Positions 1 through 64,000 of a DNA stretch of 64,000 bases are shown piece after piece. Both the position numbers and the translations under genes were made by a program. The notes below the pieces were generated by a model. That model saw only the letters and a list, made by a program, of their open reading frames with translations, was not told the origin of the DNA and searched no databases. Source of the DNA: Verrucomicrobiota bacterium (GTDB lineage Bacteria; Verrucomicrobiota; Verrucomicrobiia; Limisphaerales; JACRJY01); assembly GCA_016235585.1 (NCBI GenBank), contig JACRJY010000136.1, positions 1 through 64,000 on the forward strand, written 5' to 3'. Positions within the stretch are counted from its first letter, which is position 1, and every line of letters begins with the position of its first letter.

Positions 1-2
1 CG

Positions 3-1225
<1,223 letters not shown>

Positions 1226-1229
<4 letters not shown>

Positions 1230-2188
1230 ACGGCGAAGCCATGATCGAGGTGCAGAACCTCACGAAACACTACGCGGGCCGCGTGGCGGTGCAGAACCTC
1301 GCCTTCACCGTGCGGCGCGGCGAGATTGTCGGCTTCCTTGGCCGCAACGGTGCCGGCAAGAGCACCACGATGCGGATTCTTTCCTGCTTTCTTCCCGCCA
1401 CCTCTGGCGTGGCGCGCGTGGCGGGCTTCGACGTGTTCACGCAGTCCGACGAAGTGCGGCGGCGCATCGGCTACATGCCGGAGAACAACCCGCTGCCGCT
1501 CGACATGAGGGTGCGCGAGTATTTGAAATTCCGCGCGCGGCTCAAGGGCCTCGGCATCCGCGCCAGCCGTGACCGGGTGGATGCGGTCATCGAACAGTGC
1601 GAACTCACCGACGTGAGCCGCAAGATCATCGGGCATCTGTCGAAGGGCTACCGCCAGCGCGTCGGGCTGGCCGACGCGCTGGTGCATGAACCGGAGTTGA
1701 TCATCCTCGACGAGCCGACCATCGGCCTCGATCCGCACCAGAACCGCGTCGTGCGCCAGCTCATCAAGAATCTTGGTGAGAACCGCACGGTGTTCATCTC
1801 ATCGCACATCCTTTCCGAGGTGGAACTGACCTGCAACCGCATCATCATCATCAAGGACGGCGCGATTCAGGCCACCGGCACCATCGAGGAACTGCAGCGG
1901 AAAATGAGCGGCGGGCGGCAGGTGATTGCGGAAATCGCCGCGCCGCTGCCGGATTTGAAACTCGCCTGGGAGCAGATGGCCGAGATCGAGCACTTCGACG
2001 TTTCGCCCGGCGCGGGGAATTATTTCCGCTGCGCGCTCACGGCCCGCGCCGGCGTGGACGCGCGGGCGATGGTGTTTGATCTGGTGCGCGCGCGCGGCTG
2101 GAAGCTGCGCGAGCTGACCCGCAGCCGGCATTCGCTGGAGGATATTTTCGTCCACGTCACCAAGGGCGACCAGGAGGAGAACGCCTGA
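1226..2188 (+). CDS. ABC transporter ATP-binding protein, GldA-like
   Basis: This is the cytoplasmic ATPase subunit of an ABC-2 type exporter. Walker A is GRNGAGKST, the signature is LSKGYRQR and Walker B is LIILDEPT followed by a switch His in SSHIL. The 320-residue length and LSKGYRQR signature match the GldA/NatA-like group. The annotated start overlaps the protease stop (ATGA). An internal ATG five codons later (MIEVQNL) is an equally good start. Its stop shares one base with the permease ATG. The gene order ATPase-permease-GldG-like protein is the GldAFG arrangement. In Bacteroidota this is tied to gliding, but it is widespread in non-gliding bacteria, so no motility role is claimed. Confidence 0.93.
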
Positions 2189-2940
2189 TGCAAAAGTTTT
2201 TGACGCTTGTCCGCCGGGAGCTGGGAGGCTACTTCGTCTCGCTCACGGGCTACGTCATCATCGCCGGCGTGCAACTGCTCACGGGCATGAGCTTCGTGAT
2301 TCTGCTCAAGGCGCTCAACGGCCAGCCGTTCGACATGCCGGTGACGGAGAAGTTTTACGAGACGGGCTTCTTCTGGATCATCCTGCTGCTGGCCGTGCCG
2401 CTGATCACGATGCGGGTGTTCGCGCAGGAAAAATTCTCCGGCACCTACGAGACGCTGATGACCGCGCCGGTGGGCGAACTGGCCGTGGTGCTGGCGAAGT
2501 TCCTCGGCGCGCTGCTCTTCTTTGTCGCCGCGTGGCTGCCGCTGCTGGCGTATCCGTATGTGCTGCGGCGCTACTCGCTCGACCTAGGGCAGGTGGAAAG
2601 CGGCATCGTGGCGAGCGCGTTCCTCGGCGTCTTTCTCGTCGGCGGCCTGTTCGTGTCCATCGGCTGCTTCGCGTCGTCGCTCACGCGCAGCCAGATGATC
2701 GCGGCGATGAACGCCTTCGCGCTCTGCATGGGATTTTTCCTGTTGAGCTTCCTCTCCACGCTGCTCGCGCCGCAGCCGGGCTGGCAGACGAAACTCTTCG
2801 CGCACATCTCGATGATCGAGCACATGAGGGACTTCTCGCGCGGCATCGTGGACACGCGGCACGTCGTTTATTATGCCAGCCTGACAGTATTTTTTCTCTT
2901 CCTGACGCTGAAGTCCGTCGAGAGCCGGAGGTGGAAATAG
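2188..2940 (+). CDS. ABC-2 type transporter permease, GldF-like
   Basis: This is an integral inner-membrane permease of about 250 residues with six hydrophobic segments, beginning at about residue 17 (GYVIIAGVQLLTGMSFVILL). The motif MRVFAQEKFSGTYETLMTAPV after the second segment is characteristic of ABC-2 permeases of the NosY/GldF type. It starts on the last base of the ATPase stop codon and ends one base before the GldG-like gene, so the three genes form one translationally coupled unit. The substrate is unknown. Confidence 0.92.
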   Translation: MQKFLTLVRRELGGYFVSLTGYVIIAGVQLLTGMSFVILLKALNGQPFDMPVTEKFYETGFFWIILLLAVPLITMRVFAQEKFSGTYETLMTAPVGELAVVLAKFLGALLFFVAAWLPLLAYPYVLRRYSLDLGQVESGIVASAFLGVFLVGGLFVSIGCFASSLTRSQMIAAMNAFALCMGFFLLSFLSTLLAPQPGWQTKLFAHISMIEHMRDFSRGIVDTRHVVYYASLTVFFLFLTLKSVESRRWK

Positions 2941-2941
2941 C

Positions 2942-4420
2942 ATGGAACGCCCCGCGTCCAGTCCGCCGAGTTTTTCCCGTGGCCGCAAATGGGGCGCGCG
3001 GTTGAACGTGTTTCTTGCCGTGGTCGCCGTGCTGGCGATGGTCGTCATGGCCAACTATCTCGGCGCGCGCCGGGCGAAGCGCGTTTCGTGGGGCGCGGAC
3101 GCGGGGTTTCAGCTCTCGCCGCTCACGCATCAGGTGCTGCGCGGGCTGACGAATCAGGTGAAGGTCACGGTGTATTTTGATCCCGACGAGGTGCATTACG
3201 GCTCGGTGATGTCGCTGCTCAAGGAATACTCGCTCGCCAGCCCGAAGATCGTGCTGGACACGATCAACTACATCAGCGAGCCGGCCAAGGCCGAGCTGTT
3301 CAAGGCGCAGTATCGCCTCGCGCCGAACTTGAAGGACTTCATCCTCGTCGAGCACGACAAGCGCGCGCGGCTCATCCAGCAGTCCGAGCTTTCGGAATAC
3401 GATCTGGGCAAGCTCATGCGCGGCGAGGGCAAGGAAATCCAACGGAAGGCGTTCCTCGGCGAGCGGCTTGTCACTTCGGCCATCATCACCGTCACCGATC
3501 CGCGCCAGCAGAAGGCCTATTTCCTCTTTGCCCACGGCGAGCACAGCCCCGCCGAGCGCACGCAGGATACCGGCTACGGGCGCTTTGCCGAGGTGCTCCG
3601 CGACAACAACGTGGAGCTGGGCGGCCTCGCCCTGACCGGCACGAACGATGTGCCGGCGGATTGCAGCCTGCTTGTCATCGCGGGGCCGCAGACCGCGTTC
3701 GATCTCGCGGAGATTGAAAAGCTGGATCGTTACTTGCGGCAGGGTGGGCGGATGTTCCTGCTGATGCGCTATCAATCGCGCGCGGCCTTGAACCCGCTGC
3801 TCGCGCCGTGGGGTGTGGAACTGGGCGACAACGTGGTCGTGGACAAGATGCACTCCAAGAGCGACAGCTCCGTGGTCGTCGGCGCGTTTGGCAGTCATCC
3901 GGTGGTCAGGCCGTTGAGCCAGGCCGGGCTGGCCCTGCAAATGTTCGTGCCGCGTTCCGTCAGCGCGCGGAGCACCGGCGCCACCAGCGCGGACTCGCCG
4001 CAGGTCGCCGAACTCGTGACGACTTCCCCCGAAGGCGTGGCCGTGAGTGACCCGGTCAAAGGCCCACGTCCGTCGAACCGGCAGGGCGCGATTCCGCTGA
4101 TGGCCGCCGTCGAGAAGGGCAGCATCAAGGGGGTCAATCTGGGCCGTGGCTCCACGCGGCTGGTCGTCACGGGTGACTCTTTGATGCTGGACAACCAGTT
4201 TATTGACTTCGCCGCCAACCGCGACTTCGCCTGGCAGGCCGTAAATTGGCTGCTCGACCGCTCGGTGTTAATCGGCAACATTGGTCCTCGCCCCGTCCGG
4301 GTGAACACGTTCACGATGACCGACGGCCAGATGCGGACGGTGCGCTGGCTGCTGCTGGGCGCGGTGCCGGGCGCGGTGCTGGGGTTCGGACTGCTGGTCT
4401 GGTGGCGGCGGCAGCGGTAG
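2942..4420 (+). CDS. GldG-like ABC-associated membrane protein
   Basis: The protein has an N-terminal membrane anchor (about residues 22-42) and a large extracytoplasmic domain. A C-terminal membrane helix (LLLGAVPGAVLGFGLLVWW) is followed by a basic tail. The domain includes a GldG/ABC_transp_aux region (FDPDEVHYGSVMSLLKEY; VIAGPQTAFDLAEIEKLDRYL; GGRMFLLM), which resembles IFT52/GldG proteins thought to work with the ABC permease. It starts one base after the permease stop. The function is known only by association with the transporter. The family assignment is confident. Confidence 0.88.
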   Translation: MERPASSPPSFSRGRKWGARLNVFLAVVAVLAMVVMANYLGARRAKRVSWGADAGFQLSPLTHQVLRGLTNQVKVTVYFDPDEVHYGSVMSLLKEYSLASPKIVLDTINYISEPAKAELFKAQYRLAPNLKDFILVEHDKRARLIQQSELSEYDLGKLMRGEGKEIQRKAFLGERLVTSAIITVTDPRQQKAYFLFAHGEHSPAERTQDTGYGRFAEVLRDNNVELGGLALTGTNDVPADCSLLVIAGPQTAFDLAEIEKLDRYLRQGGRMFLLMRYQSRAALNPLLAPWGVELGDNVVVDKMHSKSDSSVVVGAFGSHPVVRPLSQAGLALQMFVPRSVSARSTGATSADSPQVAELVTTSPEGVAVSDPVKGPRPSNRQGAIPLMAAVEKGSIKGVNLGRGSTRLVVTGDSLMLDNQFIDFAANRDFAWQAVNWLLDRSVLIGNIGPRPVRVNTFTMTDGQMRTVRWLLLGAVPGAVLGFGLLVWWRRQR

Positions 4421-4442
4421 GAAAACGGTTGCGGGAAAAAAA

Positions 4443-4473
4443 GATGGCGAGCGGCATTGCACCGCCCGCCATC
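4443..4473 (-). terminator. Stem-loop with T-run on the minus strand
   Basis: A 12-bp imperfect stem (GATGGCGAGCGG paired with CCGCCCGCCATC, loop CATTGCA) sits between the GldG-like gene and the MBL gene. The run of seven or so A residues is on the 5' side, so as an intrinsic terminator it works for leftward transcription, antisense to the flanking genes. It could instead be a processing or REP-like hairpin. Confidence 0.4.
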
Positions 4474-4572
4474 CAACCCAAACAACCAAACTGACTGTGC
4501 GAAAGTATTGACGGCACGGGTTAAAAAACGGTTCAAAGAAATTTCAAACTATTTGTCCGCAAGGATGATTTT

Positions 4573-5949
4573 ATGCGCATCACCAACCTGAATCCCGACT
4601 CCGCCATTGGTGCCAGCTCCTGGCTCGCCGAACTCGACGGCCACCGCCTGCTGCTCGATGCCGGCGTCCACCCCAAGCGCGAGGGCCTCGATTCGCTGCC
4701 GCTCTTCGGCAAGATCAAGCACGAGGAGGTGGACGCCATCGCCATTTCGCACTGCCACCACGACCACATCGGCGCGCTGCCGGTGGCGATGCGCCAGTTC
4801 CCCAAGGCGCACGTGCTGATGACCGGCTTGAGCTACCTGATCGCCGAGCGCGTGCTGCACAATTCCGTCAACGTCATGACCAAGCAGCGCGCCGAGCTGG
4901 GCATCAAGGAATACCCGCTCTTCACCCACGACGAGGTGGACGACATCGAGCCGCGCTTCCAGGGCTTCAACTACAACCGCGAGGTGGAGTGGGCCGCGTT
5001 TCACAAAACCCGCGCCGGGGCGGTCTCGCCCACGCTGGAATTCTATGACGCCGGCCATACGCTCGGCTCTGCGGGCGTCATGGTGCGCGGCGGCAAAGAA
5101 ACGCTCTTCTTCACCGGCGACGTGTCGTTCCGTGACCAGACAATTTTGAAAGGCGCGCGGTTCGAGGACGTGAAGGCCGACGTGCTCATCCTGGAAACCA
5201 CGCGCGGCAACCACGCCACGCCGCCCGGCCTCACACGCGACTCGGAAGTGGAGCGGCTGGCCGTCGCCATTGACGCCGCGCTCAAGCGCAAAGGCTCCGT
5301 GCTCATCCCCGCCTTCGCGCTGGGGCGCACGCAGGAGATTCTGGCGGTGCTCGCCCTGCTCACGCGCGCCGGGCGGCTCAAGCACCAGCCCATCTACATT
5401 GGCGGACTGGGCCGGGTGTTCACGGAGATTTACGACATCGAGGCCCACCGCACGCACCGGCAGCACAGCGGCCTCCAGCTCCGCGAGGCTCTCAACATCA
5501 TCGTGCTCGAAAAGGGCCAGGCCCAAAAAATGAAGCTCACCGGCGGACGCATCTTCGTCGTCACCGCCGGGATGATGAGCGAGAACACCGCCGCGCACGA
5601 CCTCGCCGCGCGGATGATTGGCGACGAGCGGCACTCCATTTTCTTCGTCGGTTACGCCGATCCCGACACACCGGGCGGGCGGTTGAAGAAGTCGAAGCCC
5701 GGCGAAACCTTCATCTTCAGCCCCAGCATCGGCGAGGTCACGCACCGCTGCGACGTGCAGGAATTTGACCTCACGGCACACGCGCACCGCGGAGAGCTGC
5801 TCGACTTTGTCGGTGAAGTTTCGCCCCGCGCCGTCGTGCTTGGCCATGGTGATGACCTGGCGCGCGCGTGGTTTGCCGAGCAAATCCGCACCCGCCATCC
5901 ACGCATGAAAATCATCCAGCCGCAGCCCGGCGAGACGGTCGAAGCCTGA
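4573..5949 (+). CDS. MBL-fold beta-CASP metallo-hydrolase, probable RNA-processing nuclease
   Basis: The HxHxDH zinc site is at residues 60-65 (SHCHHDHIGALP). Later metal ligands lie in DAGHTLGSA and FTGDVSF, and C-terminal beta-CASP motifs are in GGRIFVVTAGMM and GHGDDLARAW. The 458-residue length and this architecture match the CPSF73-like/YSH1 RNA exonuclease group rather than beta-lactamases. An AAGGA Shine-Dalgarno at 4561-4565, 7 bases upstream, supports this ATG. The gene stands alone between two intergenic spaces. Expected role: cytoplasmic RNA maturation or decay. Confidence 0.88.
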   Translation: MRITNLNPDSAIGASSWLAELDGHRLLLDAGVHPKREGLDSLPLFGKIKHEEVDAIAISHCHHDHIGALPVAMRQFPKAHVLMTGLSYLIAERVLHNSVNVMTKQRAELGIKEYPLFTHDEVDDIEPRFQGFNYNREVEWAAFHKTRAGAVSPTLEFYDAGHTLGSAGVMVRGGKETLFFTGDVSFRDQTILKGARFEDVKADVLILETTRGNHATPPGLTRDSEVERLAVAIDAALKRKGSVLIPAFALGRTQEILAVLALLTRAGRLKHQPIYIGGLGRVFTEIYDIEAHRTHRQHSGLQLREALNIIVLEKGQAQKMKLTGGRIFVVTAGMMSENTAAHDLAARMIGDERHSIFFVGYADPDTPGGRLKKSKPGETFIFSPSIGEVTHRCDVQEFDLTAHAHRGELLDFVGEVSPRAVVLGHGDDLARAWFAEQIRTRHPRMKIIQPQPGETVEA

Positions 5950-6043
5950 CGGTTTGCTTTCGCGTCATCCCGTCGCAAGTGTGACGGCGGGCTGGCACAA
6001 GGGCTGGCTTCCGTAGTGGGGTTTGGTGGAATTTTGACGGCTT

Positions 6044-6117
6044 GAGATCTCTTCAAAACGTAGCGGGACAGGCAAGATGCCTGTCCCACTGCCTTGCGGC
6101 ACGTTTGCAGAGGTCTC
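6044..6117. repeat. Small palindromic element with GAGACCTCTGCAAAA-type ends, copy 1
   Basis: The 220-base space between the MBL gene and clpB contains inverted ends. The left end is GAGATCTCTTCAAAACG and the right end is the complement of GAGACCTCTGCAAACG. They flank a perfect 10-bp hairpin, GGGACAGGCA / TGCCTGTCCC (6065-6087). The same terminal motif bounds a second element at 60180-60310 with a different internal hairpin. This suggests a non-autonomous mobile or REP-like family. It lies directly upstream of clpB but shows no resemblance to a heat-shock operator such as CIRCE. Confidence 0.6.
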
Positions 6118-6169
6118 GGCCTGTCTGTCTGGTAATGGCTGGCATTCCGGCTGCGCTTTATGAGCCACG

Positions 6170-8776
<2,607 letters not shown>

Positions 8777-8834
8777 GCCACCGGCAGTATTTGACTGGAA
8801 GCCGAAGCCCCGGCGGCAGCGGTGGCGCGGCGGA

Positions 8835-9473
8835 CTATTTCCTGTCCTCTTTCTTGCCGTTGGGCGCGGCGGGCTTGGGGTCAGTGGCCTTCGGAAAGGT
8901 CGGCTCGGTGGAGTTGAGCTGCTTGAGGACGTCGTCGGTGAGGTCGGCCAGGCCGGCGGTGTAGAGCAGGGCGGGGGTGCCGTTGCCGGTTTCGGCGGAG
9001 GAATCAAACACCATCTGGAAGCCGCCGGCCTTGGACTTGGCGTTGATGGCGTCGCGCAGCTCGGCGATGATCTTGTCGCGCATCCGGCGCTGCTCCTCGG
9101 CGAGCTGGGCGCGGGCCGAGCGGTCAAACTGGCCGAGGGTGGTCTCAAGTTCCTTCAAGTCGAGGAGCTTTTTTTCGGCGGCGTCCTTGCGTTTCTTGCG
9201 CTCGTCGCTGGAGACGGCCTGGTCGCCGGAAGTTTCCAGCAGCTTGTTATATTCGTCCTGAAGCTTGCGCGCGTCCTCGATCATGTCCTTGCGCTTCTTG
9301 TCGAGTTCGCCGCCGCGCTCCTTGAGGGCGGCGTCGGCCTGCTTGGTCTTCCAGTAGTTGTCGAAGAGTTTCTTGAGGTCCACGGTGGCCGTCTGTGCCT
9401 GGGCGGCGTTCAGGCCGGCCACGAGGGCGAGCGACAGGGCGGAGAAAAGAAGGAGGCGTTTCAGTGAATTCAT
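8835..9473 (-). CDS. OmpH/Skp family periplasmic chaperone
   Basis: The signal peptide is clear (RLLLFSALSLALVAGLNAAQA). It is followed by a predicted long, charged alpha-helical hairpin (about 40-150) rich in Lys, Glu and Asp, which is the Skp tentacle structure. Skp holds unfolded outer-membrane proteins in the periplasm and hands them to BamA. The gene begins 9 bases after bamA ends, the common bamA-skp order. The 212-residue length is somewhat over the E. coli 161. The C-terminal tail is Pro/Lys rich and likely disordered. Confidence 0.85.
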   Translation of the reverse strand: MNSLKRLLLFSALSLALVAGLNAAQAQTATVDLKKLFDNYWKTKQADAALKERGGELDKKRKDMIEDARKLQDEYNKLLETSGDQAVSSDERKKRKDAAEKKLLDLKELETTLGQFDRSARAQLAEEQRRMRDKIIAELRDAINAKSKAGGFQMVFDSSAETGNGTPALLYTAGLADLTDDVLKQLNSTEPTFPKATDPKPAAPNGKKEDRK

Positions 9474-9482
9474 TTGGAAAAA

Positions 9483-11813
9483 TCAATAGTCGCGGGTGAA
9501 GCCGACGCTGAAGTTGAACTTGCCGCCGCCGCCGTTGTATTTGTCCGCATGCAGCGGGATGCCGTAGTCCAGGCGCAGCGGGCCGAGTTGGGGGATGTTC
9601 AGGCGGAAGCCGAGGCCGACGTTGTCGTTATACATGACCTCGCCGGCGGCGCGGTTCGGGTTGAAGCTGAACGAGTCGCTGTAGGCGTTGCCCACGTCGT
9701 AGAAGAGCGCAAAGCGCAGGCGGTCAATGATGGGCAGGCTGTATTCAAGCGAGCCGCTCCAGTAGGTCTCGCCGCCGCTCGGCTCGCCCAGGGAGTCGCG
9801 CGGGCCGACCTGCGCGTAGCGGAAGCCGCGCAGGGTGTTGGGGCCGCCGAGGAAGAAGCGGTTGAAGAAGGGGACGCGCGTGCTGTTCGCGTAGCTTTCG
9901 ATGACGCCGGCGCGGGCGCTGGCTTCGAGGACGTGGCCTTCCCAGAAACCCTTGAAATACCAGGCGGAGCGCAGTTCCAGCTTGTAGTAGTCCGCGTCCG
10001 CGCCCAGCGGGCCGCCCGCCAGTTCGGTGATCAGCTCGGTGCGCTGGCCCTTGTTGGGCAACTGGCCGCCGCCGCGCGTGTCGTAGGCGAGCGTGGCGCC
10101 GACTTTGGAGACGAGCGTGTGGCCCGCTTCGGCGATGAGCTCGGGCGAGGCGGTTGGATCCACGCCGGTAATCCCAACGTTTTCAATGGTGTAGCTCACC
10201 TTGCCGATGAGGAAATCGCTGCCCAGCGCGCGGGTGAGGCTCAAGCTGATGCCCGTCTGCTCTTCGTCGTAAAGGGCGCTCTGATAGCTCTGCTTGCGAT
10301 GATAAATGTCCGTGCCGAAGGCGAGCTTGCGCTCGAGGAACCACGGCTCGACGAAGGAGAGGATGTAGTCCTGCGACACCGTGCCGACGGAGGCGCGGAG
10401 GCGGAACTTCTGGCCGCCGCCGGTGAAGTGCGGCGGCTTGATGAGGTCGAAGTTGCCCTGCGACACCTCGACGAAGCCCACGATGTTGTCCACCGTGCTG
10501 AAGCCCGCGCCGAGCTGGAGGTTGCCGGTGTTCTTCTCCTCGACGGCGACGACGAGGTTTTTGCGATTGGGCACGTCGGTGTCCTCCGGCTGGGCCTCGA
10601 CCTTGCTGAAGAACTGCGTGCCTTCGAGGCGCTCCTTGCTGCGCCGGACGCGCACCATGTCGAAGACTTCGCCGGGCGAGACGGCCAGTTCGCGGCGGAT
10701 GACCTTGTCCTTGGTCTTGACGTTGCCCTTGATGTCCACCTTCTCGATGAAGACCTGGTCCTTCTCGTCCACCTGGTAGGTGAGGTCAATGTTGCCGGTC
10801 GCGGTGTTGGCGCTGCGGACGGGCGCGACGCGCGAGTCAATGTAGCCGCGCGCGCCGTAGTAGTCGCGGATGTGCTCCTCGTCCTTGTTCAGGCCCTTGG
10901 GGGTGAAGAGCGCGTTGGCCCCCATCTTGAGGCCCTTGGTGATGTCCTCGGTGGGGAAGAGCTTGTTGCCCTTGAGGGCGACGCTGCCGACCTTGTATTG
11001 TCGGCCCTCGCTGATCTGCAGGCGGATGACGATGTATTTCGGGCTGGTCTGCTCGATCTTCACGTCCTTGATCTCGAAGTCAATGTAGCCCTCGTTGCGG
11101 TAAAACTCGGCCAGCCGCTCCTTGTCGTCCTCGAACTGCTCGTCCTTGAGCACGTCGCTGCGGGTGAGCCAGGAGAACATCCAGTGGCGGCGGGTCTTGA
11201 TAACCTTGGCGAGCCGCTTCTGCGAAAAGGCCGTCGCGCCGTCGAACACGACCTCGGAAACTTTGACCTTGGGCGCCTCGGTGATCTCATAGGTCACCTT
11301 GCCGGTGCCGGCGGTGTCGTTCGGCTCGACGCTGTATTTGACCTCGGTCTTCTGGTAGCCGGACTTCTGGTAGTGCTTGAGGATGGCCTGCGTGTCGGTG
11401 AACAGCTTGCGCTCGTCGAGCGGGTCGCCGATTTTCGAGGCGACGTCCTTCCGCAGCTTGGAGACGCTCATCTGCTTGTTGCCCTCGAAGCGGATGTCCG
11501 TGATGCGAAGCTTGCCCTGGACGATGTAGACGAGGTTCACGCCGCCGGAGATCGGCTCCTCGGCCACGCGGATGTTGTAAAAATAACCCGTGCCGTAAAG
11601 GTTCCGCACGTCGTCGTCCACGGTGGTGCGGGTGTAGGCGTCGCCCTCCTTGACGCGGATGTTCGAGCGGATCAACTCGTCGCTCGCGGCGGGCGGGCCG
11701 ACGTGGCGGATCTCGACCTTTTGGATCTTGGGAAGGTTCTGCGCCGTGGCCTGGGGAAGCCAGAAGGCCAGCAGCGCAATCAGGATGCAGTAACGGCGGA
11801 GCAATGATTTCAT
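9483..11813 (-). CDS. bamA: Outer membrane protein assembly factor BamA
   Basis: This is the central beta-barrel of the BAM complex, which inserts outer-membrane proteins. It has a signal peptide (LIALLAFWLPQATAQ), then five tandem POTRA domains (about 30-430), then a 16-strand Omp85 barrel (about 460-776). Barrel hallmarks include RFFLGGPNTLRGF (the conserved VRGF/LRGF loop) and the C-terminal strand ending in GFTRDY. The length of 776 is close to the usual 750-810. It is read from dnaB towards skp with only 6 bases after the dnaB stop, an unusual partner that suggests read-through. Confidence 0.96.
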   Translation of the reverse strand: MKSLLRRYCILIALLAFWLPQATAQNLPKIQKVEIRHVGPPAASDELIRSNIRVKEGDAYTRTTVDDDVRNLYGTGYFYNIRVAEEPISGGVNLVYIVQGKLRITDIRFEGNKQMSVSKLRKDVASKIGDPLDERKLFTDTQAILKHYQKSGYQKTEVKYSVEPNDTAGTGKVTYEITEAPKVKVSEVVFDGATAFSQKRLAKVIKTRRHWMFSWLTRSDVLKDEQFEDDKERLAEFYRNEGYIDFEIKDVKIEQTSPKYIVIRLQISEGRQYKVGSVALKGNKLFPTEDITKGLKMGANALFTPKGLNKDEEHIRDYYGARGYIDSRVAPVRSANTATGNIDLTYQVDEKDQVFIEKVDIKGNVKTKDKVIRRELAVSPGEVFDMVRVRRSKERLEGTQFFSKVEAQPEDTDVPNRKNLVVAVEEKNTGNLQLGAGFSTVDNIVGFVEVSQGNFDLIKPPHFTGGGQKFRLRASVGTVSQDYILSFVEPWFLERKLAFGTDIYHRKQSYQSALYDEEQTGISLSLTRALGSDFLIGKVSYTIENVGITGVDPTASPELIAEAGHTLVSKVGATLAYDTRGGGQLPNKGQRTELITELAGGPLGADADYYKLELRSAWYFKGFWEGHVLEASARAGVIESYANSTRVPFFNRFFLGGPNTLRGFRYAQVGPRDSLGEPSGGETYWSGSLEYSLPIIDRLRFALFYDVGNAYSDSFSFNPNRAAGEVMYNDNVGLGFRLNIPQLGPLRLDYGIPLHADKYNGGGGKFNFSVGFTRDY

Positions 11814-11819
11814 GTCGTT

Positions 11820-13280
11820 CTAGTCCACGGGCACATCTTCGCCGCTGACTTTGGCCGCGCTCTCGAAGCGCGTAAAGCCTTTTAAGAACGTGAGGTTCAC
11901 GTCGCCGGTCGGGCCGTTGCGCTGCTTGGCGATGAGCAGGTTCACCGGCAGGGCGTCGTGATCGTCCACCGGCCCGCCTTCTTCCTCTTCATTGCTCTTG
12001 GGCTTGTAAAGCAGGGCGACCAGGTCGGCGTCCTGCTCGATGGAGCCGGACTCGCGCAGGTCGGAGAGCATGGGGGTGGCTTTGGGCCGCTTTTCGACAT
12101 CGCGGTTCAGCTGGGCCAGGACGATGACCGGCACATTGAGTTCCTTTGCCAGCGCCTTCACGCCGCTGGAGATGTCGGCGATCTCCTGCTGGCGATTTTC
12201 GGCGCGGCGGTTGGTCGTGTGCAGAAGCTGGAGATAATCAATCACGAACAGCTTCACCCCGTGCTGGGCGTGCATCCGGCGGGCCTTGGCGCGCAGTTGC
12301 AGGATGGAAAGCCCGCTGGTGTCGTCAATGAACAGCGGGGCCTTCGAGAGCCGGCCCGCCGCCGCCGTGAGCTTGGGGAAGTCCCGCTCGGCGAGGAACC
12401 CCTCGCGCACGTTGCGGAGGTTCACCCGCGCGCGCGAGCAGATCATGCGGAGCACCAGCGAATCGGCGGACATTTCCAGGCTGAACACCCCCACGGGCTG
12501 GCCGGTCTCCACCGCCACATGCTCGGCGATGTTCATCGCCAGCGAGGTTTTGCCCATTGAGGGCCGTGCCGCGATGACGATCATTTCGCCGCCGTGCAGC
12601 CCGGTGGTCATCTTGTCGAAGTCCGGGAAGCCCGTGGACAGGCCGGAGAGCATGCCCTGACGGGTGTGCATGTCCTCAATTTGCCCGATGGCCTTGTGGA
12701 CGAGTTCCTTGATGGTGGGCGCGCCCTTGTCCTCCTGATCCTCGCAGATGCGGAGGATGTCGCGCTCGACCTCGTCCAGCAGCGCCTCGACTTCGCCCTC
12801 GTTCTCATGGACGCGCCCGATGACCTCCGTGCAGGTGCGGATCATCCGCCGCAGGACGTGCTTCTCGCGGACGATTTCCAAATAATACTCCAGGTTCGCC
12901 GCGCTCGGCACCATGTCCGGCAGCGCGGCGAGATACTCGAAGCCGCCGACGCCGTCGAGCATCCCGCGATCCTTCAGCCGCTGGCGGACGGTGATCAGAT
13001 CAATCGCACTTTTCTGGTCGAACATCTCGACGAGCAGATCGTAAATCGTCTGGTGCCGCAGGTCGTAAAAAACTTCGGCTCCGCGCTTGAATTTCTCGAT
13101 GCACGTCGGCAGCGCGTCGTTGGGCGCGAGCAGCGCGCAGCCCAGCACGCCCTGCTCGGCCTCGGTGCTGTGCGGCGGCAGGCGGTCAATCTTCGCGGGA
13201 TCGGCGGCGGCCTTGGTGCGGCGCGGCTTGCGGAGATCCACGGTGGCGGTGCTGGTTTCCGTCGGGCTGGGTTCGATCAT
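11820..13280 (-). CDS. dnaB: Replicative DNA helicase DnaB
   Basis: This is the hexameric 5'-3' replicative helicase. The N-terminal DnaB domain (about 38-140, PHSTEAEQGVLGCALL) is followed by a RecA-like core. Walker A is ARPSMGKTSLAMN, Walker B is LFVIDYLQLL, and the DnaB-specific segments VPVIVLAQLNRDVEKR and SDLRESGSIEQDAD are present. At 486 residues it is standard length with no intein. The first 30 residues are low-complexity and basic. It diverges from the RodZ-like gene across a 146-base spacer that must contain both promoters. Confidence 0.97.
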   Translation of the reverse strand: MIEPSPTETSTATVDLRKPRRTKAAADPAKIDRLPPHSTEAEQGVLGCALLAPNDALPTCIEKFKRGAEVFYDLRHQTIYDLLVEMFDQKSAIDLITVRQRLKDRGMLDGVGGFEYLAALPDMVPSAANLEYYLEIVREKHVLRRMIRTCTEVIGRVHENEGEVEALLDEVERDILRICEDQEDKGAPTIKELVHKAIGQIEDMHTRQGMLSGLSTGFPDFDKMTTGLHGGEMIVIAARPSMGKTSLAMNIAEHVAVETGQPVGVFSLEMSADSLVLRMICSRARVNLRNVREGFLAERDFPKLTAAAGRLSKAPLFIDDTSGLSILQLRAKARRMHAQHGVKLFVIDYLQLLHTTNRRAENRQQEIADISSGVKALAKELNVPVIVLAQLNRDVEKRPKATPMLSDLRESGSIEQDADLVALLYKPKSNEEEEGGPVDDHDALPVNLLIAKQRNGPTGDVNLTFLKGFTRFESAAKVSGEDVPVD

Positions 13281-13426
13281 CGGGGCGGAGTCTCGGTAAA
13301 AATCCGGCGGGCTGCATTGGGAACTTATTTTTGTTCTTCGCCGCTATTCACAAGTTATTCGGAAAGGCCTGTCAGTAAGACTTCGTTGCAATGTGGGTTG
13401 CAAACCGGCTACCCATTGCGCCCGTC

Positions 13427-13933
13427 ATGTCCGAAGTCGGCAATCAACTGCGCGCCGCGCGCGAAGCCCGCCAGCTCGACATCCCTGCGATGGCCGAGCA
13501 GACGAAGATCAAGACCGATCACATTCGCGCGCTGGAAGCGGGCAACTACGACGCGTTCACCGCGCCGGTCTACATCCGCGGGTTCGTGCGCAGCTACGCC
13601 TCCATGCTGCGGATGGACGTGCCGCGCGTGATGGCGCTGCTGGATGCGGAGCTGTCGCGCACGGCGCGCTTCGCCGAGCCGCCGCGGCTCGATCCGCACC
13701 GGCGGGGCATCCTGGATTTCATCATGCTGCAGGTGTCGCGGCTGCACTGGCCCGTGGTGCTGCCCGTGCTGGCGCTGGCGCTCGTCACGACCGGCTCCGT
13801 GTGGGGCTACAACGCCTGGCGTCGGCATAAAAACACCGACCCGCTTTCCAAGCTCGGCCCAGGCATCTACCAGCCGCCCGCAAATTCCGGCGGCGAGTTT
13901 CTCCCCGTGCCCACCAACGTGCCGAAGAAATAA
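13427..13933 (+). CDS. RodZ-like helix-turn-helix single-pass membrane protein
   Basis: The start MSEVGNQLRAAREARQLDI is chosen because it begins the conserved HTH_25 domain. An upstream in-frame ATG at 13391 adds 12 residues without family similarity. Residues 1-70 form the Cro/C1-type HTH typical of RodZ (IPAMAEQTKIKTDHIRALEAGNY; RGFVRSYA). One membrane helix (WPVVLPVLALALVTTGSVW) follows, then only about 35 extracytoplasmic residues ending in a Pro-rich tail. Classical RodZ has a larger periplasmic domain, so this is a short form. The likely role is cell shape or MreB anchoring. No mreB is in the window. Confidence 0.78.
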   Translation: MSEVGNQLRAAREARQLDIPAMAEQTKIKTDHIRALEAGNYDAFTAPVYIRGFVRSYASMLRMDVPRVMALLDAELSRTARFAEPPRLDPHRRGILDFIMLQVSRLHWPVVLPVLALALVTTGSVWGYNAWRRHKNTDPLSKLGPGIYQPPANSGGEFLPVPTNVPKK

Positions 13934-13936
13934 TTT

Positions 13937-14017
13937 CCTTCTCGTCGTCCTTCTCGTCCTCGTCCTCGAAATCACTCTTTCTATCGAGGACGAGAACGAG
14001 GACGAGGACGACGAGGA
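13937..14017. repeat. Long hairpin built from GAGGAC/GTCCTC repeats
   Basis: Directly after the RodZ-like stop, about 30 bases of CTCGTC/GTCCTC repeats (13941-13969) are mirrored by TCGAGGACGAGAACGAGGAC-type repeats (13984-14015) around a 14-base AT-rich loop. The structure could stop transcription. The same repeat type recurs at 53033-53085, where it lies inside a gene and encodes the hydrophobic core of a signal peptide. Confidence 0.75.
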
Positions 14018-14092
14018 ATCCGCCTTGGCTGAATTAGCTGGGCCGCGTTCCCCGCGCTTGTCACCGCCGCCCGCCTCGCCTACTCTCCGCGC

Positions 14093-14773
14093 ATGACCCA
14101 CTCCCATCCCGAGTTCGTCCAGGAGGATCCCTGGCGCATCTTCCGCATCATGGCCGAGTTTGTGGACTCGTTTGAAACGATGTCCCACGTCGGCCCCGCC
14201 GTCACCGTCTTCGGCTCCGCGCGCACCAAGCCGTCCGATCCGTATTACAAGGCGTCCGTGGAGCTCGCGCGCGGACTGGCCAAGCATCACCTCGCCGTCA
14301 TCACCGGCGGCGGCCCCGGCATCATGGCGGCGGCGAACAAGGGTGCGGCGGAGGCCAAGGGCCGCTCTGTGGGGTTGAACATCGAGCTGCCGTTCGAGCA
14401 GTCCGGCAACCGCTACGTGAACGTGCCGATCAACTTCCACTACTTTTTCTCGCGCAAGGTCTGCTTCGTGAAATACAGCATGGGCTTCGTCTTCATGCCC
14501 GGCGGCTTCGGCACGCTCGATGAATTTTTCGAAGTGCTCACCCTTGTGCAGACCCACCGCATCTCACGCTTTCCGCTCATCCTCTTTGGGAAAAAATACT
14601 GGAGCGGCCTGATGAAATGGATGGCAGCCTCGCTCGAAGGCGGCGGACTCATCAGCCCCGGCGATCTGGAGCTGCTCACCGTCACCGACGACGTGCAGGA
14701 GGCCATTGACGTCATCATGGATTACCGCCGGCGCGTCGGCCCGCCCAAGACCCTGCCGCCGGCGTTCGTGTGA
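14093..14773 (+). CDS. LOG family (TIGR00730) Rossmann-fold nucleotide phosphoribohydrolase
   Basis: The two diagnostic motifs are present: GGGPGIMAAANKGA (phosphate-binding loop) and PGGFGTLDEFFE (catalytic PGGxGTxxE with the nucleophilic Glu). Homologues remove the ribose 5-phosphate from cytokinin nucleotides or act as general nucleoside-monophosphate glycosidases. In bacteria the natural substrate is often AMP or pyrimidine monophosphates. At 226 residues it is a typical type I length. It is cytoplasmic and monocistronic. It converges on the EF-hand gene across a terminator hairpin. Confidence 0.9.
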   Translation: MTHSHPEFVQEDPWRIFRIMAEFVDSFETMSHVGPAVTVFGSARTKPSDPYYKASVELARGLAKHHLAVITGGGPGIMAAANKGAAEAKGRSVGLNIELPFEQSGNRYVNVPINFHYFFSRKVCFVKYSMGFVFMPGGFGTLDEFFEVLTLVQTHRISRFPLILFGKKYWSGLMKWMAASLEGGGLISPGDLELLTVTDDVQEAIDVIMDYRRRVGPPKTLPPAFV

Positions 14774-14799
14774 GTCGTGGGAGAAGAAGCAGCCGCTGA

Positions 14800-14823
14800 A
14801 AACAAAACCGCCGGGAGGCGGCT
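14800..14823 (-). terminator. Intrinsic terminator for the EF-hand gene
   Basis: On the minus strand a CCGCC-TCCC-GGCGG stem-loop is followed by TTTTGTTT. It lies about 40 bases past the EF-hand stop and between convergent genes, which fits a rho-independent terminator. Confidence 0.65.
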
Positions 14824-14864
14824 TTCACCGCGTCCCGGCAGTCGAGTGGTCTGGTGAACTCGGA

Positions 14865-15161
14865 CTAGGCGTTCTTTTTCTTCTTCTTCTTGGCCTCTGG
14901 CTTCACGGCGGCCACTTCGCCGTCGTCCAGCTTGCCGTCGCCATTGAGATCGAGTTTCTTCAACGCCTCTTTGCCGGAGGCGAAATCCTTCTTCAAGGTC
15001 TCGATTTCGTCCGTGTCCAGCTTGCCGTTGCTGTTGGCGTCATACTTGGCGAAGGTGTCTTCGCCGCCGCGCTTGTTCTTCTTTTCACCCTTGGCCGCCT
15101 GCGCGGAGGTGACGAAGCCCGCGAGCGCGAGGCCGAGAAGGATGGGGATCAGTTTCTTCAT
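14865..15161 (-). CDS. Secreted EF-hand calcium-binding protein
   Basis: The start at 15161 gives a clean signal peptide (MKKLIPILLGLALAGFVTSA). A longer frame adds 14 unlikely residues. Two EF-hand loops are visible: DANSNGKLDTDE and DLNGDGKLDDGE, both with Asp/Asn/Asp/Lys/Asp/Glu spacing for calcium. The tail is a Lys run (KKKKKK). Small periplasmic EF-hand proteins of this kind are frequent in planctomycetes and verrucomicrobia, and their role is unknown. It follows the GT9 gene by 99 bases and might share its transcript. Confidence 0.82.
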   Translation of the reverse strand: MKKLIPILLGLALAGFVTSAQAAKGEKKNKRGGEDTFAKYDANSNGKLDTDEIETLKKDFASGKEALKKLDLNGDGKLDDGEVAAVKPEAKKKKKKNA

Positions 15162-15260
15162 AACTTGACTGTGTTGTTTTGTTGCGCCCGGCGTCCTCAC
15201 CACGCGGTGACTGGCCGGGCTGATGTTGTGGCGGGTTGGACGGGCCGCGCGCCGGGGAGG

Positions 15261-16439
15261 TTACAGCGTCGGCGGAGGAAGCAGCCGGCCTCCGTCCGCG
15301 ACTCCCGCCGCGTCCAGCACGGCGGCGACGACGCGTGGAACTTCAATCCCCTTCATGCAGCGGAAATCAATCGGGCACGCGCGCAGGAAGCACGGCGCGC
15401 ACGGCGCGGCGGACACGAGCAGGCGGTGGCGCGGATCGCCGGGCCGCCCCGGCCCCGTCAGTTCCGGCGTGGTGCTGCCGAACGGCACAACGACCGGCGT
15501 GCCCACCGCCGCCGCGACGTGCATCGGCCCCGTGTCGTTCGTGAGCAGCACGCGGCAGGCCTTGAGCGCGGCGCACAGCTCGCGCAGCGAAGTGCGCCCG
15601 GCGAGGTTCACAGCGGCCACATCCGTCTCCAGCGGGAACGCCGCCTGGATTTCCGCCGTGATTCGCGCCGCGAGTTCCCAATCGCCCTTGCCGCCAAAAA
15701 TCACCCAGCGGCAGTTCACGCGGCGGCGGAGTTCCACCGCCGCCTGCACGAATCGCTCCTCCGGCCAGCGCTTGGCCGGGCCGTATTCCGCGCCTGCATT
15801 CAGGCCGAAGAGCAGCCCGCCGCCCAGGCCGAAACGCGCCGCGCAGTCGCCGACTTCATTTTCGCTGACGGCGATTTGCGGCGGCAACGGATCAGGACTC
15901 GCGCCGAGCGCGGCGGCGAGATGCAGGTAATGAAAAATGTGGTGCGCCGTGGCGGGAACATCGGTGCGCTCGGGGAACTCCGGCGATTGCACGAGCCGCT
16001 GGATTTCCTCGGCAGAGCGCTTCCGCATGAAATTCTTCTTCGAGCGCCGCGCGACGGTTTGCGTCAGCAGCCAGCCGCGCCAAGAAACCTTGTAGCCAAT
16101 GCGTTCCGGCACGCCGCCGAGCCATACTTCGAGCGCGGCGCGGATCGAGTTCGGAAAAATCAGCGCGGCCTCAAATTTCTCCGCGCGCAGGCGGCGGCCA
16201 ACGCTCCACGCGCTCTCGCCCGGCGCAATCGCCATCACGGCGTCCACCGCCGAGTGGCCGCGCCACAAGTCCGCGAGCTTGGCCGGCGTGAGCAGCGTGA
16301 TGTGCGCACTGGGCTGCGCCGCGCGCAGGCGCAGCAGCGCGGGCGTGGTCATCACGGCGTCGCCGAGCCAGTTGACGCCGCGCACGAGGATGCGCTGCGG
16401 GGCGGGCGCGGGCGCGTCGGTGTGAAGCCTCGGTGGCAT
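15261..16439 (-). CDS. Glycosyltransferase family 9 (ADP-heptose:LPS heptosyltransferase type)
   Basis: This is a cytoplasmic-face GT-B enzyme that adds heptose or a related sugar to the LPS core. The N-domain start is ILVRGVNWLGDAVMTTPALL, and the C-domain carries the donor-binding region with LLTNDTGPMHVAAAVGTPVV and FGSTTPELTGPG. The start MPPRLHTDAP at 16439 is used because it overlaps the lpxK stop by one base (TGATG). The frame stays open for 129 more codons upstream, but that stretch is antisense-like sequence inside lpxK. The length of 392 is slightly above WaaF (348). Pairing with lpxK supports a role in lipopolysaccharide assembly. Confidence 0.92.
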   Translation of the reverse strand: MPPRLHTDAPAPAPQRILVRGVNWLGDAVMTTPALLRLRAAQPSAHITLLTPAKLADLWRGHSAVDAVMAIAPGESAWSVGRRLRAEKFEAALIFPNSIRAALEVWLGGVPERIGYKVSWRGWLLTQTVARRSKKNFMRKRSAEEIQRLVQSPEFPERTDVPATAHHIFHYLHLAAALGASPDPLPPQIAVSENEVGDCAARFGLGGGLLFGLNAGAEYGPAKRWPEERFVQAAVELRRRVNCRWVIFGGKGDWELAARITAEIQAAFPLETDVAAVNLAGRTSLRELCAALKACRVLLTNDTGPMHVAAAVGTPVVVPFGSTTPELTGPGRPGDPRHRLLVSAAPCAPCFLRACPIDFRCMKGIEVPRVVAAVLDAAGVADGGRLLPPPTL

Positions 16440-17611
16440 CAGCGGAAGCAAATCTGCCGCACGCAGTCCTCGAAGTCCTTCGCGCCGGCGACAATTTTGA
16501 TTTCCACGCGCATGAACAAAACCGGCAAATCGCGGCGGTCGAGCTTGGGAAAGCGCACGGCGTCCTTCTGCGTGGTGATGATCAGCCCGGCCTGCCGCTT
16601 TTTGCTGCGGTTGATGACGTTGAGGATTTCCTGCTGCGTGAAACGGTGATGGTCGGCGAAGCGCTTCGTGTAGACCAGTTCCGCGCCCTGCGCCACAAGG
16701 CTGCGCTCGAAACTTTCCGGCTGCGCGATGCCGCTCAACGACGCGACCTTCTTGCCGCGCAAAAACTCCAGCCCGTGCCGTTCGCCGGTGAACACGTCCT
16801 CGAAGTAGAGCGGATGGTGCACGCACTCGATGATGCCGGCGGTGGGGTTGTGCTTCGCAATGCGCGCGCGCAGCCGCGTGGTGTCGCCGTCGCTCTTGGT
16901 GATGAAAATCGTGCTGGCGCGGACGAGGTGCGGCGGCGGTTCGCGCAATGTGCCGCGCGGGAGCAGAAACTCATTGCCGAAGGGCTGCTGGCAGTCCACC
17001 AGCACGATGTCGCGGCGGCGGCCGCGCAGCCTCCAGTATTGGTAGCCGTCGTCGAGCAGCAGCGTGTCGCAGCCGAATTTTTCAATCGCGTAGCGCCCGC
17101 TCTTCACGCGATCCTTGTCCACCAGCACCACCACGTCCTTGAGATTCGACGCGAGCATATACGGCTCGTCACCGGCGGTTTCGGAATCGAGCAGCAGCGA
17201 TTTGCCGTCGGACACGACGCGCGGCGGCGTGTGCTCCCGGCGGAAGAGCAGCCGGTCGAGCAGGCGTTTCCGCAACGGCGGCGGTTTGGAGCGGTAGCCG
17301 CGAGAGAGGATGGCGACGGTGCGGCCCTGGTTTTGGAGTTCGCGCGCGAATTTTTCCACGACGGGCGTCTTGCCCGTGCCGCCGACGGTGATGTTGCCGA
17401 CGGCGATGACCTGCACGCCGAGCGTGGAGTCGCGCAGGATGCGGACATTGTAGAGGAAGAGGCGCGCCTTGACCGCGAGGGCGAAGATTTTCGAGCACAA
17501 GAGCAGCACGAATCGCAGGAGCGCAGCGCGTTTGCCGGGCCGCTCCTGAAAAATGACCTCCAGGCCGAAAGTTTCAGCGGCTTCCGCCCAAGCTCGAATG
17601 GTCTCGCGCAT
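16439..17611 (-). CDS. lpxK: Tetraacyldisaccharide 4'-kinase LpxK
   Basis: LpxK phosphorylates the 4' position of the lipid A disaccharide at the inner membrane. The P-loop VGNITVGGTGKTPVVEKFA is at about residues 65-83, after an N-terminal membrane-associating hydrophobic stretch (LLRFVLLLCSKIFALAV). LLDDGYQYWRL is the conserved DDGxQH-like motif, with Tyr in place of His. SLSGIAQPESFERSL completes the family pattern. The chosen ATG (MRETIRAWAE) is the first after a repeat-filled upstream stretch. The 390-residue length is a little longer than E. coli (328). Confidence 0.93.
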   Translation of the reverse strand: MRETIRAWAEAAETFGLEVIFQERPGKRAALLRFVLLLCSKIFALAVKARLFLYNVRILRDSTLGVQVIAVGNITVGGTGKTPVVEKFARELQNQGRTVAILSRGYRSKPPPLRKRLLDRLLFRREHTPPRVVSDGKSLLLDSETAGDEPYMLASNLKDVVVLVDKDRVKSGRYAIEKFGCDTLLLDDGYQYWRLRGRRRDIVLVDCQQPFGNEFLLPRGTLREPPPHLVRASTIFITKSDGDTTRLRARIAKHNPTAGIIECVHHPLYFEDVFTGERHGLEFLRGKKVASLSGIAQPESFERSLVAQGAELVYTKRFADHHRFTQQEILNVINRSKKRQAGLIITTQKDAVRFPKLDRRDLPVLFMRVEIKIVAGAKDFEDCVRQICFR

Positions 17612-17671
17612 TCGCGCGAGTCTGCCAACGCCGCCGGCGCGGGGCAAGAACGTCCGCCGCGCGCGGCTTGC

Positions 17672-17792
17672 GACGGGTGCCTCCGGGCACCGCCTCCGCT
17701 CCGTCAGGTCGGGCGGAACGCCGATCTCCGAATCGGCGCGGGGCGGGAGTTTTCCCACCCCTGCCGGATCGGAGTCCGGCGCTCCGGGGCAG
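17672..17792. repeat. Dispersed composite palindromic repeat upstream of lpxK
   Basis: Three consecutive hairpins occupy the 230-base gap between divergent lpxK and the NfeD gene: GGTGCCTCCGGGCACC, GCCGATCTCCGAATCGGC and GCCGGATCGGAGTCCGGC. They are GC-rich and have no coding sense. This is the layout of a REP/BIME-type intergenic repeat. Any promoter for either gene must lie in or beside it. Confidence 0.6.
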
Positions 17793-17841
17793 TCAGGATG
17801 CGCCGCTTGCGACGGCCCGCCGGGTGCGCTAGGCTGCCGGC

Positions 17842-19272
17842 ATGAAAAGGATTCTAGTCGCATTGTTGCTGACCGTCTTCGGAATGGGCGGCATCAGATC
17901 TTCCAGTGGCGCGGGCGAGTTGCCCGCGCCGGCGAAGAAAATATTTGTCGTGCCCATCCGCGAGGACATCATGCCGCCGCTGGTCTATCTCGTGCGCCGC
18001 GGCGTGAAGGACGCGATGGAGGCCCAGGCCGACCTGCTCGTGCTCGACATGGAGACGAACGGCGGGCGCGTGGACGTGACGGAGGAAATCATCAGCATCG
18101 TCGGCCAGTTCAAGGGGCGCACGGTCACGTTCGTGAACCGCAAGGCGTTTTCCGCCGGGGCGTTCATCTCCGTCGGGACGCAGACGATTTTCATGGCGCC
18201 CCAAAGCGTCATCGGCGCCGCCGCGCCGATGATCCTCTCGCCCGGCGGCACCGGCGCGGAGAAACTTCCCGACACCGTCGAGGCGAAGATGACCTCCGGC
18301 GTCCGCGCGCTGGTGCGCGCCAGCGCGGAAAAGAACGGCCACAACGTCGCCGTGATCGAGGCGATGATTGACAAGACGCGGGAGTTGAAAATGGACGGCG
18401 AAGTGCTCAACGAGAAGGGCCAGATTCTCACGCTCACCGATGTGCAGGCCGCCAAGCAATACGGCCAGCCCGCCAAGCCATTGCTCTCCGCCGGCACCGT
18501 CGAGTCGCTCGACGCGCTGCTGAAAAAGCTCGGCGCGGCGGACGCGAAAATCACGCGCATCGAGCCGACGGGCGCGGAGAAGCTCGCCACGTGGATCAAC
18601 GCCATCAGCCCGATCCTGCTCATCATCGGCATGGCGGGGCTTTACATCGAGTTCAAGACGCCGGGCTTCGGCCTGCCGGGCATCATCGGCATCGGCGCGT
18701 TTGTGATTTATTTCCTCGGCGGCTACGTCGCGGGGTTGTCCGGCATGGAATGGCTGCTGGTGTTCGTCATCGGCGTGGCGCTGCTCGCGGTCGAACTGTT
18801 TATTTTCCCCGGCACGATGGCTCCCGGCCTGATCGGCGCGGCGCTCATCGCGGCATCGCTGCTCATGGCGGCGGTGGACTGGTATCCCGGCACGCCGAGC
18901 CTGCCGACGCTGCCGCAGTTGCAACTGCCGCTGCGGAACCTGCTCATCGCCGCCGCCGGCTCGACGGCGGTGATGTGGGCCTTGAGCATCTGGCTGCCGC
19001 GCTCGGCGTATTTCGAGCGGTTGGTGCCGCGCACCGCCAGCGGCGTCGCGTCCGGGGAGAAAAAAGCGGCGGAGCAGGCGGGGCAACTCGGCCTCGTCGG
19101 CGTGGCCGTCTCACCGCTGCGGCCCGGCGGCAAGGCGCAGTTCGGCGAACAAATCCTCGATGTCATCACGGACGGCGGGATGATCGCCAGGGGCGCGCGG
19201 GTGAAAATCATCAGCCACAGCGGGACGGAGGCGGTGGTGGAGGCGGTCGGGGAAATTTCCGGCCCGTCCTGA
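17842..19272 (+). CDS. NfeD-type membrane-bound ClpP-class serine protease
   Basis: A signal or anchor (MKRILVALLLTVFGMGG) precedes a ClpP/SppA-like domain (about 30-240), in which FSAGAFISV holds the candidate catalytic Ser and METNGGRVD matches the oxyanion Gly-Gly region. Four or more membrane segments follow (about 250-390) and then a C-terminal NfeD OB-fold domain (GLVGVAVSPLRPGGKAQFG; VVEAVGEI). This is the long NfeD1b form. Relatives cleave stomatin-type membrane proteins and are usually beside an SPFH gene. Here the neighbour is a PfkB kinase, and the only SPFH gene in the window is about 3 kb away. Confidence 0.9.
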   Translation: MKRILVALLLTVFGMGGIRSSSGAGELPAPAKKIFVVPIREDIMPPLVYLVRRGVKDAMEAQADLLVLDMETNGGRVDVTEEIISIVGQFKGRTVTFVNRKAFSAGAFISVGTQTIFMAPQSVIGAAAPMILSPGGTGAEKLPDTVEAKMTSGVRALVRASAEKNGHNVAVIEAMIDKTRELKMDGEVLNEKGQILTLTDVQAAKQYGQPAKPLLSAGTVESLDALLKKLGAADAKITRIEPTGAEKLATWINAISPILLIIGMAGLYIEFKTPGFGLPGIIGIGAFVIYFLGGYVAGLSGMEWLLVFVIGVALLAVELFIFPGTMAPGLIGAALIAASLLMAAVDWYPGTPSLPTLPQLQLPLRNLLIAAAGSTAVMWALSIWLPRSAYFERLVPRTASGVASGEKKAAEQAGQLGLVGVAVSPLRPGGKAQFGEQILDVITDGGMIARGARVKIISHSGTEAVVEAVGEISGPS

Positions 19273-19282
19273 AGCGCGGCGC

Positions 19283-19304
19283 TTGCGGGAGCGGTTTCCC
19301 GCAA
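19283..19304. terminator. Perfect 8-bp hairpin after the NfeD gene
   Basis: TTGCGGGA and TCCCGCAA pair around a GCGGTT loop, 11 bases past the NfeD stop. There is no T-run, so this may be a rho-dependent or mRNA-stabilising structure rather than a classical terminator. Confidence 0.4.
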
Positions 19305-19406
19305 CACTGCTGGCGCAAACGATGTGGCCGGGCTTGCCAGAGATTCAAGGAGCGCCTAGTTTCCGCGCGCGGTTGAGACGGACATTTTACTGAAACATAC
19401 AATACG

Positions 19407-20306
19407 ATGAGCGTTCTTGTAGTCGGCACCACGGCGTTGGATTCCATCAAAACTCCGAAGGCGGAGAACCCGCGCCTGCTCGGCGGCTCGGCCAGCCACG
19501 CGGCGGTGGCGGCGAGTTTTTTTTCGCCCGTGCGGCTCGTCGGCATCGTCGGCGAGGATTTTCCCCGGCGCTACCTCCGGCTTTACCGCAAGCACGGCAT
19601 CTGCCTCGAAGGCCTGCAGCAGGCCGCCGGCAAAACCTTTCACTGGGCGGGCGAATACGAGGTCAACATGAACAAGCGGCAGACGCTCAACACCGAGCTG
19701 GGCGTCATCGAGAACTTCACGCCCACGCTGCCGCCGGCCTACCGCGACACGCCGTTCGTGCTGCTGGCGAACATCTCGCCGTCGCTCCAGCACCACGTCC
19801 TCGACCAGATGCGCCGGCCCAGGTTCGTCATCGCCGACAGCATGGACCTGTGGCTGAACATCGCGCTGCCCGACCTGCTGCGCCTGCTCAAGCGGGTGGA
19901 CGCCTTTGTGCTGAACGACAGCGAGGCGCACCAGTTGACCGACACAGACAACGTCATCGCGGCCATCCGGAAAATCCACCGCCTCGGCCCGCGCTACGTC
20001 ATCGTCAAGAAGGGCGAGCATGGCGCGATTCTCTCCGGGCCGGGCGGGATGTTCATCGCGCCGGCATTTCCGCTGCACAAAGTGACCGACCCGACCGGCG
20101 CGGGCGACTCGTTCGTCGGCGGGATGATTGGGTATCTGGCCAGCCGCAAAGGCTCCATCGAGGCCAACCTGCGGCGCGCGCTGATTTACGGCAGCGTGGT
20201 GGCGTCGTTTTGCTGCGAGGGGTTTGGCGTGAAACGCACGACGCGCGTGGCCCGCGCCCATATCGAGGAGCGCGTCCGGCATCTGGAACGGCTGGCGCGA
20301 TTCTGA
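19407..20306 (+). CDS. PfkB family carbohydrate/nucleoside kinase
   Basis: This is a cytoplasmic ribokinase-fold kinase that phosphorylates a sugar or nucleoside. The N-terminal Gly-rich signature is LLGGSASHAAVAASFF. The catalytic C-terminal signature is DPTGAGDSFVGGMIGYLA (about 230-247), with Asp as general base and the anion hole GAGD. The 299-residue length is usual. Substrate-selecting motifs are not distinctive enough to tell ribokinase, fructokinase or adenosine kinase. It is monocistronic. Confidence 0.9.
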   Translation: MSVLVVGTTALDSIKTPKAENPRLLGGSASHAAVAASFFSPVRLVGIVGEDFPRRYLRLYRKHGICLEGLQQAAGKTFHWAGEYEVNMNKRQTLNTELGVIENFTPTLPPAYRDTPFVLLANISPSLQHHVLDQMRRPRFVIADSMDLWLNIALPDLLRLLKRVDAFVLNDSEAHQLTDTDNVIAAIRKIHRLGPRYVIVKKGEHGAILSGPGGMFIAPAFPLHKVTDPTGAGDSFVGGMIGYLASRKGSIEANLRRALIYGSVVASFCCEGFGVKRTTRVARAHIEERVRHLERLARF

Positions 20307-20326
20307 ACGTGTAATTAGCCGACCTT

Positions 20327-20489
20327 TAGAGCGGTTTAAGTATTGTCGTAACCGCTGATGAAAGGCCGTTCGTCAACCGAGCACCTCCTCTCCCCAGCCC
20401 TCTCCTCCACTCGGCGTGGAGGAGAGGGCTGGGGAGAGGAGGCGTCCACCGCTCCGAATAGCGGCTACGCCATTTTGAAACCGCTCTAA
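20327..20489. mobile_element. 163-bp MITE-like element with 12-bp perfect terminal inverted repeats
   Basis: TTAGAGCGGTTT at 20327-20338 is exactly repeated in inverted orientation as AAACCGCTCTAA at 20478-20489. Inside is a long palindrome at about 20383-20443, whose arms read CCTCTCCCCAGCCCTCTCC and its complement around TCGGC. There is no coding capacity. The structure is that of a non-autonomous transposable or REP/RAYT-like element. No target duplication is obvious. It lies 20 bases after the PfkB stop. Confidence 0.7.
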
Positions 20490-20547
20490 TCCACTGGCTG
20501 CTTCGGGCCGGGCGGCAGGAAGCCCAAAGGCCAGACCGAGGGCGGAC

Positions 20548-21051
20548 ATGGCGATGTTCAGGAAAAGCATCGCGCCGCACTTCCGAAACATCGCTCCGAA
20601 CCGGGAGAACACGGCAATGTTCCGCCGGAACATCGCTCTGTAACGGAGGAAAACTGCTCCGTATCGCCGGAACATTGCTTCAGATCGGAGGAAAACTGCT
20701 CTTCACCGGAGGTTTCCCACACCAAACCGGAGGTTTCCTGCGATTCACTGGAGGAAAATCGCTCCTCACCGGAGGTTTATTGCAAGTTACCGGAGGAATG
20801 TTGCTCCTCACCGGAGGTTTCCTGCGACAAACCGGAGGTTTATCGCACCAAACAGAAGGAAAACTGCGCCAAACATTCTGAAAAGTGTGCCAGACAGAAT
20901 GTTTTGTGCGCCAAACCTCCTGCAAACTGTGCCAGACAGGATGTTTATCGCGAGTTGCAGACGGAAAACTGCGGGTGAAAGCACGAAAATCAGGCCGGAC
21001 AAAACATTCAACCCGCTGATTTTCAGGCCACTCGGGCAAAACCGCTTGAAG
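20548..21051. repeat. Degenerate 21-bp tandem array, about 24 units in perfect phase
   Basis: Read in 21-base steps from 20548, successive units keep register for about 24 units with no insertion or deletion. The consensus is roughly ATYGCNCCNNAMCGGAGGNWW. The most regular units are 20632-20841 (CCGGAGGTTT or CGGAGGAAA at the same place in each). The outer units are more diverged. 21 bp equals seven codons and also two turns of B-DNA. Every frame that looks open for part of the array is closed elsewhere, so it is not called as a gene. No unique spacers are present, so it is not CRISPR. Confidence 0.85.
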
Positions 21052-21064
21052 ATGGCGGTTTTTT
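21038..21064 (+). terminator. Bidirectional intrinsic terminator at the end of the 21-bp array
   Basis: AAAACCGC and GCGGTTTT pair around a 9-base loop and are followed on the plus strand by TTTTTT. The mirror strand has a T-rich end too. It overlaps the last two array units and also lies downstream of the leftward NAD-kinase-like gene. It could serve that gene or a plus-strand transcript of the array. Confidence 0.6.
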
Positions 21065-21241
21065 GACAGTCCCGAAACCCGAATCTTGCACCCCGCGCCC
21101 TTGGTTCCGGCCTTGCTCCTGAATTCTGAACCCCGAATCCTGGCTCCTTGGTTCAAGCCGCGGATGGAACACGGACAAAACACGGATGGTGAGGCGAGGA
21201 GTCAAGTTTTTGCCAGAAGACTAGCCGTGAATGATACACGA

Positions 21242-22240
21242 TTAAACAACAATGCATCCGTGCTTTTCTGCAATTGTGATCGTAGCGCGAGAGCCCGAAC
21301 GAAATTCGAGAAAGTCCTTCTCGATTCCATCGCTGAAAATCACGCCGTGCTCCGGCATTTGTGAAACTATAACCAGCGGTTCGCGTTGTGTAATGCGGCC
21401 AAATACAATCGAAGCCGAAGTTGTTTTGCTTGGAAACGGTTCGCGAACGGTGAAGCAAAGATAGTTGGCATCCCACGGAAATTCGCTTCGCGGAGCCAGA
21501 TTTACTCGCTGCTTTAAGCGCGGCGGTTTGCCACTCGGCAGCAGTTCTTGTTGAACTTGTCTAGCGGCGTTTGTGCCGACGTTTTGGACGATGCCGGACG
21601 CTCCAGCCAACAGGCTTTTCAGCCAGCCAGTCGAGCCGATGCCAGTTGAGACAATGATTCCGCTTGACGAATGATTTTCTGAACGACCACCGATGCTGAT
21701 GTTGTAGCGTGCTGAAACATGAGTCTGCGGCCCGATGAAAATGTCATTGACGGCATACAACACTTCGCCGGTGTTCAATTCTGCCTTTGCCATCGTGACG
21801 GATTTTTTTGCGCGCACGCCGCGAAATACCTCGCGGATAATTTTGTCGAGGTCGTGAACTTGAAACGGCAGAAGCTGCCCGTCCCAGCGCGCCGGGTCGG
21901 GATTCACACCGATGACGGGCTGTCCGTCCAAGTATTTCACGGTGTTTGCCACCAAGCCATCTTGCCCAAGCACTACAATGATGTCTTTCGGGCCAAAGGA
22001 GAAATTTGGAAGAAAGGAACGGTCAATCGTTTGAACTCGACTGAGTGCGGCTAGAGTTTGCTGCGCCAGTTGAACCGAGTTTCCGTATTCAGTCTCTTCA
22101 CGGTCGTAGTCCGAAAAATCCTGACCGAGGTGGCTGATGTAAAACTTAGCCTGCGACCGTGTGCTGAACCGCCGTTTCAATTCGGCGAGCCGTGTCGGAC
22201 GGGTGACGAGAATGATTTTGTTTTCGGTGAGACGTTGCAT
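21242..22240 (-). CDS. Divergent NAD-kinase-like protein
   Basis: The fold is recognisable from VLGQDGLVANTVKYLDGQPVIGVN, which aligns with the GGDGT loop and following strand of NAD/diacylglycerol kinases, and from IIVSTGIGSTGWLKSLLAG, which aligns with the second substrate loop (STPTGSTAYN). The GGDG motif is degenerate (LGQDG) and about 120 N-terminal residues are unlike housekeeping NadK. Catalytic activity is therefore uncertain. A GAGGGAG Shine-Dalgarno (about 22247-22253) supports the start. It begins 24 bases after the SPFH stop, so the two form an operon. Base composition is lower in G+C than the flanks. Confidence 0.7.
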   Translation of the reverse strand: MQRLTENKIILVTRPTRLAELKRRFSTRSQAKFYISHLGQDFSDYDREETEYGNSVQLAQQTLAALSRVQTIDRSFLPNFSFGPKDIIVVLGQDGLVANTVKYLDGQPVIGVNPDPARWDGQLLPFQVHDLDKIIREVFRGVRAKKSVTMAKAELNTGEVLYAVNDIFIGPQTHVSARYNISIGGRSENHSSSGIIVSTGIGSTGWLKSLLAGASGIVQNVGTNAARQVQQELLPSGKPPRLKQRVNLAPRSEFPWDANYLCFTVREPFPSKTTSASIVFGRITQREPLVIVSQMPEHGVIFSDGIEKDFLEFRSGSRATITIAEKHGCIVV

Positions 22241-22264
22241 CCGAAACTCCCTCGCTGTAGCGGA

Positions 22265-23278
22265 TTATTTCTTCTGCAACAACTCGCGCAACAGATCCGG
22301 CGAAATATTAAGTTGCCCGATCTTGTCGGCCTTGGCAGCGATTTCCTGAAATGCTACGGCAATCAACTGTTCGGGCTTCATGCCCACGCTCGCCAGGGCT
22401 TGCACCACCCGCGCATCAACCGAACTCAACGACTGCATGGTCGTCGAAATGCCATAAGCGCGGGCGTCAGCTTCGATCTTGGCGTTTTGCGCGGCAAGAG
22501 CGACGTGTTCTTTACGTTTCGTTTCCAACAAAACTTTTGCCACCATCTCCGCCTGTTGCAGTTGATGCTGCTTCTCTTGAACAGAGCGCTCGGCTTCCAT
22601 TTGCGCTTCGCGAATCTGGCGCTTCTTGTTCTCGACGGCGATTTCAGTGTTCAATTCGTTTTCCTTGATGGCGCGTTCCTGCTCGACAGCCGCGTTGCGA
22701 CGCGCATGGATCGCCTGATCTGCCTCCTTGAGCAATTCCTCGCGCGTTTCTGCTTCTAGCGCGCGACTGGTCTCCGGCGTTGGCTTGATGGCAAGAATGC
22801 TCAAACCTAAAATCTCCAACCCAAGCTGTGCAATCTCGCCCGACCCGGCGAGCGCAGCGCGGACTTTTTGCACGATGGCATCCGAAGCGCGGATAGTTTC
22901 GCGTAGTTTGAGTGATTGCAGTTGCGCTCTTGCCAGCACGTTCACGACGTTGATGACCCGTTGCGGTAATTTTTGCGGATCTTCCGAAGCATAACCCTGC
23001 CCACGCGCATCAAGAGAAAAATTCATCAGTGATGCAAGTTTTTTGGGGTCGGCTACGCGATAAGTCACCTGACCCTGAACCGTCACGGACTGAAAATCTG
23101 CCGTGCTTTCCTCAAAAATAAACGGCGCGTCAGTGCTGGCAATCGGCACAGCTACGAGCGATGTCGTCGGCGCGTAGTAAAAAAACGAAAGCCCAGCACC
23201 TTCACGGGCGACGCTGCCGCGCCGATATTGTAAAAGGTAAATGGTTGGCAGTGCTTTGATGAATTTGATTCCGAGCAT
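22265..23278 (-). CDS. SPFH/band-7 (stomatin-like) protein
   Basis: The SPFH domain (about 10-180) is evident from ESTADFQSVTVQGQVTYRVADPKKLA, LDARGQGYASEDPQKLPQRVINVVNVL and ILGLSILAIKPTPETSRALEAE. A long charged coiled coil follows (about 185-275, EQERAIKENELNTEIAVENK), typical of oligomerising membrane-ring proteins. There is a short hydrophobic N-terminal segment rather than a clear membrane helix. The start MLGIKFIKAL at 23278 is chosen for its AAAGGA site 6 bases upstream; the frame extends 17 codons more. Its partner is the NAD-kinase-like gene. SPFH proteins organise membrane microdomains or scaffold proteases. Confidence 0.85.
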   Translation of the reverse strand: MLGIKFIKALPTIYLLQYRRGSVAREGAGLSFFYYAPTTSLVAVPIASTDAPFIFEESTADFQSVTVQGQVTYRVADPKKLASLMNFSLDARGQGYASEDPQKLPQRVINVVNVLARAQLQSLKLRETIRASDAIVQKVRAALAGSGEIAQLGLEILGLSILAIKPTPETSRALEAETREELLKEADQAIHARRNAAVEQERAIKENELNTEIAVENKKRQIREAQMEAERSVQEKQHQLQQAEMVAKVLLETKRKEHVALAAQNAKIEADARAYGISTTMQSLSSVDARVVQALASVGMKPEQLIAVAFQEIAAKADKIGQLNISPDLLRELLQKK

Positions 23279-23599
23279 GGCGATTCCTTTATATTTTTTG
23301 CCGCTATATTTTTCAAGAGAATGAAGCAATCTGTCCGACTGGGCAATGATGATTTCAAGATTGATTCCTCACACCGGCCCCTCCGTATTCGAGGAGGAGA
23401 GGAAGAAGATTTTGTAGTTCTTTGCGATCTGTGTGGCGGTAGTTCAGAAGTCGGGATTCAAAATAGTTCCCCGTGTCTCCGTGGTTCAATCCGTGTTTCC
23501 TCCGTGGCTGCCTTGGATGACCGGCATTGCGGCGTGAATTGTGTTTGCTCCCGTTTGCCGTTACTGTCCGGGCCGGTTCGGGCATTTGAAGACCGGCTT
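23279..23599. other. Intergenic space between the divergent SPFH and GT2 genes
   Basis: These 321 bases hold no supportable gene. They contain repeated phrases such as CCGTGTCTCCGTGGTTCAAT and CCGTGTTTCCTCCGTGGC (23465-23515), a kind of low-complexity dispersed repeat also seen near 24354-24420 and 60100-60165. Promoters for both genes should lie here, but none is clear enough to call. Confidence 0.5.
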
Positions 23600-24325
23600 G
23601 TGAAAATCTCCATCGTCATCCCCGCGTTCAACGAGGAAAAGCTCCTCGCGGAGACGCTGCGCGCCGTCGAGTCCGCGGCGGCGGCGTTCACGGCGGCGGG
23701 CTGGGCGCGGGAAATCATCGTGTGCGACAACAACTCGACTGACCGCACGGCGGAACTGGCGCGCGCGGCGGGCGCGACGGTGGTGTTCGAGCCGGTGAAC
23801 CAGATCGCCCGCGCCCGCAACACCGGCGCGGCGGCGGCCACCGGCGACTGGCTGCTGTTCGTGGACGCGGACTCGCGCCCCAGCCGCGAGCTGTGCGCCG
23901 ACGTGGTGGCGGAGATTCAGCGCGGCAGATGCCTCGCGGGCGGCAGCACCGTGCAGCTCGACGAACGGCACTTCGCCGCCGACTTTGTCGTGGGCTTCTG
24001 GAACTGCGTGAGCCGGGCGCAACGGCTGCTCGCGGGCTCGTTCATCTTCTGCGAGGCGGCGGCGTTCCGCGAACTCGGCGGCTTCAGCGCGGAGCTGTTT
24101 GCCGGCGAGGAACTGGACTTGAGCCAGCGGTTGAAAGCCCTGGCGAAGTCGCGCGGGCGCGAAGTGGTGATTTTGCACCGGCACCCGCTGCTCACCTCGG
24201 CGCGCAAGGTGCGGCTCTACTCGAAGCGCGAACATCTGCGGCTGATGGCGCGGGCGGTCTTCTCGCGCGGCGCGGCGCTCAAGAAGCGCGACGAGTGCGC
24301 CATCTGGTATGACGGGCGGAGGTGA
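23600..24325 (+). CDS. Glycosyltransferase family 2
   Basis: The GTG at 23600 (VKISIVIPAFNEEKLL) starts exactly at the conserved GT-A nucleotide-binding strand. The 93 codons open upstream are repeat-derived and unlike the family. The DxD metal site is in LLFVDADSRPS, and acceptor-side motifs are GGFSAELFAGEELDLSQRLK. The enzyme transfers a sugar from a nucleotide donor, probably for polysaccharide or glycolipid synthesis. There are no membrane helices, which suggests a soluble or peripheral enzyme of about 241 residues. The donor and acceptor are unknown. Confidence 0.87.
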   Translation: MKISIVIPAFNEEKLLAETLRAVESAAAAFTAAGWAREIIVCDNNSTDRTAELARAAGATVVFEPVNQIARARNTGAAAATGDWLLFVDADSRPSRELCADVVAEIQRGRCLAGGSTVQLDERHFAADFVVGFWNCVSRAQRLLAGSFIFCEAAAFRELGGFSAELFAGEELDLSQRLKALAKSRGREVVILHRHPLLTSARKVRLYSKREHLRLMARAVFSRGAALKKRDECAIWYDGRR

Positions 24326-24353
24326 GGCGCTTCATTCAACTTCAATCGAGTTC

Positions 24354-24420
24354 AACCACGGAAGACACGGACTACACCGAAAAGAATTATCCTTCCGTGT
24401 GCTCCGTGTCTTCTGTGGTT
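24354..24420. terminator. Long inverted repeat between convergent genes
   Basis: AACCACGGAAGACACGGA (24354-24371) is mirrored by TCCGTGTCTTCTGTGGTT (24403-24420) with one mismatch, around about 30 bases. It sits between the convergent GT2 and alcohol dehydrogenase genes and could end both transcripts. Its sequence is of the dispersed CCGTGTCTTC repeat type. Confidence 0.6.
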
Positions 24421-24437
24421 CCGACTCGTTTCTGGAT

Positions 24438-25466
24438 TCAATCAACTGACACCACCGCCTTGATCACGCCGGTCGCCGGCTGGGTCCAGCTCGGAAAGAC
24501 GCCGATCATGTCCTCGAACGCGGCCTGGTGCGTGATCCACGGGCGAGTGTCAATCTGGCCGTCCTCGATGAGCCGGATGATGCGGGTGAAGTCGCCGGGC
24601 AGGGCGTTGCGGCTGGCGCGGATGTCCAGTTCGCGCCGGTGCAGCGCGGGGGCCTGGAGGAAGCTGATTTCCGACTGCGTGATGCCGACGTAGATGAGCC
24701 GGCCCTTGAAGGCGCAGTAGCTCAACGCCTGGCCCATGGATTTGTTGCTGCCGGTGGCGTCCACCACCACGTCGGCGAGCTGGCCGTTGGTCAGCTCGGC
24801 GAGGCGTTTCAGTTCTTCGCCGTCGCCCTTGGTGAGGATGGTGTCGGGCACGCCCATGGTGTCGCGCACGAAGGCGAGGCGTTGCTCGTTCATGTCCATG
24901 ACGATGGTCTTCGCGCCGGAGAGCTTGGCAAACTCGACGACGGAGAGGCCAATCGGTCCCGCGCCGATGACGAGGACGGCCTCGCCGGGCTTCGGCTCGC
25001 CGCGATTCACCGCGTGGCAGCCGATGGCGAGCGTCTCGACGAGCGCGAGTTGGTCGAAGGAGAGTTTCTTGGACGGGTGCATTTTCCGCGCGGGCAGAAG
25101 GATGCGCTCGGTCATGCCGCCGTCGCACATGACGCCGAGGGTTTTGTTGGTCTCGCAGCAGTTGGTGTGGCCGCGCCGGCAGGAGTAGCAGTGGCCGCAG
25201 TTGATGTAAGGCTCGACGGAGCAGCGGTCGCCGGGGGCGACGTTCGTGACGCCCGCGCCGACGGCGAGCACCTCGACGCCCAGCTCGTGGCCGGGGATGC
25301 GCGGGTAGCTGAAGAAGGGCATCTTGCCGAGATAGCCGGAGATGTCCGTGCCGCAGATGCCGATGCGATGGACGCGGAGGAGGACTTCGCCGGCGGCGGG
25401 CGCGGCGGGTTCGGCGATGTCAATGCGTCGCCAGGCTTGGGGCTTTTCGAGTTGGAGGGCTTTCAT
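24438..25466 (-). CDS. Zinc-binding medium-chain alcohol dehydrogenase
   Basis: This is a cytoplasmic NAD(P)-dependent dehydrogenase. The catalytic zinc region is GICGTDISGYLGK and GHELGVEV. The structural zinc Cys cluster is CGHCYSCRRGHTNCCE. The Rossmann loop is VLVIGAGPIGLSVVEFAK, with MDMNEQRL after it, which favours NAD. At 342 residues it resembles sorbitol/threonine/galactitol-type sugar dehydrogenases. It lies just downstream of the 25.5-55 kb catabolic cluster on the same strand, so it may oxidise a released sugar. That link is inference. Confidence 0.9.
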   Translation of the reverse strand: MKALQLEKPQAWRRIDIAEPAAPAAGEVLLRVHRIGICGTDISGYLGKMPFFSYPRIPGHELGVEVLAVGAGVTNVAPGDRCSVEPYINCGHCYSCRRGHTNCCETNKTLGVMCDGGMTERILLPARKMHPSKKLSFDQLALVETLAIGCHAVNRGEPKPGEAVLVIGAGPIGLSVVEFAKLSGAKTIVMDMNEQRLAFVRDTMGVPDTILTKGDGEELKRLAELTNGQLADVVVDATGSNKSMGQALSYCAFKGRLIYVGITQSEISFLQAPALHRRELDIRASRNALPGDFTRIIRLIEDGQIDTRPWITHQAAFEDMIGVFPSWTQPATGVIKAVVSVD

Positions 25467-25509
25467 TGTGATTGCTGACTTGCCCGCGAGAAAAATACAA
25501 AGCAGATGC

Positions 25510-25779
25510 TCACAGTGAAAACTCCGCCGACACCTTGGCCTTGAGCCGGCGCTCGTCGAAATCAGGCTGTTGCACGAGGCGCGGCAGCAGCGCTTCGCTC
25601 AAGCGGTGCATCTCGTCCGCCGTGGCGGTGGACGGCGGGCGCACTTGGCCTGACCAGTCGGGGAATTCGAGTTCGAGCGCGCTGGCCCCGGCGGCGGGAC
25701 GCGGCGTGCCCGGTTCATTCGGCGCAGGCGCGGGCGAGTTTTTCATTTCCACTTTCGATGGTCTCTGCTTGTGTCTCAC
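25510..25779 (-). CDS. Small hypothetical protein, translationally coupled to the ThuA fusion gene
   Basis: The 89-residue product has a Pro/Ala-rich first half and an amphipathic second half (ADEMHRLSEALLPRLVQQPDFDERRLKAKVSAEFSL). It has no signal peptide or recognised domain. Its ATG overlaps the stop of the upstream 5.3-kb gene in an ATGA, which is the main reason to call it. An internal ATG (MKNSPAPAP) is an alternative start. Unlike most neighbours it would stay in the cytoplasm. Function unknown. Confidence 0.5.
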   Translation of the reverse strand: MRHKQRPSKVEMKNSPAPAPNEPGTPRPAAGASALELEFPDWSGQVRPPSTATADEMHRLSEALLPRLVQQPDFDERRLKAKVSAEFSL

Positions 25780-28700
25780 TCAAACTTCCCGTGCTTGTGT
25801 TCGCCGCCTGTCGCCGCCGGCACGGCGGCTTCGGGATGCTTCGCGAGATAGGCGTCCACGTCCTTCGTCACGACGAGCTGGCCCCACATCATCTGCCAGT
25901 GGCCGGGGAAGGTGCAGACGTATTCGTAGTCGCCCTCCTTGTTCGGGGCGGTGAGCTTGAGGCTGGTCTTTTCACCCGCCTCAATCAGCTTGGTTCCGTC
26001 GAGAACCTCCGGGGTCTTCGGCGTGAAGGCGCGGCCCTTGGAATCGAGCGTTTCCGGGCTCATCACATTGGCGAGGTTGCCGACCTTCTCCCGCGAACCA
26101 GGCGTCACGACCACGAGATTGTGCGGCATGAAGTCGGTGTTCTCGATGATGATTTCAAACGGCTTGCCCGCCTCGACGACGATGCGCGGCGTGTCGTAGC
26201 GCATCTGCTCGCGCACGGTGCGGACGACGAAGACGGCGACGCGCAGCTTCTTCAATTCCTTTCGCAGCGCATCCGCCTTGTCCGCCGGGAGCGCGCCAGC
26301 CAGGTCGCTCGCGGTCTGGACGGTCTCGATGTAGTCCTCGGAAGTGCGCGCGCTGGCGGGCACGGTCTTGGCCCACGCGACAAGCGCGGTGGCGGCGACG
26401 CCCGCCTGCTCCTTCGGCCACGCGGCGCGCGGCAGCACGCGAATGCCCTGCGCGGCGGCGGCGACCAGTTCCCTCTTTTGAATCATCACCGTGAGCGCGG
26501 CGAACGTTTCGGCCTGATTCTTCGGAATGCTCACCGCGGCGCGAATTGCGGCGCGGCGCACGGCGGCATCGCTGCTTCCGTCGAGCAGCGGCTTCACCCT
26601 GTCGTAGGCCTTTACGCGCAAATCCTGGTCGAGCATCAGCGGCAGGCTGGCGATGAAATCCGCGAGCGCGCCGGAGGAACTTGCCCGGCTCCACACGGAA
26701 TCAATCGAGCCTTCCGCCACCGTGAGCGCGGCCCACGCGGGCTGGCGGAGATCCGGCGAAGCGCTGCTGGTGAGTTTCGCCACACGACCGGCCTCGGCCT
26801 TCAATTCCGGCGTGGCCTGCACCGGGAGCAACCGCGCGAGGCTCGCGGCGGCGGGTTTGTTGCCGGCGGCGGCAATCGCATCCAGCAGCACGGCGGCGCG
26901 CGTTGACTTGCGGCTCTCGGCCAGCGTGCCGAGCGCCTCGGTGCGCGTCACATCCGGCACGCCGGGGCGCGCGAGCAGCGCGAACTGCACGCCTTCGGTG
27001 CGCGGCAGCTTCAGCAGTTCGGCGTTGCCTAGGCTGCTGACGAGGTATTCCAGCCCGGCGGGATTGTTCGCCGCCAGCGGCTGGCCCTCGGCGAGAGCTT
27101 TGCGCCACAGCGGTTCCAACTGCTTCGTCGTCTCCTTGAGCGTGTAGTCAATGTAGTAATCCGTGGGGAACTTCAGCGCCGCCACCGCGACATCCGTGGC
27201 GGCCGCATCGCGGAAAAAGCTCGCGGCGCGAATGGCTTCGAGTCGCACGCGCGGATGCTCGTCGGCAGCCTGCGTCTTGAGCAGGGCCAGCGAGTTTTTC
27301 ACGCGGTCGCGCCAGTAGCAGAGCACGCGCGTGGCGGCGGCACGGGCGCGGTAATCGGGCGAACGAAGCTGCTGCTTGAGCAGCGCCTCGTCCACGACGT
27401 TGTGCCACTGGTGAACCCACAGCGCCTCGGCGAGGTGGTGCTGGTAATCCTTGTCGCCCTTGTCGAGCGACGCGGCCCACTTCTTCGTCGCGGCGATGAC
27501 CTTCGCGGAGTCGTGCTTGCCGAGTTCGATTTTGGCGCGCGTGCGGACGTCGTTCTCCGGCTCCTTCAATGCGGCGAGAAGTTTCTCGATGGACTCGCCG
27601 TGGATTTTCACCGGCTTGAGCAGCGGGCGGCCCTCGTAGGTCATCCGGTAGATGCGCCCGTGGCCGTGGTCGCGGTTCGGGTCGCGGATGTGATGCTGCA
27701 TGTGGCCGATGAGCTGCTGCGCCCAGTCGAGGAAGTAAATGCTGCCGTCCGGCGCACAGCTGATGGACGACGGGCGGAAGTTCTGATCCTCGGATTTCAC
27801 GAGGTCTTCGGTCGTCTCGCCTTTCAGGCCCGAACCCTCCTCGGAGACATCCACGCGGAAAATTCCCCGGAAGCCGATGACATTCAAGTTGAGGAAATCG
27901 CCCTGCCAGTCGTCGGGGAAATGCCGGCTCGACACGATGCCAGTGCCGGGGCACGGGCGCGACGGACGCTTCCAGAATTCCTGCATCTTTGCGTGCTTCG
28001 CCGGGAAATCAATGAAGCCGCTGAACGCCGGGCCGAAGTAGTTCGCGTTGCCGGTGGCGTCGGTGATGATGTCGTTGCCCCAGTAGTCGAAGACGCGCCC
28101 ATGCGGGTTCGCGAAGCCATAGGCGACATAGCGCTCGTATTTGTGCGTGACCGGCTCGTAGCGGAAAATCGCGCCGTCGATGTTCCGCACCACGCCCGCC
28201 GCCGTCTCCGTCTGCGCGCGGTGGAAGACGCCGTCGCTCAAATACGTCGCGCCGCCGGGGTCGAGGCAGAGGGCGTTCGCCGTGTGATGCGAGTCGGCGG
28301 AGTCGAGGCCGCCGAGCACGCGCTCGACGGAGTCGGGTTTGTCATCGCCGTTCGTGTCGCGCACCCAGAGGAGATCGGGCGCCTGCACGAGCAGCACGCC
28401 GTCCTTGTAGAACTGGAATCCCGTCGGGCAGTTCAAATTGTCCATGAAGGTGACGCACTTGTCGGCCACGCCGTCGCCGTTGGTGTCCTCAAAAATCAAA
28501 AGCGAATCGCCCTTCTTGTCCCACGGCGTGCGTTCGGGATACGTCGGCCACACCGCGACCCACAGGCGGCCCTTCGTGTCCCACGCCATCTGCACGGGGT
28601 TGATGAGTTCGGGGAATTTCTTCTCGTCGGCGAAAAGCGTGACCTTCGTTCCCTTGGCGATGGTCATCTTGGCGATGGCCTCGCGTCCGTCGAGATACGG

Positions 28701-31064
28701 CTCCGCGTCGTGCTTGTTGGCCGGCGCGGGCGTGACCGGCGGAAGGTTCGCGTCGGTCACCTTGAGGTCGCCGCCCTTGGCGACGGCCCAGACGCGCCGG
28801 TCGCGGTTGGCGGTCCGCACGTCGCGCTGGCTCATCTCCTCCTGCATCACTTGGTAGTTGGAAATCTTCGGCGAATTCGGGTCGGCGGGCGGGCGCTTGG
28901 AACGGCCCGTCGCCTCCTCCGGCTCGGTCTTGGAAGTCTTGATGGGCTCGGAAAACTCCAGCTTCGAGCGCCCGCCGTAGACATTGTAGCCGTCCACCGT
29001 GCGGTAGCGCTGATGCCATTCCCAATTCTTTTCGTTGATGGCTGCACGCAGTTTCGCGAAGTCGCCCGTCGGCGCGGTCTCGCCGAAGAGCGCGCGGAAA
29101 ATCTCCGGCGCGAGCGCCTTGTCGCCCGCCTCGGTGAGGTGAATGGTGTTGAAGGTCAGCGGCTGATTTTTCTGCGCCTGCTGCTTCTGCTGGCTTTCGC
29201 TGACGCTGAACAAGTCCACAAACGCCACGTCGCTCGCCTTCGCCACCTCGGCCATCGCGGCGGAGTATTTGCGGATGTTCACATTCAATTTGTCCGCGTC
29301 GGGCTGGTTCGGGTCGCGGCTTTTTTCCGCCGCGAGCGGGCCGAAAAGCACGAGGCGCACCGCACCCTTGCCGCTGTAGTTTTTCACCCGCGTTTCCTGG
29401 ATGAACGTCGCAAGGTCGCTGCGGAACCTTGGCAGGCCCGCGTCGCCGGCGAACGATTCGTTGAAACCGAAGAACGCGAACACCACGTCGGCCTTCACCT
29501 TCACCAGCCATTCGTCGTTCGAGCCGAAATTCTCCGAGCGGTTGCGGAGGTTTTTGTCCAGCTTGCTCGCCTCGCGCGCCGCCGCCGCCTCCGCCTCGAC
29601 CTTCGAGAAGTTGCGGGCGCTCTTGTCATCCTTGCCCACCTTGTTGAGGAAGCCGCCGACCTCGTCGCCGGAGAAACCGAGGTTGCGGAAGACGAGGTCG
29701 TGCCTGGCAAACCGCGCCGTGGTGAGCGTCTCCAGCCAGCCGTGGTGCTGCATCCGGTCGGCGACACTGTTGCCGATGAGCGCGACGTGGTCGCCGGGAT
29801 TCAGTTGCAACGGCAGCGAAGTCTTCACCGGCGGCGCCGTCGGGACAGCGTCAGCTTCCGTCTCCGGCTTCGCGTCCTTCTTCTCGTTCCTGGAAGATTT
29901 CTTCCCCGCCTTCGGTTCGGCTTTCTTGTTTTGTTTTGGCGTGGCTGTCGGTTCGTCAGAGAATTTTTTCTCCACCTTGGCCGGAGTTTTCTTGTCCTGC
30001 GCGGCCACCGGGGTGCCGTCCGGCAGCACCTTGCCGAGCGCATGGTCGGACGCCCGGAGGCCGCCGCGATAGCCGTTGAAGCCGTAGAAGAGCGGACGGT
30101 AGGGATCGACAAAATCCACGTTGGCGCTCTCCGGCACGTCGAGGCCGAGGCCCCAGTAGAGGCCGTTCACCACGAGGCGGCGCAGGCCGTCGTTCTGCAA
30201 ATCCGTCGCCGCGCCGAGCGTGGTGCAGAGGATTTTGTTCACCTTGCCCGCGTCGTTTTTCACCTCGCGCGTCCACGCCACGGCCATCGCCGGGGAGTTG
30301 ACGGGCTGCTCCTGCTTGTCCGTCGCGCGTTTCTTCACGTAGTCGGCGGGCGCATCGCCGGGCTTCATCCCCTTGAGCACGTGGCCGCGCAGGAGAATCT
30401 TCGCGTCCGCCGCCGGATACGTCTCATACACGTCGCTGTCGCCGAACACATCCGACACGCCGCGAAGAATCGTCTCGTTCTTCGCCGACGCTTCGATGAC
30501 GCCGCGCGTCGCCTCGCTCTTGTGCTTGCCCCAATGGGAAACCCACGTCTCGCCAAGGTGTTTTTCGCCCCAGCCGCCGTCCTTGTTGTAATTCCATTTC
30601 TCCCACTCGCTGCCTTTGGGATAGCCGTTGAAGGCGTGCGTGCTCGTCCGCAGCGCCACGATGGGCACGCCGCGCTTCACCGCCGCATCGAAGCGCTTCG
30701 TCGTCGCGTCATCCCAGTGGCGGAAGCGCAGCAGCAGCACGAGGGCGTCGGCGGAATCGAGCGCGGCGGGATTCGAGAGGCTCGCGCCGTTGTTCGGGTT
30801 GATGGTGCCGTCGTCATTCACCGAGAACAGCACGGTGCATTTGAACCCGTGCCGCTGGCTCAAAATCTTCGCGAGCATCGGCAGCCCCTCCTCGGAGCGA
30901 TACTCCTCGTCGCCCGTGAGCAGGACGACGTGCTTGCCCGCGCCGGGGCCGGGCTTGGCGTCGTAAGTGATGGATGTGGCGTCCGCCGCCAGCGCGGTGG
31001 AGGCCGTCAGCACGGTGAGCACGCAAAAACTGCGGAGCGCGGAGACGAAGGTTCGCATTTTCAT
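25776..31064 (-). CDS. Giant secreted fusion: ThuA, SGNH hydrolase, PVC-type dehydrogenase, HEAT repeats and cupredoxin
   Basis: The 1762-residue protein has a signal peptide (SFCVLTVLTASTALAADA). Domains in order: a ThuA-like glutaminase-type fold (about 40-350, HVVLLTGDEEYRSEEGLPML); a Lys/Pro linker (about 360-420); an SGNH/GDSL-like hydrolase (about 428-690, ALIGNSVADRMQHHGW, FFGFNESFAG); and a membrane-bound-dehydrogenase beta-propeller (about 780-1170) with DTNGDGVADK-type loops. Then come HEAT-like helices (about 1190-1590) and a C-terminal type-I copper domain (about 1610-1730). The last has the ligand pattern MPHNLVVV and C-T-F-P-G-H-W-Q-M-M. Relatives usually end in a haem CxxCH domain, absent here, so copper may replace haem in electron transfer. 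It probably acts on a sugar in the periplasm. Confidence 0.85.
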   Translation of the reverse strand: MKMRTFVSALRSFCVLTVLTASTALAADATSITYDAKPGPGAGKHVVLLTGDEEYRSEEGLPMLAKILSQRHGFKCTVLFSVNDDGTINPNNGASLSNPAALDSADALVLLLRFRHWDDATTKRFDAAVKRGVPIVALRTSTHAFNGYPKGSEWEKWNYNKDGGWGEKHLGETWVSHWGKHKSEATRGVIEASAKNETILRGVSDVFGDSDVYETYPAADAKILLRGHVLKGMKPGDAPADYVKKRATDKQEQPVNSPAMAVAWTREVKNDAGKVNKILCTTLGAATDLQNDGLRRLVVNGLYWGLGLDVPESANVDFVDPYRPLFYGFNGYRGGLRASDHALGKVLPDGTPVAAQDKKTPAKVEKKFSDEPTATPKQNKKAEPKAGKKSSRNEKKDAKPETEADAVPTAPPVKTSLPLQLNPGDHVALIGNSVADRMQHHGWLETLTTARFARHDLVFRNLGFSGDEVGGFLNKVGKDDKSARNFSKVEAEAAAAREASKLDKNLRNRSENFGSNDEWLVKVKADVVFAFFGFNESFAGDAGLPRFRSDLATFIQETRVKNYSGKGAVRLVLFGPLAAEKSRDPNQPDADKLNVNIRKYSAAMAEVAKASDVAFVDLFSVSESQQKQQAQKNQPLTFNTIHLTEAGDKALAPEIFRALFGETAPTGDFAKLRAAINEKNWEWHQRYRTVDGYNVYGGRSKLEFSEPIKTSKTEPEEATGRSKRPPADPNSPKISNYQVMQEEMSQRDVRTANRDRRVWAVAKGGDLKVTDANLPPVTPAPANKHDAEPYLDGREAIAKMTIAKGTKVTLFADEKKFPELINPVQMAWDTKGRLWVAVWPTYPERTPWDKKGDSLLIFEDTNGDGVADKCVTFMDNLNCPTGFQFYKDGVLLVQAPDLLWVRDTNGDDKPDSVERVLGGLDSADSHHTANALCLDPGGATYLSDGVFHRAQTETAAGVVRNIDGAIFRYEPVTHKYERYVAYGFANPHGRVFDYWGNDIITDATGNANYFGPAFSGFIDFPAKHAKMQEFWKRPSRPCPGTGIVSSRHFPDDWQGDFLNLNVIGFRGIFRVDVSEEGSGLKGETTEDLVKSEDQNFRPSSISCAPDGSIYFLDWAQQLIGHMQHHIRDPNRDHGHGRIYRMTYEGRPLLKPVKIHGESIEKLLAALKEPENDVRTRAKIELGKHDSAKVIAATKKWAASLDKGDKDYQHHLAEALWVHQWHNVVDEALLKQQLRSPDYRARAAATRVLCYWRDRVKNSLALLKTQAADEHPRVRLEAIRAASFFRDAAATDVAVAALKFPTDYYIDYTLKETTKQLEPLWRKALAEGQPLAANNPAGLEYLVSSLGNAELLKLPRTEGVQFALLARPGVPDVTRTEALGTLAESRKSTRAAVLLDAIAAAGNKPAAASLARLLPVQATPELKAEAGRVAKLTSSASPDLRQPAWAALTVAEGSIDSVWSRASSSGALADFIASLPLMLDQDLRVKAYDRVKPLLDGSSDAAVRRAAIRAAVSIPKNQAETFAALTVMIQKRELVAAAAQGIRVLPRAAWPKEQAGVAATALVAWAKTVPASARTSEDYIETVQTASDLAGALPADKADALRKELKKLRVAVFVVRTVREQMRYDTPRIVVEAGKPFEIIIENTDFMPHNLVVVTPGSREKVGNLANVMSPETLDSKGRAFTPKTPEVLDGTKLIEAGEKTSLKLTAPNKEGDYEYVCTFPGHWQMMWGQLVVTKDVDAYLAKHPEAAVPAATGGEHKHGKFE

Positions 31065-31318
31065 AATTCAACTCATGTCGGCAATGGCCGGGAGATTACG
31101 CCCGGTTGGACGCCATTGGGCAAGCCCGCAAATGCCCGCCGGTCACAGACCGCCGCTACAAGTCGGGGGGAGCGCACTCAACCCCGCCCTGATCCGAAGC
31201 TGAAGTTCGCACAGAAGCCCGCGCCGCGCGCGAAAGTATTTTCACGGTGACATGGTTACTGCTCATCGAGCGCGCCACACACCTCCTGTTCGTCGGAGTT
31301 GGAATCCTTCTGCCGGTC
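31065..31318. other. Intergenic gap inside the catabolic cluster
   Basis: These 254 bases separate the ThuA fusion gene from the DUF1501 gene and form the largest gap within the minus-strand cluster. No gene is seen. The middle part carries a phrase of dispersed-repeat type (GGTCACAGACCGCCGCTACA at about 31141-31160). A promoter for the ThuA gene probably lies here. Confidence 0.4.
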
Positions 31319-32752
31319 TCACGCCAAAATCCCCTTCACCACTTCGCCGTGCACGTCGGTCAGGCGGAAGTAGCGGCCTTGGAATTTGAAGGTGAGCCGC
31401 GTGTGGTCAATGCCCATGAGATGCAGCAGCGTGGCGTTGAGGTCGTGCACATGGACGGGGTTGCGAGCGACGTTGTAACAGAAGTCGTCGGTCTCGCCGT
31501 AAAGCGTGCCGCCGCGGACGCCGCCGCCGGCCAGCCACATCGTGAAGCAGCGGCCGTGATGGTCGCGGCCGTAGTTCGTCGCTTCGAGCTTGCCCTGGCT
31601 GTAGGTCGTGCGGCCGAATTCGCCGCCCCAGATGACGAGCGTGTCGTCGAGCAGGCCGCGTTGCTTGAGGTCGCGGATGAGCGCGGCGCACGGCTGGTCC
31701 ACGTCCTGGCTTTGGAGGCGCAGGTCGCTCGGCAGATTGTAGTGCTGGTCCCAGCCGCGATGGTAAAGCTGGATGAACCGCGTGCCGCGCTCCGCGAGCC
31801 GGCGCGCGAGCAGGCAGTTCGCGGCGAATGTCCCGGGCACGCGCGCCTGCGGGCCGTAGGCATCGAGCGTCGCCGCGCTCTCGTCGCGCAGGCTCGTGAG
31901 TTCCGGCACGGAGGTCTGCATCCGGTAGGCCATCTCGTATTGCGCGATGCGCGTCTCGATTTCCGGGTCGAGCTGGCGTTCGAGCTGTTTGCGGTTCAAC
32001 GCGGCGATGGCGTCGAGCTGCTCGCGGCGCGCGGCGGCATCGAGGCCGGGCGGATTCGACAAATACAAAACCGGGTCGCCGCTGCTGCGGAAGCTCACGC
32101 CCTGATGATTCGACGGGAGAAAAGCCGCGCCCCACAACCGCGCATAGAGCGGGTCGGCGGGCCGCGCCGCGCTGCCGCGCGAAATGAGCACGACGAAGCC
32201 GGGCAGGTTCGCGTTCTCGCTGCCAAGTCCGTAGCTCGCCCACGCGCCGAGGCTCGGCCGGCCCGGTTGCTGATGGCCGGTCTGGAGAAACGTGACGGCC
32301 GGGTCGTGATTGATGGCCTCGGTGTGCATCGAGCGGATGAAGCAGAGGTCGTCCACCACGTCCGCCGTATGCGGCATCAACTCGCTCACCCACGCGCCGC
32401 TCTTGCCGTGCTGCGCGAAGTTGAAAATGGACGACGTGACCGGCAGCGACTTCTGCCCGCTCGTCATGCCCGTGAGCCGCTGCGTGCCGCGCACGGACTC
32501 GGGCAATTCCTTTCCGTGCAATGCGCGCAGGCCGGGCTTGTGGTCGAACAAATCGAGCTGCGACGGCCCGCCGTGTTGGAAAAGGTAAATGACGCGCTTC
32601 GCTTTCGGGGCAAAATGTGTGCCGCCGGCAACGCCGCCTGAATCCGCAGCGAACAGCGAGCGATTGAGCAACGACGCGAGCGCCACGCCGCCGATGCCCG
32701 TCGCGGTGCGCGCGAATAACTGGCGGCGGGTGATGGCGAGTAAGGCGTTCAT
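31319..32752 (-). CDS. DUF1501 secreted protein with Tat signal
   Basis: This is an alkaline-phosphatase-superfamily-like protein of 477 residues. The N-terminus [20 protein letters not shown] is a twin-arginine signal, so it is exported folded. Family motifs include [37 protein letters not shown] and [15 protein letters not shown]1501 proteins are normally encoded next to a DUF1549/DUF1553 cytochrome partner. Here the neighbour is a sulfatase, and the only DUF1553 gene is 15 kb upstream. The start overlaps the sulfatase stop (ATGA). The biochemical role of the family is unproven. Confidence 0.93.
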
Positions 32753-34155
32753 TCGTTGGCGGACTTGCCCTTGCCCTGCGCCGTGGACTTGTAAGGCACC
32801 GGCTCACTGGCGTCCTTCTTCACGTCGGCCTCCCACGCGGCGTAAAGCGCGCTGAGGCGCTGGAGGTCGGCGGGCTTCTTGGCGGCGAGGTTGATGGACT
32901 CGGTCGGGCTGGTGACGAGGTCGTAGAGTTCCCACGGAGCCTGCGCGTCGGGCCGGACGATTTTCCACCGGCCTTCGCGCAACGCGGCGGCTCCGCCCAG
33001 ATGCGCGACGAGATGCGGATATGGCGACTTCGCCTCGCCCGTCAGCGTGGGCAGCGGGTCGTGACCGTCGAGCACGCGGTTCTTCGGCTGCGGCAGTGCG
33101 GCGGCGCGCAGGCAGAGCGGCAGCACATCGAGGTGACTGAGAATTTCCTTCGACTCGGTGCCGGGCTTGATTTTTCCCGGCCAGCGGAAGAACGCCGGGA
33201 CGCGGATGCCGCCCTCATACATCGAGGGCGCATCGCCGCGGAACGGAGCGTTCGACGCGGCATCGAAGCCGTGCTCCGGCCGCAGGATTGCGCCCATGTC
33301 GGAGATGAACATGACGAGCGTGTTCTCGCGCAGGCCGGTGGCGTCGAGCGTGTCGAGCACGCGGCCGATGGCATCGTCGAGCGCGGTGAGCACGGCGAAG
33401 TAACGGCGCTTCTCATTCGTTTCGTCGGCCTTCCAGCCGTAGCGCTCCAGGTATTTTGCCGGCACCTGCCACTCGGGTTTTTCTCCCTTCGCCGTGTTCA
33501 CCGTGCTGACGTAGTGCGGCGCGTTGAACGGGAGATAAACGAAGAACGGCTTCTTCGCCGCAGCCTGCCGCCGGATGTAGTCGCACGTCGCATCGGCGAA
33601 GATGTCCGTGCTGTAACCCTCGACCTTGTGCCGCTCGGTGCCTTGGAAGATGTCGTATTCGCCGTGGTAGGTGTGCGTGAAGTAATTGATGTTGCCCGAG
33701 CGGCAGCCGAGGAACTCGTCGAAGCCGCGCTCGGTCGGCCGGCTGCCGGGCGCGAAGCCGATGTTCCATTTGCCGAAGCACGCCGTCGCGTAACCCGCCG
33801 CCTTCAAATACTGCGGCAGGATGCGCTCGCGATGCGGCAGGCCAATGCCATCCCAGTTCTCGACGGTGCGTAGCTGATGCGTCAGGCCGTTTCGCAGCGG
33901 GTGCCGCCCCGTCAGAATCGCCCCGCGCGAAACCGTGCAGGTCGGCGCCACGACGTAAAAGTCTTTGCACAGCACGCCCTCGCCCGCGAGCCGGTCCATG
34001 CGCGGCGTCTGGATGCCGAGGTTGCCGTAACAGCCGAGGTCGCCGTAGCCGAGGTTGTCCACGTAGATGAGGAGGATGTTCGGCTTGGGCGCGGCGTCGG
34101 CGGAGGTGCCCGCGAAACACGCGAAGGACGCGAAGATAAGGAGAAGGTGTTTCAT
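32749..34155 (-). CDS. Secreted sulfatase with non-canonical CTVSR maturation motif
   Basis: The signal peptide is [21 protein letters not shown]. The type I sulfatase fold is shown by [19 protein letters not shown] (calcium-binding Asp residues), [15 protein letters not shown] (the formylglycine site) and the C-terminal metal site VMFISDMGA. The maturation motif should be C-x-P-x-R, but here Pro is replaced by Val (codons at 33925-33939). FGE conversion may therefore be poor or need another enzyme. The DNLG motif replaces the more usual DDxG. The length of 468 is typical. The gene overlaps DUF1501 at its 3' end. Confidence 0.92.
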
Positions 34156-34199
34156 AAATTCAGCGCACGGGAAAAAAGTGGATTCAGCAAATCATGGAT

Positions 34200-34982
34200 T
34201 CATTTCTTCCCCTTCGGTGCCTTGGCAGCCGGTTCGCCTGAACCGTCCAGCTCCTTGACGAAGACATTGCGGAATTCCACCGCGTCCTTGTGGTTCTGCA
34301 ATGTGATCGGCCCTTCTCCCGGGATGTCCTTCACTCGCGCGCCCGTGATGACTTTTGTGCCGTTGAGCGACACGTCCACGCGGTCGCCGCGCAGCGTGAT
34401 GATGAAGCGGTTCCATTCGCCCGGCCCTTTGTCAGCGCGGACGCTCGGCATGGTTTTCAACCGCTCCTCCTTCGTCGCCTCCGTGTCCTTGAACTTTGTG
34501 CCCACCTCGCCGCTGCCGCACGGCTGGCACCAGATGTTCACTTGCGCCGCGCGCACGCCGCGCAAATACACGCCGCTGTCGCCCCACGTCAGGTTATCCT
34601 TCATGAGCGTCTTGCCCGCCGCGTCGGTGTGAAACTGCCCGTCGTCCGTGAGCCACTGGTGCGGCTTCACGTGCGGCGCGCCCGTGAGCCGCCAGTCAAT
34701 CATGAGCGTGAAGTCCCGGAACTTCCGCGAGGTGGAAAGATTGTAGTCCTTCCCTTTCACGCGCGGCGGCTCGTCGGTGCGCAGGCGAATGACACCGTTC
34801 GTGATTTCCCACACGCCATCGAGGTGCGCCTCGTGGTTCCAGTTCGCCCACGTCCGTCCGTCGAAGTGTGAAGTGAAACCGTCGGGTGTTGGCTCGGCAG
34901 CCAGCACGACGCCGCCAAGGAGCGCCGCGGCAAACACCGCACTCATCCATCCACGAACTGCCTGGAATTGTGCGCCGTTCAT
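34200..34982 (-). CDS. Secreted DUF1080 (3-keto-disaccharide hydrolase-like) protein
   Basis: The signal peptide is MSAVFAAALLGGVVLAAE. The DUF1080 jelly-roll (concanavalin-like) domain fills the rest: GFTSHFDGRTWANWNH, FRDFTLMIDWRLTG, WGDSGVYLRG, GEWNRFIITLRGDRVDVSLNGT and ITLQNHKDAVEFRNVFVKEL. Several DUF1080 proteins act on 3-keto-glycosides or bind glycans. The start overlaps the stop of the sulfatase upstream in the transcript (ATGA at 34979-34982). The Gly/Lys tail (AKAPKGKK) is unstructured. Confidence 0.88.
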   Translation of the reverse strand: MNGAQFQAVRGWMSAVFAAALLGGVVLAAEPTPDGFTSHFDGRTWANWNHEAHLDGVWEITNGVIRLRTDEPPRVKGKDYNLSTSRKFRDFTLMIDWRLTGAPHVKPHQWLTDDGQFHTDAAGKTLMKDNLTWGDSGVYLRGVRAAQVNIWCQPCGSGEVGTKFKDTEATKEERLKTMPSVRADKGPGEWNRFIITLRGDRVDVSLNGTKVITGARVKDIPGEGPITLQNHKDAVEFRNVFVKELDGSGEPAAKAPKGKK

Positions 34983-36370
34983 TTGGCGTCCGCCTTCTTG
35001 GTCTTTGCCTTCTTCTTTTTCGCCGCCGGAGCGGCGTTGTAAGTCTCCGCGTTCACGGACTTGAGGTAGCCCGCGAGGATGCCGGACATCTCGGTGACTT
35101 TCTCCGGCATCGTGGCAGCCACGTTCTTCGTTTCGCCGATGTCCTTCGCCAGGTCGAAGAGTTCCTGGTCGCCGGTCTTGTTGTTCACCATGAGCTTGAG
35201 GTCGCCCATGCGGAACGTGGAGACGGGCAGCGCCGCGAAGTTCGGGCGATGATGCACGATGCCGGGCAACGCGCGCTTCACTTTCCCTGCGCCCGCATTC
35301 TCCAGCACTGCGCGGAAGCTGCCGCCATCAAGGTCGCTTGGCAGCGCGGCCTTGCCGCCCGCGAGGTCGAAGAAAGTCGGCAGCAAATCGTAGCCCGTGA
35401 CCGGCTCGTGGCTCACCGAGCCGGCCTTCACGCCGGGGCCGCGCACGATGAACGGCACTCGGATGCCGCCCTCGTAGAGATACTGCTTCTGCGCGCGCAG
35501 CGGATGGTTGTTCGAGGGCAGCGACGTGTCGGTGTTCGCGTAGGTCGCATAGCCGCCGTTGTCGGCGGTGAAGACGATGTAGGTGTTGCCCGCGATGCCG
35601 AGGCGGTCCACCTCGTCGAGCAACTGCGTGAGGCCGGCGTTCAAATCCTCCATCATCGCGGCGAACGTGGGCGTGAACTGCCGTGTGGGTTTCGGGCCTT
35701 TGACATACTTCTCGTTCGTTGCCGGTGAAGCCTGCACCTGGCGATGCACGGCGTAATGGCTGAGTTGCAGGTAAAACGGACGCTGCGCCTTCACCTGCGC
35801 GCCCATGAACTCCACCGCGCGCTTCGTGAGCGTGGTGATGAGCTTCGGGTCTTCGCGCACCGCGTCGGTGAAACGCGTGTCGCCGAGGCCGCCGGGACTG
35901 CCGGTGTTGTTTACGGTCAAGCCGTCGCTCGCGTCGTAGCCGCATTGCTCCGGCGTGGAAATCATGTCCTCGCCCCACTTGCCGAAGTGCGCGCAGGCAT
36001 AGGCGGGGTTCACCTGCTTGAGCGCGCGCGGAATCGTCAGGTGGTCGGCGGGCACCCACGTGCTTTTGAACTCCGTGCCGCGCTGGCGGGCCGGCGTCAT
36101 GCCGTTGACGATGCTGCGGCGCGTCGGCGTGCAGAGCGGCCCCGGCGAGTAGCCGCTCGTGAAGCGCATCCCCTCGCGCGCGAGCCGGTCCATCGCGGGC
36201 GTGCGCAGGTCCGCGATGCGCGATTCCGGAATGTCGGGGTGCATCCGCTCCGACATCATGCACCAGCCCTGGTCGTCGGTGAGGATGAAGAGGATGTTCG
36301 GCGGCGCGGCGGCGTGCGTGGCGGACGCGAGGACGAAAAAGGCGAGAACCGCAATGAGGTGACGTTTCAT
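34979..36370 (-). CDS. Secreted sulfatase (CTPTR)
   Basis: The start MKRHLIAVLAFFVLASATHA at 36370 gives a clean signal peptide. Upstream in-frame TTG (36403) and ATG (36394) codons would only lengthen the n-region. The formylglycine motif is LCTPTRRSIVNGM, canonical C-x-P-x-R. The metal site begins NILFILTDDQGW and closes with YIVFTADNGGYA. The C-terminus is Lys rich (KKKKAKTKKADAK), like the EF-hand and other secreted proteins here. It is probably a periplasmic sulfate-ester hydrolase for a glycan. The specificity subfamily cannot be assigned by eye. Confidence 0.93.
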   Translation of the reverse strand: MKRHLIAVLAFFVLASATHAAAPPNILFILTDDQGWCMMSERMHPDIPESRIADLRTPAMDRLAREGMRFTSGYSPGPLCTPTRRSIVNGMTPARQRGTEFKSTWVPADHLTIPRALKQVNPAYACAHFGKWGEDMISTPEQCGYDASDGLTVNNTGSPGGLGDTRFTDAVREDPKLITTLTKRAVEFMGAQVKAQRPFYLQLSHYAVHRQVQASPATNEKYVKGPKPTRQFTPTFAAMMEDLNAGLTQLLDEVDRLGIAGNTYIVFTADNGGYATYANTDTSLPSNNHPLRAQKQYLYEGGIRVPFIVRGPGVKAGSVSHEPVTGYDLLPTFFDLAGGKAALPSDLDGGSFRAVLENAGAGKVKRALPGIVHHRPNFAALPVSTFRMGDLKLMVNNKTGDQELFDLAKDIGETKNVAATMPEKVTEMSGILAGYLKSVNAETYNAAPAAKKKKAKTKKADAK

Positions 36371-36399
36371 GGTGGTGATGGATTCGGTCTGCATCAGAC

Positions 36400-37896
36400 T
36401 CAACGCGCGCCGGTTTGCTTCACGAGCCGGGCAAGGCTGGATTGCATTTGCTCGCGCGCCGCTTTCGCCTTCGGATCGGCGATGAGGTTGTTCAACTCAA
36501 ACGGATCGGCCGCGAGATCGTAGAGTTCGTCCATGCCGGGGAGTTCGGTGTAGTGGATGAGTTTCCAGCGCTCGTTGCGGACGGCCTGGTAGCCCATGTT
36601 GGCCATGCGCGGAAAAACCTTGTCGCTGAAATGCTCGATGAGGAACTCGCGCTGCCAGTCCGTGACCGCGCCTTTCAACACGGGCAACAGCGAGCGGCCT
36701 TCCGCTTTCGCCAGCGGCGTGGCCCCGGCGAGTTCCAGCAGCGTCGGCGCGAGGTCGAGCGTGAGCGCCATTTCCTTCGGCTCGCTGCGCGGCGCGATGA
36801 CACCGGGCAGGCGCATCAGCAGCGGGATGCGGATGCCTTCCTCATACGCGAGGCGACGCTCGACGCTCAATCCATGCTCGCCGTAAAAATATCCGTGATC
36901 GCTCGTCACCACGACGAGCGTGCGGTCGAGTTCGCCCGACTGCTCCAACTGCCGCAGCAACGCGCCGAGGCTTTCATCCACGCCCGCGAGCATCCGCAGA
37001 CGGCCGAGAATGGATTCATCGCTGCTGCCAGTCTTCGGGCCGAGCGGCGGCAGGCCGGGGATGGCGCGTTGCAGCGCGGGCTTGTTTTGCGGCGCGACAA
37101 GCGCGCTCGGGCGGCGCGGCACTTTCACTCCGGCATAAAGTTGCTCGTGCCGTTTCGCCGGGACGAACGTCGAGGCGTTCGGGTCCGACAACGAACCATC
37201 GGCCCGCTGCGCGGTCTCGGGATGCACGGCCTTGTGCGCAAGGTAGAGCAGGAAGGGCTGTGCGCGCGGCTGCTTGAGAAACGCGAGCGCCTGCTCGCTC
37301 AACGCATCAGTGACGTGGCCGGTGGTTTTCACCGACGCGCCGTTCACGTTCAACTCGGAGTCGAAGGAGGAGCCTTGCCCCTTGAGGCAGACCCAGTGGT
37401 CGAAGCCGGGCCGGCGCGAGTCGTCGTTGCCCATGTGCCACTTGCCGACGAACGCCGTGCGATAACCGGCGCGCTGCAACGACTGCGGGAACGTCACGAG
37501 CTTGTGGCTCTGCGCGCTGCGCTCGGTGTTGTCCGTGATGCCGTGCGTGTGCGGGTAAAGTCCCGTGAGCAACGTCGCGCGGCTTGGCGAGCATAGCGGC
37601 GTGACGGCGAACGCATTGAGAAACCGCGCGCCGTCCTTCGCGATGCGGTCCATGTTCGGCGTCTTCGAGAATGGATGCCCCGCGCAACCCAGGTCATCCC
37701 ACCGCATGTCGTCCACGAGAATGATGAGGATGTTCGGCGGGGCGGGCGCGGCGGCGAAGATTAAAGGGCAAAGGCCAAAGCTTAAGGGAAGGCCCAAGTT
37801 CCCAAGGAACATGAAGGCGCGTCGCGCGAGCCGGCGAATTGCAGCTTGGCCTCTGGAACTTCCCTTGAGCTTTGAGCTTTGAGCTTCGTTCTTCAT
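36400..37896 (-). CDS. Secreted sulfatase (CSPSR) with repeat-derived leader
   Basis: The formylglycine motif is PLCSPSRATLLTGLYPHT. NILIILVDDMRWDDLGC supplies the metal-binding Asp pair, and VVVTSDHGYFYGEHG the second metal site. The first 52 residues (MKNEAQSSKLKGS... to ...LSFGLCPLIFAAA) are encoded by a dispersed imperfect palindrome (about 37757-37896) also found at 44641-44786 at the start of an unrelated gene. The hydrophobic part, MFLGNLGLPLSFGLCPLIFA, serves as signal peptide. The start at 37896 lies 3 bases after the phosphoesterase stop. The alternative ATG at 37812 would keep only the hydrophobic part. Confidence 0.92.
   Translation of the reverse strand: MKNEAQSSKLKGSSRGQAAIRRLARRAFMFLGNLGLPLSFGLCPLIFAAAPAPPNILIILVDDMRWDDLGCAGHPFSKTPNMDRIAKDGARFLNAFAVTPLCSPSRATLLTGLYPHTHGITDNTERSAQSHKLVTFPQSLQRAGYRTAFVGKWHMGNDDSRRPGFDHWVCLKGQGSSFDSELNVNGASVKTTGHVTDALSEQALAFLKQPRAQPFLLYLAHKAVHPETAQRADGSLSDPNASTFVPAKRHEQLYAGVKVPRRPSALVAPQNKPALQRAIPGLPPLGPKTGSSDESILGRLRMLAGVDESLGALLRQLEQSGELDRTLVVVTSDHGYFYGEHGLSVERRLAYEEGIRIPLLMRLPGVIAPRSEPKEMALTLDLAPTLLELAGATPLAKAEGRSLLPVLKGAVTDWQREFLIEHFSDKVFPRMANMGYQAVRNERWKLIHYTELPGMDELYDLAADPFELNNLIADPKAKAAREQMQSSLARLVKQTGAR
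37757..37896. repeat. Palindromic dispersed repeat forming a gene's 5' end, copy A
   Basis: On the minus strand AAGCTCAAAGCTCAAGGGAAG near the ATG is mirrored by CTTCCCTTAAGCTTTGGCC further in, with a GC-rich core between. It aligns along its length with 44641-44786: the same ATGAAG start, the same AGCTCAAGGGAAG phrase, a GC-rich core and GGCTTTGCGC-like or TTTGGCC endings. Confidence 0.7.
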
Positions 37897-37899
37897 GCG

Positions 37900-39075
37900 T
37901 CACATCATGCGAAACGGCTTCCCCAGCTTGATCACGCGCTCGGCTTTCGGATGCCAGCCCTGCGGCGCGTGGGTGTTGGTGTGGAGGTAGCATTGCACGC
38001 GCACCTCGGTGCTGCCCTCGGTGAACGTCAGCAACCGACTCAACGGGCGGGAGTTTGCGGAGACGTGGAAACGCGTGAGGCAGCAGCAGTTGATGAAGGT
38101 CGCGCCCCACTTGCGCTCGATGTGCGTGCGCCCGTTGAAGTTGTCATCCGGGTTCGTGTGCGTGTGACCGCCGAACCAGAGATCAATCGCGCCGGGATGC
38201 GCCTCCAGATACTTCTCGAAGGCCATCGCCTTGGGCCGGGCATCGACGTAGTAGAGATACGACGAGCCTTCCGGGCTGCCGCCGTCCTTTTGGTAGCCGT
38301 GATAACGGCTCGTGTAGCTGCCGTCGGCGTTCAGCGTGCCGCCCTCGAAGTCGCCGGAGCCGACCGTGGTCTCGCGCAGCATATGATGATGCGCGCTGAT
38401 GATGACCGCGTCGCGGTTTGCCTCCACGCGCTCGCGCCACCACTTCACCGTTTCGCCCGTGACTGCGCCTGCCGGATAACCGCCGCGTTTGCCGCGACCG
38501 ACGGGCGGCGGCAGGTCGTTGCGGTCGCTCATCATGAGGAACAGCAGGTTGCCGACGCGGAACTCGTAGCGCTCCCACGTGCCGAGGACGGGAAAGCGTC
38601 GCCGCTTCGGATCCACGCCGGAGTGCGCGGTGCTCTCGCCGGTCGGGTCAATGTATTTGCGGAACCACCACTGCTTCTCGCTCGCGTCGTGGTTGCCTGC
38701 GAGGTCGTAGAAATCCTCGCGCCGGTGTTTCTTCGCCACGGAGTATTGCTTCACGACCTCCAATCCCTCCTCGTCATCGGGCGCGCCCTGGTTGCCAGAG
38801 AAATCGCCGACGTTCAACGCGATGTCCCAGTCGAACGGCGGCGCGCCGTCCTTGCCGCCCTGCTCGGACTGCCGGATCGCGTCCGCGAGCGACTCGCGCT
38901 TGCGCCGGATGTCCGTGCCAACGTGCGCGTCGCCGATGGCCCACAGGCGAAATTGTTTGGCCGGCCCCGGCTCGGCGGCGGTGAGGAGCGCGGGCGCCGC
39001 GCCCGCGACGGCGAGACCCGTGGCCATGTCGCGCACGAAACGGCGGCGCGTGATGAGGGGTGAATCGGTGTTCAT
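37900..39075 (-). CDS. Secreted metallophosphoesterase with Tat signal
   Basis: The calcineurin-like metal motifs are all visible: WAIGDAHVGTD (DxH), NVGDFSGNQ (GD), DLAGNHDASEK (GNHD) and FGGHTHTNP (GHxH), with AHHHM between. The N-terminus LITRRRFVRDMATGLAVAG is a twin-arginine signal, so the folded, metal-loaded enzyme is exported. The ATG at 39075 is chosen because it opens this signal; 109 further open codons upstream are antisense-like. It starts 4 bases after the preceding sulfatase stop. The substrate is unknown and may be a phosphate ester on the same glycan. Confidence 0.9.
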   Translation of the reverse strand: MNTDSPLITRRRFVRDMATGLAVAGAAPALLTAAEPGPAKQFRLWAIGDAHVGTDIRRKRESLADAIRQSEQGGKDGAPPFDWDIALNVGDFSGNQGAPDDEEGLEVVKQYSVAKKHRREDFYDLAGNHDASEKQWWFRKYIDPTGESTAHSGVDPKRRRFPVLGTWERYEFRVGNLLFLMMSDRNDLPPPVGRGKRGGYPAGAVTGETVKWWRERVEANRDAVIISAHHHMLRETTVGSGDFEGGTLNADGSYTSRYHGYQKDGGSPEGSSYLYYVDARPKAMAFEKYLEAHPGAIDLWFGGHTHTNPDDNFNGRTHIERKWGATFINCCCLTRFHVSANSRPLSRLLTFTEGSTEVRVQCYLHTNTHAPQGWHPKAERVIKLGKPFRMM

Positions 39076-39079
39076 GGCT

Positions 39080-40513
39080 TCACTTGGACTTCTGGCGCTC
39101 GCTGTCGCGGAGCTTGAACACGGCCTGGCTGCGCAGCGGAAACGGTGGTGCGGCATCAGGTGACAGGGAATCGAGCGCGCGCTGCAAGTTCCGGCGTGCG
39201 ATCGCGGATTCCGGAGAAAGGCCGGTTGAGAGCGGACGCTGCTCCTCCGGATCGGCATTCGCGTCGAAGAAGCGGCCATCGGAGTAGAGCTTGAACCGCT
39301 GGTCGCGCACGACGCGCAGGGTGTGGAGTTGGTTGAAAATCCAATCGCGATGCGGCTTGGCGCTTGGGTCACGGAGTGATGCGGCGAAGGACTTGCCATC
39401 AAGCGCCACGCCCTTTGGCAACGGAAGGCCCGCGAGTTCGCAGAGCGTCGGGAACACGTCGCTGAAATCCGCCAGCGGCAAAGTGCGACCGCCGGGGAAA
39501 TGGTTCGGACTGTTCGCGATCAAGGCGACGCTGCCGCCGGCCTCGGTAAGCGTGTAGAGGCCGCCCTTCACCTCGCGTCCGTTGCGGCGCGCGGTCAGGC
39601 TGCTCTCGGTGCCGTTGTCGCTGGCGATGATAACGAGCGTATTGTCGCGCAGCTTGAGTTCTTCGAGCGTGCGGATGAGATCGCCAACGAGCTTGTCGGC
39701 GTAACGCACCATGCCGGCATACAGCTCGTGATGCGGGCGGCTCGCGTCACGGTTGAGCGGCGTGGGGACGACCGGTTCCTTGAAGCTCTGCCCATGTGCG
39801 AGGTGCATCGGGTAATAAAAGAGGAACGGCCGGTCGCGATTCCGTCGCAGAAAATCCACGGCGAACTCCTGTGTCACATCGGGGCCGAATTGGCCCGCAA
39901 GCACCTCGCGCCTGCCATTTCGCAGGAAGACAGGATTCCAGTAGCGGCTCTCGATCATCGGCATGAACGCGCCGGTGTCGGGCACGGACTCGCGCCGCAC
40001 GGCGTCGCGAAACTTCGCCATCTCCGGCGGCGGCACGCGGTCGGCGTCAATGCTGCCGGGCCAGACGAGTTGCTCGATGAAGCCGTGCCGCGTGAGCGCG
40101 TTGGGTTCGTCGTAGAGATTGTTGATCTGCCACTTGCCCGCGATGCCGGTGACGTAGCCCGCGTCGCGGAACACCCGCGGAAAGACCACTTCGCGCTTGG
40201 GATCAAGCCCGCCGCCGCTATAGAGCGCAGCGTCGTGATGCAGTGTGAACCCGGTGCGATACGGCTGCCGCCCGCTCAAGAGCACCATGCGGCTCGGCCC
40301 GCAGATGGGCATCGTGTAGCAATGCTCGAAGCGCACGCCTTGCTTCGCGAGCCGGTCGATGTTCGGCGTGCAATTCTCCTCGCTCCCGTAACAGCCGAAC
40401 CACTCCTGCCCGATGTTGTCGAGCAGGACGAAGACAACGTTCGGGCGCGTGTTGACCGCAACGGCCGGCAGGCACAAGCCTGCGAACAGCAGCAATGTGC
40501 AGAGAGGCTTCAT
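39080..40513 (-). CDS. Secreted sulfatase (CGPSR)
   Basis: The signal peptide is MKPLCTLLLFAGLCLPAVA. The formylglycine motif is PICGPSRMVLLSGRQPYR. The first metal site is NVVFVLLDNIGQEWFGCYG, where the usual second Asp is Asn (LLDNIG), and the second metal site is VIIASDNGTESS. At 477 residues it belongs to the general arylsulfatase A-type fold. It lies between the phosphoesterase and a CocE-type hydrolase, 9 bases after the CocE stop. Confidence 0.92.
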   Translation of the reverse strand: MKPLCTLLLFAGLCLPAVAVNTRPNVVFVLLDNIGQEWFGCYGSEENCTPNIDRLAKQGVRFEHCYTMPICGPSRMVLLSGRQPYRTGFTLHHDAALYSGGGLDPKREVVFPRVFRDAGYVTGIAGKWQINNLYDEPNALTRHGFIEQLVWPGSIDADRVPPPEMAKFRDAVRRESVPDTGAFMPMIESRYWNPVFLRNGRREVLAGQFGPDVTQEFAVDFLRRNRDRPFLFYYPMHLAHGQSFKEPVVPTPLNRDASRPHHELYAGMVRYADKLVGDLIRTLEELKLRDNTLVIIASDNGTESSLTARRNGREVKGGLYTLTEAGGSVALIANSPNHFPGGRTLPLADFSDVFPTLCELAGLPLPKGVALDGKSFAASLRDPSAKPHRDWIFNQLHTLRVVRDQRFKLYSDGRFFDANADPEEQRPLSTGLSPESAIARRNLQRALDSLSPDAAPPFPLRSQAVFKLRDSERQKSK

Positions 40514-40522
40514 GGCGCGGAG

Positions 40523-42292
40523 CTACTTTCTCGCACTCGGAATCACCGGCAGAATGAGCCGCGACGCCAGCCTGCCGCCGTGGTGGATGGTCTGCGTGGC
40601 GACGGCGAGCCGCGCGTCGGCATTCTGGTCGGCGGCGGTGTTGTGGTTGCGGTCGTAGTTCGGGAAATCGCTGCTGGTGATGTCGAGGCGGATGCGGTGG
40701 CCGGGCTGGAACTCGTTCGCGGTCGGGCGCAGCTTGAGGCGATACTCGATGACCTCGCCGGGCTTGAGGAGCTTGGGTTTGTCGAGGCCGTTGCGGTAAC
40801 GCGCGCGCACCATGCCGGAGGCGATGTCGCGGTTCGAGCCGTCGGGCGCTACATCAATGAGCTTCACGAAAAAGTCCGTGTCCGGCGCGCTCGATGCGGC
40901 GTGCAGGATGACTTCGGGATAACCGGTCACTTCCAGCGCGGCGGTGAGCGGTTCAGCTTGATAGACGAGGATGTCGTGGCGCGTCGTGAGCGGCGCCTGG
41001 TCGGCGGGCAGTGTGAACATCGCCGCGCTCCAGAGCGTGGGCACGGGGTCGTTCGGATCGTAGCGGAAACTGTCGCGCGCGGATGCGGCGGCTTTGGCGA
41101 GCAGTCTGCCGTCGCCAGCGGGGGTGTTCGCGTGGCCGGCGCTGTTGAGGAAGAGCGTGTGCGACTTCGCGCGCGCGGGCGGCCATTCCTGCTCGTCGCG
41201 CCACTGGTTCGCACCCATCACGAAGATTTTCACCGGTGCATCCTTGTCCACGCCGTTGGCCTTGCCTTTGAGCCAATGGTCGAAGTAACGGATTTCCGTT
41301 TCTTCGAGACTGAGCGCCGCCGCCGGGCCGAAATCCACGCCGCCCTGTTTGCGATTGCCACGGCCGCTGTGACTCCACGGGCCGATGATGAGCCGCTGGC
41401 CTTTGCGCGCGACTTCGGTCTTTCCGACGCGGCGCATCGCCTGATGCAGTTCGATGCTGTCGTTGCAATGGTCGAACCAGCCGACGAGGTCCTGGTTCGG
41501 CACGGTGACGTTCGGGCAGCCGTCGAGCAGCTTCCATGGGTCGCGATGTGGCGCGCACAGCCAGCTTTTCACCGCCTCGTCTTCATCTTCAAAGACCATC
41601 CTCGGCAAATCGAGCCACGGCAGGAAATGAAGCAGCCGCTGATCCTCGCCTTCCTTCCAGAGCTTCGCCGCCTCCGGTTTCGTCGTCGGACCGGGAGTGC
41701 CCGAGCGCAACCTCATGTCCGGCGACATGCCGCCGTAGAACCAGTTCAACCTGCGCCCCGGCTTGATGGTGCCCGGCCCCTCGACCTGTGTGAGGCGCGG
41801 CGGAATGGAACTAGCCGACATTGCCACGAGCGATGGCGGTCGCAGCGGCGCGAGCTTCCATTGCAGGAAGGCGTTGTAGCTCGCGCCGAATGTTCCGACC
41901 TTGCCATTGGAGCCGGGCAACTTCGCCGCCCACTCGACCGTGTCGTAGCCATCGGTCGCGTCGTGCGTCTCGGCGCGGTAAAATGACTCCCACTTCCCTT
42001 CCGACGCGTAGCGCCCGCGCGCGTCCTGCCGCACGACGATGTAACCGGCCTTCACATACGGCTCGTTCTTGCCGCCGTTCTTGTTGTAGGGCGTGCGCAA
42101 CACCAGCACCGGGTGCGGGCCGGGCGAGTCCGGCCGATAGACATCCGCGCGCAACACCACGCCGTCGCGCATCGGCACGGCGACGTTGCGCTCGACGTTC
42201 GGTTCGGTCGTTTTGGCCTTCGCCTTGGTCGCGGCGTGGGCCGGCGCGAGCGCGGTGAGGAGGAACGCGAGTAAGAGCAGGTTGCGTTTCAT
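40523..42292 (-). CDS. Secreted CocE/NonD family alpha/beta-hydrolase
   Basis: The start MKRNLLLLAFLLTALAPAHA at 42292 gives the signal peptide. In-frame codons upstream derive from a dispersed palindrome. The X-Pro dipeptidyl-peptidase/cocaine-esterase core includes VPMRDGVVLRADVYRP, RQDARGRYASEG and the nucleophile elbow VGTFGASYNAF with the Ser. A C-terminal jelly-roll domain follows (VILHAASSAPDTDFFVKLIDV; IRLDITSSDFPNYDRN). It probably hydrolyses esters or amides in the periplasm. A second, more distant member is at 51212-53137. Confidence 0.92.
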   Translation of the reverse strand: MKRNLLLLAFLLTALAPAHAATKAKAKTTEPNVERNVAVPMRDGVVLRADVYRPDSPGPHPVLVLRTPYNKNGGKNEPYVKAGYIVVRQDARGRYASEGKWESFYRAETHDATDGYDTVEWAAKLPGSNGKVGTFGASYNAFLQWKLAPLRPPSLVAMSASSIPPRLTQVEGPGTIKPGRRLNWFYGGMSPDMRLRSGTPGPTTKPEAAKLWKEGEDQRLLHFLPWLDLPRMVFEDEDEAVKSWLCAPHRDPWKLLDGCPNVTVPNQDLVGWFDHCNDSIELHQAMRRVGKTEVARKGQRLIIGPWSHSGRGNRKQGGVDFGPAAALSLEETEIRYFDHWLKGKANGVDKDAPVKIFVMGANQWRDEQEWPPARAKSHTLFLNSAGHANTPAGDGRLLAKAAASARDSFRYDPNDPVPTLWSAAMFTLPADQAPLTTRHDILVYQAEPLTAALEVTGYPEVILHAASSAPDTDFFVKLIDVAPDGSNRDIASGMVRARYRNGLDKPKLLKPGEVIEYRLKLRPTANEFQPGHRIRLDITSSDFPNYDRNHNTAADQNADARLAVATQTIHHGGRLASRLILPVIPSARK

Positions 42293-42303
42293 AGGAAGAG
42301 TTT

Positions 42304-42391
42304 TGTCAAACGAATTGGGACAAGCGAATGAGAAGCGGGATGGGAACAGTTTCATGGGGTCTTCATTCGGTTGTCCCAATTCGTTTGTCCA
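42304..42391. repeat. Long palindrome between CocE and sulfatase genes
   Basis: CAAACGAATTGGGACAAGCG (from 42307) is mirrored by CGGTTGTCCCAATTCGTTTG (to 42388). The arms are about 30 bp with few mismatches around a 25-base loop. It fills most of the 130-base gap, one of the few gaps in the cluster. In the CocE frame it is open and would add a 29-residue leader, as in the repeat-led genes nearby, but the better signal peptide starts after it. Confidence 0.7.
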
Positions 42392-42422
42392 AAATTCCCG
42401 GTCCGGCCTTGCGCGGTGACAC

Positions 42423-43805
42423 TCATTTCTTCTTCGCCTTCTTGGCCGCCGGCACCTTCACCAGCCAGTTCGGCGACGGCACGTGCGCGGCGGTCATGAA
42501 CTCGCGCAGCCGCTTCACCACGTCGGGATGCTGCGCGGCGACGTCGCGCGCCTCCATCTGGTCCGTGCTCAAGTCATAAAGTGCAAACTTCCCGTCGGCA
42601 GCGACTTGATGCCCCTTCCATTTGCCCCAGCGGACCGCCTGTTGGAAGCCGCCGCTGTATTGTTCCCAATACATCATACGCGTCGAGAGCTCCGGCTGCG
42701 CGCGGCCCAGAATCGTCGGCAACACGCTCACGCCGTCCACTTTGCCGGCGACCTTCGCGCCGGTGAGGTCGCACAACGTCGGCAGCACGTCGGCGAAATA
42801 CCACGGCGCGCTGCTGACCTGGCCGGCGGCGACCTTGCCCGGCCAGCGCACAATCATCGGCACGCGCAGACCGCCCTCGTATTGCGCGGCTTTCTGGCCG
42901 CGAAACGGCCCCACGCTGTCGAGCACGCCTTCGCGCCGCGCGACGCCGCCATTGTCCGAGCAGAAGAACACAATGGTTTTTTCGTCGAGGCCGAGTTCCT
43001 TGAGCAACGCCATGAGCCGACCGAGGTCGCGGTCGAGGCGGGTGACCATCGCGGCGTGAACCTTGAAATCATGCGGCCAGTCCTTGTCGCCGTAAGTCTC
43101 CAGGCTCGGCACGACGTATTTCCCGTGCGGCAACGTCCACGCGAGATAGAGGAAAAAGGGTTCGCCTTTGTGCCGCTTCACGAAGTCGAGCGACCAGTCG
43201 GCAATGAGGTCGTGCGAGTATAGATTCGTCTGGCCGTTGAGATTGCCGGTGAGCGGGAAACGCTCCGTGTTCTTCCAGAGATAATCCGTGTAGTAAGTGT
43301 GCGCGTGCTGCTGGTTGAGGTAGCCGAACCATTCGTCGAAGCCCTTTTTGTTCGGGATGCCGGCTGTGTCCGGCTCGCCGAGACCCCATTTGCCCGTGAT
43401 GCCGGTCGTGTAGCCGGCCTGCTTGAGCAGCATCGCCACCGTCACGTCTCCGGGTTCGAGCGGAATGCGCCGCTGCTGGCCCACGCCGCCGACCATGCCG
43501 GAGTTGCCCCGAATGCGCGTGTGGCCCAGATGCTGCCCCGTCATCAACACGCTGCGCGACGGCGCGCACACCGACGCGCCCGCATAGACATCGGTGAAGC
43601 GCGTCCCCTCGCGCGCGAGCCGGTCGATGTTCGGCGTCTGAATGTGCTTCTGCCCGTAGCAACCGGCGTCGCCCCAGCCCATGTCATCCACCATGAGGTA
43701 AATTATGTTCGGGCGGGCGGGCGCACTGCCGGCGAAGGACGGATAAACAAGGGCGCAGAACACACCCAGGCCGAGAAGAAGCAGGCGGACGAAGATTGAT
43801 TTCAT
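42423..43805 (-). CDS. Secreted arylsulfatase A-type sulfatase (CAPSR)
   Basis: The signal peptide is LLLLGLGVFCALVYPSFAG. The formylglycine site is SVCAPSRSVLMTGQHLGHTRIRGN, where the trailing HTRIRGN is typical of arylsulfatase A/N-acetylgalactosamine-6-sulfatase-type enzymes. NIIYLMVDDMGWGDAGCYG and VFFCSDNGG complete the metal site. The C-terminus again ends in Lys residues. The 460-residue length is typical. Confidence 0.95.
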   Translation of the reverse strand: MKSIFVRLLLLGLGVFCALVYPSFAGSAPARPNIIYLMVDDMGWGDAGCYGQKHIQTPNIDRLAREGTRFTDVYAGASVCAPSRSVLMTGQHLGHTRIRGNSGMVGGVGQQRRIPLEPGDVTVAMLLKQAGYTTGITGKWGLGEPDTAGIPNKKGFDEWFGYLNQQHAHTYYTDYLWKNTERFPLTGNLNGQTNLYSHDLIADWSLDFVKRHKGEPFFLYLAWTLPHGKYVVPSLETYGDKDWPHDFKVHAAMVTRLDRDLGRLMALLKELGLDEKTIVFFCSDNGGVARREGVLDSVGPFRGQKAAQYEGGLRVPMIVRWPGKVAAGQVSSAPWYFADVLPTLCDLTGAKVAGKVDGVSVLPTILGRAQPELSTRMMYWEQYSGGFQQAVRWGKWKGHQVAADGKFALYDLSTDQMEARDVAAQHPDVVKRLREFMTAAHVPSPNWLVKVPAAKKAKKK

Positions 43806-43811
43806 ATTGGT

Positions 43812-44786
43812 TCAATTGACGGGTTGGCTGGTGGATGTGGAACTTTTCACCCCACTCAGGGGATGCGCGGTCACCGCTTCCCACGCGAGTTGTTGCAGCA
43901 GGCGGTTGAGTTTATCGGCTTCAGCTTGTTCGCTGAGAATCTTGGGCACCGGCAGACCGACGGGACTGCGGCGATAGATGACGGCGAAGTGGCAGTAGGT
44001 GGCGAGTGCTTGCAGCACGCCGCGCGCGTGGCCCAGGCCGTCGCGGAACAACTCGCCCTGCTTCGTGAGGCCCGGCGCGATGCCTTCGATGATTTTGCCG
44101 CGCAAGGCCATCGTGGCCTGGCCGACGGGAACGACGAAGAGGGTTTGTCGTCCGAGCTTTGTGTTCAGTGCGCGGAGGTGCTCGTCCATGCTTTTGAAAT
44201 ACGCCGCGTGCATCGCGCGCAATTCGTCCATCGTGCGCGACTCGCGATCCACGACCTTCGGGCCGGCTCCGGCCTTCAGCACCGTGGGGTCGTCATACGG
44301 AATCCAAAACTCCTGCACCAGCACGCGGAGGCTGGGGTTGTGCTCGAAGCCCAGCGCCGCGAGTTTCTCGATGCCGTCGTCCGGCAGATAGATCGGCGAG
44401 AGCATCAGCACATCAACCTTCCCGGACTTAAGCGCGGGCTTCAACGTGTTCTTCGCGTCGGGCAGTTCCCAATGCCGGATCACCTGCGAACCGCCGATGC
44501 CCTGGGTGCCGGCCTGCACATGGCCTTCGACTTTGGCCGCCGCCGCGACCTCCTTGAGAATTGGCGGCATATACATCAGCAGGCTGTGCCCGGCCGTGAA
44601 CACGCGCTGGCCCTTGACCGGCGTCGCGTCGGCATCAGCGGCGAAGCTCGAAGCGCAAAGCCCCCAACCCAATGAAAGAAGGGGGAGCCAGAAGCCAAGC
44701 GCACCCATCCCGCGCCCGCGCGCGACCGTCGGGGCTTGGCTGTTGGCGCTTCCCTTGAGCTTTGATCTTTGAGCTTTGAACTTCAT
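43812..44786 (-). CDS. Secreted SGNH-like protein with repeat-derived leader
   Basis: The mature part begins VKGQRVFTAGHSLLMYMPPIL, resembling block I of SGNH/GDSL hydrolases but with His in place of the usual Asp or Asn (GHS). GKVDVLMLSPIYLPDDGIEKLA resembles the later Asn/His blocks only loosely. Activity is therefore uncertain. The ATG at 44786 overlaps the upstream sulfatase stop (ATGA). The first 49 residues (MKFKAQRSKLKGS... to ...GWGLCASSFA) come from the same dispersed palindrome as the leader of the sulfatase at 36400-37896 and end in a plausible signal peptide. Confidence 0.75.
   Translation of the reverse strand: MKFKAQRSKLKGSANSQAPTVARGRGMGALGFWLPLLSLGWGLCASSFAADADATPVKGQRVFTAGHSLLMYMPPILKEVAAAAKVEGHVQAGTQGIGGSQVIRHWELPDAKNTLKPALKSGKVDVLMLSPIYLPDDGIEKLAALGFEHNPSLRVLVQEFWIPYDDPTVLKAGAGPKVVDRESRTMDELRAMHAAYFKSMDEHLRALNTKLGRQTLFVVPVGQATMALRGKIIEGIAPGLTKQGELFRDGLGHARGVLQALATYCHFAVIYRRSPVGLPVPKILSEQAEADKLNRLLQQLAWEAVTAHPLSGVKSSTSTSQPVN
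44641..44786. repeat. Palindromic dispersed repeat forming a gene's 5' end, copy B
   Basis: On the minus strand AAGATCAAAGCTCAAGGGAAG and CCAACAGCCAAGCC are mirrored by GCTTGGCTTCTGGCTCCC and later GCTTTGCGCTTCGAGCTTCG around a GC-rich core. It aligns with copy A at 37757-37896 in order and orientation relative to the ATG. Confidence 0.7.
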
Positions 44787-46411
44787 TTCTTCTGTTTCTT
44801 CTTCACGCCGCTGGTGCCGGCGGCGGGAGCGGGATAGGCGCGGTCGTCGGGCAGGGATTTCGCGAGCGCGGCCTTCTGCGCGGCGTGCTCGGAGCGCGCG
44901 GCGAGGTTGGTCCACTCGTGCGGGTCGTTGGCGCGGTTGTAGAGTTCCTCGCTGCCGTCGGCGTAACGGATGTAGTGCCAGCGCGCGCCGGTCGCGGAGT
45001 AATTGCCCTTGTCAAACGTGGTGAGCACGACGCGGCCAGCGGACTGCGCGGGGTTCTTCAGCAACGGCACGAGCGACTGGCCGGCAAGTCCGTCGAGCCT
45101 CGGTAGCGAGCACAGTTCGATGAGCGTGGGATAAAGGTCGAGCAGGCTCACCGGTTCGGCGCACTTCGCGCCGCGCTGAACGGTCGCGGCGACGCGGGCC
45201 GGAGCGACGATGAGCGGCACGTGCGTGGCGCGCTCCCAGCCGGTCCACTTGCCCCAATGCTGCTTCTCGCCGAGATGCCAGCCGTGGTCGCCCCAGAGCA
45301 TGATGACCGTGTTGCCCGCGTTCGGACCTGCATCGAGCGCTTCGAGCAGCTTGCCCACCTGCGCGTCAACAAACGAGATGCAGGCGAGGTAGGATTTCAC
45401 CGCGGCGGGCCATTGGTTGTATTTCAACACGGTGGCGTGCGCGCCCGCGGAATCGGCTGACAACGCGCGCGCCTTTGCCCCCGGACTGAGATCGTCGAGG
45501 TCATCGGCCTTCACGTCGGGCAGCTTGAGGTCGAGGCCGTCGTAGAGGTCGAAGTATTCCTTCGGCGCGAACAGCGGAATGTGCGGACGGTAGAAACCGA
45601 CGGCGGCGAAGAACGGCTGCTCGTGCTGGCGGCCCAGTCTCTCCGCCGTCCACGCCGCGATCCGCCCATCGCCCATGTCCAGGTCATCAATCTCCAGCGG
45701 CCCCCAGTCGAACGACTCGCCGCCGGGCGAATCCGGATCGCGATCGCTCGGCATGCGGTTCAACGGCAGCACGATGGTCTTGCCCTTCAACCCGGTGACG
45801 TGCCGCGGGTTCGTGGTGCCCTTGCTGGGCTGTTCCGCCGCCGTGTATTTCACCTGCTCGGGCGTGAAGGGACTCCAGCGAGTCTCGGGGAAAAAATCCT
45901 CGTCGAACAATCCCCGGCTCGTCTGATGCAACAGCTTGCCCGCACCAAACGTGCGATAGCCCGCCGCCTTGAAGTGCTGCGGAATGAGCACGAGGTCGGG
46001 CCGCAGTCTGCGGATGTTCGCGTCGTCGTTGGCGAACACGCCGGTCTCGAACGGCTGCCGTCCGCTGAACACCGCCGCGCGCGAGGGATTGCACAGCGGC
46101 GCGGCGCAATGCGCGTTGCTGAAGAGCACGCCGCGGCGCGCGAGTCGGTCCATGTTCGGCGTCTTCGCCTGCGGATGCCCGCCGAGACAGCCGATCCAGT
46201 CGTTGAGATCATCGATGGCGATGAACAGGACGTTGAGCTTCGTCGCGGCCGGGGCGGCCACGACCGGCGGGATCACGACAAGCGCCAGCGCGAGTCCCGC
46301 CGAGGCAAACTTGAACGGCAAAACGATCATGCGTCGGAGTATGCGTTGTAAGGATTGGGCGTAATGAGACACCTTCCCCAGGAGGTTGTGAAGCCTGATC
46401 GTCGGATTCAT
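44783..46411 (-). CDS. Secreted sulfatase, iduronate-2-sulfatase-like (CNPSR)
   Basis: The formylglycine motif is PLCNPSRAAVFSGRQPFETG. NVLFIAIDDLNDWIGCLGGHP is the opening typical of iduronate-2-sulfatase-like enzymes, and VIMLWGDHGWHLGEKQHWGK is their C-terminal metal and substrate motif. The start at 46411 overlaps the preceding stop (ATGA). The alternative MIVLPFKFASAGLALALVV at 46330 would give a shorter, cleaner signal peptide. It is the longest sulfatase of the set, with up to 542 residues. Expected activity is removal of a 2-O-sulfate from a uronic acid-type sugar, by family analogy only. Confidence 0.92.
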   Translation of the reverse strand: MNPTIRLHNLLGKVSHYAQSLQRILRRMIVLPFKFASAGLALALVVIPPVVAAPAATKLNVLFIAIDDLNDWIGCLGGHPQAKTPNMDRLARRGVLFSNAHCAAPLCNPSRAAVFSGRQPFETGVFANDDANIRRLRPDLVLIPQHFKAAGYRTFGAGKLLHQTSRGLFDEDFFPETRWSPFTPEQVKYTAAEQPSKGTTNPRHVTGLKGKTIVLPLNRMPSDRDPDSPGGESFDWGPLEIDDLDMGDGRIAAWTAERLGRQHEQPFFAAVGFYRPHIPLFAPKEYFDLYDGLDLKLPDVKADDLDDLSPGAKARALSADSAGAHATVLKYNQWPAAVKSYLACISFVDAQVGKLLEALDAGPNAGNTVIMLWGDHGWHLGEKQHWGKWTGWERATHVPLIVAPARVAATVQRGAKCAEPVSLLDLYPTLIELCSLPRLDGLAGQSLVPLLKNPAQSAGRVVLTTFDKGNYSATGARWHYIRYADGSEELYNRANDPHEWTNLAARSEHAAQKAALAKSLPDDRAYPAPAAGTSGVKKKQKK

Positions 46412-47868
46412 TTCAAGCGATTCAGCAATTTCATCAGCGCGTCCACCATCTTCACCGACGCGTCGGTCTCGACGAGGCCGGTGCCGTGCCACGTCTCGTA
46501 GCCGCCGAGCGCGTGCTGGCGCGGCGTGGCGAGATAACTCATCCAGCCGTTCGCCAGCTCGATGGTGAAGGTGGCTTTGAACGGGCTGCGCTGCTTTATC
46601 TCCAGCCCCGTCTCGGCAAACGTCTCGAACGGACTCGTCGCGATGCCCAGGTCGCCGAGGCGCAACGCCTGCAACGGCACGCTGATTTTCTCCGGCCAGT
46701 CCACCAGCGCCACGAGCCGGCCCGCGTAATCCGTCTCGCGCCGATGCACGAGTTTCACCTTATCCGGCGCGGCGAGCACCACACGGGCGCGCTCGACCAT
46801 CGCGGGTGTGGGTTTGCGCACGGCGAGTTCGAGTTCGCTCATTGCGGCGGCGAGCGGCACCCAGTCGTGGAATTGAACCGTCTTGTGAACGCGCGCGACC
46901 TCGGCGGCGACGTCGTTCGCGACGAGGCGCATCTGCTCGTAGGGCGCGCGGCGCTCCGGTTTTTCGGGACGCACGTTGATGTTGTTCACGTCCCCGCTCG
47001 TGCCGTTGGACATCAGGCCGACGAACGGCGGGTCCAGCCGGTCCGCGCCGAGCAACTGCTGGATGCGGTCGCAAAACATCCCGTAGTAATCCGCCGAGAT
47101 GTGGAGCTGGCCAACGCCGCCGACGTAGTGGAGCGAGTAGTTCGCGAGCAGCGCGATGGGCCGGCCGTTCGTGGACTGCACGGAGACGAACGACACCTGC
47201 GGGTCCACCGGGCCGGCAGGCTCGACGAGGTTGGGGTTGTTGACGCCGGGATTCATCAGCACGCGGTCCTGGCCGCCGACGGGATTGGGCAGCGGCGTGC
47301 CGGGCTTCATGTGCCAGCGGCGGTTGAAGACGTGTTGCGGCACGCTGCCCGCGCCCCAGCCGATGCGCGCGGGTGCGAGGTTGTTGAGCGCGCGGCGAAC
47401 GCCGTCCGCGATGCGCCGCGCCATGAACTTCTGGTAGTCTTCGAGCGGTGTGCCCCACGTGAAGGCGTATTTGCCCATCGCGCTCGGCCCCGAATGCGTG
47501 TGCGTGGCGGAGATGAGCACATGGTCGGCGGGCAGGCCGGTTTCCTTGGCGATGAACTCCTTCGCTAGGTCGTAAACCGGCCGCGTCGCGTGGAGGTTGT
47601 CGCACACGACGATGGCGAGGCGCGTGACGCCGTTGTCGAGCACGAGGCAGCGCGCCCACAACTCGTCGTGGATGTGAACCGACGGCGGGTCCGACGTGCC
47701 GCTGCCCACGATGCCCGCGCCGAGCGGCGGTGTGATGTTGCTGGCGGCTGCGCCGGCGCGGAGTTGCCTGGGCGCGTCAGCGGCGTGCAGCGTCCAGGCC
47801 AAGGCGAGCGAGACAATGAACGCCCGCGTCGCGATGGCGAGCAGGTCAGCGGCGGGTGACTGTTTCAT
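46408..47868 (-). CDS. Secreted neutral/alkaline ceramidase-like protein
   Basis: The signal peptide is AIATRAFIVSLALAWTLHAAD. The ceramidase N-terminal domain is recognised from LRAGAAASNITPPLG, LAIVVCDNLHATR, VLISATHTHSGPSAMGKY (zinc-binding His pair) and LMSNGTSGDVNNINV (the region of the catalytic Ser). Verrucomicrobial and planctomycete homologues occur in polysaccharide clusters and need not be ceramidases. The start [10 protein letters not shown] at 47868 overlaps the 3' end of the DUF1553 gene by 23 bases. The length of 486 lacks the C-terminal Ig-like domain of true ceramidases. Confidence 0.85.
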   Translation of the reverse strand: MKQSPAADLLAIATRAFIVSLALAWTLHAADAPRQLRAGAAASNITPPLGAGIVGSGTSDPPSVHIHDELWARCLVLDNGVTRLAIVVCDNLHATRPVYDLAKEFIAKETGLPADHVLISATHTHSGPSAMGKYAFTWGTPLEDYQKFMARRIADGVRRALNNLAPARIGWGAGSVPQHVFNRRWHMKPGTPLPNPVGGQDRVLMNPGVNNPNLVEPAGPVDPQVSFVSVQSTNGRPIALLANYSLHYVGGVGQLHISADYYGMFCDRIQQLLGADRLDPPFVGLMSNGTSGDVNNINVRPEKPERRAPYEQMRLVANDVAAEVARVHKTVQFHDWVPLAAAMSELELAVRKPTPAMVERARVVLAAPDKVKLVHRRETDYAGRLVALVDWPEKISVPLQALRLGDLGIATSPFETFAETGLEIKQRSPFKATFTIELANGWMSYLATPRQHALGGYETWHGTGLVETDASVKMVDALMKLLNRLK

Positions 47869-50800
47869 CGAGGTTGAAAAGGGCGTGCGCGGTGATGCTC
47901 CACGCGGCGAGTTCGGCCGGATTGAGTTCGTGTCCGCGCGCTGACGCGCCGACGCGGGTGAGACTTTGAGCAGCCTTCGCGTCGGCGGCGAAGCGTGCGC
48001 GTTGTTGACCGAGGAGTCTGCGCAGCACATCGAGTTCACCCTTGTCCGGTTCGCGCGAGGTCACGCGGCGAAACGCGAACTGAAGCCGTTCATCATCCTT
48101 GCCCGATTGCGCGAGCGCGAGGACGGCAAGAGCGCGACCGGCTTCGACGTAGGTCTCGTCATTGAGCAGTGCGAGTGCTTGCAGCGGCGTGTTGGTGCGC
48201 GGGCGGCGGACGACGCACGTCTCGCGCGTCGGGCCGTCGAAGGTGAGCATCGCGGGCGGCGGTGCCTGGCGTTTCCAAAACGTGTAGAGGCTGCGGCGCC
48301 ACAGCCCGTCGCCACGGTCGGCCTGATACGTGAGCTCGCCGTCATACGACACGGCCTCCCACAAACCGGGCGGCTGATATGGCTTCACGCTCGGCCCGCC
48401 GATTTTTTCCACGAGCAAGTCGGAGACGGAGAGCGCCGAGTCGCGAATCATCTCGGCGGAGAGGCGGAAACGCGGGCCGCGCGCGAGCAGGCGGTTGTCC
48501 GGGTCGCGATGGAGCAACGCAGTTGGCGCGACCGAGCTTTGCCGATACGTCGCGCTCGTGACGATGAGCCGGAGAATGTGCTTCACGTCCCAACCGCTGC
48601 GGATGAATTCGCTCGCGAGCCAGTCGAGCAACTCGGGATGTGTCGGCGGTTCGCCTTGTGAGCCGAAGTCGTTCACGGTGCGCACCAGTCCTTCGCCGAA
48701 GCATTGCTGCCACAAACGATTCACCTGCACGCGCGCGGTGAGCGGGTTCGACGGGTCCACGAGCCAGCGCGCGAAGTCGAGGCGCGTGGGGAGCGCGCCC
48801 GTCTCGGGCGCAGTTGACGACGTCCTCGCCGTCAACACTTCGGCGTCCTTGTGTCCGACGCCGGAGTTCGGCGCGCGGACGCGCCGAACCGCGGGCGGGA
48901 CGCCCGCGCTCCCCAGAACGCGGAGGGGCGGGAGCGCGGCGGGTGTGTTCGGTTCGACGACCTCACCCGGCGCGTCGTATTGGCCGCGCATGAGGACGTG
49001 CGCGGTGCGCGGCTTGGCGAGTTCCTGCATCACGAGCGTCTTGGGCAGCGCGGCGCGGAACGTTTCCTCGGCTTCGCGCGCGACGGTGGCGGCGAGATTG
49101 GAATCTCGCGCCACTTGGCCGGCATGGCGCTCGACGAAATGATCGAGCAGGAATTTTTTCTGCTTCGCGTCGCGTTTCTCCGGCGCGACGGCAAGGATGC
49201 CGCGCAGGCGGTCGCTCCAATACCACGACTTCGCCTCATCGCCGCCGATGGCGCGGCGGAACACGCGCAACTCATCGAGGTGGCCGTAGTAGCCGAGGCC
49301 GTTGTCGCGGCGGCCAAGGCGCAGCGGCTGCGAATTGCCCGTCGGCCCGGCAAGCGTGTCGCGCGCGACATTCAGCGGCGCGCTCACGCCATCCACGAAC
49401 ACGCGCACGCCGGCGGCCTTGCGCGAGCCGTCGTAGCTGACGATGACCTGGTGCCAGTCCGCGCGTTTCATCGCGTCCTTGGTGGTGACTTCGATGGCGC
49501 TGGCGACCCAGCGGTGCACGAGGTTGATCTGCAACTGGCCCTTCTGCCACACGATCTCGAAGCCGCGCCGCTCGCCGGTCGGCTCGATCTTGGAGAGGAT
49601 GCAGTTGAGCGAGCCGGTGGGCTTGATCCACAGGCCGATGCTCCATGGACGATCCGCTTCGAGTGGAAGGTCGGCGGGAAGTTCAATGTGCTGCATCGCA
49701 TCGAACAGCGCGGCGTGGCCGAGCACGCCCGGCTCGTGAACGAGGTTGCCGCCTTTCACCACCGCGCGCGACTTCACGTCATCGGGTCCGGCGAGGTCCG
49801 GCTCGAACTCGACGTGCGCGGCAAGCTTGTCCGTGGGCGGCGCGAGTTCGGCGGCGGAATTCTTCTCCCACGACTCCATCGCGACTCGGAGCGGTTTCGC
49901 GATCTGCTCGAACTTTTCCTCGGCGGCCTTTCGCGACGCACGCAGCTTCTCCAACTCGGCGCGCTGCCCCGCCGTCGCCACGTCGAGCGTCGGCGGCGGG
50001 TCGTCGGCGCTGACGAGGCCTTTCTCCGGGCCGTTGTTGAAGAAGGCGAAGAGTTGATAATACTCCTTCTGCGTAATCGGGTCGTATTTGTGGTCGTGAC
50101 AGCGGCAGCAGCCAACGGTCAGGCCGAGCCACACGGTCGAGGTCGTCTCCAGTCGGTCGGCGACGTATTCGACGCGATACTCCTCGTCAATGATCCCGCT
50201 CTCGCCCGTGACCATGTGGTTGCGGTTGAAGCCGGTGGCGATCTTTTGCTCCAGCGTCGCGTTCGGCAGGAGGTCGCCCGCGAGTTGCTCGATGGTGAAC
50301 TGGTCGTAAGGCAGGTTGCGATTGAAGGCGTTGATGACCCAGTCGCGCCAAGGCCACACCTGACGCGCGGTGTCGCGGAAGTAGCCGTTCGAGTCGGAGT
50401 AACGCGCGGCATCGAGCCAGTCCATCGCCATGCGCTCGCCAAAGCGAGGGGAGTCGAGCAGGCGCGTGGCGAGATTCTGGATGCTGGATTCAGGATGCTG
50501 GGTGAAGTCGCGCGCGAACGATTCAACTTCCTCCGGCGTCGGCGGCAAACCCGTGAGGTCGAGGGAAAGCCGGCGGATGAGGGTGCGTGGATCGGCAGGC
50601 GGCGCGGGTGGGAGTTTATCTTTCTCCATGCGCGCGAGGACGAAGTTATCGATCGGATTGCGGATTTCAGATTTCAGATTTCGGATCTTCGGCACCGGCT
50701 GGCTGGCGATCGGTTTGAACGACCAGTGCTCCTGATATAACGCGCCCTCGGCGATCCAGCGGCGGAAGAGTTCGCGCTGCTGCTGCGTGACGACGAGGTG

Positions 50801-51121
50801 CGAATCTCTCGGCGGCATCCGGTCGTCCTCGTCCTTCGTGAAGAGGCGGCGGACGACTTCGCTTTGCTCCGGCTTGCCCGGCACGATGGGCACGGCACCG
50901 GACTTGGCGGGTTTGAGCGCCTGCTCGCGCACATCGAGCCGCAGTCCGGCCTTGCGCGCCTTCGCGTCGAAGCCGTGGCACTTGAAGCACGTGTCCGACA
51001 TGACCGGCCGGATGTCGCGCTGAAAATCCACCGCCGGCTTCGCCGCCGCCGCGAGGGAGCGATCCGCCGGCACCGTGACGGCCACGGCAAGCAGCTTGAA
51101 GATGAACGCAAGGCGCTTCAT
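47846..51121 (-). CDS. PSCyt1-DUF1549-LamG-DUF1553 secreted cytochrome-like protein
   Basis: The 1091-residue product has a signal peptide ([19 protein letters not shown]) and a PSCyt1 domain with haem site CFKCH (about 45-49). The PSCyt2/DUF1549 domain (about 160-370) has a second site, [12 protein letters not shown] LamG/concanavalin-like insert (about 450-640) and a DUF1553 (PSD1) domain (about 760-1060) follow. It is probably a periplasmic electron-transfer partner in glycan oxidation. The usual DUF1501 partner is 15 kb away. Between LamG and PSD1 is a repeat-encoded in-frame segment (about 48788-48914). Two short stretches ([24 protein letters not shown]) also look repeat-derived. Confidence 0.92.
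48788..48914. repeat. Dispersed repeat inserted in frame in the DUF1553 gene
   Basis: The ends are inverted and similar (GGGGAGCGCGCCCGTCTCGG against GGGGAGCGCGGGCGTCCCGC, read inwards). The interior has further GC-rich palindromes such as GGCGCGCGGACGCGCC. It translates as [18 protein letters not shown] and about 20 further residues, unlike any PSD1 sequence, just before the conserved [19 protein letters not shown]. Confidence 0.7.
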
Positions 51122-51211
51122 GGGCGGGCGAATGCTATCAGGTTTCGACGGGAAACCGCGTGGAAAATTTGTGCGAATTGTGCCCGCTTCCGATGCTTTT
51201 GAACCTCCGCC

Positions 51212-53137
51212 TCACTTCGCCGGAATCACCGGCAGGACGATGTGCGAGGGATGCTCGCGGTCGTGGAGGATGGTGTTGGTCGCGGTGACGGTGCGGCGGT
51301 TTTCGGCGAGCGGCTCGCCGGTGTTGGGGTTCACGTCGAAGCGCGGAAAGTTGCTGCTCGAAATGTCCACGCGGATGCGGTGGCCCTGCTTGAAGACGTT
51401 CGCGGTGGGATAGAGCTTGATGGTGAACGGATACACCGTGCCGGGCTTCATCAGCTTCTCCTGCTTGAGCGAATCACGGAACCGCGCCCGCACGATGCCG
51501 TCGGCGAGGTTCAGGTCGAAGCCGCCGGGAAAATCCGCGCTCGCCGGATAAACGTCGAGGAGCTTGGCGGTGAAGTCCGTGTCCACGGCGGAGGAACTCG
51601 CCCAGAGCCTCACCTCGATCTCGCCGGTGATCTCGGTGTCGGCGGCGAGCGGCTCGGACTGGAAGACGAGGATGTCGTTGCGCGCGGAGAGCGGGAGCGG
51701 CTTGGGCCAGTTCCAGAAGTTCGTGCCGCCGCGCTGATCCCACGCGCCCTGCTGCATGATGCCATCGCCGGAGGAGATGTTCCCGCCGAGCGTGGGCACC
51801 GGATCGCGCGGGTCGAAGACGAAGCTGGTGCTGGCGCTGCGCACAGTGGGTTTGGTCGTGGCGAGTGCGCCGCCGGGCTGGAGGTAAAAGGCGGATGGCT
51901 TTGTGCGCGCGAGCGGCCACTCGTTCTCTTCGCGCCATGAGCCGCCGTGATTCAGCCGGCCCTCCTTCGTTTTGCGCCCATCTCCCGTGCCCATGACGAA
52001 CACGCGCACCTTGGTCGCGAACGGCGCGGCCTTGCCGATGGAGTTGTCCGCGCCCTTGAGCCAGTGGTCGAACCACTCGCGGCGCCACGCGAGTTCATCG
52101 GCGATGGCGGCGTCCTTGCCGAAGTCCACCTGGCCGTGCGCGGACTTGGCCTGCTGGCCGTGAATCCACGGGCCCATGATGAGATAGACCGGGCTTTTGA
52201 GCGCGCGCGTGAGCGTGGTGAAGTTGGCCGTCGTGTTCCCGCCCCACGAGTCATACCAGCCGCCGACGAGATAGACGGGCATGTCCTTGTAACGCTCCGG
52301 GTGGTCGAGAATGTTGTTCTGCTCCCAAAAGGAATCGTTCGCGCCGTGGCGCATCGCCTCGATGAGCCAGTCCTCGAACTCGGGCGCGAGCTTGAGCGGC
52401 GTGGTGCCGCGCCGCAGCGGAAGCTCGCGGAGATAATCGAGCCGATGATCCGCCATTTCTTTCAGCACGGCGGCAGTCGCCGGATCTTGCGAGGCGCGGC
52501 TACCGCGGCCGGCATTGAGCATAATCCAGTTCCAGAAGCGCATCTCGAACGCGCCGGCGTTTCTCATGCTTTGCCGGCCCATGTTCGAGACGGCGTCCAC
52601 CGGGATGACGGTGACGAGTTGCGGCACCTTCTCCATCGCCATCGCGTGCTGCGTGCCGCCCACGTAGGACGTGCCGACCATGCCGATCTTGCCGTTGGCC
52701 CACGACTGCTTGGCGATCCACGCCGCGCAATCCGCGCCATCGGGGCCGTCGTCGGTCAGCCAGTGCCACACGCCCCCGGAGCCGTAGCGACCGCGCGTGT
52801 CCTGCGCGACGAACACGTAGCCGTGCTTCGCGAAATACTGGCCGTGAGTCTTCGCGCCGGACTTGTTGTAAGGCGTGCGGGTGAGGATGACGGGGAGCTT
52901 AACGCCGAGCGGCGAACCGTCATACACCGGGTAGTAAATGTCCGTGGCCAGCTTGGTGCCGTCGCGCATGGCTACCATGACGTTGGTGCGAGTGATGACT
53001 GAAAACTCTACTGCGGTCGCGGGCGAAACGAATTCGAGGACGAGGAGGAGAACGAGGACGAGAACGAGGACGAGGGAGCGGCGGGGAAAAGTTGGAGCAA
53101 CTTCACCCAGCGAACGAGGCTGCCGGCTCACGTGCAT
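51212..53137 (-). CDS. Secreted CocE/NonD family alpha/beta-hydrolase with repeat-encoded signal peptide
   Basis: The hydrolase core is shown by VAMRDGTKLATDIYYPV, FVAQDTRGRYGSGG and the nucleophile elbow IGMVGTSYVGGTQHAMA. The cap region and C-terminal jelly-roll (EIEVRLWASSSAVDTDFTAKL; IRVDISSSNFPRFDVN) follow. The signal-peptide core RRSLVLVLVLVLLLVLEF is encoded by a run of GTCCTCGTTCTC-type repeats (about 53033-53085), the same repeat type as the intergenic hairpin at 13937-14017. The start at 53137 overlaps the cupin stop by 10 bases. An ATG at 53167 is an alternative. The substrate is unknown. Confidence 0.92.
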   Translation of the reverse strand: MHVSRQPRSLGEVAPTFPRRSLVLVLVLVLLLVLEFVSPATAVEFSVITRTNVMVAMRDGTKLATDIYYPVYDGSPLGVKLPVILTRTPYNKSGAKTHGQYFAKHGYVFVAQDTRGRYGSGGVWHWLTDDGPDGADCAAWIAKQSWANGKIGMVGTSYVGGTQHAMAMEKVPQLVTVIPVDAVSNMGRQSMRNAGAFEMRFWNWIMLNAGRGSRASQDPATAAVLKEMADHRLDYLRELPLRRGTTPLKLAPEFEDWLIEAMRHGANDSFWEQNNILDHPERYKDMPVYLVGGWYDSWGGNTTANFTTLTRALKSPVYLIMGPWIHGQQAKSAHGQVDFGKDAAIADELAWRREWFDHWLKGADNSIGKAAPFATKVRVFVMGTGDGRKTKEGRLNHGGSWREENEWPLARTKPSAFYLQPGGALATTKPTVRSASTSFVFDPRDPVPTLGGNISSGDGIMQQGAWDQRGGTNFWNWPKPLPLSARNDILVFQSEPLAADTEITGEIEVRLWASSSAVDTDFTAKLLDVYPASADFPGGFDLNLADGIVRARFRDSLKQEKLMKPGTVYPFTIKLYPTANVFKQGHRIRVDISSSNFPRFDVNPNTGEPLAENRRTVTATNTILHDREHPSHIVLPVIPAK

Positions 53138-53565
53138 GGCGGGAAGCCGTTGCGAACCGCGTTCCACGGGGCTTCGGTCGAGACGTCCACCGGGTCGGGG
53201 CCGGGCGCGTCGGCGGGCGAGAGGATGGCGAGGAAGACGAGCCGGTGCGGGTGCGGGTTATAGGTGCCGTGCGCCGTGTTCATCGGGATGTGCGCCATCT
53301 CGCCGGCCTTGAGGATGCGATGCTCGCTGCCGACCCACTGCTCGGCCTGGCCCTCGATGACGTAGATGATTTCCTCGCGGTTCGGATGCTTGTGAAACGG
53401 ATGGCAGCGGCCCGGCTCCATGTAGGCGCGCACGAGCAGCAGCTTGTCGGCGGCGACGAGGCGCGGATGGCACATCCACTCGATGACCGTCCACGGGTTC
53501 GTCTCCGGCGTGACGTCGGCGGACTGGACGAAACGCCGGGTGAAGTTGGACGGGGACTGGCTCAT
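53128..53565 (-). CDS. Cupin-domain protein
   Basis: This is a single small beta-barrel of 145 residues. Cupin motif 1 is CHPFHKHPNREEIIYVIEG, with the two His and the Glu metal ligands. Motif 2 is GEMAHIPMNTAHGTYNPH, with the third His. No signal peptide is visible, so it is likely cytoplasmic, unlike its neighbours. It may bind a sugar or act as an isomerase or sensor for the cluster. It lies between the DUF1080 pair and the CocE gene on the same strand. Confidence 0.88.
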   Translation of the reverse strand: MSQSPSNFTRRFVQSADVTPETNPWTVIEWMCHPRLVAADKLLLVRAYMEPGRCHPFHKHPNREEIIYVIEGQAEQWVGSEHRILKAGEMAHIPMNTAHGTYNPHPHRLVFLAILSPADAPGPDPVDVSTEAPWNAVRNGFPPCT

Positions 53566-53592
53566 GCAGAATTATCAGCCTCGCCGGGTCGC

Positions 53593-54285
53593 TCACTTCA
53601 ACTCGCGAATCTTGATGCTCCGATACCAGCACTCGTCCTGATGGTAGGTGAGCATGATGTGGCCGGTGATTTTTTCGCCGAAGTCGGGAAATTTCTTGAA
53701 CTTGCTTTTCTCCAAGCCCGCCTTCACTTCGGCGCTGCCGAGTTCATAGGTCAGGACATTCTTCCCGTTGAGCCAGTGCTCGACGTGTTTGCCCTTCACC
53801 ACCAGCTTCGAGGAATTCCACTCGCCGCCGGGCTTCACCGGTTTGTCGTCCGCCGGGGGAAGCACGTCGTAAAACGCCGCCGTCTGGTGCGTGCCGCCGC
53901 GCTGGCCGTCGGGATGCTTCTCGTCGTCAATCATCTGATACTCCGGGCCGGGTGCCTGCGGGCGCGCCTCGGTGACGAAATACTTGATGCCATTGTTGCC
54001 GCCCGGCTCGACGCGCCATTCCCACGCCAGCTCGAAGTCGTCGAACTTCTGCTCCGTGATCAGCTCCTTGCCCTTGGCCTTGGCGACGGTCTTGAGCAGG
54101 CCATCCTCGACCTTCCAGCCGGATTCGGGCAGGCCTTTGAGCGTGTAACCGCGCCAGCCATCGAGGTTTTTGCCGTTGAAAAGAAGTTTCCAACCGGCGG
54201 CTTTCTCCTCCTTGGAAAGCTCGTTGTCCGCCGCATGAATGGAAAGCGCGGCAAAGGCGGTGAGGAACAGGGCGAGAGATTTCAT
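53593..54285 (-). CDS. Secreted DUF1080 protein
   Basis: The start MKSLALFLTAFAALSIHAAD at 54285 gives the signal peptide. The frame upstream is repeat sequence. The DUF1080 domain covers the mature protein: GWKLLFNGKNLDGWRGY, FDDFELAWEWRVEPGGNNGIKY, GPEYQMIDDEKHPDGQRG, GEWNSSKLVVKGKHVEHWLNG and GHIMLTYHQDECWYRSIKI. It closely parallels the adjacent lipoprotein at 54364-55089, so the two are probably tandem paralogues. The likely role is binding or hydrolysing a keto-glycoside. Confidence 0.92.
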   Translation of the reverse strand: MKSLALFLTAFAALSIHAADNELSKEEKAAGWKLLFNGKNLDGWRGYTLKGLPESGWKVEDGLLKTVAKAKGKELITEQKFDDFELAWEWRVEPGGNNGIKYFVTEARPQAPGPEYQMIDDEKHPDGQRGGTHQTAAFYDVLPPADDKPVKPGGEWNSSKLVVKGKHVEHWLNGKNVLTYELGSAEVKAGLEKSKFKKFPDFGEKITGHIMLTYHQDECWYRSIKIRELK

Positions 54286-54363
54286 GGAGTTTGTTGGGAT
54301 GATGGATTGACGAGTTTCCGGCGCGACGCCGGAAACGACCCGCCGGAGGCGGGTGCTACCCAT
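54286..54363. repeat. Intergenic hairpins between the two DUF1080 genes
   Basis: GTTTCCGGCG and CGCCGGAAAC form a near-perfect stem at 54311-54333, followed by CCCGCCGGAGGCGGG at 54340-54354. The phrase is GC-rich, of dispersed-repeat type, and could attenuate transcription between the paralogues. Confidence 0.55.
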
Positions 54364-55089
54364 TCACAGCCGGCGAATCTTGAGGTTGCGATACCACACC
54401 TCCTGCCCGTGCGCCTGGAAGCAGATGTGGCCTTTCTTGACCGAGCCGAACGGCACTTCAGGGTCTTTGATTTTGGCGAACTTGCTCTCGGCGATGAGCG
54501 CCGCCAGTTCCGGGCTGCCTTGCGTGTATTCGACGACCTTTTTGCCGTTCAGCCAGTGCTCGCCGTGCGCGCCCTGGACGATGATCTTCGCCGCGTTCCA
54601 TTCGCCGACGGGGTTGAGCTTCTTGTCCGCGTTCGGCGCGATGAGGGCGTAGAGCGAGCCGGCGGAGGTCTTGGGATTCTTGCCGTCGCCGTGCGCGGAA
54701 TCGTCGAGCACCTGCGACTCGAAGCCCGTGTGCCACGCCGGGCCTTTCGTCTCCAGCACCTTGTAAATCACGCCGCTGTTGCCGCCGGGCGAGACCTTCC
54801 ACTCGTAGCTCAATTCAAAATCCTCGAACTGCTCCTTCGTCATCAGGTCGCCGCCCTTCGTGGGCAGCACATGAAGCACGTCGCCCTCCATGGCCCAGCC
54901 TTCGGGCAGCTTGTCGGACTTGTAGCTGCGGAAGGCGTCGAGCGACTTGCCATCGTAGAGCGCGGTCGCGGCGTCGGCCCCGCCGCAGCAGGAGTCGCAG
55001 GTGGATTTGCAGCCCGACGTGAGCGAGGCGGCGACGATGGCGAGGGAGGCGACGGTGGGAAGGAGAATTGATTGCAGGCGTTGTTTCAT
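54364..55089 (-). CDS. DUF1080 lipoprotein
   Basis: The ATG at 55089 opens a lipoprotein signal peptide, LASLAIVAASLTSGCKSTCDSCC, with lipobox LTSGC and lipidated Cys at about residue 28. Two further Cys follow closely. The frame is open far upstream into the helicase but without sense. The DUF1080 motifs are LYDGKSLDAFRSY, FEDFELSYEWKVSPGGNSGVIYK, FESQVLDDSAHGDG, GEWNAAKIIVQGAHGEHWLNG and GHICFQAHGQEVWYRNLKI. It is the first gene of the long catabolic cluster in transcription order. Membrane anchoring may place it as a surface or periplasmic binding partner. Confidence 0.92.
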   Translation of the reverse strand: MKQRLQSILLPTVASLAIVAASLTSGCKSTCDSCCGGADAATALYDGKSLDAFRSYKSDKLPEGWAMEGDVLHVLPTKGGDLMTKEQFEDFELSYEWKVSPGGNSGVIYKVLETKGPAWHTGFESQVLDDSAHGDGKNPKTSAGSLYALIAPNADKKLNPVGEWNAAKIIVQGAHGEHWLNGKKVVEYTQGSPELAALIAESKFAKIKDPEVPFGSVKKGHICFQAHGQEVWYRNLKIRRL

Positions 55090-55151
55090 AGTGTTGGCGA
55101 TGGTTATACGGGAGAAGGCGGCGCGTGACAAGAAATTGAAATGGCGTTTTG

Positions 55152-57929
55152 CTACAGCCAGATTTGGCCGGGGAATTTCTTCACCAGCGCCGGGCGCAGT
55201 TTCGGATACTCGTGCGCCTTGAAGTGCGGCCAGTCGCAGGTGGAGGCCGCACGCTTGCCGTCGGGTGTGCAGAGCCAGAGCTTCACCGGCAGCGTGCCCT
55301 CGCAAATCAACGGGTGGAACGGCAGTTGAAAACACTCGTGCAACTTCACCTGCGCCTCCGGCGAGAGCGCCTCGCCCTTCGCGGGGCTGACTTCCTCGGA
55401 ATAAGTCAGCTTCACCTTGCGGCCATCGTGCCAGGTGATGTTCGTGGGCGTGAGTTCGTCGAGCCAGCCGGCGCGCTCCGGGCCGAGGTGCGCGGCGAAG
55501 GCGTCCTTCAGCGGCGCAGCCTGCGCCTCCTTTTGCAGCGACAGACCGTGAAACGCGCGCGTCAGGCACGCCGTCATTGCCGCGTCGTCGAACGGCGGAA
55601 ATTCCAAGTCCGGCATCGCGGCGCACACGAGGTTCGCGCGGGCGATGAACTGGCGCACCTCGTGGTTCTTCATCGGCAGCTCGAACCATTCCTTCATCAC
55701 CGCGTCGGCGAGACAGCGGCCCGAAGCCGCCGGGTCGTGCTCGCGCTGGTGCTCGTGCGCGATCACGAGGTCGCGGAAGCGCGTGAGCTTCACCGCCGCG
55801 ACGCGCTTGTGCGTGCGGTCGAAGAGATGCTCGATCTGCGCCGTGACGTGCTGCGGAAAAAGTTCCGCGAGCCACTCGCGCTTCACCCCGGTCGCGAGGC
55901 CGAGCAGCGTGAGATTGCCATGGCCGCGCCCGGCGACCTCGCGAATCGCGGCGGTCACGAACAGCGGGGAATTTTGCACGACGCTCTCGCGCATCAGCGT
56001 GCCCTGCCGGCCTTCGGTAAGCTCGCACTCCAGTGTGCCCTGGTCGCGACGGATGGCAACCTGGTCAATGAATCCGGCGCAGAGGCATTTCAACAGCGCG
56101 TCGTCGGTCACTGACTTGGTAGGGCCGCGCTGCTGCGCGGCCTTTTCGTCACTCATCTCTGTTTTATCAAGGACGCGCGGCAGCGCGTCCCTACCGAGCA
56201 GCCCGCTCCGCTCGCAGATTTGGAGAATCTGCTCGTAAGTCTGGTCCACCTGCCGCGCCGTCTGCGCGTGGATGCCGTAGCGGCGGCAGGTTTCGGGATT
56301 GAAGGCGCTCTTCTTCGCGAACTGGAACGCACGGATCAGCGTGTAAAAATCCGAGTCCTGGCTGGCCTCGAACAATTCCCGCGTCTCGGCGATGTGCTTG
56401 TCGTCGCGGCCCAACCGCATGAGCATATCGCGCCCGCTCACCAGCGCCGCACAGAGCGCCGCCGCCGGCACGCAGCCGCGCCGCCCCGCCTCGACCAGCA
56501 TCCGCGAGTAGCGCGGGTGCATCGGCAGCCGGAGCATCTGGCGGCCAATTTCTGTCAAAGTCGAGGGCCGAGAGACGGGTGTCGAGAGCTGGACGCCTTG
56601 ACTCTCGACTCTCGTCTCTCGTCCCTCGACCTCTTCCTGAAGCGCGCCCAGCATCACCAGCAATTTCTCCGCGCGCTCGACGGCCTGCGGGTCGGGCTTG
56701 TCGAGCCAGTCGAACTCCGTTGCGCGCTTGATGCCGAGCGAGTGAAGCAGCAACACCACTTCCGCGAGGTCGGCGCGTTGAATCTCCGGCGTGTTGCGCT
56801 CCGGGCGGTTCAAGTGGCCGCTCTCCGTCCACAGCCGCCAGCAGGTGCCGGGCGCGGTGCGGCCCGCACGGCCCTTGCGCTGGTCGGCGGAGGCCCGGCT
56901 GATTTCCTCGATCATCAGCGTGCTGATGCCGCGCTCGGCGTCGTAGCGCGAGACGCGCGCGATCCCGCTGTCCACCACGTGCCGGATGCCGTCAATCGTC
57001 ACGCTCGTCTCCGCGACGTTGGTGGCGACGACGATTTTGCGAAGCGGATTCGGCGCGAACGCGAGATCCTGCTGTTCCGAAGGCAAGTCGCCGTGCAGCG
57101 GAACGAAAACACATTGCTCGCTCAACCTTGCCGCGCGCAACGCGCCGATGGTGGAGTTGATTTCGCCCATGCCCGGCATGAAAACCAGAATGTCGCCCGG
57201 CCCGCCGCCATTGACGATGCTCTCGACCGCATCAGCAGCCTGCTCGGTCGCGGGCCGGCGGTCGGCGTAGTCGAGCCAGCGCGTCTCGACGGGGTAGGCG
57301 ACGCCTTCGCTGATCAAAATCGGAGCAGGTGGGAAAGTGAGAGAGTTGGAAAGCGGGCCTGGCAACTCGCCCGCTTTCCCACTTTCCCGCCTGCCCACTT
57401 TCTCACCTGCCTGCCCCAGATAATCCGCCACCGGCTCGGCGTCGAGCGTGGCGGACATGACCACGATTTTCAAATCGGGCCGGCGCGTCTGCTGAAGATG
57501 CTTCACCAGCGCGAGCGCCACGTCGCTCAACAGGTTGCGCTCGTGAAACTCATCGAACAGCACCGCCGCCACGTCCGACAGCTCGCGGTCATCCTGCAGC
57601 CAGCGTAGGAGAATGCCCTCGGTTACGTAGCAGATGCGCGTGCCAAGGCTGGTGTGATCTTCAAAACGAATCTGGTAGCCGACCTCGTCGCCGAGCTTGC
57701 ACTTCCGCTCCCACGCCACGCGCGCGGCCACGGTGCGAGCGGCGACACGGCGCGGCTGCAGCACGACGAGTTTCTTTCCAGCCGGGATTCCCGCATCCAG
57801 CAGCATCTGCGGCACCTGCGTGGTCTTGCCGGAGCCGGTGGGCGCGACAAGCACGAGCCGGTTGCCGGACTGCAACTGGCCGACGATGGCGGAGTGGATT
57901 TGCCAGATCGGCAGGGAGAGATTGGCCAC
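55152..57929 (-). CDS. hrpB: ATP-dependent helicase HrpB with three repeat-encoded insertions
   Basis: This is a DEAH-box helicase. Walker A is VAPTGSGKTTQVPQ, Walker B is LFDEFHERNLLSD (the DEFH variant of HrpB), motif III is MSATLD and motif VI is DQRKGRAGRTAPG. HrpB C-terminal motifs are LTYSEEVSPAKGEALSPEAQV and WPHFKAHEYPKLRP. It is 925 residues long, and three palindromes account for about 78 of them (57326-57409, 56560-56630 and 56118-56195, about 28, 24 and 26 codons). Without them the length would be about 847, normal for the family. The start is GTG at 57929, 15 bases after the TMEM14-like stop. The cellular role of HrpB is poorly known. Confidence 0.93.
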   Translation of the reverse strand: MANLSLPIWQIHSAIVGQLQSGNRLVLVAPTGSGKTTQVPQMLLDAGIPAGKKLVVLQPRRVAARTVAARVAWERKCKLGDEVGYQIRFEDHTSLGTRICYVTEGILLRWLQDDRELSDVAAVLFDEFHERNLLSDVALALVKHLQQTRRPDLKIVVMSATLDAEPVADYLGQAGEKVGRRESGKAGELPGPLSNSLTFPPAPILISEGVAYPVETRWLDYADRRPATEQAADAVESIVNGGGPGDILVFMPGMGEINSTIGALRAARLSEQCVFVPLHGDLPSEQQDLAFAPNPLRKIVVATNVAETSVTIDGIRHVVDSGIARVSRYDAERGISTLMIEEISRASADQRKGRAGRTAPGTCWRLWTESGHLNRPERNTPEIQRADLAEVVLLLHSLGIKRATEFDWLDKPDPQAVERAEKLLVMLGALQEEVEGRETRVESQGVQLSTPVSRPSTLTEIGRQMLRLPMHPRYSRMLVEAGRRGCVPAAALCAALVSGRDMLMRLGRDDKHIAETRELFEASQDSDFYTLIRAFQFAKKSAFNPETCRRYGIHAQTARQVDQTYEQILQICERSGLLGRDALPRVLDKTEMSDEKAAQQRGPTKSVTDDALLKCLCAGFIDQVAIRRDQGTLECELTEGRQGTLMRESVVQNSPLFVTAAIREVAGRGHGNLTLLGLATGVKREWLAELFPQHVTAQIEHLFDRTHKRVAAVKLTRFRDLVIAHEHQREHDPAASGRCLADAVMKEWFELPMKNHEVRQFIARANLVCAAMPDLEFPPFDDAAMTACLTRAFHGLSLQKEAQAAPLKDAFAAHLGPERAGWLDELTPTNITWHDGRKVKLTYSEEVSPAKGEALSPEAQVKLHECFQLPFHPLICEGTLPVKLWLCTPDGKRAASTCDWPHFKAHEYPKLRPALVKKFPGQIWL
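56118..56195. repeat. In-frame palindromic insertion 3 in hrpB
   Basis: The arms GGTAGGGCCGCGCTGCTGCG and (inverted) GGTAGGGACGCGCTGCCGCG bound a 28-base spacer, 78 bp in all. It translates as about 26 residues (RDALPRVLDKTEMSDEKAAQ and following) between GLLG and SVTDDALLKCLCAGF. Confidence 0.75.
56560..56630. repeat. In-frame palindromic insertion 2 in hrpB
   Basis: The 29-base arms (GTCGAGGGCCGAGAGACGGG and, inverted, GTCGAGGGACGAGAGACGAG) differ at only about three places and flank a 13-base loop. The encoded stretch VEGRETRVESQGVQLSTPVS sits between LVMLGALQE and LTEIGRQMLRLPMHP, which are adjacent in ordinary HrpB. Confidence 0.78.
57326..57409. repeat. In-frame palindromic insertion 1 in hrpB
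   Basis: 84 bp (28 codons) begin CAGGTGGGAAAGTGAGAGAG and end with the imperfect complement CACTTTCTCACCTG. The inner arms GGAAAGCGGG / CCCGCTTTCC are perfect. The encoded AGEKVGRRESGKAGELPGPL and following residues lie between DAEPVADYLG and APILISEGVAYPVE. Confidence 0.78.
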
Positions 57930-57944
57930 GGCAGACGGGAAAAA

Positions 57945-58250
57945 TTAGGCGGCGCGCAGCACGAACAGCAGCACCAGCGTGACCGCCGAAAGAATCGTCA
58001 TCATCCCGGCGGGCATGAACTTGCGGCCCTTCGCAAACTTCGCGCCGAAGAAGACCAGCAGGAAGCCCACGACGCACCTGGCCACGAGCGCGGACGCGCC
58101 GCCGAACACGCCCAGCGCCGCCAGCGCCAGCGGCACGGCGAACGCCACTGACGCGATGAGCGAGGCCTTGCTGCCCGCCTTGAGGAAGCCCATCAGGCCG
58201 CCGGCGACCATGAGCGCGAGGTAAATCCAGAGTGCGACGTTGGTTGTCAT
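57945..58250 (-). CDS. TMEM14-like small membrane protein
   Basis: The start MTTNVALWIYLALMVAGGLM at 58250 is chosen because it begins the first membrane segment; 24 further codons upstream lack sense. The 101 residues form four hydrophobic helices with the family pattern GGLMGFLKAGSKASLIAS and FAKGRKFMPAGMMTILS. TMEM14/UPF0136 proteins are four-helix membrane proteins; eukaryotic members are mitochondrial, and bacterial roles are unknown. It precedes hrpB by 15 bases on the same strand. Confidence 0.82.
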   Translation of the reverse strand: MTTNVALWIYLALMVAGGLMGFLKAGSKASLIASVAFAVPLALAALGVFGGASALVARCVVGFLLVFFGAKFAKGRKFMPAGMMTILSAVTLVLLFVLRAA

Positions 58251-58323
58251 GCGGCAGTTGTAGCCGCAACCGGGCGGAAGGGCAGCAGAAAAGCGCGCGG
58301 CAGTCATTTCACCGGCACCCACG

Positions 58324-58356
58324 CGCGGGGTTTCTTTTATTGACGAAGAAACCGCG
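58324..58356. promoter_or_regulatory. Interrupted palindrome in a divergent promoter region
   Basis: CGCGGGGTTTCTT and AAGAAACCGCG pair around TTATTGACG in the gap between the divergent TMEM14-like and sialate esterase genes. There is no T-run. The position suggests an operator or an mRNA leader hairpin. TTGACG in the loop could be part of a -35 element, but no matching -10 is clear. Confidence 0.35.
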
Positions 58357-58402
58357 TTTCAGTTGAATGTCGCCGCCGGAATTCAATTCAAATTTTCAAG
58401 CC

Positions 58403-59989
58403 ATGATGCGCATACGCTCTCTCAAAGGGAAATATCAGTTCGGGATTGGACGGCTGACGGCGGTCGCCGCGGGTGTTGTTCTCGCCTTCGCCCCGGCGGT
58501 TCACGCCAACATCCGGCTCGCCGGGATTTTCACCGACTACATGGTGCTCCAGCAGGGCATGAAGGTGCCCGTGTGGGGCTGGGCCGATGACGGCGAGGAG
58601 GTTTCCGTGCAGTTCCAGGGCCAGCGCATCACGACCACGGCCAAGGACGGCCTGTGGATGGTGCGGCTCAACCCGCTGCGCGCCAGCGCCGACCCCGACG
58701 TGCTGAAGGTCTCCGGCAAGAACCGCGTGGAGGTCCGGGACGTCCTCGTCGGCGAAGTCTGGGTGTGCAGCGGCCAGTCGAACATGGAGTTTCCGTTGAG
58801 CAAGGCCCATGAATCCCAGTCCGAAATCGCCGCTTCCTCGAACCCGCACATCCGCATCTTCTCCGTGCCCAAGCTCAAGGCCAACGATCCCGTCAGCGAC
58901 ATCAAGGGCGCGGCGTGGCTCAAGTGCGAGCCGGTGAACACCACCTGGTTTTCCGCCGTGGGCTATTACTTTGGCCGCGATTTGCAGAAGGCGCTCGACG
59001 TGCCGGTGGGCCTGATTCACACCTCGTGGGGCGGCTCCCCTGCGGAAGTCTGGATGAGCCGCGCCGCCCTCGAGGCCAAGGGCGATTACATCAACGAAAT
59101 CCTCCAGCCCGGCGAGGCCAATTGGCAGAAATACCTCGATGCCAAAGGCAAGTATGACGCCGCCGTGCTGGACGCCAAAAAGAAAAACACCACGGCCACC
59201 GAGAAGGAGCCGCGCGCCCCGTGGCGGCCCACCGAGCTTTACAACGGCATGATCTACCCGCTCACCCCCTTCGCCATCCGCGGCGCGATCTGGTATCAGG
59301 GCGAGTCCAACGCCGGCCGCGCCTGGCAATACCGCTCGCTCTACCCCGACATGATCAAGAACTGGCGCAAGGACTGGGGCCAGGGCGACTTCACCTTTCT
59401 CGCCGTGCAGCTCGCGCCCTTCAAGGCCATCAAGACCGAGCCGGGCGAGAGCGACTGGGCCGAGCTGCGCGAGGCCCAGCTCCTCGCCACCCGGCAACCC
59501 ATGCGAAACGTCGGCATGGTCGTCATCACCGATGTCGGCGACGAGAAGGACATTCATCCGACCAAGAAAGCCCCCGTCGGCGCACGGCTGGCGCTCGCCG
59601 CCCAGGGCATCGCCTATGGCAAGAAAATCACCTGGTCCGGCCCGCTCTACAAAAACGTGAAGCTCAAGACCGACAAGGTCGCGGGCGACCGGCTCATCCT
59701 TTCCTTCGACCACGTCGGGCAGGGGCTGGAAGCCAAGGGCGGCGAACTCAAGGGCTTTTCCATCTGCGGCGCGGACAAAAAGTTCGTCTGGGCCAAGGCC
59801 GAGATTCTGCCGGACAACACCATCGCCGTCAGCGCGCCGGACATGAAGAAGCCGCTGGCCGTGCGCTACGGCTGGGCGGATTATCCGACTGGCAACCTCT
59901 GGAACAAGGACGGCCTGCCCGCCTCGCCCTTCCGCACCGACGACTTCCCCATGATCACCGCCCCGGAAGGCGCGCAGAAGAAGAAGTAA
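58403..59989 (+). CDS. Secreted sialate O-acetylesterase-family protein
   Basis: This is a periplasmic SGNH-type carbohydrate esterase that removes O-acetyl groups from sialic acid or plant glycans. The catalytic Ser is in GEVWVCSGQSNMEFPLSKA. The second block is IWYQGESNAGRAWQYR. The C-terminal Asp-His region is DVGDEKDIHPTKKAPVGARLALAA. The signal peptide is RLTAVAAGVVLAFAPAVHAN after a basic n-region. The ATG at 58403 (or 58406) is preferred to 58367, which adds 12 residues. It is monocistronic, facing away from the sulfatase cluster, but shares the theme of stripping decorated polysaccharides. Confidence 0.93.
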   Translation: MMRIRSLKGKYQFGIGRLTAVAAGVVLAFAPAVHANIRLAGIFTDYMVLQQGMKVPVWGWADDGEEVSVQFQGQRITTTAKDGLWMVRLNPLRASADPDVLKVSGKNRVEVRDVLVGEVWVCSGQSNMEFPLSKAHESQSEIAASSNPHIRIFSVPKLKANDPVSDIKGAAWLKCEPVNTTWFSAVGYYFGRDLQKALDVPVGLIHTSWGGSPAEVWMSRAALEAKGDYINEILQPGEANWQKYLDAKGKYDAAVLDAKKKNTTATEKEPRAPWRPTELYNGMIYPLTPFAIRGAIWYQGESNAGRAWQYRSLYPDMIKNWRKDWGQGDFTFLAVQLAPFKAIKTEPGESDWAELREAQLLATRQPMRNVGMVVITDVGDEKDIHPTKKAPVGARLALAAQGIAYGKKITWSGPLYKNVKLKTDKVAGDRLILSFDHVGQGLEAKGGELKGFSICGADKKFVWAKAEILPDNTIAVSAPDMKKPLAVRYGWADYPTGNLWNKDGLPASPFRTDDFPMITAPEGAQKKK

Positions 59990-60472
59990 GCCCAAGGCCC
60001 GCGCGGCTCGCCGACGGCTTGGTTTTCAGCGGAGAATCCTGATTGGAACCAACGGAGACACCGGGACACGGCACCAAAGGCAAAAGTTAAAAGGAAAAAT
60101 CTGCTCCTCCGTGCCTCCGTGGTTTCAATCCGAATTCCGAAGCGGATGAACAGGAGGCCACGGAGGGAAACAGAGAACAGATCAAGACCTCTGCAAAACT
60201 CGCCGACAAGCGGAGCGCCGAGCATCGCTCGGCCCGGTTATCGAGGGTTTCTTGCCGAGCAATGCTCGGCGCTCCGCCAGAATGATGGCTTTTGCAGAGG
60301 TCTCAGATCATCTGGCCGGGTGAAAATTATCCGGTGGCTGCCCGGCCAAACAGCTGCCCCTCGGTTTCCTCGGTTTGATCTGGTCAACCGTGGACACCAA
60401 ACGCGGGCCGCCGCCGGCGCGTCCGCTGAAAACTGAATTGCCGCCGGCCCGGCGCGCGGCTAGGTTCGCGGC
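59990..60472. other. Repeat-filled intergenic region
   Basis: These 483 bases hold no supportable gene. From left to right are phrases of the CCGTGCCTCCGTGGTTTCAA type (about 60106-60130), the inverted-end element at 60180-60310, and a spacer leading to the zinc-ribbon gene. Confidence 0.6.
60180..60310. mobile_element. 131-bp MITE-like element with GAGACCTCTGCAAAA-type ends, copy 2
   Basis: GATCAAGACCTCTGCAAAA (60180-60198) is mirrored by TTTTGCAGAGGTCTCAGATC (60290-60309). The interior contains the inverted pair CGGAGCGCCGAGCATCGCTC / GCCGAGCAATGCTCGGCGCT. There is no coding sequence. Its termini match the element at 6044-6117, though the interiors differ. Confidence 0.68.
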
Positions 60473-60667
60473 GTGATGGCGGAGTTGAACCAATCCGGTT
60501 CGCGGCCCGGCGCGGAAGCGTCCGAAGCCCCGCACCCCGCCAGCATGGAGGAGGTGGCGGAACCTTGGCGCTGGTGTCCGCGCTGCGGCCACGAGCTGCA
60601 CAACGAAAAGTGCAAGTTTCGCTGCCCGCGCTGCCACTACTTCATGAGCTGCTCGGATTTTGATTGA
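60473..60667 (+). CDS. Small zinc-ribbon protein
   Basis: The 64-residue protein has a disordered acidic N-terminus and a compact Cys-rich C-terminus, WCPRCGHELHNEKCKFRCPR followed by CHYFMSCSDF. The spacing CxxC-x(8)-C-x(3)-CxxC-x(4)-C gives six Cys and likely one or two zinc sites. The motif layout suggests a rubredoxin/zinc-ribbon fold. It ends 29 bases before the TPR gene, which has its own ribosome site. The ATG at 60473 or the next codon could start it. Function unknown. Confidence 0.72.
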   Translation: MMAELNQSGSRPGAEASEAPHPASMEEVAEPWRWCPRCGHELHNEKCKFRCPRCHYFMSCSDFD

Positions 60668-60685
60668 GCCAGTCACAGCAACCAC

Positions 60686-60691
60686 AAGGAG
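60686..60691 (+). promoter_or_regulatory. Shine-Dalgarno site fixing the TPR gene start
   Basis: AAGGAG lies 5 bases before the ATG at 60697. It rules against the earlier in-frame TTG at 60664, which has no such site. Strong sites like this are rare in the window. Confidence 0.7.
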
Positions 60692-60696
60692 ACATC

Positions 60697-62598
60697 ATGC
60701 AAATTCACATTCGTTCAAAACCCCTTCTCGCCCGCGCGGCGCTGGTGCTGGCGGCGTGCCTGCTGTTGCTAGGAACCAATTGCATCACTCCCGGCACCGC
60801 GCGCGCGGCGTCCGGCGACAGCGCCATCTGGAAGGCGGCGGTGGACGCGAGTTATGCCGCCTACCTCAAGGGCGACGCCGCCGAGGCAGAGCGGCAGCTC
60901 CAAGCGGCACTGGCGGAGGCGGAGAAGTTCGGGCCGAAGGACGCGAAGCTGGTGGAAACGCTCAAGCACATGGGAGTGCTCTATCTCGGCAGCGAGCGTT
61001 TTGCCCAAGGTGAGGCGGCGTATCAGCGTCTGCTGGACATCCGGCGGCAACAGCATCCACGCGGTCATCTCGATGTGGCCGTCGCGCAACTGGACGTGGC
61101 CGAGGCGTGTCTGTTGCAGGGTAAATTTTCCGAGGCGGAGCAGATTTTGCTGCCGGCGCAAAAGACGGTGGAGTTGAAGTTCGGAAAGTATTCGCCCCAG
61201 GCGTCATTTCCGTTGCTGCACCTGGGGCGGAGCTACACGGGGTTGAAAAAATATGCCGGAGCCGAGGAGGCGCTGAAACGGGCGTTGAAGCAGGCGGAGA
61301 ATCCCGAATCGAAAGTCAGCCTCGAAAAATGGGGCGATCCCGCCCTGTCCACGGGAAGACTGGTGCGGAGAAGTTATCTGGCCAACTACCGGCTCGTGGC
61401 GCAAATCCTCGAAAGCCTGGCCGAACTCTACAAACAGCAGGGAAAACTCGACGAGGCCGAGGCGGCCTACAAGAAGACCATCGCCACGATGGAGAAGCGG
61501 CTCAAGCCCGGCGACCCCAGCCTGGCGCACATTTACAATAACTTTGGCGTGTTCTACAAACAGACCCAGCAATTACCCGAAGCCGAGGCTTATGTGCGGC
61601 GGGCGCTGGAGATTGAGGAGCTTGTTCCTGATGAGCCGCTTCTGCCGCGGGTCATGACTTTCACCACGCTGCTGAAAATCCAAAGCCTTCAGAAAAAGTT
61701 TGGCGAGGCGGACGGAACCCTCAAGCGGCTGGTGGTGGCGGCCAACAAGAGCCTCGGTTCCGAACTGGCCGAAGCCCCGGCGCTGGCGCGGCTGATCAAC
61801 ACGCTGGCAAAGAGCGGAAGCAGGCAGACCAGCATGAGCTTGTTGCAGGAAATCCTGCTCATCAAACGGGCGACGCTTGGGCCGGACAATCCCGGCTTGG
61901 CACCGTTTTCGGCACTGGCCGAGCCATTCCTTTCGCAGGCGCTCGCCGCGCTGGCAAAAATATCCGATGCGGAAGACATCCGCGCGCTGCCATTGCTTGC
62001 CGCACTCGCCGAGATTAACCAGTCAATGGGCAAGCCCGAAACCGAGCAGGCCATGCGGCAGCGGATGCTGCCCATCCAGGAAAAGCAATTTGGCCCCACG
62101 CACGCCAGCGTGATCAACACGCTCGAAGCGCTCGTGCCCCTCTACCGTCGCGCCGGGCAGAAGGCGGAACTGGAGTCGGCATTCCAGCGCATCCTCGCCG
62201 CCCGCGAAAAGGAACTCGGCCCGGAGCACGTGGACTTGACGAATTTGATGAACGACCTGGCCGATCTCCGCATCGAGCAGGGCAAGGAAGCCGAGGCCGC
62301 CGCGCTGCTGCGCCGCTCGCTGGCGATTGACAACAAGGTGCGCGGCGAGAGCAACCTCGCCGCCGCCGCCACGCTCCACAAGCTCGCACAGATTTACACC
62401 AGGCAGGGCAACGACAAGGAACTCGAACCCATCCTCAAACAGCAGCTCGCCGTCAACGAGGCGACATTCGGCGCGGAGCACATCGTCCTCACGCAGGATC
62501 TCGACGCCTACGCCAAGCTCTTGCGCCGTCTCCAGCGCGACGACGAAGCGGCGAAGCTCGAAGCCCGCGCCGCGCAAATCCGCGCGAAGGCGAAGTGA
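60697..62598 (+). CDS. Secreted tetratricopeptide-repeat protein
   Basis: An N-terminal signal sequence (LLARAALVLAACLLLLGTN, then Cys, so it may be a lipoprotein) is followed by about 600 residues of TPR units of the kinesin-light-chain type. Examples are KLVETLKHMGVLYLGSERFA, SLAELYKQQGKLDEAEAAYK, HIYNNFGVFYKQTQQLPEAE and DLTNLMNDLADLRIEQGKEA. TPR arrays mediate protein-protein contacts. This one would act in the periplasm. Its 3' coding end forms a perfect-looking inverted pair with the end of the convergent beta-propeller gene. Confidence 0.88.
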   Translation: MQIHIRSKPLLARAALVLAACLLLLGTNCITPGTARAASGDSAIWKAAVDASYAAYLKGDAAEAERQLQAALAEAEKFGPKDAKLVETLKHMGVLYLGSERFAQGEAAYQRLLDIRRQQHPRGHLDVAVAQLDVAEACLLQGKFSEAEQILLPAQKTVELKFGKYSPQASFPLLHLGRSYTGLKKYAGAEEALKRALKQAENPESKVSLEKWGDPALSTGRLVRRSYLANYRLVAQILESLAELYKQQGKLDEAEAAYKKTIATMEKRLKPGDPSLAHIYNNFGVFYKQTQQLPEAEAYVRRALEIEELVPDEPLLPRVMTFTTLLKIQSLQKKFGEADGTLKRLVVAANKSLGSELAEAPALARLINTLAKSGSRQTSMSLLQEILLIKRATLGPDNPGLAPFSALAEPFLSQALAALAKISDAEDIRALPLLAALAEINQSMGKPETEQAMRQRMLPIQEKQFGPTHASVINTLEALVPLYRRAGQKAELESAFQRILAAREKELGPEHVDLTNLMNDLADLRIEQGKEAEAAALLRRSLAIDNKVRGESNLAAAATLHKLAQIYTRQGNDKELEPILKQQLAVNEATFGAEHIVLTQDLDAYAKLLRRLQRDDEAAKLEARAAQIRAKAK

Positions 62599-62690
62599 AG
62601 CCGGGCGCGGGTGAGGGCGGCGAGTTTGGTGACGCAGCGGTGAAACGCAGCGCAAACTTCAGTTTGCGCCCGCGCCCGGCTTCGCCTTCG
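62585..62690. terminator. Inverted repeat linking the 3' ends of two convergent genes
   Basis: CGAAGGCGAAG (62585-62595) and AGCCGGGCGCGGG (62599-62611) are exactly mirrored by CCCGCGCCCGGCTTCGCCTTCG (62669-62690), apart from the unpaired TGA stop. A smaller perfect hairpin, GCGCAAAC / TTTGCGC, lies inside (about 62650-62668). It probably works as a two-way terminator although there is no T-run. Confidence 0.55.
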
Positions 62691-64000
62691 GACTGAAACG
62701 CAGGATGCGCGTGGAGAATTTGAACTCGCCCACCCACAGGTAGCCACCGCCCCACGCGAGCGAGCCGGGCATGAAGAGCTGATTCCGTCCGATGGCCGGG
62801 TTGCGGTCCTGTTCGTCCGTCGCGCCGAGCAACGCATCGGCAGGCCGGCCCGCGAGCGCGTCCTCGACGCGGTCCCACACATCCACGCGGTTGAAGCTGC
62901 GGTTGCACACGAACAGGCGCCCATCGGCCATGAGACATTCGCTCGGCAGATTGAACTGCCCGCGTCCGCCTAGGGTGATTGGCTCCGCGCGCGAACTAAG
63001 TTCGCTCACCCGCCACAGGCTGATGCCGCCGCCCTCGAACGGCGCGGCGCAGAGATAATTGCCATCGCTCGTCAGCCGGCCGGGACTGCGCATCGAAAGC
63101 GTGAACGCCGGCTCGCTGTCCTGATTCGGAATGCCGCGCCAGACATAGATGGATTCGCTGCGCCGGTCGGCGAGGTAAAAATACTTGTCGTCGAACGCGA
63201 CGCCGGTGAGTTCGCCGAGTTCCACGCTGCCGATGCGCCGGCTCAACACGATGTCCGGTGGCTCGCCGTTGAACGGAAGCTTTTTCCAGATGGAAACTGA
63301 ACTGCGTCCGGCGAGCGCGAGCGTCGAGCCGTGCAATTCGTTGTCCCACGGACCTTCGGGCAGGTGCATCACAAGATCGGGCTTCGCAGCGCTCTCGTCC
63401 GGCAGCTTGCGCCAGACAAACATCTTCCGGTCGAAGTCCGACGTGACAAACAGGCTCTTGCCATCCGTCGCGACCACGGCGTTCTGGATGAAAAAATTTT
63501 CCGCCCACGTGTTCTGGTCCGTGCGGTCACTTCCGAGAGCGAAGTCGGCGGGCTGATTGTCGCGCGTCGGCACCGTGTTCCAGCCGAGGATGTGATTGCC
63601 GTTGTAGGTGCAGACATAGAGCCGGCCGTTCGCCACGACCGCGTCCGGGCCGTCGCCATTGCGATACGTTTGCGGGCGCAAGACGACGTCGGCATCCGCC
63701 TCCGCATCGCGTGGCGGTTTGTTGAACAGATAGACCGACTGCATCCCACCGACCACGAGCTTGCCGTCCGGCGTGAACGAACCCTTCACCCACTCACTCC
63801 ACTTCCAATCCGGTTGCTGCGTGGATGAAGTGGGAAAGGAATTCCAGACCATCGTCGCGGGGCGCGAGGCCGCGCTGTTGTTGTGGTCGCTCACGGCGAA
63901 GAAGGTCTTGCCGTCGCTGGTGACGTTGCGCGGCGTGCCCGCGTCGTCGGGGCGCAGCACGAGGTCCGGCGGTTGGTTGTCGCGCGTCGGCAGAGAATTC
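62659..64000 (-). CDS. Beta-propeller-like repeat protein (5' partial)
   Basis: At least 447 residues are built from repeats of about 45-60 residues with a recurring W-x(2-3)-P phrase: GWNTVPTRDNQPADFAL, VWRKLPDESAAKPDLVM, IWKKLPFNGEPPDIVLS and VWRGIPNQDSEPAFTLS. Each is preceded by a strand such as LTSDGNYLCAA or VATDGKSLFVT. Such units suggest a six- to eight-bladed propeller of NHL/SMP-30-like type. The frame is open at the window edge and its first residues there (NSLPTRDNQPPDLVLRPDD) are another unit, so the N-terminus and any signal peptide lie beyond. The ligand is unknown. Confidence 0.8.
   Translation of the reverse strand, partial: NSLPTRDNQPPDLVLRPDDAGTPRNVTSDGKTFFAVSDHNNSAASRPATMVWNSFPTSSTQQPDWKWSEWVKGSFTPDGKLVVGGMQSVYLFNKPPRDAEADADVVLRPQTYRNGDGPDAVVANGRLYVCTYNGNHILGWNTVPTRDNQPADFALGSDRTDQNTWAENFFIQNAVVATDGKSLFVTSDFDRKMFVWRKLPDESAAKPDLVMHLPEGPWDNELHGSTLALAGRSSVSIWKKLPFNGEPPDIVLSRRIGSVELGELTGVAFDDKYFYLADRRSESIYVWRGIPNQDSEPAFTLSMRSPGRLTSDGNYLCAAPFEGGGISLWRVSELSSRAEPITLGGRGQFNLPSECLMADGRLFVCNRSFNRVDVWDRVEDALAGRPADALLGATDEQDRNPAIGRNQLFMPGSLAWGGGYLWVGEFKFSTRILRFSPKAKPGAGAN

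Follow-up and report, generated by a model that had tools for sequence, protein, structure and literature searches.

The window analysed here, 64,000 nucleotides of a Verrucomicrobiota contig, carries on its minus strand an hrpB gene (55152..57929, GTG start) that encodes a DEAH-box helicase of 925 amino acids with the Pfam domains DEAD, Helicase_C, HA2 and HrpB_C. Three palindromes lie inside the coding sequence, and despite them the reading frame is intact and the ORF uninterrupted. The host genome (4.6 Mb in 221 contigs, about 90% complete) has the appearance of a metagenome bin. HrpB relatives are present in 49 of the 58 genomes searched; these relatives are from Verrucomicrobia, many of them labelled Limisphaerales or Pedosphaera, and the window protein is 42–74% identical to 27 aligned HrpBs of the same order. 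In the nearest sister pair, L122 and L123, purifying selection acts on the core of HrpB (dN 0.048, dS 0.60), and the hrpB product is presumably active. The L122 and L123 records are labelled Klebsiella pneumoniae MAG and Proteobacteria bacterium MAG, respectively; their HrpB is verrucomicrobial and close to the window gene, so these labels look wrong.

The first palindrome, P1 (57323..57404, minus strand), has arms of degenerate 8-base units (GAAAGTGG / GCAGGTGG) around a 10-base spacer and codes for residues about 175–203, between RecA domains 1 and 2. P2 (56560..56630, minus strand), whose arms consist of degenerate 7-base units (GTCGAGA/G) on either side of a 13-base spacer, codes for residues about 434–457 in the winged-helix (HA2_N) region. 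P3 (56118..56195, minus strand) is an inverted dimer of the GTAG REP type and codes for residues about 578–604, past the HA2 region and ahead of the beta-rich part of the protein. Its monomer 1 (56171..56195, minus strand) reads G-GTAG-GGACGCGC-TGCC-GCGCGTCC and forms a perfect 8-bp stem, while monomer 2 (56118..56142, plus strand) reads G-GTAG-GGCCGCGC-TGCT-GCGCGGCC and differs from it in the stem by one compensated change, from an A-T to a C-G pair. Both monomers have the GTAG tetranucleotide adjoining a short stem-loop by which GTAG REPs are defined. Folded as single-stranded DNA, P1, P2 and P3 have energies of −27.4, −28.7 and −29.0 kcal/mol (z of −5.9, −6.7 and −6.5), and no shuffled sequence was equally stable. 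An earlier note on this DNA had placed three in-frame inverted repeats here and judged them mutually unrelated in sequence; the former is confirmed, at the positions given there, and the latter is supported. An Rfam search of the window returned no matches.

We aligned HrpB from 29 other same-order loci and then from 80 named contigs. Most homologues have few residues separating ...YL from (C/A)PIL at site 1, while their sites 2 and 3 measure about 10 and about 15 residues; those of the same order are gapped at exactly the three sites. The corresponding loops of the window protein measure 28, 27 and 33 residues, compared with means of 5.1, 11.5 and 15.6 in HrpBs free of hairpins. An excess of about 78 residues had been ascribed to the repeats; this is close to the coding length of the palindromes (about 80 residues) and overstates the net excess at the three loops relative to hairpin-free HrpBs, which is about 56. 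Because of these alignment gaps, P1 and P2 probably arrived by insertion, the comparison genomes all standing outside the host's own family or genus and showing neither a clean empty site nor a target duplication. An AlphaFold2 model of the window HrpB has a mean pLDDT of 83.9, and nearly all positions below 50 are found in residues 177–195, 436–454 and 583–605, which are the three inserts. In this model each palindrome would code for a disordered loop, the inserted peptide being a disordered linker with no evident function.

The same loops are occupied in other HrpB genes. Across 99 non-redundant verrucomicrobial HrpB genes, 20 hairpins reach a stem score of at least 16 where 0.33 are expected from synonymous-codon shuffles, a control that preserves both protein and codon usage; palindromes with long bulges, such as those of L042, escape this score, making all hairpin counts lower bounds. 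Eighteen of the 20 fall within three loops (residues 171–203, 428–463 and 577–607 of the window protein), where they represent about a dozen families, and one lies in a fourth loop at residues 47–51. The remaining hairpin, at 466–491 in L122, is probably a chance occurrence. The occupants include GTAG REP dimers (L160, L161, L164, L169, L193), a CCCTCC-type palindrome (L064) and tandem-unit hairpins built of units such as GATTTAC (L117, L118), AATGACG (L043), or GGTGTGAG and CAGTGTT (L122). Occupancy differs even between the sisters L122 and L123, whose HrpBs are 92% identical in amino acids and 86% in nucleotides: site 2 holds an AATTGCG-type hairpin in L122 and a GTCGAGA-type, P2-like hairpin in L123, and the site 3 hairpin of L122 is absent from L123. 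Site 1 is also enlarged, with the same flanks, in the three nearest relatives (L052, L122 and L123), so that the site-1 insert of the window gene may be older. With an enlarged site 1 in all three and a P2-like hairpin in one, the idea that this particular hrpB took three independent hits of its own is unsupported. Among hairpin-free HrpBs, no part of the protein varies more in length than sites 1, 2 and 3, and 7- or 8-base tandem remnants outside hairpins occur in 24 of 3,547 windows in the three loops versus 1 of 79,830 elsewhere. The three HrpB loops are recurrent targets, occupied by different repeats across the phylum. This recurrence and the mixture of two repeat classes had both been overlooked in the earlier note.

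To place these elements in their genome we surveyed 0.80 Mb of stretches sampled from the 4.6 Mb, with gene calls from a simple codon model. Hairpins scoring at least 16 number 117, with none in dinucleotide shuffles of about 0.32 Mb; 76 have a nested stem in the arm (REP-like), 27 have tandem-unit arms and 14 are of other kinds. Twenty-six lie inside ORFs, or 24 once two doubtful ones that resemble ordinary coding sequence (window position 33375 and L094 position 7647) are removed. A strong palindrome occurs in about 15% of ORFs of 500–1300 amino acids (17/113 in the sampled part of the genome), and intragenic elements have more open frames per element than intergenic ones (4.17 vs 3.22, p 0.009). 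Within the 64 kb of the window, strong intergenic palindromes of four different families lie at 20384–20442, 24354–24420, 42298–42397 and 60185–60303. A PDB search with a CusA-like protein at 1e-170 gave no matches.

P1 and P2 belong to the tandem-unit class, with arms of tandem 7- or 8-base units and a copy-specific spacer; spacers of such palindromes are near random from copy to copy. Neither has a GTAG head, and no copy of either lies beside any of the seven Y1_Tnp loci of the host. The GTCGAGA family of P2 has five copies in the host genome, in hrpB, recG, mfd, a PSD1 gene and possibly rmuC. All five are in long ORFs, four of them backed by conserved domains around the insert, and the unit is stop-free in all six frames. 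In the window, a PSCyt1/PSCyt2/PSD1 gene (47846–51121) contains an in-frame palindrome (48787–48915) and a 7-base tandem array. P1-like copies occur in 9 of 58 same-order genomes, the host included, with 13 matches in G037 and 8 in G038, and some are inside ORFs with nuoG, priA or uvrA-like domains. Exact degenerate patterns for the P1 and P2 hairpins found no match in 195 genomes of the phylum, a sample that held no other same-order genomes and a set of patterns that missed known copies in the host itself. Arm identity is 0.84 within and 0.82 between copies for P2, and 0.86 within and 0.76 between copies for P1; concerted evolution of the two arms is therefore unsupported for P2 and weak for P1.

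Elsewhere in the genome the REP unit of P3 is matched 29 times, at about 20 sites, with several of the matches arranged as dimers. Further genomic copies had been proposed as a check of the insertions, alongside the alignment; they were found for all three palindromes, and neither of the contrary outcomes named beforehand (close homologues from other orders with the same residues at these sites, or a lack of other copies) was obtained. Seven Y1-transposase matches are present in the host genome. Three of these RAYT loci (L070, L073 and L074) carry their own matching REP family on both flanks, establishing RAYT/REP pairing for REP families other than that of P3. The REP of P3 (GGTAGGGACGCG palindrome) is absent beside all seven loci in this genome, which is about 90% complete. 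At L109:4208-8199 (G000:C178), a Y1 (RAYT) transposase gene together with a REP dimer splits alaS; the transposase shares one frame with the C-terminal half of AlaRS (1040 amino acids), and the N-terminal half lies in another. At L108:2-1669 (G000:C74), coding sequence for a Y1 transposase, along with a REP palindrome, continues in frame into a C-terminal region like that of DnaE (HHH_6, OB fold).

Recurrent loop occupation extends to other genes. In the same genomes Mfd has 14 hairpins versus 0.67 expected and RecG has 6 versus 0 expected, mostly confined to a small number of variable loops. One and the same loop can hold different 7-base arrays in different genomes, as RecG loop 464–487 does across six genomes. 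The short-array period spectrum of the host genome peaks at 7, with a harmonic at 14. The 0.80 Mb contain 56 7-base tandem arrays of 33 distinct units, 29 of them inside genes, as against none in shuffles and none in 50 kb of E. coli; 45 of the 56 have no overlap with a strong palindrome. Genes with at least two 7-base arrays number 5, compared with 1.17 by chance, a count reached in 3 of 2000 random placements. The single ORF of the host mfd (L102:6275-10156, G000:C8) accommodates 7-base arrays of five different kinds along with one or more REP-type palindromes, and mutL (L106:15199-17262) three 7-base arrays and one palindrome. In recG (L075:4010-6169), the GTCGAGA palindrome at residues 382–427 seems partly to replace residues of the Thermotoga RecG structure (1gm5). 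Palindrome-bearing genes include those for HrpB, RecG, Mfd, MutL, a DnaE-like protein, a type III restriction-type helicase and a DNA methylase, together 7 of 18, compared with 2 of 20 control ORFs.

The explanation we favour, at a probability of roughly 0.7, is that dispersed palindromic repeats are tolerated in permissive HrpB loops, which are refilled recurrently. According to this model, two kinds of small dispersed palindromic repeat would have entered hrpB at the loops best able to tolerate extra residues. P3 is a REP dimer, a type whose copying is attributed to Y1 (RAYT) transposases; P1 and P2 each consist of two opposed arms of 3–4 degenerate 7- or 8-base units, a REPIN-like build without the GTAG head. 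Insertions would land widely, and the survivors would be those that keep the frame, carry no stop codon and sit in a permissive surface loop. Such loops would therefore be refilled repeatedly, with old inserts decaying or losing one arm, so that loops fill, decay and refill. The in-frame repeats, their dispersed copies, their location in loops and their recurrence across lineages are direct observations. Several points count against the model: P2 arms are no more alike within a copy than between copies, the recG segment seems to be a partial replacement and not a pure addition, P1 and P2 have no enzyme linked to them, and the REP of P3 flanks none of the seven RAYTs. A more specific proposal, which we advance tentatively, is that a candidate process, so far undescribed, generates or spreads short arrays of many different 7-base units, often as inverted pairs. 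The arrays would be left in fixed permissive loops, preferentially of DNA-repair and RNA-helicase genes, and the repeat content of a loop would turn over faster than species diverge.

Tandem-unit palindromes could instead be made in place with no mobility, by template switching in a hairpin and then slippage of 7-base units in tolerant loops. The variation of units by gene and by species (33 distinct heptamers in 56 arrays, several of them in the host Mfd), the location of most heptamer arrays clear of strong palindromes and the similar likeness of P2 arms within and between copies all fit such an origin. Local error alone does not predict the sharing of units that is seen: GTCGAGA is present in five host genes with no relation to one another and again elsewhere in the order, in other families, and among intergenic families CACAGATGAAA, for example, has 11 similar copies. 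We consider in-place origin unlikely. Selection for the inserts, with hairpins regulating repair and RNA-processing genes through mRNA or DNA, or with peptides serving as functional linkers, would accord with the share of genes of repair or RNA-processing type among palindrome carriers, the excess of multi-array genes and a repair bias noted earlier (PMC3733652). Yet the inserts are absent from most homologues and differ in sequence, family and presence between sisters, the loops vary even without hairpins and have pLDDT below 50, and the functional bias comes from small counts, which together make selection improbable. Chance inverted repeats or an assembly artefact might be suspected in a genome of 221 contigs that looks like a metagenome bin, but shuffles yield no comparable hairpins and the same loops are filled in many independent assemblies, and we give this explanation almost no credence.

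Under the favoured explanation of tolerated, recurrently refilled loops, our results indicate that in bacteria other than rickettsiae, housekeeping genes can harbour non-REP tandem-unit palindromes in frame, and that unrelated repeats reuse the same protein loops in many lineages. The occurrence of palindromes in so many mid-sized ORFs bears on annotation and protein-length evolution, and cautions against assigning function to insert peptides. Why heptamers are over-represented among bacterial tandem repeats is an old puzzle, which the 7-base period and the diversity of units make testable in one clade.

P3 is of a known repeat type, the GTAG REP, and within a limited literature search, which turned up no account of in-frame tandem-unit palindromes within verrucomicrobial genes, the in-gene elements P1 and P2 appear to be undescribed for this group. 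The earlier view that in-gene palindromes are not established here does not hold for REPs, as GTAG REPs inside genes, the kind to which the P3 dimer belongs, have been published for Opitutus terrae, the richest case, with insertions in RNA helicases, DNA ligase and, as double inserts, uvrA (PMC3733652). Like the GTAG REPs and BIMEs of Di Nocera et al. 2013 (PMC3733652), P3 has a GTAG head, a short stem-loop, an inverted-dimer arrangement and many copies, and like those of O. terrae it lies in frame in a helicase gene of the same phylum; P1 and P2 differ from them in having no GTAG head and arms of tandem units. Rickettsia palindromic elements (PMC10969869) resemble P1 and P2 in comprising several families that lie in frame in unrelated ORFs and are tolerated in the protein. 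By description they are about 150 bases long versus 71–82 for the hrpB repeats, and P1 and P2 depart from them in their arms of 7–8-base tandem units and unconserved spacer. The CGTC terminus, a feature of the Rickettsia elements (PMC3733652), is not a family feature of the P1 and P2 arm ends, P2 ending in GTCGAG.

REPINs (Bertels and Rainey 2011, PMC3116915) share with P1 and P2 inverted repeats, a variable spacer, a predicted hairpin and dispersal, but they are defined as extragenic (PMC3116915), whereas every P2 copy is in a long ORF and neither P1 nor P2 is near a RAYT. Dispersed heptamers, GGGAATC of Xanthomonas and GGGGA(T/C)T of Nostoc (PMC4692102), are like P2 in their 7-base units, their dispersal and their many convergent (inverted) pairs. 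GTCGAGA/G units do not each contain the GGG run of G-quadruplex type that GGGAATC has, and the P1 unit has 8 bases. In that study a single unit type is followed per lineage, 7–11% of it intragenic; here 0.8 Mb contains 33 units, and 29 of the 56 arrays lie in genes, at shared protein loops. A repair-gene bias and repeated hits in one gene have already been noted for intragenic REPs (PMC3733652). Shared insert positions were described there only for recB of two Xanthomonas species, whereas here different families refill the same loops across many genera.
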